DNA of 36,831 nucleotides from Microbacterium sp. (GCA_029239165.1 JAQZBG010000004.1:1-36831), one strand, 5' to 3'. Positions 1 to 36,831 are shown, numbered from the stretch's first letter. Notes: generated by a model not told the origin, from the sequence alone. Program-made: numbers and translations.

Positions 1-87
1 TTTCTCGCTTTTGAGGGCTTCATCGATCTTGTCGCGATTCTCGTCCAGGAGCTTCTTGCCCTTGTTGATGATGTCGTCCACACCCAT
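1..87 (-). CDS. Partial (C-terminus off window) small MT0933/Rv0909-like antitoxin-family protein
   Basis: Not in ORF track. Reverse complement of 1-87 reads MGVDDIINKGKKLLDENRDKIDEALKSEK..., open to the window edge, ATG at 87 with GAGGGAGA upstream. Resembles the short charged helical N-terminus of MT0933-like antitoxins. Confidence 0.6.
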   Translation of the reverse strand, partial: MGVDDIINKGKKLLDENRDKIDEALKSEK

Positions 88-225
88 GTGCGTCTCCCTC
101 GTAGACCGCGAAGCGGCGAGGTGCCGCCGTGCCGCCATTGTCTCGGAGGCACCTCCCCCGAGGAAAGCCCTGGCCGGCGGGGGCCGGAGTGCGTTACGGC
201 GAACGGACGAAACCCACGACGGATC

Positions 226-2121
226 TCAACCGGGCAGGCCCGCGAGCAGCGGGGCGCACGACTCGTCGATAGTGACGGGGGTGTCGGATGCGGTAGGCGT
301 GTGACGCAGGTCCAGTGGACCCAACGGGCCGCCGGGTAGCTGAACGGTGTACGAGACACTCCTCGTCTCGTCCTGGCCGAGGGTGACCATGCGGCTCTCC
401 CCCGTATTGCCGTTCTCGTTACCGCTTCGCGACAGGGAGGGGATGTCGCCGTCGGCGGGGTCCATCCCGGTGATGGTGGCCCCGGGAGGTGCGAAGAACA
501 ATGTGTCGAGCATCATGGTCGTTCTCGGCAGACCCCAGTTCGGATTGCGGGCTCCGAGAGTGTAGGCATTCGTGATGTCGTCGGTGATGCCGTTGTGCAT
601 CTTCATCGAGACCGAAACCGTCCGCGCATCGGCGTTGCACGTCGCTGAAACCTCGGTGGCGAGATGGTATTCGAGCTTGCTGATGCTGAAGTCGTTCAGG
701 TAGATACCCAGCTGCGTCGACGTCGCGTTGTCAGCGCGCAGCGCTCCGTCGAGCCCCGTCTCGGTGACCAGGGCCTGCGCCTGGTCGTCGGCGAACCACA
801 TGTTGATCCGCTGCTCCTGCGCGCTGCGCGTGAGCTGATCGAACATCGCGATCGGGTTCCAATCGCCGCTTGTGAGACGGGAGAAAACAGAGGACGAGAC
901 CTGGGCGAAGAACTCGTCGGAAGAGCGACCATTGTCGCCGCGGTCCCCGAAGCGCTGGTAGGCGTCGCTGAGGACGAGCTTGACCGCGTTCTCCGCCGTG
1001 ATCTGCTCACCGTCGGGCAGGTCGACCGGGCCGGTGACCTCGAGCATGTGCGACAGCACGACCGGGTCGATCGAGATCACGCCGTCGAACCGCGAACCGT
1101 CCGTGCGATCCCAGAGAGCTTCGAACAGGCGCGCGGTGGTCGGAAAGTCAGGTGTGAAGGTGTAGTCCTGCGAGTAGCGGGTGAACGTATCCGGGTAGAG
1201 CGACCGTGTGCCTTCGGGTAGGTCGACGAACGAGTCGCCCGCTAGACCGGCGGCATAAAAAGCCATGGAGTCTGCCTGCTCTTTGAGCTCCATCCGCCCG
1301 TTATCGACGACGAGCACGCTCGACGCGGCGGGGTTGCCTCCGGTGGCACGGATCTCGGCGTTGTTCTGGAAGAGCACGAGATACGTGCGCGGACCATCGC
1401 CACCCGCCGCCCCCAGCAGGGAAGGGAGGTACTTCTGCACGATCGCGAGCGAGGGCGCCGCTTGATCGACGATCTGCGCCACCTGATCGAGGGGTTCGGT
1501 TACGAGAGGTAGAAGACCGTTTCGGTCGATTCCGTCGGTCACCACCTTCGCATCGGCGAAGGCCGAGGTGATCTCCGGGAGCGAGCCTTCAGCCTGCCGG
1601 AACGGCTCGAGGTTGATGCCGCCACCTTCGATGGCCAAGGAGGAAAAGTCGGATGCAGTCAGCAGAGCCACCGTCGGCGGCAACGCGCGCTGGGTCAGAT
1701 CACGAGTCATCGCGGTCAGCTTCTGCACCGCTTGGGTGTTCTCCCTAACCAGGGGGATGGAGGATGCCAAGTCCCACAGTGGCCCCGAGGATCCGGCATC
1801 CGCTCGCTCGGTGAGTTCGAGCACCTCTCCCGAGACCTGATTCAGACCGTTGATGTCTCGTCCGGCCACGATCTGCGGGACGAACGTCAACTTCGTCTGT
1901 GCGCTCAGCAGATCGGTTCGGACGACGCCGGCCTGCTGCAGGAAGGCAAGCGAGACAGCCGCGACGAGGCAGACCGCGAAACCGAGGACACCCACGGTCC
2001 AGCCGACCATCGTTCCCGCGAGGCGACGTCGCGGGTGTTCGACCGGAGTGGGCTCCGTCGACGAACGGCGGCGGCGCAGCGGGGGCTCGGACGCGGTCGG
2101 CGCGGAGGAAGAGTCGGTCAT
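226..2121 (-). CDS. DUF4012 domain-containing membrane-anchored protein (copy 1)
   Basis: 631 aa; N-terminal TM (MVGWTVGVLGFAVCLVAAVSLAFL), motif YLVLFQNNAEIRATGGNPAASSVLVVDNG and DGVISIDPVVLSHMLEVTGPVDLPDG typical of DUF4012; overlaps upstream gene by ATGA. Confidence 0.9.
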   Translation of the reverse strand: MTDSSSAPTASEPPLRRRRSSTEPTPVEHPRRRLAGTMVGWTVGVLGFAVCLVAAVSLAFLQQAGVVRTDLLSAQTKLTFVPQIVAGRDINGLNQVSGEVLELTERADAGSSGPLWDLASSIPLVRENTQAVQKLTAMTRDLTQRALPPTVALLTASDFSSLAIEGGGINLEPFRQAEGSLPEITSAFADAKVVTDGIDRNGLLPLVTEPLDQVAQIVDQAAPSLAIVQKYLPSLLGAAGGDGPRTYLVLFQNNAEIRATGGNPAASSVLVVDNGRMELKEQADSMAFYAAGLAGDSFVDLPEGTRSLYPDTFTRYSQDYTFTPDFPTTARLFEALWDRTDGSRFDGVISIDPVVLSHMLEVTGPVDLPDGEQITAENAVKLVLSDAYQRFGDRGDNGRSSDEFFAQVSSSVFSRLTSGDWNPIAMFDQLTRSAQEQRINMWFADDQAQALVTETGLDGALRADNATSTQLGIYLNDFSISKLEYHLATEVSATCNADARTVSVSMKMHNGITDDITNAYTLGARNPNWGLPRTTMMLDTLFFAPPGATITGMDPADGDIPSLSRSGNENGNTGESRMVTLGQDETRSVSYTVQLPGGPLGPLDLRHTPTASDTPVTIDESCAPLLAGLPG

Positions 2122-3443
2122 CCCGGGAATTCTCCTGTGCCGCCGTTCGCCGGCGGTTCGGTGAACGTCGGCTGAGGTTCCGGTTCCGGTTCCGGTTCCG
2201 TGGTCGGGTCCGGCGTCGGCTCCGGCGCGGGCGGGGTCGTCGGGTCGGTCGTCGGCGGATCGGACGGCTGCGGGTTCGACGGCTGCTGCTGGTTGCGGGA
2301 CGGCGGATCGCTTTCGCGCTGGGGAGTGCGGGAGCGTTCGTCCTCTTCTTCGGCGGCGCGGAGCTCGAGGACCCGGGTGTTCTCGGCACGCAGCGCGTCG
2401 AGCGCGCTCGCGAACGTCGGCATCTCGGCGAGGCCGTCGCCTCCGGCCAGCTGCGCGGCGCGCACACGGCTCGCCGCTTCCGTCACCGCGGTCCGGAAGC
2501 TGTCGGCGGCGGCATCGTTGCGCGCGACCTCTGCGGCGGCACCGGCTTCGATCGCCGAGCCGACGTTGCGCAGTTCGTTGCGGAAGGCGTCCAAGGCCGA
2601 TACGACCACCGCGCGCGCCTCGCGCACCTGGGACACCATCGGCTGCAGTGCTTCACGCGCGATGCGCACGTCATCGATCGCTTCTGCCACCTGCGTGAGC
2701 GACTTCTCGTCGACTGCCGCCCGGTTGTACTCGGGGACGGAGACGCTCTTGGCTGTACCCGCCACGCTCACGAGCGTGGCGCGGGCGCGACTAGCCGAGT
2801 CGAGCACGCCCTGGTCGACCCGTCCTTGGAGAGTTGCCAGAACGCCTTCACTGGATGCCGCGATGGTGTTGGACTCCGTCAGCGTCGCGGTGTAGAGGTC
2901 CGCAGCCGTTTGGAGCACCTGGGTCTCGTTACGGAGTTCGGCTTCGCGCTCGCGAAGGCTGATCATGGCGTCATCGGCGGGATTGGTGGTCGCTCGCTGG
3001 ACCACTGCGAACGTGGCCGTTCCGGCAAGCAGAACGATCGCGAGCACGGCGATCGCGACGCTGGCGAGATTCACCGCTCCGGCTCGACGCCGACCGTTGA
3101 AGAGGGGACGCCGACCCGGCTGAGAGAGCTCCGGGGCCAGCCACCCGGTATCCGACCCGCTGTTGCTGACCAGAGCCGAAAGTGATTGCGACGCGGAATC
3201 GCGGCGCGAGCGGCGCCCCGGCTCGTCTCCCCCGACGAGCGCGCGAAGGTCGACCGCCGGAGCCGCCTCCGTTTCGGCGGGAGCGCCCACGAGTCCGGTC
3301 AGCGCCTCCAAAAAGGGTTCCGCGTTCTTACTTTGCGCTTCGGGCTCGCCCACGAGACGACGCAAATCACGACCGGGATCTCCGGACGGCACGGGCGCAT
3401 CGGATTGCGCCGTCGGCGCAAACAACGTGCTGAGGTCGTTCAT
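2118..3443 (-). CDS. Single-TM protein with repeated cytoplasmic motif, extracytoplasmic coiled-coil and Pro/Glu/Thr-rich C-terminal tail; unknown function
   Basis: 441 aa; ATG at 3443; one hydrophobic segment (LASVAIAVLAIVLLAGTATFAVV); Ala/Glu-rich helical region; tail PEPTPDPTTEPEPEPEPQPTF. 4-bp overlap with DUF4012 gene implies co-transcription. Confidence 0.85.
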   Translation of the reverse strand: MNDLSTLFAPTAQSDAPVPSGDPGRDLRRLVGEPEAQSKNAEPFLEALTGLVGAPAETEAAPAVDLRALVGGDEPGRRSRRDSASQSLSALVSNSGSDTGWLAPELSQPGRRPLFNGRRRAGAVNLASVAIAVLAIVLLAGTATFAVVQRATTNPADDAMISLREREAELRNETQVLQTAADLYTATLTESNTIAASSEGVLATLQGRVDQGVLDSASRARATLVSVAGTAKSVSVPEYNRAAVDEKSLTQVAEAIDDVRIAREALQPMVSQVREARAVVVSALDAFRNELRNVGSAIEAGAAAEVARNDAAADSFRTAVTEAASRVRAAQLAGGDGLAEMPTFASALDALRAENTRVLELRAAEEEDERSRTPQRESDPPSRNQQQPSNPQPSDPPTTDPTTPPAPEPTPDPTTEPEPEPEPQPTFTEPPANGGTGEFPG

Positions 3444-3598
3444 GAGGTCTCCGGCGCATCAAAGCGCATTTCGATGAATGTCGTAGGGTAGGTCACGGGG
3501 CGCCTGCGCGGCACGACCGTCAAGGGAAGACTACCTTGGAGATCGAAATGCGTATTCTTGCGGCTTCCTGTGCTCTTTAATCAGCGAATGGACGAGGC

Positions 3599-5020
3599 TT
3601 GGAACTGCGCGACTATCTTCGGATTCTGCACCGCAACTGGATTCTCATCCTGGCGTTGACTGTTCTCGGCGGAGCGGGCGCCTTCGGGTGGTCGCTCGTC
3701 CAGGCACCCAGCTACGAGGCGAGCACTCAGTTGTACGTTTCGGTGCGGTCAGACAGCTCCGGTGTGAGCGAACTGGCCCAGGGCACGAGCTTCGCGCGGC
3801 AGGCCGTCGTCAGCTTCGTCGACGTGGTCGACAGCGCGATCGTGCTGGACCGGGTGATCGACGACCTCAACCTCAAGACCACTGCACAGCAACTTGCTTC
3901 GACGATCGACGCATCTTCACCGCAGAACTCGGTGATCATCACCGTGAAAGTGTCCAATCCCGACGCAGAGCTCGCGGCATCCATCGCCAATTCGGTGGGG
4001 AGCAACTTCGCCGAGGTCGTGGTGAATCAGCTTGAGAAGCCCGAGGGCGAGACCGCGAGCCTCGTGCGCGTCGAGACAATCGAGCCCGCCCTCGTCCCCA
4101 CAAGCCCGGCGTCGCCGCGCACGCCGTTGAACGTTGCTCTGGGCATCGCCCTAGGCATTGCGATCGGCCTTGGCGTGGCCGTGCTGCGTTCGGTCCTCGA
4201 CACCCGGATCCACTCGCTTCATGACATCGAGATGGCGACCGAGGCACCCGTGCTTGGCGGTATCGCGCTGGACCCCGACGCGAAGAAGCGTCCGCTCATC
4301 GTCCACGCGGATCCGAAGAACCCGCGTGCCGAATCCTTCCGCAGCCTTCGAACGAACTTGCAGTTCGTCGATGTCGACGGCTCGTCTCGATCGTTTGTGG
4401 TGTCGAGCTCGGGCCCCGGCGAAGGAAAGTCGACCACGACGGCGAACCTCGCGATCGCCCTGGCAGAGACCGGAGCGCGTGTCGCGCTCGTCGACGGCGA
4501 CCTCCGCCTTCCGCGCGTTGCGGACTACATGGGCATCGAGGGCGGCGTCGGCCTCACCGATGTGCTGATCGGCCGCGCCGAGCTCGTCGACGTCCTCCAG
4601 CAGTGGGGTACCGGCAAGCTCTTCGTCCTGCCTTCGGGTCGGACGCCCCCGAACCCCTCCGAACTCCTGGGCAGCCAGGCCATGCAGCGGACGCTGCAGG
4701 CGCTCGAGGGCGCCTTCGACTACGTGCTCATCGACGCTCCCCCGATCCTCGTCGTCACGGACGCCGCCGTCGTTTCGCGCTTCACCAGCGGCGTGCTCAT
4801 GATCGCCGCTTCGGGCACCACGAAGAAGCCCCAGCTCACCGCCGCTGTCGACAAGCTCGACGCGATCGGCAGCCGGTTGTTCGGCGTCATCGTGACGATG
4901 CTCCCGACCAAAGGTCCCGACAGCTACTCGTACGGCTCCTACGCCTATGCGGAGTCCACCGCGGATGCCTCCCCGCAGACGCGCTCGAGGCGCAAGGACA
5001 AGAAGGAGAAGAAGGCGTGA
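3599..5020 (+). CDS. Fused Wzz-type chain-length determinant / bacterial tyrosine kinase (BY-kinase)
   Basis: 473 aa, TTG start; N-terminal Wzz (MELRDYLRILHRNWILILALTVLGG), Walker A SSSGPGEGKSTTTANLA, Walker A' ALVDGDLRLP, Walker B YVLIDAPP, C-terminal Tyr cluster YSYGSYAY. Confidence 0.95.
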   Translation: MELRDYLRILHRNWILILALTVLGGAGAFGWSLVQAPSYEASTQLYVSVRSDSSGVSELAQGTSFARQAVVSFVDVVDSAIVLDRVIDDLNLKTTAQQLASTIDASSPQNSVIITVKVSNPDAELAASIANSVGSNFAEVVVNQLEKPEGETASLVRVETIEPALVPTSPASPRTPLNVALGIALGIAIGLGVAVLRSVLDTRIHSLHDIEMATEAPVLGGIALDPDAKKRPLIVHADPKNPRAESFRSLRTNLQFVDVDGSSRSFVVSSSGPGEGKSTTTANLAIALAETGARVALVDGDLRLPRVADYMGIEGGVGLTDVLIGRAELVDVLQQWGTGKLFVLPSGRTPPNPSELLGSQAMQRTLQALEGAFDYVLIDAPPILVVTDAAVVSRFTSGVLMIAASGTTKKPQLTAAVDKLDAIGSRLFGVIVTMLPTKGPDSYSYGSYAYAESTADASPQTRSRRKDKKEKKA

Positions 5021-5598
5021 CCTTCCGTATCCTCACCGTGTGCACGGGCAACGTCTGCCGGTCTCCTTCGGCGGAGCTGATCCTCGCGCGCGAGCTTTCC
5101 GCCCTGGAGGGCGTCGAGGTGTCGAGCGCGGGGACGGGTGCTCTCGTGGGCGACGGCATCCCGGATCCCGGTCTGCGGCTCCTCGCCGGCGCGGGCATCG
5201 ACGGGACGTCGCACCACGCGCGCCAGCTCACGCCCGCTCTGGTGCAAGAGTCCGATCTCATCCTCGCCATGGCGCGTGAGCACCGCCGCACCATCGTCGA
5301 GCTCGTCCCGGCTGCGACCCGCCGCACCTTCACGGTTCGCGAGCTCGCTCGAGTCGTCGAGCACGTCGACGATTTCGTCGCGGAGGGCGAGTACGCGAAT
5401 GCCGCCGCGCGGATGCGCGCTGCCGTCCTGTATGCGGCCGGTCGGCGAGGACTCGTGCCCCAACCGGCCGATCCGGAGGAACTGGACGTCACCGATCCTT
5501 ACCGACGCTCCGACGAGACATACCAGCTCTCGTACTCCCAAGTCGAGCCGGCGGCGACGGCGGTGGGCGCATACCTCGCCCGCGCCGCACAGGCCTGA
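5017..5598 (+). CDS. Low-molecular-weight protein tyrosine phosphatase
   Basis: GTG start overlapping kinase stop (GTGA); P-loop CTGNVCRS near N-terminus and DP acid motif VTDPYRRS. Contained in ORF 4603..5598. Confidence 0.93.
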   Translation: MTFRILTVCTGNVCRSPSAELILARELSALEGVEVSSAGTGALVGDGIPDPGLRLLAGAGIDGTSHHARQLTPALVQESDLILAMAREHRRTIVELVPAATRRTFTVRELARVVEHVDDFVAEGEYANAAARMRAAVLYAAGRRGLVPQPADPEELDVTDPYRRSDETYQLSYSQVEPAATAVGAYLARAAQA

Positions 5599-5780
5599 CG
5601 AAACATCCTGCACACCTGCCCGTGACACGTCGATCGAGCCGGACTGTTACTGTTCGAGCCACATTCGCGTGCGGCGGGGGCGCGCAGCGCAGAAAGGGCA
5701 CAGCTTCTTCTTTGTTCGTCATTGCCGTGCCGCCGCTATCCCCCTGACCCCGCTCGGTTCCACAACCCTGGAGAATCCTC

Positions 5781-6779
5781 ATGACTACCCCCCGTCGCGC
5801 TTTGGTCACCGGTATCACCGGTCAAGATGGCGGCCACATTGCGAGCCTTCTTCATTCCAAGGGTTATGAGGTTTTCGGCCTCATCCGCGGTCAGAACAAC
5901 CCCCGTCGCGAAGCGACGCAGGCGGAATTCCCCTACGTCACTCTCATCGAGGGTGATCTGACGGACCCGACCTCGCTGGTGCGTGCTGTCGAGACCAGCG
6001 ACCCGGACGAGTTCTACAACCTCGCCGCGATCAGCCACGTCGGCTACTCGTTCAAGAACCCCACCCTCACCGCCGACGTCACCGCCAAGGGCGTACTGAA
6101 CGCGTTGGAAGCGGTCCGCATCACAGGACGCGCCCAGAAGACCCGGTTCTACCAGGCCTCGACTTCGGAGATGTTCGGCGGCCTGGACTACAACCGCCCC
6201 GGCGCCGGCTACAACGAGAACTCCCTCTTCCACCCCCGCAGCCCCTACGGCGTCGCCAAGCTCTACGGCCACTGGATCGCCAAGAACTACCGCGAGAGCT
6301 ACGACATGTACGTCGCGTGCGGCATCCTCTTCAACCACGAAGGCGAACGGCGCGGCGTCGAGTTCGTCACCCGCAAGATCACGCACGCCGTCGCCCGCAT
6401 CAAGCTCGGCCTACAGACCCACATCGAACTCGGCGACCTGTGGCCCAAGCGCGACTGGGGATACGCCGGCGACTACGTCGAGGGAATGTGGCGCATGCTC
6501 CAGCACGACGTCCCCGACGACTTCGTGCTCGCCACCGGCGAGACCCACTCCATCGAGGAATTCCTCACCCTCGCGTTCGCCGAGATCGGCATCGACGACT
6601 GGAAGCCCTACGTCGTCCAAAACCCCGCGTTCATGCGCCCCGCCGAAGTCGACATCCTCCTCGGCGACCCGACCAAAGCCGAGTCCGAACTGGGCTGGCG
6701 CCGACAGGTCGACTTCCCGGGGCTGGTGGCGCGCATGGTCGCGCATGACCTCGAGGAGCAATCCCGGGCCGCACGATGA
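5781..6779 (+). CDS. gmd: GDP-mannose 4,6-dehydratase
   Basis: 332 aa SDR; TGITGQDGGHIA, YQASTSEMFG, PRSPYGVAKLYGHWI (YxxxK), LFNHEGERRGVEFVTRKIT; GGAGAA RBS before ATG. Confidence 0.9.
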   Translation: MTTPRRALVTGITGQDGGHIASLLHSKGYEVFGLIRGQNNPRREATQAEFPYVTLIEGDLTDPTSLVRAVETSDPDEFYNLAAISHVGYSFKNPTLTADVTAKGVLNALEAVRITGRAQKTRFYQASTSEMFGGLDYNRPGAGYNENSLFHPRSPYGVAKLYGHWIAKNYRESYDMYVACGILFNHEGERRGVEFVTRKITHAVARIKLGLQTHIELGDLWPKRDWGYAGDYVEGMWRMLQHDVPDDFVLATGETHSIEEFLTLAFAEIGIDDWKPYVVQNPAFMRPAEVDILLGDPTKAESELGWRRQVDFPGLVARMVAHDLEEQSRAAR

Positions 6780-7741
6780 GTCGCGTCGTCGCCGTCGCCG
6801 GCGCGAACGGGTTCGTCGGCTCCCATGTCGCCAAGCTCGCGGCGCAAGAGGGCTACACGGTCTGGGCCATCGGGCGCGAAGCCGAGCCGTCCGCGGTGGT
6901 CGCGCCTCACGTGGAGCGTTACTTCTCAGCGGACCTCGCCGAAGGATGGCCCGTTCACGATGAGGTGGATGCCATCATCCACCTCGCCGGCCTCGCCGCC
7001 GTCGGCCCGTCGTTCACGAATCCCCAGCGCTACCTGGAGGTGAACAGCCGGATCATGACGCATCTCGGCGAGTTCTACCTCACCGCAGGGACCCGTCCGC
7101 GGACGATCGTGGTGAGCTCCGGAGCGGTCTACGCGCACTCGGCATCCGGAACCGTCGACGAAGAGTGCGAGACCTCCCCGACGAGCCCCTACGTCGTCGC
7201 GAAACTGCTTGTCGAACAGCAGGCGCACTACTACGCCCAGCGCGGCTTGGACACGGTGGTCGCGCGGCCCTTCAACCACATCGGGCCGGGACAGGGCCGG
7301 GGGTTCATCGTTCCCGATCTGACGGCTGCGGTCGGCAAAGCCGCCCCCGGATCGCCGATCAAGACGGGCAACCTGCGTGCCCAGCGCGACTACACGGACG
7401 TCCGGGATGTGGCGCGCGCGTATCTGACGCTGGCGGCCGCCCCGTCTCACCGACACGACGTCTACAACATCTCGACGGGCGTCCCGCATAGCGGCGAGGA
7501 GATCCTCGAGGTCATCTCCGACACTCTCGGCCGCTCCGGCACCACCACGGTCGTTGACCCCAGCCGTGTCCGTCCGAACGACCCCTCGCGGATCGCGGGA
7601 GACTCGCGGCGCCTCCAGGACGAGTTCGGTTGGATCCCGACCGTCGCGTGGGATCAGTCCATCCGGGACTACATCTCGACAGCGCCGTCATCCGATGACC
7701 CCGGCACGCCCGCAGAGCAGGAAGGAGGCGACTATGAGTGA
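6776..7741 (+). CDS. NAD(P)-dependent epimerase/dehydratase, probable GDP-6-deoxy-D-mannose (4-keto) reductase, RMD-like
   Basis: 321 aa; GANGFVGSH Rossmann, SPYVVAKLLVE YxxxK, ARPFNHIGPGQ motif; ATGA overlap with gmd. Confidence 0.8.
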   Translation: MSRVVAVAGANGFVGSHVAKLAAQEGYTVWAIGREAEPSAVVAPHVERYFSADLAEGWPVHDEVDAIIHLAGLAAVGPSFTNPQRYLEVNSRIMTHLGEFYLTAGTRPRTIVVSSGAVYAHSASGTVDEECETSPTSPYVVAKLLVEQQAHYYAQRGLDTVVARPFNHIGPGQGRGFIVPDLTAAVGKAAPGSPIKTGNLRAQRDYTDVRDVARAYLTLAAAPSHRHDVYNISTGVPHSGEEILEVISDTLGRSGTTTVVDPSRVRPNDPSRIAGDSRRLQDEFGWIPTVAWDQSIRDYISTAPSSDDPGTPAEQEGGDYE

Positions 7742-8885
7742 TTCCCCCGATCGCCCCGGCCACGTCGCCATCGCACACGATTATCTGACCCAGCGGGGTG
7801 GCGCCGAGAAGGTGGTGCTCGCCCTGCAGCGGGCGTTCCCGTCGGCTCCGATCTACACGACCCTGTACGAACAAGACACGACCTACCCCGAGTTCTCCGA
7901 GTCCCGCATCATCACGTCGCCCCTGAACGCCGTGAGCTTCTTCCGGCGCTCGCACAGGCTTGCGCTTCCTTTCCTCGCCTGGGCGTCTGGGCGGATCAAA
8001 GTGGATGCCGACCACACGATCGTCAGCTCTAGCGGGTGGGCTCACGGCTTCCGCACCCGCGGCTCGAAGATCGTCTACTGTTACTCCCCCGCTCGCTGGC
8101 TCTACCAACCGGCCGCCTACCTCGGAGCGGCGACACGAACTCCCGCCGCCCTCATGCTGCGTGTCCTCTCCCCGTTCCTGAAGCGATGGGATCGGCGGGC
8201 TGCGGGCACGGCGACGAAGTACTTCGCCATCTCGACGGTTGTGCAACAGCGCATCAAGGACACGTACGGGCTCGAGTCGGAGGTGCTCCCGGCACCGCAC
8301 ACGGTCGACAAGAGCATCGCTCACGAACCCGTCGACCTACGACAGCTGTCCGAGAGCGAAGGGTTCTACCTCTGCATCTCACGCCTTCTCCCGTACAAGA
8401 ACGTCGACGTCGTGATCAACGCCTTCAACGAGCTCGGGCTCCCGCTCGTCGTCGTCGGCACCGGCCCGGAGGAGCGTCGCCTGGCGGGACTCGCCGGCGA
8501 CTCGGTCGTGATGGTGAAGAACCTCACGGACGGGCAGATCCAGTGGCTCTACGCCCACTGCACCGCGGTCGTATCGTCGAGCTACGAGGACTTCGGACTC
8601 ACACCCATCGAGGGAGCGACACATGGGAAGCCGTCGGTCGTCCTTCGCTGGGGCGGCTTCCTCGACACCATCGTCGAGGGCCGAACGGGCGTGTACTTCG
8701 ACGAGCCCACTCCTTCGGCGGTCGCGGAGGCGGTACAGACGTCGCGCGCATCCGAATGGGATGAATCCGCCATTCGTGCGCACGCCGATCTGTTCACGGA
8801 AGAGCACTTCGCACGGCGGCTCCGCGACGAGATCGCGCGCCTGGATGGAGCCTCGGCCTCCTCACGCGTCCACCCCGCCTCATGA
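7734..8885 (+). CDS. Glycosyltransferase family 4
   Basis: ATG at 7734 with GGAGG RBS (MSDSPDRPGHVAIAHDYLTQRGGAEKVV); C-terminal SSYEDFGLTPIEGATHGKPSVV GT-B motif. Confidence 0.9.
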   Translation: MSDSPDRPGHVAIAHDYLTQRGGAEKVVLALQRAFPSAPIYTTLYEQDTTYPEFSESRIITSPLNAVSFFRRSHRLALPFLAWASGRIKVDADHTIVSSSGWAHGFRTRGSKIVYCYSPARWLYQPAAYLGAATRTPAALMLRVLSPFLKRWDRRAAGTATKYFAISTVVQQRIKDTYGLESEVLPAPHTVDKSIAHEPVDLRQLSESEGFYLCISRLLPYKNVDVVINAFNELGLPLVVVGTGPEERRLAGLAGDSVVMVKNLTDGQIQWLYAHCTAVVSSSYEDFGLTPIEGATHGKPSVVLRWGGFLDTIVEGRTGVYFDEPTPSAVAEAVQTSRASEWDESAIRAHADLFTEEHFARRLRDEIARLDGASASSRVHPAS

Positions 8886-10051
8886 GCGACGGTGCCATGC
8901 CCCCGCTCAAGGTGGTCTTCGTCGACCACTCCGACGAGCCGGGAGGAGCCGAGTTCGCGCTTGTCCGGCTGCTGCGGGCTCCCCGCGACTGGCGCGTCAC
9001 GGTCGCCCTTCCGCCCTCATCGTCCGATGGTGACGACGTCTTCACCACAGGGCTCCCCTCCGACGTCTCGATGATCCGCACCGGGCCTCGGCACGCCGCG
9101 CGCAAGGAGAACGGAACCGGCCTCGGCGCCAACATCGGGCTCGCGACGCGCATCCTCCGCTCCGGGCTGGCCCTTGCCGCTCGCAAGGAGGTTCGCGAGG
9201 CGGACGTGCTGGTGGCGAATACGACTCGCGCGAGCGTCTACGTCGCGATCACGGCCATCGCGCTCCGCAAGCCTTTCGTCGTCCACATCCGCGACCTCAT
9301 CTCGAGCGACGCCATCGGCTCGGCCGCCGCGCTCCTGATGCGGCGACTCGTCCTGCCCCGTGCCACCGGCGTCATCGCCAACTCTCGGGCATCCCTTGCC
9401 ACGGTGAAGGATGCCGTCCGAACGAGGAACACCCCCGTCATCCCCAGCCCCGCGGGACTGGAGCCCGTGGCAGCTGACTCCGTCGCGGTGGCTCCCCGTG
9501 TCGGACGGATCGGCATGGTCGCGCGCATCGACCCGTGGAAGGGCCAGGAGCAGGTGCTGCGGGCTTTCGCCCGTGCGTGCGTCAAGGGCGAGGAGACCCT
9601 CGTGTTCTATGGAGCGCCCGCCTTCGGCCACGAGGAATTCGACCTCGAGCTGCGCGCCCTCGCGCGCGACCTGGGGATCGCGGACCGCGTCGACTTCGCC
9701 GGGCACACCTCCGATGTCCCGGGTGCCATCGCCACGCTGGACGTCTGCATCCAAGCGTCGACACGCGCGGAGCCCCTCGGACAGAACGTGCTGCAGTATC
9801 TCAGCGCCGGCAAGCCCACCATCGTCTCGGGTGAGGGCGGACCTGTCGAGTGGGTCACCGACCGTCGGAACGGTCTCGTCTTCACTCCTCGCGACGTCGA
9901 CTCGCTGAGCGCAGCGATCACGGAGCTCGTCACCGACCGGTCGCTGCGACAGAGTCTCGCAGAGAATGCGGCGCGGACCCCCGATCTGCGCACCGACGAG
10001 CGCGTCGGTGACGAGGTCATGGCGGTCCTCAGAAAGGCGGCTCGCTCGTGA
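8882..10051 (+). CDS. Glycosyltransferase family 4
   Basis: 389 aa; VVFVDHSDEPGGAEFALVRLL; GMVARIDPWKGQEQVLRAF; AEPLGQNVLQYLSAGKPTIVS; ATGA overlap upstream. Confidence 0.88.
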   Translation: MSDGAMPPLKVVFVDHSDEPGGAEFALVRLLRAPRDWRVTVALPPSSSDGDDVFTTGLPSDVSMIRTGPRHAARKENGTGLGANIGLATRILRSGLALAARKEVREADVLVANTTRASVYVAITAIALRKPFVVHIRDLISSDAIGSAAALLMRRLVLPRATGVIANSRASLATVKDAVRTRNTPVIPSPAGLEPVAADSVAVAPRVGRIGMVARIDPWKGQEQVLRAFARACVKGEETLVFYGAPAFGHEEFDLELRALARDLGIADRVDFAGHTSDVPGAIATLDVCIQASTRAEPLGQNVLQYLSAGKPTIVSGEGGPVEWVTDRRNGLVFTPRDVDSLSAAITELVTDRSLRQSLAENAARTPDLRTDERVGDEVMAVLRKAARS

Positions 10052-11118
10052 CCGTCCGCCTCTGCTTCGTCGCCGCGCCCCTCATCGCACGCAGCGGGGT
10101 CTACAACTCGACGATCGAATTGGTCACCGCCGCGCGCGCAGCGGGCTTGGACTGGACGGCGATCATCGGCGTCTCCCGCAAGGCCTCCGGGTCCGCCACG
10201 ACGGCGGACGGCATCCGAGAGTTCGAGATGGAACCCTCCGGCGTTGCCGGTGTGACCCGTCTGCTCCGCCGGCTTCAGGAGTGCGCGGAGTTCCGCGATG
10301 CGGACCTCGTCGTCAGCATGGTCCCGCAGAGCGACATGGCGCTGTCCCTGTCGCGTCGGACATGGGTCGCATACCTCCGCGGCCTCCCCTGGCCCGCTCC
10401 TGGCGAAAGCTCTCGCGCGAAGTCTGTGCTGTGGCGGACGCTCGAGAAGCTCGCCCTCTCACGAGCCCTGGAGGTGTGGTCGACGACCCGCGTTTTGGCG
10501 GCCGAGGTAGGTGGCAAGGTCGATCGACTCGTGCCCCCCGGTCTGGTTCCTCCCGCCCTCAGCGACGGCGCGCCCCGCGCGGACGCCGACGAGATCGTGT
10601 GGGCTGCACGGTTCTCGGCCGACAAAGATCCCGGCCTCTTCCTCGACGCCCTCTCGGGCATCGACGCGGCCGGGGTCATGTACGGCACCGGTCCGCTCGA
10701 GGAGCACACCCACTCACGAGCACCGCAGAACGTGGATGTCCGCGGCTGGCGCGCGCGGGGTGAGATCTGGGACCGGGCGCGGGCGTACGTCGGCACGTCC
10801 CGCCGGGAAGCCTTCGGCCGCAGTGCCGTCGAGGCGGCGATGCTCGGCATCCCCGTCGTCCTTTCCGATGCCTTCGGGTGCGCCGACATGCTCTTCACCG
10901 ACGAGACGCTCCGAGCGGAGATGGTCCTCGACCCGGCCGACGTCGACCGGTGGCGCTCCGTCATCTCACAGCTCGCACACGACGACGAGTTGCACGCGCG
11001 CGTGTCGACACACGTGAAAGCCAACGCCGAGTCGTTGACGATCACCTCGGCCGTCGAGTCGGTCACGGCGGCGAGCGTGGCCGTCCTCGAGGAGACACGA
11101 CGCGGTCGGCATCACTGA
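10048..11118 (+). CDS. Glycosyltransferase (GT4-like, GT-B)
   Basis: 356 aa, GTG start overlapping previous stop; TSRREAFGRSAVEAAMLGIPVVLSDAFG motif. Confidence 0.82.
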   Translation: MTVRLCFVAAPLIARSGVYNSTIELVTAARAAGLDWTAIIGVSRKASGSATTADGIREFEMEPSGVAGVTRLLRRLQECAEFRDADLVVSMVPQSDMALSLSRRTWVAYLRGLPWPAPGESSRAKSVLWRTLEKLALSRALEVWSTTRVLAAEVGGKVDRLVPPGLVPPALSDGAPRADADEIVWAARFSADKDPGLFLDALSGIDAAGVMYGTGPLEEHTHSRAPQNVDVRGWRARGEIWDRARAYVGTSRREAFGRSAVEAAMLGIPVVLSDAFGCADMLFTDETLRAEMVLDPADVDRWRSVISQLAHDDELHARVSTHVKANAESLTITSAVESVTAASVAVLEETRRGRHH

Positions 11119-11219
11119 CCGTCCTCGGTGAGGCGTCCGCGTGGGGCTTGGGCCCGGCGGACCGGGTGATCGCGAGAGAAACCACCGGCATACAAGAAAT
11201 CCAGCCGCAATGAGTCCCG

Positions 11220-11225
11220 CATAAT
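11220..11225 (+). promoter_or_regulatory. Candidate -10 element (CATAAT) upstream of acyltransferase
   Basis: CATAAT inside small inverted repeat CCCG-CATAATAT-CGGG; would place a TSS near 11232, with GTG 11250 preceded by AGGGGA. No convincing -35. Confidence 0.3.
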
Positions 11226-11249
11226 ATCGGGCAGGTGTCAGGGGAAAAC

Positions 11250-13247
11250 GTGGCAATCGATCGTTCGAGAACATTCCGGGGAGACATCCAAGGCCTTCGG
11301 GCAATCGCCGTCGGCGCTGTCGTCCTGTACCACGCCGGCGTTCCCTTCCTTCCGGGCGGCTATGTCGGCGTCGACATCTTCTTCGTCATCAGCGGCTTCC
11401 TCATCACTTCGCACCTGCTGGCGAGCCTTGAGCGCCACGGGCGGGTTCCGTTCGCGAGCTTCTACGCGAAGCGCGTCCGCCGCATCCTCCCCGCCTCCTT
11501 CGTCGTCCTGCTGCTTTCCGTCGCTGCGGCGCTGATCTGGTTCCCTCCCCTGCTGATGGAGGAGGTGTGGCGCGGCGCCGTCGCCACGGCGCTGTACGTC
11601 CCGAACCTCCTCTTCGCCCTCGACGGCACCAATTACCTCGCAGAAAGCACGCCCTCGCTTTTCCAGCATTACTGGTCGTTGGGAATCGAAGAGCAGTTCT
11701 ACTTGGTGTGGCCGCTGCTTCTCACTCTCGGCTGGGCCTTCGTGAAATCCAAGAAGGCTCTCGGCATGGTTTTGGCGGCCCTCGTCGTCGTGTCGTTCGT
11801 CGCGTGCGTCCTGCTGACGTTCCAGCTGCAGCCCTGGGCGTTCTTCTCCCTCCCCACCCGAGCATGGGAACTCAGCGTCGGCGGTCTCGTCGCCTTTGCC
11901 CTGCATCACCGCTCGCGTGTCCTGGAACCGCGAACGGCCGCTGCGGCCGGTTGGATCGGACTGGCGGGGCTCCTGGCATCCGTCTTCCTCTTCACCTCGA
12001 AGACGCCCTTCCCCGGCTACTGTGCCGCCGTCCCCGTGGTCGCGACCGCCCTGGTCATCCTCGCCGGCGCTACCCCGAGTCGGTACGGTCCGACGGCGCT
12101 GCTCTCGCTGCGCGGAATGATGTTCGTCGGGGCAATCTCCTACTCGCTGTACCTCGTGCACTGGCCGGCGCTGGTGATCCCCCAGGCGGCGGTGGGATAC
12201 GCCCACCCGCTCCCGCTGTGGATCACGCTGCTCATCGCGGCCGCCTGCGTCCCGGCGGCATGGCTCCTCTACCGTTTCGTGGAGGATCCCGCCCGGGGAT
12301 GGAGCGTCCTGGTGAAGGCACGTCCGCGCCGCACGCTGTGGGCGGCCGTGGCCGGATCGCTGACCGCGGCGCTGGTCGCCACCGCGGTGTACGTGGTGAG
12401 CGAGAATCGCCCTCTGTACGAGCAACGGTCTGCCGACACCGTGGCCATGACCGTTCCCCCCTCGTTCACGGGATTCGTGCCGGAGAACCTGAGCCCCTCG
12501 CTGCGTCAGGCCTCGTCCGACCAGCCGCGCATCTACGCGGACGGATGCCACCGCTCTTTCGCCCAGGCGACTCTCGCCGACTGCGTCTACGGGGATGCCA
12601 CGGCCCCCCGCATCGTGCTCTTCGGGGACTCCCACGCGGCTCAGTGGTTCCCGGCGCTCGAGGGGTGGGCTTCCGAGAAGGGGTACGCGGTCGAGGTGCA
12701 CACCAAGAGCTCCTGCCCCTCCGTGGACGCAACGGTCCTTCGCGACGGCGTCCCCTACAACGAATGCACCCAATGGCGTCAGGCCGTCCTGGACCGGATC
12801 GCGACGGAAGCGCCTGCGCTCGTCCTCATCGCGAACTACGGGACGGCCACGATCAACGTCGACCCCGGGACGACGTATGCCCAGCAATGGGGCGACGCGC
12901 TGGCGTCCACCCTGTCGAAGATCTCCACGCCCGTCGCCGTCATCGCCGACACCCCCAATCTTCAGCAGACGCCGTCGGTGTGCCTGTCCGCGCACCTCAG
13001 CGACACCGCGGAATGCGGCCTCCCGAGCACCCAGGCACTTCGCACCGACGCCCGCGACGCCGAGTCCGCAGCCGCCGCATCGGCCGACGCGCCGATGATC
13101 GACCTCACGGACTACCTCTGCTCGGACGTGTGCGAGCCGATCATCGGCGACGCACTCGTCTACCGTGATGCGCATCACCTCACGGCGACGTTCAGCGCGC
13201 GGTTGTCGGGGCCTCTGGGCTCTGCTCTCGACGCGGTTGTTCGGTAG
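11250..13247 (+). CDS. Acyltransferase family 3 with C-terminal SGNH domain (OafA-like O-acetyltransferase)
   Basis: ORF 11235..13247; FRGDIQGLRAIAVGAVVLYHAGVPFLPGGYVGVDIFFVISGFLIT, GDSHAAQWFPAL, DAHHLTATFS. GTG 11250 has AGGGGA RBS; GTG 11235 is the alternative. Confidence 0.92.
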   Translation: MAIDRSRTFRGDIQGLRAIAVGAVVLYHAGVPFLPGGYVGVDIFFVISGFLITSHLLASLERHGRVPFASFYAKRVRRILPASFVVLLLSVAAALIWFPPLLMEEVWRGAVATALYVPNLLFALDGTNYLAESTPSLFQHYWSLGIEEQFYLVWPLLLTLGWAFVKSKKALGMVLAALVVVSFVACVLLTFQLQPWAFFSLPTRAWELSVGGLVAFALHHRSRVLEPRTAAAAGWIGLAGLLASVFLFTSKTPFPGYCAAVPVVATALVILAGATPSRYGPTALLSLRGMMFVGAISYSLYLVHWPALVIPQAAVGYAHPLPLWITLLIAAACVPAAWLLYRFVEDPARGWSVLVKARPRRTLWAAVAGSLTAALVATAVYVVSENRPLYEQRSADTVAMTVPPSFTGFVPENLSPSLRQASSDQPRIYADGCHRSFAQATLADCVYGDATAPRIVLFGDSHAAQWFPALEGWASEKGYAVEVHTKSSCPSVDATVLRDGVPYNECTQWRQAVLDRIATEAPALVLIANYGTATINVDPGTTYAQQWGDALASTLSKISTPVAVIADTPNLQQTPSVCLSAHLSDTAECGLPSTQALRTDARDAESAAAASADAPMIDLTDYLCSDVCEPIIGDALVYRDAHHLTATFSARLSGPLGSALDAVVR

Positions 13248-13323
13248 GGGCCGCCGGGACTTGCCGCCCGCACATAGGAGCACCACAGTCCGCCCCTAAA
13301 GCGTCTAGATACTGTGACCGGCG

Positions 13324-14970
13324 ATGAACAGCACGATCGCCCGCAAATACACCATCAGCGCTGTGATCGCCGGCGCCATGGTGGCAGCGATTGCGGCATC
13401 GGTCGTCTGGGCGTCGGACGGTCGTAGCGTGGCTGCCGGGGCGACCACCGCCTCCGAGTCCATGTCGGTGACGAGCCCTTCGCTCGTCTTCGGCACGCCC
13501 GCCGGAGTCGACATCACGATCGCGGGATACGGCGGTTCGCTGCAGTGGACCGTCAAGACCCCGTCGGGGAAGGTCGTCGCGTCAGGGTCGGACCCAAGCG
13601 CCCCCACCGCCACCCTCCGTCCCCAGGTGCCCTCGTCCGGTCTGTACGTGCTGGACGCGACGGATCAGAACGGCGAGGTGACGACGAACTTCCTCGTCAC
13701 CGGGCCCGCGCCCTCGACGCCGGACCCGTTCTTCTCCGTCGCCACGCACTGGGGCAAGCAGTCCTTCGCCACCACGACATGGCCACTCGCGAAGACACTT
13801 CCTCTCGTCACCGCCCTGGGGTTCTCACAGGTCAGGGACGAAACATCGTGGGCAAGTGTGGAACCGAATCGTGACTCCTACACGATCCCCGATTTCTCGT
13901 CCTCGTTGTCCGCCGCAACGCAGCAGAGCGGCCTGCACATGATGTTGGTTGCGGCGTACGGGGATCCGCGAGCGTACCCGGAGGACATGAAGGATGCCAT
14001 GTCGCCCCCGACCTCGCAGGACGCACGTGACGGCTATGTGAAGTACATCAACACCGCTCTTGACGCCAACCCGCGCATCGACGAGGTCGAGGTCTGGAAC
14101 GAGTTCAATCGTCCCAAACGGAACACGAGTTCCTGCCAGAGCGGGGCCTGTTACGCCGCGCTCGTCCAGGCGGTCTCGCAAGGGGTCAAAGCCGCGCACC
14201 CCACCGTGCAGATCGTGGCCGGCGACACCGCCGGCACCCCGATCTCCTGGTTCCAGCAATTCATCGACGCCGGAGGGCTTTCCTACGCCGACGCCATCTC
14301 GACGCACGGGTACTCGAAGGACACGGGCACCCTCCGTGAGAGCATCACGCACCTGGACGACCTGATCAAACAGCACAACGGAGGTGTCTCGAAGCCCATC
14401 ATCGTCAGCGAAGACGGCCTCACGAACGCCCCGGCGGCACCCACGGACTCGAACGTCAGCAGGGTCGATACGCAGCAACAGGCGGCTTCCGGGCTGGTGA
14501 AGATCTTCGTGACCCTGAAGTCGATTCCAGCGGTGTCGCAGGTCGTCTGGTACGACGCCCTCGACGACGGCACCAACGCCACCGACCCCGAGTCCGATTA
14601 CGGCCTGTTCCGTCAGCCGACGCCATCGATCTCCGCCTTCGAGCCCAAGCTCGCTGCCGCGGCCGCGAGCGAGCTCATTCGCCAGCTCAGCGGATACAGC
14701 CTCACCTCCGCCACAACGCCAGCCCCTGCCGTATCCGAGTTCCTCTTCAACGGACCTGACGGTTCGACACGACGCGTGCTGTGGAAGGACGCTCCCTTCG
14801 CGGCGAAGGATTCGGCTGCCACGAGCGTTCCCGTGACAGCCGGCGGCGGTGACCGAACGACGGTCACCGCCGTCTCCGGGGAGAAGATCCGCGACCTCCC
14901 GGCCGGCGCCTCCACTCTCGACGTCGGCACCCAGCCGATCTACGTCGACGAGAGCCCCTCCGCCGGGTGA
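13324..14970 (+). CDS. Secreted clan GH-A-like glycoside hydrolase (GH39/GH5-like TIM barrel)
   Basis: 548 aa; N-terminal signal/anchor; EVEVWNEFNRPKR (acid/base NE) and KPIIVSEDGL (candidate nucleophile). Confidence 0.75.
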   Translation: MNSTIARKYTISAVIAGAMVAAIAASVVWASDGRSVAAGATTASESMSVTSPSLVFGTPAGVDITIAGYGGSLQWTVKTPSGKVVASGSDPSAPTATLRPQVPSSGLYVLDATDQNGEVTTNFLVTGPAPSTPDPFFSVATHWGKQSFATTTWPLAKTLPLVTALGFSQVRDETSWASVEPNRDSYTIPDFSSSLSAATQQSGLHMMLVAAYGDPRAYPEDMKDAMSPPTSQDARDGYVKYINTALDANPRIDEVEVWNEFNRPKRNTSSCQSGACYAALVQAVSQGVKAAHPTVQIVAGDTAGTPISWFQQFIDAGGLSYADAISTHGYSKDTGTLRESITHLDDLIKQHNGGVSKPIIVSEDGLTNAPAAPTDSNVSRVDTQQQAASGLVKIFVTLKSIPAVSQVVWYDALDDGTNATDPESDYGLFRQPTPSISAFEPKLAAAAASELIRQLSGYSLTSATTPAPAVSEFLFNGPDGSTRRVLWKDAPFAAKDSAATSVPVTAGGGDRTTVTAVSGEKIRDLPAGASTLDVGTQPIYVDESPSAG

Positions 14971-14991
14971 TCGGTCGGCGGCGGAGGGGCT
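14953..14991. terminator. Bidirectional hairpin terminator between convergent genes
   Basis: Perfect 13-bp inverted repeat AGCCCCTCCGCCG (14953-14965)/CGGCGGAGGGGCT (14979-14991), 13-nt loop; stop codon of the upstream hydrolase lies in the loop. Confidence 0.75.
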
Positions 14992-14997
14992 TCGCGA

Positions 14998-17900
14998 TCA
15001 GCCCGCGGGAACGTTCTCCTGAATGGTGAGGGTCGGCGCGGTTGCTTCTCCTGCTTCTTTCGAGTTGAAGCGGGACATCAGCGCTTCGGGCGTCGTCGCG
15101 ACGGTACCCCCGAGCGCGATCGAGATCCGCTTCGTCCCCGCCGGGAGTTTCTTGATGTACTCCGTCAGGTCGATCTTCCACGTCTTCGCTTCGCGCGTCA
15201 CGGTGAAGGACGCGATACGCTGCCCGAGCTGGGGTCGGTTGGCGTACGTCGTCGTCGACTCCGACCACGACCCGGACACCGTGTAGATATCGACCGTGCC
15301 CTGCGTCTTGCTCGGGTCATCGATGAGGGAACCGTAGAGCGCCAGCGTGGCGGACTTCGTCGATGCGGGTGTCGTACCGGTGAGGTCGAAGGTCAGATAC
15401 GAGGTGCGGATGTTCCCCCCGTCCGCGGCCGAGCCTGGAGACTGCGGCTTGACGTCGAGCCGGTTGAGTCCGCCCAGCGTCGTGTCGGCCGTCCCCCCAC
15501 CCTGCGAGAACGTGTCCCCGTCCGTGCGGATCGTGAACAGGCCCGGCTGATAGACGGTGACCGCCGTGGTGAAACTCCGCGACAGCGGGCCCTGGGAAAC
15601 GGTCGTCGTGATGTTCGCGACGCCCGTCGCGCGTCCCGTGAGGCGCCCATCGGTGCCCACCGACACCACGGACGTGGAATCAGAGACGTGTTTCACCTGC
15701 GCCTTGTCGATCGTCGCCCCAGTGATGTCGACGACCTTCACGGGAACACCCACCGTCTGCCCGATCGCGATCTTCGCAGGCATCGAAACCGTGGCATCCG
15801 CGAAGAGACGGTCCGGCAGAGCGGCCGGCGGCGAACCCGGGGACAGAAGCTCGACCTCGCGGAGAACGGCTTGCCAGGTCGACGAGCTCGAGACGAGCTC
15901 GAGGCGCACCTGCGTGACCTTCCGGGAGAACCGGAAGGAGTGATCCGCTGTCCCCGGACCCCCGCTGTAGGTATACGTCCCCTCGTTGTTCCAGCTCTTG
16001 CCATCCGACGACGTGAGCAGCTTGAAACTGACCTTCTGGCTCGCATCCGGGCTCCACGCGGCTCGGACCGTCTTCAACAGCGTCGCCTGCGGCAGGACCC
16101 AGGTGATCGTGGCACCGCCGCGACCGGCCCACCCCGTGGACGTGGACCCGTCGTGCGTCGCCGCCGACGTTCCGCGCAGAGTGTTGGTCGCCGACGACGT
16201 GGACACCGTGGCCTTGGCAGGAGCCAGGACGATCTCCAGGCGGGGTGGGGTCGACGACTCGGAGCTGCCGAAGCGGGCCATCAGCGCGGCATTGTCGGGG
16301 GCGCTGCCCCCGAGCGCGAGATCGAACGCCGACAACTGCGCGCTCGGCGTCTTCTTGGCCGCGTCGGTGAGATCGAGGCGTGACTCCCCGGTCTGTCGGG
16401 TCACCAGCGTGCTCCCGAGCGGCGCGCCGAAACCGGGACGATTCTGGTACGTGACGGTCGTGTCGGTCCAGGTGCTGGCGGGTCGATATGCGTCGACACG
16501 AACGGCATCACCACCCGCACTGTCGGCGATTGCGCCGGTCAGCACGAGGACGGCGCTCGCGATGCGAGTCGTGTCTACACCAGAGAGATCGAAGCGCAGG
16601 AGGCTGGTACGCACGCGGGTACCATCAGACGGCGTCGCGGGAAGGGTCGGCTTCACGTCGAGTCGGTCGGCGCCGGCGAAATTCTTCGATGCACTGGCTC
16701 CCCCCTCCACGAAGGTGTCCTGCACCGGCAGGAGCGACAAGGCTTGAGACGGCACCACGGTCAGCGCTCGGGCCGGTGAGGGGAACTCCCACGCCCCCAC
16801 TCGGGCATATGCACCGAGGACGGTAGAGCCCGGGGCCGCGCCGACAGCGCCCGTACCGTCGATCCGGGCGACGCCTCTATTGCCCGATACGAGCTCGATC
16901 TGCGCGTTCGCGGCCGCTCCGCTTATCGTGACGCCGAGCGGCGCCCATTCCTCGACGGCGAGCGTTGACGGGCCATTCGCCGACGATACCCCCCATGCCC
17001 CGGGCGTGAGGTTGGCCGGTGCAGGCGTCCCCCGGAATCCGGATATCGCGATCTCTCGAATTGTCGAGGTACGGTCCCCGCCGGGGTCGCCCGAGACCTC
17101 GATGCGGATCTTCGACACCCGTGGGGGCGAGTCGATGGTGTTCGACGACCACCCGGACGCGGAGCGATAGCTGCCGGACGCTGCCGCAGCCCACGTGTCG
17201 TTTTTCGGGATCAGGATGCGATAGTCGATCCGCCGCGACGAGTTCGCCGTCCAAAGGATGTCCACCTTGTTGAGGTCGATCTGGCCTCGGAACGTCAGCT
17301 CGAGGTACTGCACGCCCGAGGTCGCCCAGCCCGACGACTCGTTGCCATCGTGCGCGGCCCCCGGGGTGCCCCGCGTCGTCGACGACGCCGTCGATGTTTT
17401 GACGGCCGTCAGGTCGGGAACGAATGTGACCAAAACGCCTGTGGCGAGATCACTTCCGACGAGGTACGAGCCGGGCATGGATGTCGTCGCCCGCACCGAA
17501 ACAGTACCGCCGGAGGTGTTGCGCGCCACGATTTTGGGCGCAGGAAGCGCCGGGTCGCGCATCACCGTGTAGGAGCGTCGACTCGCGTTGAATCCCTGGA
17601 GCCCCGCCCCGTCCACCGTCAGCCGCGACAGCTGGACCGCAGCTTCGGGGGCACTCCCCCATCCGTTCATCGCCGTGACCTGACCGGCGCGAGAGGCCGT
17701 GGTCGCGGTGGGCGCCAGCAAGGTCATCGTCACCGCCACCGTCTGCGCCGATCCGCCGGGGACATCGACAACGAGCTTCGTGACGCCCGTGTTCTCGTCC
17801 TGTTCCGGCCGCGGGGAGATCGGGGAGGGAACCGCCGGCGTGGCTCGGAACCGCACTCCACTGGAGGCGGAGAGTTCGACGAGGAGGCGCTGACCGTCCT

Positions 17901-19593
17901 TGTAGAGGACGGCAGATCTTCCGGTCTGCGTGATCTCCACCTGGGCGGAGGTGTGCAGGCCCCACCGCGATGTCGTGCCCGCAGGCGCAGTGAACTCGTC
18001 TTGCAGGACCACCTGTTGCGACGTGGGAAGGACGCGCACTCCTCGGCGCCATGTACCTGCCGCGGCTCCCTGGGCCGCGCTGAGGTCCGCCACGGCGAAC
18101 GACCCGACCGCGCTCGTACCGGACGACAACAAGCTCCCACCCGGCGCGTCTCGGAAGTCATGGGTGGAATCGCGGTCCAACGTGAGGGTGTTGTGGCCTT
18201 CCAGCCTGTTGCGGTAGTAGTTCCACCGTTCGGACACAGCGCCGCCGTTGCCCCGCGCGTCGTAGCTGGATCGATCGAGGCCGAGTTGCTGCGCCCAGGT
18301 GACTCCCCCCACGGACACCATGACGTCCCCCGCGTCGACGTGTCTGTGGCCTACTGTGGGGTCACCGCCGTAGCGCAGGGCCGCGTAGGGGGCCCTGACA
18401 TCCGTGGCGTCTCCACGCGCCGTCGCGACGCCACCGTCCGCATAGTTCGCGACCCGCGGCCGCGATTGTGAAGCCGGTGCGACCGGGGGAACCGACGGAT
18501 TCCGCCATACGAGGCGCTGCGCCGCCTGACGACTCGTCTCGTTCGCGGCGGACAGCCCCTCCAGGGACGTGTCGCCCGTCAACCGCGCGAGACCGGAGAA
18601 CTCCATTGCTGGGGACACAGCCGTCTCGCTGTCCGCAAACGTGAAAATATCTCCCGACGGGGTCATCAGATCTCGGATGAAGGCCCCGCTGCGCGCGATC
18701 CCGCCGATCCCATCGAGCCCCTGGGTGGAACCGGTCGCGGTCTTCAGCGCATTCAAGAATGTGCTGGCGTACTCGGTCGCGTACTCCCAGTACATGGGTC
18801 CTTCGGGATAACTGCCGTCCGGAAGGTAACCGGTCAGACCGCTCTTGATGGACTCGATCGAGTAGTCGAGCACCTTCTGCGCGTCACCACTCGTATCTTC
18901 GGAAACGATCGCGAGGCTCGCGAGTCCCACACCGCCGTTTCCGACGACGTTCCGGTTGTGCGTCGCTGTCACCCACGAGTTCGGGTCGCTCTCGGGTGAC
19001 TCATACAGGGGAATAGCGGGGCGAATGGCTTTTGTCAGCATCGCGTTGCGAAGGGTCGCGCGGCGCGCGTCCGTCCAGTAGCTGTAGCCCCAGTCGTACG
19101 AGATCGCGAAGGCGTTGGCGATCTCCGCGGTGTGCAGGAAGTTCTTCGGGTTCCAGTCCGGAAACTTGCTTGCTGCGTCGAGGTTCTTCCACAGACCTTC
19201 CATGTACTTCGCGTCGTTCGTCAGCCGCCACGCCATCGAAAGGGTGTAGGACCGCTCGACGAGATACTTCGCCGTCGTCAGAGTGCTCTCTGGATTCTGC
19301 AGGTCGTACGACACGACGGGCAGCGTGAGCTGGTAGTTCGCGGAGTTGAGGACGTCCTTTTGCAGGCGCGCGGAAACGGCATCTGTCCCGGTGTTGGAAC
19401 GAATCGTGGCGAAGTCGTTGGCGCTCGAGACGAGAAGTCGCGGATGACTCGTGGCGACCGACACGGCGGCCGGGACGGCCGCGATCGCAGCGGGGGCAGG
19501 AACGGCGATGTCAGCCATGAGCACCGCACCCATAAAGAGGGATGCAGCCAGCATGGCCCACTTTCGCCGCGAAGAGGACGGTGTGGCGCGCAT
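14998..19593 (-). CDS. Secreted heparinase II/III-like (alginate-lyase-fold) polysaccharide lyase with duplicated F5/8C-like, Ig-like and DNRLRE/CBM96-like domains
   Basis: ORF 14998..19638; likely ATG at 19593 (MRATPSSSRRKWAMLAASLFMGAVLMADIAVPAPA signal peptide). SHPRLLVSSANDF, HNRNVVGNGGVGLASLAI, YPEGPMYWEYATEY, GHRHVDAGDVMVSVGG, GHNTLTLDRD typical of this lyase fold. Confidence 0.85.
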   Translation of the reverse strand: MRATPSSSRRKWAMLAASLFMGAVLMADIAVPAPAAIAAVPAAVSVATSHPRLLVSSANDFATIRSNTGTDAVSARLQKDVLNSANYQLTLPVVSYDLQNPESTLTTAKYLVERSYTLSMAWRLTNDAKYMEGLWKNLDAASKFPDWNPKNFLHTAEIANAFAISYDWGYSYWTDARRATLRNAMLTKAIRPAIPLYESPESDPNSWVTATHNRNVVGNGGVGLASLAIVSEDTSGDAQKVLDYSIESIKSGLTGYLPDGSYPEGPMYWEYATEYASTFLNALKTATGSTQGLDGIGGIARSGAFIRDLMTPSGDIFTFADSETAVSPAMEFSGLARLTGDTSLEGLSAANETSRQAAQRLVWRNPSVPPVAPASQSRPRVANYADGGVATARGDATDVRAPYAALRYGGDPTVGHRHVDAGDVMVSVGGVTWAQQLGLDRSSYDARGNGGAVSERWNYYRNRLEGHNTLTLDRDSTHDFRDAPGGSLLSSGTSAVGSFAVADLSAAQGAAAGTWRRGVRVLPTSQQVVLQDEFTAPAGTTSRWGLHTSAQVEITQTGRSAVLYKDGQRLLVELSASSGVRFRATPAVPSPISPRPEQDENTGVTKLVVDVPGGSAQTVAVTMTLLAPTATTASRAGQVTAMNGWGSAPEAAVQLSRLTVDGAGLQGFNASRRSYTVMRDPALPAPKIVARNTSGGTVSVRATTSMPGSYLVGSDLATGVLVTFVPDLTAVKTSTASSTTRGTPGAAHDGNESSGWATSGVQYLELTFRGQIDLNKVDILWTANSSRRIDYRILIPKNDTWAAAASGSYRSASGWSSNTIDSPPRVSKIRIEVSGDPGGDRTSTIREIAISGFRGTPAPANLTPGAWGVSSANGPSTLAVEEWAPLGVTISGAAANAQIELVSGNRGVARIDGTGAVGAAPGSTVLGAYARVGAWEFPSPARALTVVPSQALSLLPVQDTFVEGGASASKNFAGADRLDVKPTLPATPSDGTRVRTSLLRFDLSGVDTTRIASAVLVLTGAIADSAGGDAVRVDAYRPASTWTDTTVTYQNRPGFGAPLGSTLVTRQTGESRLDLTDAAKKTPSAQLSAFDLALGGSAPDNAALMARFGSSESSTPPRLEIVLAPAKATVSTSSATNTLRGTSAATHDGSTSTGWAGRGGATITWVLPQATLLKTVRAAWSPDASQKVSFKLLTSSDGKSWNNEGTYTYSGGPGTADHSFRFSRKVTQVRLELVSSSSTWQAVLREVELLSPGSPPAALPDRLFADATVSMPAKIAIGQTVGVPVKVVDITGATIDKAQVKHVSDSTSVVSVGTDGRLTGRATGVANITTTVSQGPLSRSFTTAVTVYQPGLFTIRTDGDTFSQGGGTADTTLGGLNRLDVKPQSPGSAADGGNIRTSYLTFDLTGTTPASTKSATLALYGSLIDDPSKTQGTVDIYTVSGSWSESTTTYANRPQLGQRIASFTVTREAKTWKIDLTEYIKKLPAGTKRISIALGGTVATTPEALMSRFNSKEAGEATAPTLTIQENVPAG

Positions 19594-19686
19594 GTGGACT
19601 CCGATTTGCAGTAGCTGGCGCGAATGTGTCGCACGCATCCACGGCTTAGCTCAGGGAGCGTCGCAGGTCCAATGTAATTCAGCTAA

Positions 19687-19716
19687 CTCATAATCTCGAG
19701 TGCTTCACGCGAACAA
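19687..19716 (-). promoter_or_regulatory. Candidate promoter of lyase gene
   Basis: On minus strand TTGTTC - 18 nt - TATGAG in a locally AT-richer ~200-bp intergenic region. Confidence 0.25.
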
Positions 19717-19806
19717 ACCCACGCGCCGGAGCATCCAGTTCACATCTTCTCGCCCGCATATGTTTGACACCGCCGCTGCTTTTCCCAACTTCGAGGCCGT
19801 ATGCGT

Positions 19807-20820
19807 TCAGGACCGGCGGCCCGCCTGGGCGATGGCATCCCGATAGGTCGTGACATAGGCCGTCGCCAGCACCGGCCAGTCGAGCATAGAGAGATCGAGC
19901 TCGGCGCGCTCCCCCGCGTCCTTGACGGTCGCCACCGCTCGTTCGAGAGAATCGCCCGCCAGGGGGGAGTCGTACAGGATGACCCAGTCCTCACCGAACT
20001 GCGACTGGTAGTACTCGGTCGCCGCCGTGCGCGGCGCGATGACGGGTCGCTCGAGGCTCAACGCCATCAGGAGAGCGCCGGAGTTGTAAAGGTCGGCATA
20101 CGGAAGCACCACGACGGATGCCTCGACGATCTCCCTGTACAGGTCTTTGTCGGTCACGGCTTCCAGCAGGGTCGTCACCTGACCGGATGCCGTATCCGCA
20201 GCCGATTGCACACCGGTGGCGATCTCGGGAGTATGCGGCCTCCCCACGATCCGTAGGTCGTGTCCACGGTCGCCGAGGTTCGATGCGCCGAACGCCCCGA
20301 TGAGACCCGGCACGTTCTTGTACCCGCGGATGAAGCCGAAATAGAGCAACCGCCGACCGGAAGACGGCGTGCGCACCGCATCGGGGATGACAGAACGGTA
20401 GTGACCGTGGGGGATCACGTCGACCGGGGCCGAGAGGCCGGTCATTTCGACGGCCGGGTTGAGCGCGACGTAGCGATCCACGGCACGGTCCAGCCGCGCG
20501 AGCTCAGCGGCAGCAGCCTCGCCATGGTCTTCATGCGTGGCGAGGTTGTGGATCGTCAGCACGATGGCCGTGCGACGCATCTTCAACAGGCGCACCCAGG
20601 CGCGGAAGCGCAGACGCTTCACCAGCGAGACGAGCGGGTTGGACGCGGCGAAGTACTTCTCGGGCCATTGGAAATGGACCACGTCCCATCGCTCGCGGAA
20701 CGCCGCACCCCAAGAGAAATACGACGAGTCCGTCTGCTCAGACAGCGCGTCGATCAGCAGGGAAGCGAACGGGTTCCCCTGATCGCTCGGGGGGTAGACG
20801 GTGTGCAGAACACGCATCAC
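19807..20820 (-). CDS. Glycosyltransferase (GT4-like)
   Basis: 337 aa; GTG start overlapping upstream stop; RVLHTVYPPSDQGNPFASLLIDAL, LLYFGFIRGYKNVPGLIGAFG, SGALLMALSLERPVIAPRTAATEY. Confidence 0.82.
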   Translation of the reverse strand: MMRVLHTVYPPSDQGNPFASLLIDALSEQTDSSYFSWGAAFRERWDVVHFQWPEKYFAASNPLVSLVKRLRFRAWVRLLKMRRTAIVLTIHNLATHEDHGEAAAAELARLDRAVDRYVALNPAVEMTGLSAPVDVIPHGHYRSVIPDAVRTPSSGRRLLYFGFIRGYKNVPGLIGAFGASNLGDRGHDLRIVGRPHTPEIATGVQSAADTASGQVTTLLEAVTDKDLYREIVEASVVVLPYADLYNSGALLMALSLERPVIAPRTAATEYYQSQFGEDWVILYDSPLAGDSLERAVATVKDAGERAELDLSMLDWPVLATAYVTTYRDAIAQAGRRS

Positions 20821-21659
20821 GCACCGCCCGCAGTCCGCGCGATGGACGGCACGAAGACGTCAGCGGGGAACGCAGCGAGCAGGGGGGCGCTGGACCAGCC
20901 GGCGAGAGCGTCCTCATGGCGGTGGCGAGACGTCGAGGCGTGGGCCAGAGCCGATGCGAAGTCCGCGAACATCGGCAGCTCGTCGCGACCCGTACCTCGC
21001 GCATAGTCCTCATACTTGAAGGAGCTCTCGGCCGACGGCTTGATGAGGGCAACCGGAACCCCCAGCATCTCGGCGAAGACGAGCGCGTGCAGAGACGAAG
21101 TGACGACCGCCTCACTCGCGGCGATCTCTGCGAGGACTTGCCGGAGCGGCGATCGCGGCGAGACGACATGACCGGTGGGAACGGGGCGCCCCAGATCGTT
21201 CAGGTTCGGGACGTAGAGGACCTCCCTCGACGCTTCACGAGGGGGACGATCGAATCCCAGCTCGAAGAGCAGCAGAGCGGGATCCCCGTATACCGCGGGG
21301 GCTTGCTCACCGGTCCGGTCGGAGACCCACTGCCTGGTGAGCGGGCCGCGGACGGCGCGGACGTCGAGGGTGCTCCACCGATAACGGTCGGAGGGGATCT
21401 TGCCGTTGACGCCGCTTCCCCACACCACGTCGCCGTCGTCGGCGAAGTGCAGCACCGAGCCCACGGAGAACAGACGGACCGGGTCACCCGAACGGGAGTG
21501 CGGTGACAGCCCCAGCCGTTCCCGCACGAGTTCCACGACCATCGGGCCGACCAGATCACCGAAATTGTTCTTCCGGGGTCCGAGAGCAAACCGACGCACG
21601 AAGGGCAGATTCAGGGACGTGCGCGGATTCCACGCGAAAGTCTCGACGCGACCGGTCAA
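20817..21659 (-). CDS. Polysaccharide pyruvyl transferase family protein
   Basis: 280 aa, TTG start; NNFGDLVGPMVVELV, DDGDVVWGSGVNGKI, LDVRAVRGPLTRQWV, VVTSSLHALVFAEMLGVPVALI typical of CsaB/PssM-type family. Confidence 0.85.
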   Translation of the reverse strand: MTGRVETFAWNPRTSLNLPFVRRFALGPRKNNFGDLVGPMVVELVRERLGLSPHSRSGDPVRLFSVGSVLHFADDGDVVWGSGVNGKIPSDRYRWSTLDVRAVRGPLTRQWVSDRTGEQAPAVYGDPALLLFELGFDRPPREASREVLYVPNLNDLGRPVPTGHVVSPRSPLRQVLAEIAASEAVVTSSLHALVFAEMLGVPVALIKPSAESSFKYEDYARGTGRDELPMFADFASALAHASTSRHRHEDALAGWSSAPLLAAFPADVFVPSIARTAGGA

Positions 21660-23101
21660 CGGAAACTCCTTCGAACCATGTGGATGATCGCCTTCACGTC
21701 ACGGCTGATCGGCTTGGCGATCAGTGCTGCGAGAGCGTAGAACGCGAGGCCGATCGCCATGCCGATGACGATGCGAGCGATGGGGATCAGGTCGTGGAAC
21801 AGCAACGTGTCGGTCGAGAACACCGCGCCAGCCATCAGCACGTTCACGGCGATCCCCCGCAGGCCCGTACGAACGATCACACCGATGTCCATGCCGGTCC
21901 GGCGCATCGGGAAGGCCGACAGCACGATCCAGTTCAGAGCGAGACTTGCGGCCACCGCCACGGCCACGCCAGTCGGCCCGAAGGGCGCCCCGGCGATGAT
22001 GAGGATAACCATGAGGCTTCGCGTGACGATGGAGAAACGCAGTTGCAAGCCGGTCAGCCCACAGGCGAGGAACGACCAGTAGTAGACGTACCCCATGACC
22101 TGGAAGATGCCGCCGAAAGCCAGGATCGCGAAGATACCCGCCGACGACGTCCACTGGGCGCCGAGAGCAACCTCGATGACGGGGGTGGCCAGAGCGGCCC
22201 CCAGACAGAACGCAGCCCCCAGCACGTAGGTCATGCCGAGCTGCGCCTGGACCACGTAACGGCTCATCTGCGCACGGTCCGTCTGCTGCCGGGACAGGAT
22301 CGGCAGAGCGACCCGTGTCAGCGGAGCGGCGATCTGCTGGACGGGGATCTTGAACAGCTGGTACGCGCGATCGTAGAGACCGAGAGCCTCGGGTCCCGAA
22401 GTGCGCCCCAGCGCGACCGAGTCGACATTGCCGCTGACATACGAGAGCGCTTGCACGCCGAACGAGTTGGCGGCGAAGGCCAGGAGAGGCCGCATCGGCG
22501 CTCGAGAAGGGAACCGGGGCATCCACGCGGCGAGGATCGTGGTGAGCAGAAGCAGCATGCCGCCAGCCGCGAGTTGCTGACCGACCAGCGCCCAGTACCC
22601 GGCGCCGTTCACCGCGAGCAGCGCCGCGACACCCAGTCCCGAGGCCTGCGAGGCGATGTCGATGAGGGCGAGACGGCCAAAGCTGAGGCTTCGCGTGAGA
22701 TGCGCGGTGAACTGCGAAGCCAGCGCCGACAGAACGAAGCCGATCGCCATCACCCGCACGACCATCGCCACGCCGTCGACCTGGTAGAAGGCTTCGATCA
22801 GCGGCGCCGCGAGGAAGAACGAGACGTAAAGGACGATGCCGACGCTCGAGCTGATCCAAAAGAGGTTCGACCGCTGCTGGTTCGTGATGTCCTTGGCCTG
22901 TACAGCCGCATTGGATAGTCCGAAGTCGCCCAGGAGAGCAGCGAAGCCCGTGACCGCCAAGACCATCGCGAACAGTCCGAAGTCGTCCGGGGAGAGCAAC
23001 CGCGCGAGGACCACGGTCGAAGTGAGCTGGAGGACGAACTTGACGGCCTGGCCCCCGAGCGTCACGCGCGCTCCGCGCGCAGCCTTCCCTCCATCAGACA
23101 T
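21656..23101 (-). CDS. Wzx-type flippase / MOP-superfamily lipopolysaccharide exporter
   Basis: ORF 21656..23110; ATG at 23101 (MSDGGKAARGARVTLGGQAVKFVLQLTSTVVLARLLSPDDFGLFAMVLAVTGFAALLGDFGLSNAAVQ); multiple TM segments. Confidence 0.92.
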   Translation of the reverse strand: MSDGGKAARGARVTLGGQAVKFVLQLTSTVVLARLLSPDDFGLFAMVLAVTGFAALLGDFGLSNAAVQAKDITNQQRSNLFWISSSVGIVLYVSFFLAAPLIEAFYQVDGVAMVVRVMAIGFVLSALASQFTAHLTRSLSFGRLALIDIASQASGLGVAALLAVNGAGYWALVGQQLAAGGMLLLLTTILAAWMPRFPSRAPMRPLLAFAANSFGVQALSYVSGNVDSVALGRTSGPEALGLYDRAYQLFKIPVQQIAAPLTRVALPILSRQQTDRAQMSRYVVQAQLGMTYVLGAAFCLGAALATPVIEVALGAQWTSSAGIFAILAFGGIFQVMGYVYYWSFLACGLTGLQLRFSIVTRSLMVILIIAGAPFGPTGVAVAVAASLALNWIVLSAFPMRRTGMDIGVIVRTGLRGIAVNVLMAGAVFSTDTLLFHDLIPIARIVIGMAIGLAFYALAALIAKPISRDVKAIIHMVRRSFR

Positions 23102-23161
23102 GGTGGACACCGGACACCCCGGTCATCGCCGGACGCGACACGTTCGATTCGATGCCCCCGG

Positions 23162-24535
23162 TCATCGGGCAGCGGCCGGCGCGGGCTTCGAGGTCTTTTT
23201 CGAGGACTTCTTCGCCGCCTGTTCGAAGGAACTCAGTGTTTCCAACCCGACGCCAGCGCGCGCCGAGGAAAGGAACCCCACGGTGAACATCCAGAGCCCA
23301 ACAATCAGTACAGAGATCATGCCCCAGCCCGTGAGCAGGATGATTCCCATTCCCGGAATGGCGTAGACGATGACGCGCGGAGCGTGCATGTACTCGCTCG
23401 AGCGGAAGAACCGCGCGATCGCCCACACGATCAAGATGATAAGAGGCAAGAAAAACAGAATGGCGAGGACGATCCCCAGCTCCGCGGTCATGAGGAGAAA
23501 CGCGTTGTGGACGGGGTATCCGGAGGCCGTGGCGGCGTCCACCTTCCCGACGACAAAGATGTAGGCATTCGGTCCCGTACCGATGAGGAAGTCCGACTTG
23601 AGCTGTCGCAGCGCAGCAGCGAGCAGCAGCGGACGCAGCCCCCCCTGCGCGTCATCCTCGAATCGCTCGAGGACAAGCGGACCGATGATCGTCGCGGCAC
23701 CAAGCAGGACGATGGCTCCACCCACGCGTGTGCCCACTCTCGCCCGTCCGGGGAAGGTCAGAATCCACGCGGCCAAGAGGATCGCCATCGCGATCAAGTT
23801 GGCTCGGCTGACCGTCAGGCCACCGACCAACGCGGCCGCCCCGACGCACAGGAACGCCAGGCGAGAGATTCGCTTGTTGGCTGCCGTGGTGAACGGCAGC
23901 GACATGAGCATGAGCGCGAAGGCCACCTTCGACAGGTTGGCCGGGTGGCCGATGGTGCCCGAGACCCGGCCGACGGTCTGCTCGAGTGTACGCTCCGAGT
24001 TGACCAGGCCCGTGGGCAGATGCACCCCGGCGAGCTGCAGCACCGCGACGCCGAGCTGCAACAGCAGAACCACCAGAACGGCGGTGAGGAAGAATCGCGC
24101 GAACTTCTCTTGATTGAACGCCTCGCGCCCCACAGCCCACCCCACGCCGAACGCCAGCACGGCGCTCAGCAGCACGACGTAGCCCGACCACTGGGGCACG
24201 GTTCCCTGCCAGCTCGTGAACATCCCGACGGTCAGCAGGACCGCGAAGACGACCAGGACCATGGGCAGCTTGAGCCCTCCGCGACCGATCAGAATGATCA
24301 CCGCCGCGATGACGACAACGAGAACCTGCGTTTGCAGACCCAGGGACGCCGGTGCGATGTCGTACGGAGTGGAGTCAGGTGACTCGATGAAGGTGGCGAT
24401 CGTTCGAGGGAAGAGCGCAGCACCGAAGAGGACCACGAGAAGTGCATTCGCCGCGTAACCGAACTTGCGCCCCACGGCAATGGCAATGAACGGGCCGACA
24501 ATCAGCAGCACGATCAGCGCGACGATGGGTAGCAC
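23162..24535 (-). CDS. O-antigen ligase/polymerase family membrane protein (Wzy-like)
   Basis: ORF 23162..24565; GTG at 24535 has GGAGAG RBS. Multi-TM; SGTIGHPANLSKVAFALMLMS, LTVSRANLIAMAILLA, LIGTGPNAYIFVVGKVD, VHNAFLLMTAELG. Confidence 0.87.
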   Translation of the reverse strand: MLPIVALIVLLIVGPFIAIAVGRKFGYAANALLVVLFGAALFPRTIATFIESPDSTPYDIAPASLGLQTQVLVVVIAAVIILIGRGGLKLPMVLVVFAVLLTVGMFTSWQGTVPQWSGYVVLLSAVLAFGVGWAVGREAFNQEKFARFFLTAVLVVLLLQLGVAVLQLAGVHLPTGLVNSERTLEQTVGRVSGTIGHPANLSKVAFALMLMSLPFTTAANKRISRLAFLCVGAAALVGGLTVSRANLIAMAILLAAWILTFPGRARVGTRVGGAIVLLGAATIIGPLVLERFEDDAQGGLRPLLLAAALRQLKSDFLIGTGPNAYIFVVGKVDAATASGYPVHNAFLLMTAELGIVLAILFFLPLIILIVWAIARFFRSSEYMHAPRVIVYAIPGMGIILLTGWGMISVLIVGLWMFTVGFLSSARAGVGLETLSSFEQAAKKSSKKTSKPAPAAAR

Positions 24536-24781
24536 GTCTCTCCACTTTCGCCTCGGACCCGGCAAGGGTCAGCGCAAAAAACACGCGTGATGCGACAGGC
24601 CACCTGCTGCTTCCCCCTCCGGAAATGTTATCAGTTGCCACAGAACGGGTCCGCGAGACCGATTTCGACGGCATCCCGCGAGCACGAAGAATGCGCGAAT
24701 GCCGGATTGTCGGTGCCGCGAAGACGCCCCCGACCCGCGTTCTCGTCTTCGCGCCGTCGAGACGGCTGCGCCGAAACGCTC

Positions 24782-26320
24782 TCAATCGGCGACCCGTCGC
24801 CAGAACTTGAAGCCGACGATCTCGCCCTCGAGCTGATACGACCCGGTGACGAAGATGTCCAGCTGCGGGAAATGATCCTTCTCAGGCGGGCACCAGTTCG
24901 AGATGCCGCAGGACGTCGGTGATTCGACGATAAGCGCCGGCGGTCGCGAGACGATGTCGTTGAAGTACTGCTGCGGAAGTCCGCCGTATGCCTGCTCCAC
25001 GGGAAGGGAGTAGGTGATGGGCGTCGGCGAGAGTCGGTCCGCTGCGGCGAGGATCCATGTCTCGGCACCGTGGACGAGAACGCGATCGTCCGGCGAGGTC
25101 TCAGCGATCACCCGATCGATGATCTGCTGCTGGTACGACCCCGCCACGAAGGCTCCCGCGTCGGAACGGAACCACAGGCCGTAGGCGGACGCGGCGACCG
25201 AGCTCGACAGCGCGAGAGCGATCACAGCCATGATCGACGCGGCCACCGGGAGGGCGCGTCGGGTCAAAAGTCGTGCCGCCCAGCCCGGCGGTACCGCGGG
25301 CACCAGTGGCGACGCCACCACGACCAGCGCGACGGCGAAACCGGCGATCGCGACGACGAGATAGTGCGGGTACGGACGACCGGACACCATCTGCGAGAGG
25401 GCGTCGATCACCCCCACCCCGAGGAAAGCCACCGCGATCACGCCCGCGCGCGTCGGCGCGGCATCCTGTCGGCAGCGATGAATCGCCCCGGCGACGAGGG
25501 CGAGACCCAGCACGGCCACCACGGCGCTCGACACCAGGATCTGCGCGAGCGTCGTGAACGCGGCCAAACGCTCGCTCGCGGGGGCCCCGCCTGAATAGAA
25601 GAGGTTGTACCGGAGGTACTGATCGGCCGCAGCGCGCAGCGCATCGCCGCTCCACAGCCACAGGATGAGTGCTCCACCGACCAGTACGACGACGGTCGAG
25701 ACGACGACGACGAAGAGCACGCGGCGGCGGCTCACGATGAAGATGAGCACGGTGAGGGCGAGAAGACCCAGGACGTTGTTCATGCGGGTGAACAGACCGA
25801 CCGCCAGGGCCATGCCCACGACCGCCCCGACGAGGGCAGCGAGCCGCGCCGACGGTTCCTTCCCGACGCGCAGAGCCGCCTCGGCCACCACGGAGTAGGC
25901 CACGACCTGCACGGGGAACAACCACGTCTCAGTGAAGTTACCGCCTTCGAACACGGCGAGATAGCTCACTCCCGTGAGACCGATCGCGAGCACCGCCCAC
26001 AGACCCAGCCGTCGCGACCAGAGCACACCCGCCACGGCGAGCCCGAGGGCGAGGGCGAGCCCCTCGAGAAGCGGCGCGCCCACGATCCCGCCGCCGATCC
26101 GCCACGCCACGGCTTCGATCGCGGCCAGCAGCGGGCCCTTGTGGTCCCACGAATCGACGTAGGGCATGCCGCCTCGGGCCGTCACCATGCCCGTGTACAG
26201 GAAGACCCCGGAGTCGCGACCGAGGTTTCCGGAGACGACCATCGGCACCGTCGCGATGATCGACACGAGGACGGCCGTCGCCATCGCGGCGAGCGCGGCC
26301 GGGGCTCGCAGGGCTCTCAT
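24782..26320 (-). CDS. Polytopic GT-C-like membrane glycosyltransferase (GT39-like)
   Basis: True start likely ATG 26320 (MRALRAPAALAAMATAVLVSIIATVPMVVSGNLGRDSGVFLYTGMVTARGGMPYVDSWDHKGPLLAAIEA) giving ~512 aa; ATGA overlap with VanZ gene; early acidic motif plus many TMs. Confidence 0.78.
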   Translation of the reverse strand: MRALRAPAALAAMATAVLVSIIATVPMVVSGNLGRDSGVFLYTGMVTARGGMPYVDSWDHKGPLLAAIEAVAWRIGGGIVGAPLLEGLALALGLAVAGVLWSRRLGLWAVLAIGLTGVSYLAVFEGGNFTETWLFPVQVVAYSVVAEAALRVGKEPSARLAALVGAVVGMALAVGLFTRMNNVLGLLALTVLIFIVSRRRVLFVVVVSTVVVLVGGALILWLWSGDALRAAADQYLRYNLFYSGGAPASERLAAFTTLAQILVSSAVVAVLGLALVAGAIHRCRQDAAPTRAGVIAVAFLGVGVIDALSQMVSGRPYPHYLVVAIAGFAVALVVVASPLVPAVPPGWAARLLTRRALPVAASIMAVIALALSSSVAASAYGLWFRSDAGAFVAGSYQQQIIDRVIAETSPDDRVLVHGAETWILAAADRLSPTPITYSLPVEQAYGGLPQQYFNDIVSRPPALIVESPTSCGISNWCPPEKDHFPQLDIFVTGSYQLEGEIVGFKFWRRVAD

Positions 26321-26793
26321 CGTCGCGCCTCCTCCAGGGTGATGACGTGTCGATCCCGCCAGCGCGCGAGCACGCGGCGGTCCCGTTCGTGCACGGCGAG
26401 GACGATGAGCGCGGCGACGGCAACGCCGATCCACCCGCCGAGAGAGTTCGCGACGACGTCGTTGAGGGTTGCGAAACGCGCCGGGAGGAAGAGGAGTTGG
26501 GCACCCTCCAGGCTGAGCGAGACGAGCGGGACGAGCGGGAGCGCCAGCCAGAGCAGTCGCGTCGGAAACACGAGGGATAGGAAGAAACCGAGCGGGATGA
26601 ACATCAGCACGTTGGCCGTGGCTTCGAACCATCGGTAGCCGTACCAGCCGGGGACGCCGTTCCGGTGCAGCACGGCCAGCAGACGCTGGATCGCACTCTC
26701 GTACCCCTGGTCGATCGGTGTCGGCCAGAGCGTCGCCATCAGGACGACGGTGAGACAGATACCGAGGCCCGCGGCCGCGATGAGCAGTCGCAC
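26317..26793 (-). CDS. VanZ family protein
   Basis: 158 aa; ANVLMFIPLGFFLSLVFP...SLSLEGAQLLFLPARFATLNDVVANSLGGWIGVAVA. Confidence 0.9.
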   Translation of the reverse strand: MRLLIAAAGLGICLTVVLMATLWPTPIDQGYESAIQRLLAVLHRNGVPGWYGYRWFEATANVLMFIPLGFFLSLVFPTRLLWLALPLVPLVSLSLEGAQLLFLPARFATLNDVVANSLGGWIGVAVAALIVLAVHERDRRVLARWRDRHVITLEEARR

Positions 26794-26794
26794 G

Positions 26795-27586
26795 TCAGCC
26801 GCGCGCGGGGGCGGTTCCGGCGGCGCGCGTGCTGGCCCCCCGGCCCACCGTCACGATGTCGACGCGCCAGAGCTCGAGAAGCGCTCGTGCCGCGAAGCGG
26901 ACGAGCCGTCGGGGAGGAAACACCTGACGTGAGCGCCCCTCCCCCCACATCGTGCCCTGCGCCGCCACCGCACGGCGCGGGATGCTCTCCACGGCGACGT
27001 AACGCATCCGCAGTCCGGTGCGCGCCTCCGCGATGGAGAAGTGCACGTGCGGGACGAGGGCGTCGGCGGGAACCCCGTCCACGAGAGTGGCGAGCGTCTG
27101 CGGACGGTAGGCACGCAACGGGGTGTTCACGTCGGGGACCGATCGTCCGCACAGAGCGAGCACGGCGAGACGGACGAGGCCGCTCAGCCCGCGGCGGAAC
27201 CAGGGGTCGGTGCGCCCTCGACGGACGCCGTGGACGACATCGGCGTCCGCGTCATCGAGCGCAAGAGCGACCCGCGCGATGTCGTCGCCGTAGAACTGCC
27301 CGTCGCCGTCCACGTGCACGATGACGTCGGCCCCCTCGCGCAGCCCCTCCGCGTACGCGGCGAGCGCAGTGGGCCCGTGCCCACGGTTCCGCGGCGCTCG
27401 GACCACCTCGGCGAGGCCGTCGACTGCCGCAGACGTCTGATCGGTGGATGCGTCATCGAGTACCACGATCGACACCGGGGTGTCGACGGCGGCGAAGGAG
27501 GCGCGGATCTCGGCGAGGAACGAGGGAAGCGCTTCGGCCTCGTTATAGGCCGGAATCACGACGACGATCCGGTCTCTCTCCCGCAC
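26795..27586 (-). CDS. Glycosyltransferase family 2 (polyprenyl-phosphate sugar synthase-like)
   Basis: GTG start at 27586 likely (VRERDRIVVVIPAYNEAEALPSFLAEI); VVLDDAS, VHVDGDGQ motifs; longer ORF to 27703 looks spurious. Confidence 0.87.
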   Translation of the reverse strand: MRERDRIVVVIPAYNEAEALPSFLAEIRASFAAVDTPVSIVVLDDASTDQTSAAVDGLAEVVRAPRNRGHGPTALAAYAEGLREGADVIVHVDGDGQFYGDDIARVALALDDADADVVHGVRRGRTDPWFRRGLSGLVRLAVLALCGRSVPDVNTPLRAYRPQTLATLVDGVPADALVPHVHFSIAEARTGLRMRYVAVESIPRRAVAAQGTMWGEGRSRQVFPPRRLVRFAARALLELWRVDIVTVGRGASTRAAGTAPARG

Positions 27587-27648
27587 CCTGGATTCTCCGC
27601 TCTCTCCCGAGCGCAATTCGCCCGGTGCATCCCCCGAACATGTAGCGT

Positions 27649-28131
27649 ATGACACTCGTGGGGCGCAGCCGGAATCTTCGTCGTGCCGGCGCACTGTCGG
27701 CACGGTTCCTCGTCGTGGGTGCGATCAGCACCGCTATCGAGGTGGCGGCGTTCAACCTGCTGCTTCTTGCGGGAGTCGGGCCTGTCGCCGCGAAGGTCAT
27801 CGCGTCACTCATCGCCCTGGTGAACGCCTATGTCGGAAACCGCCAGTGGGCGTTCCGCTCGCGATCCCGCGCCGGTGCCGGTCGTCAGATGGTGCGCTTC
27901 CTCCTCGTCAACGCGGCGTGTACGGCCATCGGCGCCGGCTCCGTCTGGCTCGGCGTCCAGGGCCTGAACGCGTTGTTCGGCGACGCGGGCCCTGTGGGCC
28001 TCAATCTCGTCAATCTCGCGTCGATCGCCGCCGTCACCGTGATCCGGTTCTTCCTCTATCACTACGTCGTCTTCCCGCGGGACGCGACGATTCCGGGGCC
28101 CAGTGAGGGGTCGGGTAGGCTCGCCCCGTGA
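27649..28131 (+). CDS. GtrA family membrane protein (putative polyprenyl-linked sugar flippase)
   Basis: 160 aa; RFLVVGAISTAIEVAAFNLLL...VIASLIALVNAYVGNRQWAFRSR...VRFLLVN. Confidence 0.92.
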   Translation: MTLVGRSRNLRRAGALSARFLVVGAISTAIEVAAFNLLLLAGVGPVAAKVIASLIALVNAYVGNRQWAFRSRSRAGAGRQMVRFLLVNAACTAIGAGSVWLGVQGLNALFGDAGPVGLNLVNLASIAAVTVIRFFLYHYVVFPRDATIPGPSEGSGRLAP

Positions 28132-28409
28132 AAACGGCCCCCCGCGTCCTCGGCATCCTGTCCCTGCTCGCGGCCCTCGGAGCGGTCGGTGTGCAGGTGC
28201 TGGTGGTCGGTCTGCTGTGGGCCGCATTCATGCAGCCGCTGCCCCTGACGAGCACCCTGACGCTCGGCACGGGCGGTGCTGTGCTCGGTTTCGCGCTCGC
28301 CGTCGTCGGGGCCATCGTGCGGCGCGGCGTCGGACCTCTGCTGGCGATCGCCGGGCTGATGAACCTCGGGCTCCTGGCCGGATACGCCTACCTCTTCGGC
28401 GTCCTCTGA
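28128..28409 (+). CDS. Small membrane protein, unknown function
   Basis: 93 aa, GTG start overlapping GtrA stop (GTGA); three hydrophobic segments. Confidence 0.7.
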   Translation: MKTAPRVLGILSLLAALGAVGVQVLVVGLLWAAFMQPLPLTSTLTLGTGGAVLGFALAVVGAIVRRGVGPLLAIAGLMNLGLLAGYAYLFGVL

Positions 28410-28410
28410 C

Positions 28411-28433
28411 CGTCACGCCGACGGGCGTTGACG
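28411..28433. terminator. Candidate hairpin between convergent genes
   Basis: CGTCACGCC / GGCGTTGACG: 9 bp paired with one bulge, 4-nt loop, in the 40-bp convergent intergenic gap; no T-tract. Confidence 0.4.
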
Positions 28434-28449
28434 CGACGGCAGGGTCGGC

Positions 28450-30216
28450 TCAGCCGCAGGACACCTCGGTGATGTGCGAGGGCACCGGGTTGACCATCGG
28501 GGTGTGCACCAGCGACACGTCGTCGCTGTTGTCGGGCGACCCCTCGAACGTCACGCTCAGCGAGTGGGTCGTCTGCGGGTCGTTCGTCGAGAACAGGCGA
28601 GCGACCGGACGACCGAGGTGCTCCCCCGTGGTCACCGGCACGTCGACGCCGTCGAAGCTCGCCTTGACGAACGTCGCGCCGCTCGGCCCGTAGAACTGCA
28701 TGTCGGTTCCGATCGTGCCCTTGGGGAAATGCTTGCCCCCGTCGACGTACCGCACGAGACCATCCGAGGTGGCACGGTCGAGCGCGTTGGTGAACGTCAC
28801 CGTCGTCGTGTAGGTGGGAACGGCCGAGCAGCGGTTCACCGAGACATCGGCCGACATCCAGGTGTAGTAGCTCAGCTTCGCCTCGGTGAGGTCGTTGATG
28901 AAGACCCCCAGCGTCGTCTGCTGGTCGCCGTCGGTCGAGGGCAGGGGGCCGAGAAGTCGCGAATCAGCGAAGGCGGCGCGCGTGGTGTCGTCGAAGGAGT
29001 AGAAGTACACGCGGTGCTCATCGACGGCGCGCACCAGCGCGGTCGCGAACGAGACCGGGGCGAAGTCGCCGGACGACACCGCGTCGAAGACCTCGACGGC
29101 GGCCGACGCGAAGAACGCGTCCTGGTCGGCGTTGTCGGGGTAGCGGGCGTACACGTCGCTGAGCAGAATTTTCACGGCATCGGAGGACGTCAGCTGGTCG
29201 CCCGTGGCGAGGGTGATCGGGCCGGTCGCGTCGAGGAGGTAGGACAGCGTCACGGGATCGATCGACATGACGCCGTCGACGGGCGTGCCGAACGACTCCG
29301 CCCAGTAGGCACGGGCGAAGTCCGCCGACATCGCGAAGTCGGGGGTCGACGTGATGTCCTGCGAGTAGCGACCGATCTTGTCGTCGTAGAGCTTCACCAC
29401 CTCGGGGTCGAGCGGCAGGATCGACTCCTTGCGCGTGTTCTTGAAGTCACGACTGGTGGCCTGCTGGGCGATCTCCATCTTGCCGTTCTCGACCTTGAGG
29501 AGGACTACGGATGCCGGGATGCCCCCGGCGCCTCGCGCTTCGGCGTTGTTCTGCACGAGGAGGAGGTAGTTCTTGGTCCCCTCCGCGCCCATCAGGGAGG
29601 GGAGGACGGGCATCAGCTCGACCGCACGGGACAGCGCGGGCTGGAGCCCTCGGACCACGCCGGTCAGCTGACCGAGGGGTCCCTGCAGCACGCCCGGTGT
29701 GTCGGCGACGTCGACGTCGCGGACGGCTCCTGCGGCACGATCCGCAGCGGAAGAGGCCTCCGACAGCGGACCGGAGAGCTGCAGGATCGCCGCCACGTCG
29801 AACGCGCCGTCCTTGGGGCGCAGGAGAGCGGGATCCACGTTCGCGAGCGCGGGGAGCGCGCCCTGCGCCAGCTCGTCCACGGCGACGGTCGACTCCCGCA
29901 CCGCGTGCAGGGTCGGACCGACGAAGGGTGCCTGCTCCGCGAGCTGCCACATCCACGTGTCGGCCGCACCGCGGGCGCGAGACGCGTGCCCCTGGAGCTC
30001 GGTGATGGAGGATGCCAACGCTGTGCGGTCGTCGCTCCCGAATTGGCTCTGCATTTTCGACACGAGCGGCACCGCCGCGCGCAGTTCCTTCTGAGCGACG
30101 AACCCGCCGACGGCGACAGACGCAGCGAGCGCGATGAGCACCGCCGTCAGTGCTCCGAGGGCGAGCCAGGCGATCACCGCGGGGCGGAGTCGACGGGGCG
30201 TAGCAGTTCGCGACAT
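28450..30216 (-). CDS. DUF4012 domain-containing membrane-anchored protein (copy 2)
   Basis: ORF 28450..30264; likely ATG 30216 (MSRTATPRRLRPAVIAWLALGALTAVLIALAASVAVGGF); YLLLVQNNAEARGAGGIPASVVLLKVENG, DGVMSIDPVTLSYLLDATGPI shared with copy 1. Confidence 0.9.
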   Translation of the reverse strand: MSRTATPRRLRPAVIAWLALGALTAVLIALAASVAVGGFVAQKELRAAVPLVSKMQSQFGSDDRTALASSITELQGHASRARGAADTWMWQLAEQAPFVGPTLHAVRESTVAVDELAQGALPALANVDPALLRPKDGAFDVAAILQLSGPLSEASSAADRAAGAVRDVDVADTPGVLQGPLGQLTGVVRGLQPALSRAVELMPVLPSLMGAEGTKNYLLLVQNNAEARGAGGIPASVVLLKVENGKMEIAQQATSRDFKNTRKESILPLDPEVVKLYDDKIGRYSQDITSTPDFAMSADFARAYWAESFGTPVDGVMSIDPVTLSYLLDATGPITLATGDQLTSSDAVKILLSDVYARYPDNADQDAFFASAAVEVFDAVSSGDFAPVSFATALVRAVDEHRVYFYSFDDTTRAAFADSRLLGPLPSTDGDQQTTLGVFINDLTEAKLSYYTWMSADVSVNRCSAVPTYTTTVTFTNALDRATSDGLVRYVDGGKHFPKGTIGTDMQFYGPSGATFVKASFDGVDVPVTTGEHLGRPVARLFSTNDPQTTHSLSVTFEGSPDNSDDVSLVHTPMVNPVPSHITEVSCG

Positions 30217-30399
30217 CTCATTCCGTTCACGCCGCGAGTTGGCACCCGGCGTAGCGCGCGACAAAGTCCAGCCGCGCAGATGGGTATGCTACCTGAGTCG
30301 GGTGCAACGTCTGCTGGGCACATTCTGGTGCGCGGACCCCGTTCTGCGCTCGACCTTCCTGCCCCCCGACAGACGAGGAGACGCGTGGGATCTCGACGT

Positions 30400-31548
30400 A
30401 TGCCCTCCGTCGCCATCATCGGGACCCGCGGCTACCCGAGCTACTACGGCGGTTTCGAGACCGCTGTTCGGCGACTCGCCCCCTACCTGGTCGACCACGG
30501 GTGGGACGTCACCGTCTACGGGCGTCCGGACGCGACAGATCCGGCCGATCCCGAGCGCGACAGTCGTGTGCGGACGCGGGTGACCAAGGGCATCGACTCC
30601 CGCACGCTCAGCACCCTGTCGTACGGACTGACATCGACGATGGATGCCGCGCGCCGGCGCCCGGACGTCGCTCTGATCATGAACGTCGCCAACGGTTTCT
30701 GGCTGCCGCTGCTGAAGGCCCGCGGCATCCCCACCGTCGTCAATGTGGACGGCCTGGAGTGGGAGCGCGAGAAGTGGAGCGCCCTGGGTAAGGCCGTCTT
30801 CCGCGCGGGAGCCCGGGTGACGGGACGTCTCTCGACCGAGCGGATCGTCGACGCCCGCACGATCGGGGCGGCGTGGCAGACCCGCTTCGGCGTGAACGGC
30901 ACGTTCATCCCTTACGGTGCCGACGTTCCGCCGCCGCTGCCGATCGAGCCGGGTCTCACCCACCGCGGCTACGCCCTGGCGGTCGCGCGATTCGTCCCCG
31001 AGAACACGGTGGGCCCGTTCTTCGACGCGGCGGAGCGTCTGGCCGCCGACCACGACGTGATCGTCGTCGGCTCCTCGGGATACGGCGGTGAGCTGGACGA
31101 GCGCGCTCGTGCGCTGTCGCAGCGACTCCCCCGCTTCCACTGGCTCGGACACGTGCACGACGACCATCGGCTGCACAGCCTCTGGCAGCACGCGGGAGCG
31201 TACTTCCACGGTCACAGCGTGGGAGGGACGAACCCCGCTCTCGTCCAAGCGATGGCGTGCGGGTCCCCCATCGTCGCACGAGACACCGCCCACAGCCGCG
31301 AGGTGCTCGGCACCGACGCCGGTGAGTTCACCGGGCCCCAGCCCGTGGCCATCGAGAACGCCTTACGGGCACTTCTCTCCGACCCGGCTCGCCAGGAGCA
31401 GCTCAGCGCTGCCGCCGTGCGACGGGCTCGCGACGCCTACTCGTGGGAGAGCGTCAATGCCTCGTACGAGACGCTGCTGCGCGCCCAGTTGCCGGACGCG
31501 ACTACCCTGACGACGACCGCAGAATCACAAAGCGACCGGGAACGCTGA
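30400..31548 (+). CDS. Glycosyltransferase with DUF1972-type N-terminus (rhamnosyltransferase-like GT4)
   Basis: MPSVAIIGTRGYPSYYGGFETAVRRLAPYLVDHGWDVTVYGR; C-terminal YFHGHSVGGTNPALVQAMACGSPIVARDT. In ORF 28474..31548, whose 5' portion is antisense to DUF4012. Confidence 0.9.
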   Translation: MPSVAIIGTRGYPSYYGGFETAVRRLAPYLVDHGWDVTVYGRPDATDPADPERDSRVRTRVTKGIDSRTLSTLSYGLTSTMDAARRRPDVALIMNVANGFWLPLLKARGIPTVVNVDGLEWEREKWSALGKAVFRAGARVTGRLSTERIVDARTIGAAWQTRFGVNGTFIPYGADVPPPLPIEPGLTHRGYALAVARFVPENTVGPFFDAAERLAADHDVIVVGSSGYGGELDERARALSQRLPRFHWLGHVHDDHRLHSLWQHAGAYFHGHSVGGTNPALVQAMACGSPIVARDTAHSREVLGTDAGEFTGPQPVAIENALRALLSDPARQEQLSAAAVRRARDAYSWESVNASYETLLRAQLPDATTLTTTAESQSDRER

Positions 31549-31554
31549 GACGAC

Positions 31555-32256
31555 ATGGGCATCGCCGCGAAGATCATCCACGAACAGCGCGAGCGTCTGC
31601 GCGAAGCCGGGAGCGACCGCTGGCGGATCGTGAGTGCCCAACTCGCGGCGAAGGTCGGCCCGATGGCCGTGCGCGGCGCGCTCCTCGCCCCGCGCCTCGG
31701 TTCGTCGAGGGGAATCCCGCTCATCGGCCGCGGTGTGCGCGTGCGCAACCCGCACCTGGTTCGCGCGGGGGCCGACCTGTTGGTCGAGGACTTCGCCGAG
31801 ATCCAGGGGCTGAGCCGGGACGGCATCCGCTTCGGTGACGGGGTGTCCATCGGAACGGGGACCCTGATCCGTCCCAGCAGCTACTACTCCCGGGCGATCG
31901 GCGTCGGACTCACGATGGGCGACGGCAGCAGCCTTTCGCCCGGATGCTACATCGGCTGCTCCGGCGGAGTGACCATCGGGGACGAGACCATGCTCGGCCC
32001 CGGCGTGCGGGTGTTCGCCGAGGACCACGTCATGAGCGATCCCACCGCGGGCGTGAAAGAGCAGGGCGTAGAGTGGTCGCCGATCACGATCGGAGCGGGG
32101 TGCTGGGTTGCCAGCGGGGTGACCATCACCTCGGGAGTGACGATCGGCGACGGCGCGGTCATCGCCGCGGGAGCCGTCGTGACCCGCGATGTCCCCGCCG
32201 GTGCGGTGTACGCGGGTATTCCGGCGCGCCCCATCGGCACGCGGAGCACCCCGTGA
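31555..32256 (+). CDS. Left-handed beta-helix (hexapeptide repeat) acyltransferase
   Basis: 233 aa; repeated [IV]GDG/[IV]GxG hexapeptides (ITIGAGCWVASGVTITSGVTIGDGAVIAAGAVVTRDVPAGAVYAGIPARPI). Confidence 0.9.
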   Translation: MGIAAKIIHEQRERLREAGSDRWRIVSAQLAAKVGPMAVRGALLAPRLGSSRGIPLIGRGVRVRNPHLVRAGADLLVEDFAEIQGLSRDGIRFGDGVSIGTGTLIRPSSYYSRAIGVGLTMGDGSSLSPGCYIGCSGGVTIGDETMLGPGVRVFAEDHVMSDPTAGVKEQGVEWSPITIGAGCWVASGVTITSGVTIGDGAVIAAGAVVTRDVPAGAVYAGIPARPIGTRSTP

Positions 32257-33353
32257 CGAGACGACGTCGCCGCGGCATCGTCATCCATCCCTCAGACGAG
32301 ATGTACGGGGCCGATCGCGTGCTGCTCGAGGTCGTGCGCACCGCTCCTGATGACCTCGATCTCGAGGTCTGGCTCCCCACGGACATCGACTACCCCGAGC
32401 GCCAACTCTCACGCGCGCTCGCTGAGCGCGGCATCCGGGTCCGTCGTCTCGCGCTGCCGATCATGCGACGGGCATACCTCACTCCTCGGAGGCTCCCGGG
32501 TCTCGCCCTGCGCACGCTGGTCACGGCGGGCAGGATCATCGCGGCGCGCCCCGCCCTGGTGTACCTCAACACGGCCGCCGCCGCCCTCGCGGCCCCGGCA
32601 TCCCGCCTGTCCGGTGCGCGCGTCGTCCTGCACCTGCACGAGCACATCGACGCGCGCTCTCGCGCCGTCGTGCCGTTCCTGCGGTTCGCCCACCGCATCA
32701 TCGCGGTCAGCGCCGCCGTGGCGGAAGCGTTGCCGACGACGTTCCGCGGACGCACGCGCGTGGTGCACAACGGCTTCGAGGTCGCGGCCCCTGTCTTGCT
32801 CCCCCCGTTCGACGACGGCATCCGTCTGGTGATCGCCAGTCGCTGGAACGCCTGGAAGGGGCACCGTGTGCTGCTGGAGGCCTGGGACCGGACTCGGCGC
32901 GATGACCTGCATCTGACGATCCTCGGCGACGCTCCCCTCAGCGGTGAGGCCGTGGACGTGCGCGAGATCGTCGCACGCTCCACTCGTCGCGAACAGCTCG
33001 ACGTCATCGGGCGCACCGACGACGTGCGCGGGCATGTGGATCGCGCCCACGTCGTCGTCGTGCCCAGCATCCTGCCCGACCCGTTGCCCACGATCGCGAT
33101 CGAGGCCCTCGGTGCCGGCCGCGCGGTCCTCGCGAGTGACGACGGCGGCCTTCCCGAGATCGTCGGCGACCAGCGCTTCCTGGTGGATGCCGGAGACGTC
33201 GATCAGTGGACCGCCGCGCTCGAGAGCCTGGACCCGGAGACGATCCGGGAGGCCGCGGATGCCGCGCGTCCCCGCTTCGAGCGCCTCTTCGCGCGAATCG
33301 CCTTCGACCGACTCATCCACGACGAGCTCTGGTCGGAGGTGCCGGTACGGTGA
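32253..33353 (+). CDS. Glycosyltransferase family 4
   Basis: GTG start 32253 overlapping previous stop; GIVIHPSDEMYGADRVLLEVV; SRWNAWKGHRVLLEAW; DPLPTIAIEALGAGRAVLASDDGGLPEIV. Confidence 0.88.
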   Translation: MTRRRRRGIVIHPSDEMYGADRVLLEVVRTAPDDLDLEVWLPTDIDYPERQLSRALAERGIRVRRLALPIMRRAYLTPRRLPGLALRTLVTAGRIIAARPALVYLNTAAAALAAPASRLSGARVVLHLHEHIDARSRAVVPFLRFAHRIIAVSAAVAEALPTTFRGRTRVVHNGFEVAAPVLLPPFDDGIRLVIASRWNAWKGHRVLLEAWDRTRRDDLHLTILGDAPLSGEAVDVREIVARSTRREQLDVIGRTDDVRGHVDRAHVVVVPSILPDPLPTIAIEALGAGRAVLASDDGGLPEIVGDQRFLVDAGDVDQWTAALESLDPETIREAADAARPRFERLFARIAFDRLIHDELWSEVPVR

Positions 33354-34684
33354 GATCCCCGCATACCTCTGTCGACCCCGTCCTGAGCCCGCGCGTCCGC
33401 ACCATCACCTCGGTCCTGATCGCGGCGGTCGTCCTGAGTTCGTTCGTCGGACGCTACGACCTGCCGATAGCGGGCTTCCGCGTGCGCATCGAGCAGGTCG
33501 TGCCTCTCCTGCTCGTCGCCTGGATGGTGGGACACCCGGTGCTGAGGCGAGCCTTCCTCCGCGCCGCCCGGCATCCTGTGCCGCTGGTCTATGCCGCCTT
33601 CGTGGCGTGGAACGTGGTGACCACCCTGGTGTTCTCGCCCAGCCTCGGCTGGAGTGCATCGATCTTGATCTGGCTGACGATCGATCTGCTCCTGCTGATC
33701 TCGCTGATGGCACTGACCCAGGGGGCGAACCTGGCCGAGCGCCTCGGCCGCCTTTCGGTCGCACCCTGGGCGCTGGTCGGGTTCACCGCCTTCGCGGTGG
33801 CCAACCTCACGCGCGGCCGGGTGTCTTTCGGTGCCGACTTCGACTACCTGTACGAGGTCTATGTCGCGCGCGCGACCGCGATCGAGGCGAACATCTATGC
33901 GTCGATCCTCGTCTTCTGGACCCTGCTCGCCATCACCCGGCGCGGTCTCTCACGCATGGAGATCGCGGCGATCGCGATCGCCGTTCCACTGGGCCTGATC
34001 GCATCGCAGACGCGAACGGCTGTGTTCAGCCTCCTGCTGGGGCTCGTCGTCTTCGCCGCCTACACTCTCGTGACAGATCGACTCCCGGCACGGGAACGCT
34101 GGCGCCGGATACTTCCCGCCGCGATCGTCGCCTGCACGGTCGTCTTCTCCTACGGAGTCCTCGCTGCCTCGGGTGGCACCGCACCGGCGGATCGCACGCT
34201 GAGCGGGACGTCCTCCCCGTCGCCCGGGGCGACACGCGAGCCCGACCCCAGCAATCCCGAGCAGCAGAACAAGATCGGAGACATCGACTTCGACGGTGGA
34301 ACGATCGGGTTCCGCATCACGGTCGCTGAACTCGCGGCCGAAGACATGCACGGCGTCAAGCTGTGGTTCGGAAACGGCACGAACACCTTCGGCCTCCGCC
34401 ACGAACAGCCGGGTACTCCGGGGGTGACCGGGCACATCATCATGCTCCCCGTCCAGGTGCTCTACGACGGAGGCATCGTCGGGCTCGGGTTGCTCGGGGC
34501 ATTCTTCGTGACTGTCTACGCCTGCGTCCCAAGACGACGTCGGCCCGTCGCGGCCGGCCTGCTCGCCGCCTACGTGCTCTCGGCGACGCTCACGAGCATG
34601 TTCTGGTTCGCCGTGACCTGGATCCTCGTCGCCGTCCTCGTCCGGCCTGAATCAGCGTCCGAACGTGACCTCGGCGACGCCTGA
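33350..34684 (+). CDS. O-antigen ligase/polymerase family membrane protein (second Wzy-like)
   Basis: GTG start 33350; multi-TM; LIASQTRTAVFSLLLGLVVF, large loop with WFGNGTNTFGLRHEQPG, VLYDGGIVGLGLLGAFF. Confidence 0.82.
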   Translation: MRSPHTSVDPVLSPRVRTITSVLIAAVVLSSFVGRYDLPIAGFRVRIEQVVPLLLVAWMVGHPVLRRAFLRAARHPVPLVYAAFVAWNVVTTLVFSPSLGWSASILIWLTIDLLLLISLMALTQGANLAERLGRLSVAPWALVGFTAFAVANLTRGRVSFGADFDYLYEVYVARATAIEANIYASILVFWTLLAITRRGLSRMEIAAIAIAVPLGLIASQTRTAVFSLLLGLVVFAAYTLVTDRLPARERWRRILPAAIVACTVVFSYGVLAASGGTAPADRTLSGTSSPSPGATREPDPSNPEQQNKIGDIDFDGGTIGFRITVAELAAEDMHGVKLWFGNGTNTFGLRHEQPGTPGVTGHIIMLPVQVLYDGGIVGLGLLGAFFVTVYACVPRRRRPVAAGLLAAYVLSATLTSMFWFAVTWILVAVLVRPESASERDLGDA

Positions 34685-35894
34685 CCCCCCTCAGCCGCAT
34701 CGCGCTCGCAGCGTGGTGTTGCTCACCGCGGTGTCGGCTCTCTCGGCGATCTCCCCCCTCATCGCCTTGCCGCTCATCAGCCGGGCGGCTGGTCCCACCG
34801 GCTTCGCCGAGATCGCGATCGGTCAAGCGCTGGGAACGCTGGCAGCCACGCTCATCACGTTCGGCTGGGCTGTTCGCGGACCCGTCGAAGCAGCGCGCTC
34901 GACACACCCCGCCCGCGTCTTCCGCGCGAGCGTGGCGGTGCGCGGCGCGAACAGCGTCGTGGCCCTCCCCGCGGTCGCGGTGGTCGCGGCGATCGCGAGC
35001 CATTCCCCCGACCATGCTCTCGCCGTCGTGTCCGCGCTGGCCTTCGCCCTGCAGGGGCTGTCACTGAGCTGGTATGCGGTCGGCGTCGGACGCCCGACGC
35101 TCGCCCTGGCCTTCGACGCCCTGCCACGCATCATTCTCAACCTCGCGGGCGCGGTACTCGCCCTCGCGGTCGGTCAGGCTCTGGTCTACCCCGTCGTCCT
35201 CCTGATCGGGACGCTCGTCGCGTTCCTCGTCGCGACGTGGGCCATCGGTTTTCGGGAACGGTTCTCGGTGCGCGTCACCCTCTCAGACGCGGCCGCGTCG
35301 TATCGGGGCGGGTGGCGCACGGCGACGGCGGCGGCTCTCCTGACGTTCTCCGAGACGGCGCCCCTCTCGACGCTCGGCGTCGCGGGCTCGCCCGCAGCGG
35401 TCGCTTTCGCGCCCTTCGACCGCGTGCTCAAGTACGGCTACATCGGCGTTTACATGATCTCGTCGTCCTTCCAGGGCTGGGTGTCGTCCGCTCATGGAGC
35501 GGCGGGTCTGCATCGCATGCGGCGCGCCGTCGGCATCCACGCGGTCCTGGGCCTGGTCCTGGGAACGCTGTTCGCCACAGTCACCCCATGGGCGACGCCC
35601 ATCGTGCTGGGAGACGGATTCGCGATCGCCCCGCTCACCGCTCTGTTCGGGGGGATCGCGCTCGCAGCGATGACCGTGGGGACGGCCTTGGGCGTGTGCG
35701 TCGTCCTCCCGGCGGGGCGCGACCGTTCTTACCTGGTGGCGGTCGGGGTGGGCGCGCTCCTCGTCATACCCGCCGTGCTGACCGGCGCAGCGTTCGTCGG
35801 TGTCGCGGGCGCGGCGGGAGCCGTGGCAGTCGTCCAGCTCGCCGTCCTCACCGCGCTCGGGCGGGCCGCATTCCCCACCCTCCGCGGACGCTGA
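34665..35894 (+). CDS. Polysaccharide flippase / MOP-superfamily (second Wzx-like)
   Basis: 409 aa polytopic; VVLLTAVSALSAISPLIALPLISRAAGPTGFAEIAIGQALGTLAATLITFGW; GTG start overlapping upstream ORF by 20 bp. Confidence 0.85.
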   Translation: MTSATPDPPQPHRARSVVLLTAVSALSAISPLIALPLISRAAGPTGFAEIAIGQALGTLAATLITFGWAVRGPVEAARSTHPARVFRASVAVRGANSVVALPAVAVVAAIASHSPDHALAVVSALAFALQGLSLSWYAVGVGRPTLALAFDALPRIILNLAGAVLALAVGQALVYPVVLLIGTLVAFLVATWAIGFRERFSVRVTLSDAAASYRGGWRTATAAALLTFSETAPLSTLGVAGSPAAVAFAPFDRVLKYGYIGVYMISSSFQGWVSSAHGAAGLHRMRRAVGIHAVLGLVLGTLFATVTPWATPIVLGDGFAIAPLTALFGGIALAAMTVGTALGVCVVLPAGRDRSYLVAVGVGALLVIPAVLTGAAFVGVAGAAGAVAVVQLAVLTALGRAAFPTLRGR

Positions 35895-35900
35895 CGCGAA

Positions 35901-36683
35901 CTACGCGAGCACGAAGCCGGCCACCGACATCGCGACCCACACGGTCGTGAAGACGATGCCCAAGACGATCGCGCCCCACAGACGCCGCGACAGAGCGACG
36001 AAGATCCCGGCCGCGACCCCGAAGACGACGGGCAGCGCCACCGGCATCCCGCTGACGTCGCCGCGGAAGACGATCGGGATGATCGCGAACGCGACCGCAG
36101 CCACGACAGCGGCGATCGCCCGGGACCAGACGGCGGGAAGGCGCGGCTCGGTGACGCGCAACGTCAGCGGGAGGAGGAATCCCGAGGCGAACACCGTCAG
36201 CATGCCGATCACGACGTAGGGGACGAACACTCCGAGGACCAGCCATCGCGGCGACAATGCCCCGAAAGCGGGCCAACCTCCCCCGCCGGCAAAGATTCCG
36301 GCGAAGAAGGGCATGATGGCACCGAGGACGACGCCCCAGAGCACATCGAGACCGCGCAGGCTCAGAAAACCCTCGGGGCGGCACTTCCCGAGAAGCGCGA
36401 TGCCCGTGACGCCCACGATGACGGATGCCACGGCACCGCCGAGACTGTGACCGGCGGCACCGTCGAACGCCACCGTCACGAGAAGACCTACGACCACCCC
36501 GACCACCAATGCCGTCGCGGCGAGGGCCAGGGGGATCCACCACCCATTCCGTTGAGCAGGGCGGTCGCCGCCCGATGTCCGTGACGCCGTCAGACGCGCG
36601 GGGGCCTTGGCGACGTCCACCATCTGCGCGTCGCGGGCCTCTCGACGGGAGCGGCGGCTGGGCTCGACGGGGGCGGTGTCCAT
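35901..36683 (-). CDS. Polytopic membrane protein of unknown function
   Basis: 260 aa; charged N-terminal cytoplasmic tail followed by about six hydrophobic segments; no family recognised. Confidence 0.75.
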   Translation of the reverse strand: MDTAPVEPSRRSRREARDAQMVDVAKAPARLTASRTSGGDRPAQRNGWWIPLALAATALVVGVVVGLLVTVAFDGAAGHSLGGAVASVIVGVTGIALLGKCRPEGFLSLRGLDVLWGVVLGAIMPFFAGIFAGGGGWPAFGALSPRWLVLGVFVPYVVIGMLTVFASGFLLPLTLRVTEPRLPAVWSRAIAAVVAAVAFAIIPIVFRGDVSGMPVALPVVFGVAAGIFVALSRRLWGAIVLGIVFTTVWVAMSVAGFVLA

Positions 36684-36754
36684 CAGCCCAGTTTAGAGGG
36701 GCCGATCATCCCGCCCGGGCTCCGTACCCCGCGCGACGGCATCCGGGAACGACG

Positions 36755-36782
36755 AAGGGCCGGGCCCGAAGGCCCGGCCCTT
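36755..36782 (-). terminator. Strong rho-independent-like terminator downstream of probable tuf
   Basis: Perfect 12-bp stem AAGGGCCGGGCC/GGCCCGGCCCTT with 4-nt loop; on the minus strand the loop is C(UUCG)G. Confidence 0.85.
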
Positions 36783-36804
36783 GCCGAGTGGAGTCTGAAG
36801 AGAC

Positions 36805-36831
36805 TTACTTGAGGATCTTCGTGACCGTGCC
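36805..36831 (-). CDS. tuf: Elongation factor Tu, C-terminal eight codons plus stop (truncated by window)
   Basis: Reverse complement reads GGC ACG GTC ACG AAG ATC CTC AAG TAA = GTVTKILK*, the conserved EF-Tu C-terminus (VGAGxVTKIxK). Confidence 0.7.
   Translation of the reverse strand, partial: GTVTKILK

What the first reader, a model, noticed from the sequence alone, without database searches (positions are those of the whole stretch)
226..5598. Candidate undescribed EPS assembly/attachment unit: DUF4012 + single-TM coiled-coil partner divergent from Wzz-kinase and LMW-PTP
The DUF4012 gene and its partner overlap by 4 bp (ATGA) and sit back-to-back with the kinase/phosphatase. Both have an N-terminal TM and large extracytoplasmic region; the partner adds a long helical stalk and a Pro/Glu wall-spanning-like tail. 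No LCP ligase or outer-membrane-type exporter is in the window, so this pair is a plausible extracytoplasmic handling or wall-attachment factor. DUF4012 function is uncharacterised to my knowledge.
Basis: inference. Interest (0 to 1): 0.6.

Follow-up and report, generated by a model that had tools for sequence, protein, structure and literature searches.

The report
Hidden LCP-fold protein in polysaccharide loci
A bacterial membrane protein family of unknown function (DUF4012), found beside sugar-polymer (slime or capsule) genes, turns out to have the same predicted fold as the enzymes that attach such polymers to the cell wall, but with those enzymes' known catalytic residues replaced, which gives an unnamed family a testable job.

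Summary
DUF4012 (226-2121, -) overlaps a single-TM coiled-coil gene (2118-3443, -) by ATGA, divergent from a Wzz-type tyrosine kinase (3599-5020) and an LMW-PTP (5017-5598). The genome is a Microbacterium. Main result: a confident AlphaFold2 model of the DUF4012 core (pLDDT 92) matches the LCP (LytR-Cps2A-Psr) fold. The 31 best PDB hits are all LCP structures (best E 6e-5, probability 1.00). A profile-profile alignment is co-linear over the whole domain and beats 300 of 300 shuffled profiles. Pfam does not detect this, and no paper in the library links the two. LCP's catalytic Asp/Arg set is replaced; DUF4012 has its own near-invariant E256, R258, D352, Y388. DUF4012 neighbourhoods hold polysaccharide genes in 147 of 160 cases (5 of 20 controls). 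Its cytosolic tail carries 3-6 copies of an LxxLVG motif in close relatives (about 0.02 expected). Most likely role: DUF4012 is a divergent LCP-fold factor acting outside the membrane on lipid-linked polysaccharide (attachment, termination or release); the chemistry is untested.

The parts
226..2121 (-). DUF4012 protein, 631 aa: N-terminal TM anchor, helical stalk, LCP-fold core, C-terminal beta-rich domain
   Evidence: PF13196 E 3e-44; AF2 full-length model pLDDT 89.2, pTM 0.85
1942..2019 (-). predicted TM helix (residues 35-60) after an Arg-rich cytosolic leader
   Evidence: sequence and model secondary structure; topology inferred
1408..1941 (-). extracytoplasmic helical stalk, residues 61-238
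   Evidence: AF2 model
730..1422 (-). LCP-fold core, residues 234-464
   Evidence: AF2 core model pLDDT 92.4, pTM 0.88; Foldseek top 31 PDB hits all LCP; hhalign
1348..1356 (-). E256 and R258 codons, beta1-beta2 loop, nearly invariant; same loop as the Mg-binding Asp residues of LCP
   Evidence: 99% and 96% in 224 sequences
1066..1068 (-). D352 codon, invariant; aligns with the conserved Asp of the LCP VDF motif (90%)
958..960 (-). Y388 codon, 99% conserved, on the helix that carries R362/R364 in LCP
229..729 (-). C-terminal beta-rich domain, residues 465-631, with invariant K482
2118..3443 (-). partner: single-TM protein with cytosolic motif tail, extracytoplasmic coiled-coil stalk and Pro/Glu-rich tail
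   Evidence: no Pfam hit; 14 of 58 related genomes, one genus; neighbours
3075..3443 (-). partner cytosolic tail, residues 1-123, with LxxLVG-type repeats (LRRLVG, LEALTG, LTGLVG, LRALVG)
   Evidence: 4 motifs against 0.03 expected in shuffles; 3-6 in near relatives
3444..3598 (.). divergent intergenic region shared by the two units
   Evidence: ATGTCGTAGGGTAG-like stretch recurs in homologous intergenic regions; role inferred
3599..5020 (+). Wzz-type chain-length regulator fused to a BY-kinase with a C-terminal Tyr cluster (SYSYGSYAYAE)
   Evidence: TIGR01007 over cut-off; PF02706 Wzz
5017..5598 (+). low-molecular-weight protein tyrosine phosphatase
   Evidence: PF01451 E 8.5e-24
28450..30264 (-). 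second DUF4012 gene of the window, about 30% identical, next to a second polysaccharide gene set
   Evidence: PF13196 E 1e-43; A1 identity

Best explanation
DUF4012 proteins are membrane-anchored, extracytoplasmic proteins whose core has the LCP (LytR-Cps2A-Psr) fold. They sit in Wzx/Wzy/Wzz-type polysaccharide loci. The most likely mechanism: after Wzx flips and Wzy polymerises the lipid-linked repeat units, with Wzz-kinase and PTP setting chain length, the DUF4012 core binds the lipid-linked polymer in an LCP-like site. There it carries out or assists the last step: transfer to a cell-surface acceptor, or release from the lipid. It would do so with its own residue set (E256, R258, D352, Y388) instead of the LCP Arg/Asp set. 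The coiled-coil partner is a separate accessory of the Wzz-kinase: its cytosolic tail offers several LxxLVG docking motifs and its stalk reaches into the wall. In the M. testaceum clade it has become an operon neighbour of DUF4012. Shown: the genes, predicted fold, conservation and neighbourhoods. Inferred: substrate, chemistry, and any role of the motifs.
For: Core model confident and its 31 best PDB matches are all LCP structures, E from 6e-5, probability up to 1.00, TM (query) up to 0.53; the next fold is Hsp70 at E 0.086, probability 0.12. hhalign aligns DUF4012 with LCP co-linearly over the domain; score 24.9 against a maximum of 22.2 in 300 block-shuffled LCP profiles and 19.9 in 14 other real families. 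Shared conserved positions: D352 with the VDF Asp, G364 with the following Gly, R258 with an LCP Arg. Architecture TM - accessory - core - C-terminal domain parallels LCP proteins (PMC7831098). Polysaccharide genes in 147/160 DUF4012 neighbourhoods against 5/20 controls. DUF4012 and Wzz co-occur across 297 genomes (80 of 93 against 114 of 204, p 2e-7). Partner beside the Wzz-kinase in 11 of 13 distinct loci with intact context.
Against: Every LCP catalytic position is replaced (D234 to N, D246 to G/A, R267 not conserved, R362 to L, R364 to D/E, R374 to D), so LCP chemistry as known is unlikely. The full-length model showed no LCP entry among its listed hits and the profile score on its own is weak (E about 0.003-0.008, probability 5-11%). 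A genus-conserved third DUF4012 sits about 1 kb from a real LCP gene, so it is not simply a replacement for LCP there. No biochemical or genetic data exist in the papers searched.
Confidence: 0.62

Rival explanations
1. DUF4012 is a catalytically dead LCP-fold protein: it binds the lipid-linked polymer or the Wzz/Wzy complex as a co-polymerase or scaffold and performs no chemistry.
For: All LCP metal and arginine positions are lost. Wzz lies within 1.5 kb in 17 of 40 phylum-wide neighbourhoods. Long helical stalk, as in chain-length regulators.
Against: Its own polar set E256, R258, D352, Y388 is 96-100% conserved across 224 sequences in the loops that form the LCP site, which is unusual for a dead enzyme.
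Confidence: 0.25
2. DUF4012 and the coiled-coil protein form one dedicated two-protein machine.
For: Overlapping genes in the M. testaceum clade.
Against: The partner is restricted to one genus and often lies kilobases from DUF4012 while staying beside the Wzz-kinase; most DUF4012 genes have no such partner.
Confidence: 0.08
3. The LCP resemblance is a convergent or artefactual fold match, and DUF4012 is an unrelated polysaccharide-locus protein.
For: Low identity (8-17%) and moderate TM-scores (0.37-0.53); no Pfam cross-match apart from one noise-level hit.
Against: 31 consecutive hits to one family among 350,542 chains, full-domain coverage, and an independent sequence-profile signal in the same register.
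Confidence: 0.05

Closest known systems
LCP family (LytR-Cps2A-Psr, PF03816): Cps2A, TagT/U/V, S. aureus LcpA, A. oris LcpA
   Same: Predicted core fold, strand and helix order, N-terminal TM plus accessory region, extracytoplasmic side, polysaccharide context, the VDF-type Asp and following Gly
   Different: No Pfam-level similarity; the Mg-binding Asp pair and the catalytic Arg set are replaced; extra C-terminal beta-rich domain; own conserved E256, R258, Y388, K482
DUF4012 (PF13196), including BL105A_0406 of the B. longum 105-A EPS locus
   Same: It is a member; the same neighbours (priming transferase and Wzz) are listed in PMC5412050
   Different: Known only as an 'auxiliary protein' with no fold or mechanism; Pfam covers 144 residues, whereas the homologous region spans about 600
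Wzz/BY-kinase with LMW-PTP (Wzc/Wzb-like)
   Same: Window genes 3599-5598 are a normal fused Wzz-kinase and phosphatase
   Different: A divergent coiled-coil protein with cytosolic LxxLVG repeats next to them has no described counterpart in the libraries searched

Membership tests
LCP (LytR-Cps2A-Psr) | alpha-beta-alpha LCP fold | tested here: met
   Predicted model only: Foldseek top 31 hits all LCP; co-linear profile alignment
LCP (LytR-Cps2A-Psr) | match to the PF03816 profile above its cut-off | tested here: not met
   0 of 101 members; one noise-level hit at E 0.073
LCP (LytR-Cps2A-Psr) | Mg-binding Asp pair (Cps2A D234, D246) | tested here: not met
   Aligned columns are N (91%) and G/A
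LCP (LytR-Cps2A-Psr) | catalytic Arg residues (Cps2A R267, R362, R374; A. oris LcpA R149, R266) | tested here: not met
   Aligned columns unconserved, L and D/N; roles from PMC7831098 and PMC6381275
LCP (LytR-Cps2A-Psr) | single N-terminal TM with extracytoplasmic core | tested here: met
   Sequence and model; topology inferred from the Arg-rich leader
LCP (LytR-Cps2A-Psr) | hydrophobic polyprenyl tunnel and phosphotransferase or pyrophosphatase activity | not testable with these tools
   No coordinates given out; needs biochemistry
DUF4012 (PF13196) | profile match above the gathering score | tested here: met
   151 bits against a cut-off of 28
Wzz / BY-kinase | Wzz domain, Walker-type kinase domain, Tyr cluster | tested here: met
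   PF02706, TIGR01007; Tyr cluster in sequence

The most novel reading that the evidence does not exclude
DUF4012 is a second, unrecognised branch of LCP-fold glycopolymer transferases with a different active site, found in about a third of sampled actinobacterial genomes, each copy serving its own polysaccharide locus.
Probability: 0.45. Interest if true: 0.8.

Novelty: new variant of a known kind. Interest (0 to 1): 0.62.

Why it matters
How actinobacterial capsules and EPS are terminated, attached or released after Wzx/Wzy is largely open. DUF4012 is present in 93 of 297 sampled genomes of the phylum and in 43 of 58 relatives, with up to four copies, and had no mechanism. An LCP fold with a swapped residue set gives named residues to mutate and a substrate class to test. 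It would extend a family studied as an antibacterial target.

Tried and rejected
Full-length DUF4012 model against PDB: no LCP entry in the listed hits, only noise; cutting to the core resolved it. Sequence search of PDB with both profiles: nothing relevant. All-against-all BLAST to build decoy families: timed out, replaced by shuffled profiles and 14 families. 'DUF4012 replaces LCP in its locus': weak support only (LCP in 1 of 48 Wzz+DUF4012 neighbourhoods against 4 of 20 Wzz loci without DUF4012, p 0.024, taxa not matched), and contradicted by the genus-conserved DUF4012/LCP locus. An 11-bp inverted repeat in the divergent intergenic region (3465, 3542) is not seen in relatives' intergenic regions and was dropped. 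LCP co-occurrence across genomes is uninformative: 294 of 297 have one.

Full report
OBSERVATION. DUF4012 runs 226-2121 (-) and overlaps the partner (2118-3443, -) by ATGA; the Wzz-kinase (3599-5020, +) and LMW-PTP (5017-5598, +) are divergent from them. The PTP start is GTG 5017, overlapping the kinase stop. The window also holds a second DUF4012 (28450-30264, -) with a second set of polysaccharide genes, including a Wzy-like gene (33206-34684; below the Pfam cut-off) and, by position, a possible Wzx-like gene (34665-35894; no Pfam hit). A third copy lies on contig C137. A record with a 100% identical DUF4012 is a Microbacterium MAG (JARBUN010000005.1), and the nearest named relatives with the whole quartet are M. 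testaceum.

FOLD. The Pfam model covers only 144 residues, but about 600 residues align across 57 members. The full-length AF2 model is good (pLDDT 89.2, pTM 0.85): a TM helix, a helical stalk to residue 238, an alpha/beta core at about 245-445 and a beta-rich C-terminal domain. Searched whole, it showed nothing significant in PDB and no LCP entry among the 50 listed hits. The order of elements in the core (three strands, helix, strand, helix, strand-like turn, two helices) looked like LCP, and a first profile comparison chose that register. The core alone (residues 234-464, 101 sequences) was therefore modelled: pLDDT 92.4, pTM 0.88. Foldseek against 350,542 PDB chains returned LCP structures as its first 31 hits: 3pe5 (E 6e-5), Cps2A with octaprenyl pyrophosphate (2xxq, 3tfl, 3tep), TagV, TagU, TagT, S. 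aureus LcpA and A. oris LcpA. The first unrelated hit was Hsp70 at E 0.086, probability 0.12. LCP identity rests on entry titles plus my own knowledge for the structural-genomics entries whose titles do not say LCP (3pe5, 3nxh, 3owq, 3okz, 3qfi and similar).

SEQUENCE SUPPORT. hhalign of the DUF4012 core against an LCP profile gave E 0.003-0.008 and low probability, which alone would not convince. The score exceeded all 300 block-shuffled LCP profiles and 14 real families from the same neighbourhoods. Relaxed, the alignment is co-linear from the first strand to the end of the domain. Pfam's own LCP model does not detect DUF4012, so the link is not available from standard annotation.

ACTIVE SITE. 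On that alignment LCP's functional residues (PMC7831098, PMC6381275) are replaced in DUF4012: D234 to N, D246 to G/A, R267 unconserved, R362 to L, R364 to D/E, D371 to R/K, R374 to D/N. Conserved instead are E256 (99%), R258 (96%), G262 and D352 (100%), and Y388 (99%). E256 and R258 lie in the loop that carries the Asp pair in LCP. D352 matches the Asp of the LCP VDF motif and Y388 sits on the helix of R362/R364. Alignment in the loops is less certain than in the beta4-alpha2 part. Membership in the LCP enzyme family is therefore not claimed; 'LCP-fold, divergent site' is.

CONTEXT. Among 160 neighbourhoods (159 with DUF4012; genus, phylum and named genomes, partly overlapping sets), 147 hold polysaccharide genes and 105 hold Wzz, Wzx, Wzy or a priming transferase, against 5 and 2 of 20 control regions (p 1e-10 and 2e-6, treating loci as independent, which they are not fully). 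Wzz presence and DUF4012 presence are associated over 297 genomes. DUF4012 next to a priming transferase and Wzz also holds in B. longum 105-A (PMC5412050). A third DUF4012 type is conserved with an LCP gene about 1 kb away in this genus. LCP is otherwise rare near DUF4012.

PARTNER. By sequence the partner is confined to one genus in the sampled relatives (14 of 58 genomes). Of 13 distinct loci with intact context, 11 have the Wzz-kinase immediately beside it and divergent, and a twelfth has the PTP. DUF4012 abuts it on the same strand only in the M. testaceum-type clade (counts made by removing duplicate records). Its cytosolic tail carries 3-6 LxxLVG-type motifs in near relatives, against about 0.02 per shuffled tail, fading to 1 or 0 in distant ones. 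The tail ends in a conserved stretch before the TM. I infer an adaptor or scaffold of the Wzz-kinase with multivalent docking motifs.

VERDICT. The pair as a unit is a clade-specific arrangement. The general result is that DUF4012 is an LCP-fold family in polysaccharide loci. No paper in the library links the two.

Noticed in passing
window 28450-30264 and neighbours to 36 kb: A second DUF4012, only about 30% identical to the first, sits with its own polysaccharide gene set (Wzy-like and possible Wzx-like genes); the same block (Wzx2, Wzy2, GT4, hexapeptide transferase, DUF4012, GtrA, GT2, VanZ) recurs in L274 and L279.
   Followed up: partly
window 3075-3443 (-): Cytosolic tail of the coiled-coil protein with repeated LxxLVG short motifs next to a BY-kinase; possible multivalent docking tail.
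   Followed up: partly
window 14998-19638 (-) and 13324-14970 (+): A 1546-aa secreted heparinase II/III-like lyase with F5/8-type and CBM96 modules, and a glycosyl-hydrolase-like protein, lie inside the polysaccharide locus; a similar lyase lies near partner or DUF4012 in L116 and L125. Possible self-polysaccharide processing or release enzymes.
   Followed up: no
G000:C137:27858-28283, L126, L134, L140, L142, L146: A genus-conserved locus pairs a third DUF4012 type with a true LCP gene about 1 kb away; in this draft genome the two orthologues are on separate contigs (C137, C67).
   Followed up: partly
L207-L286, many Curtobacterium and Microbacterium loci: VanZ-family genes lie near DUF4012 in 37 of 80 named neighbourhoods, within 1.5 kb in 24; unexplained.
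   Followed up: no
window 3444-3598 and homologous intergenic regions: A stretch like ATGTCGTAGGGTAG recurs in the divergent intergenic region of most quartet loci; probably a promoter or operator element.
   Followed up: partly
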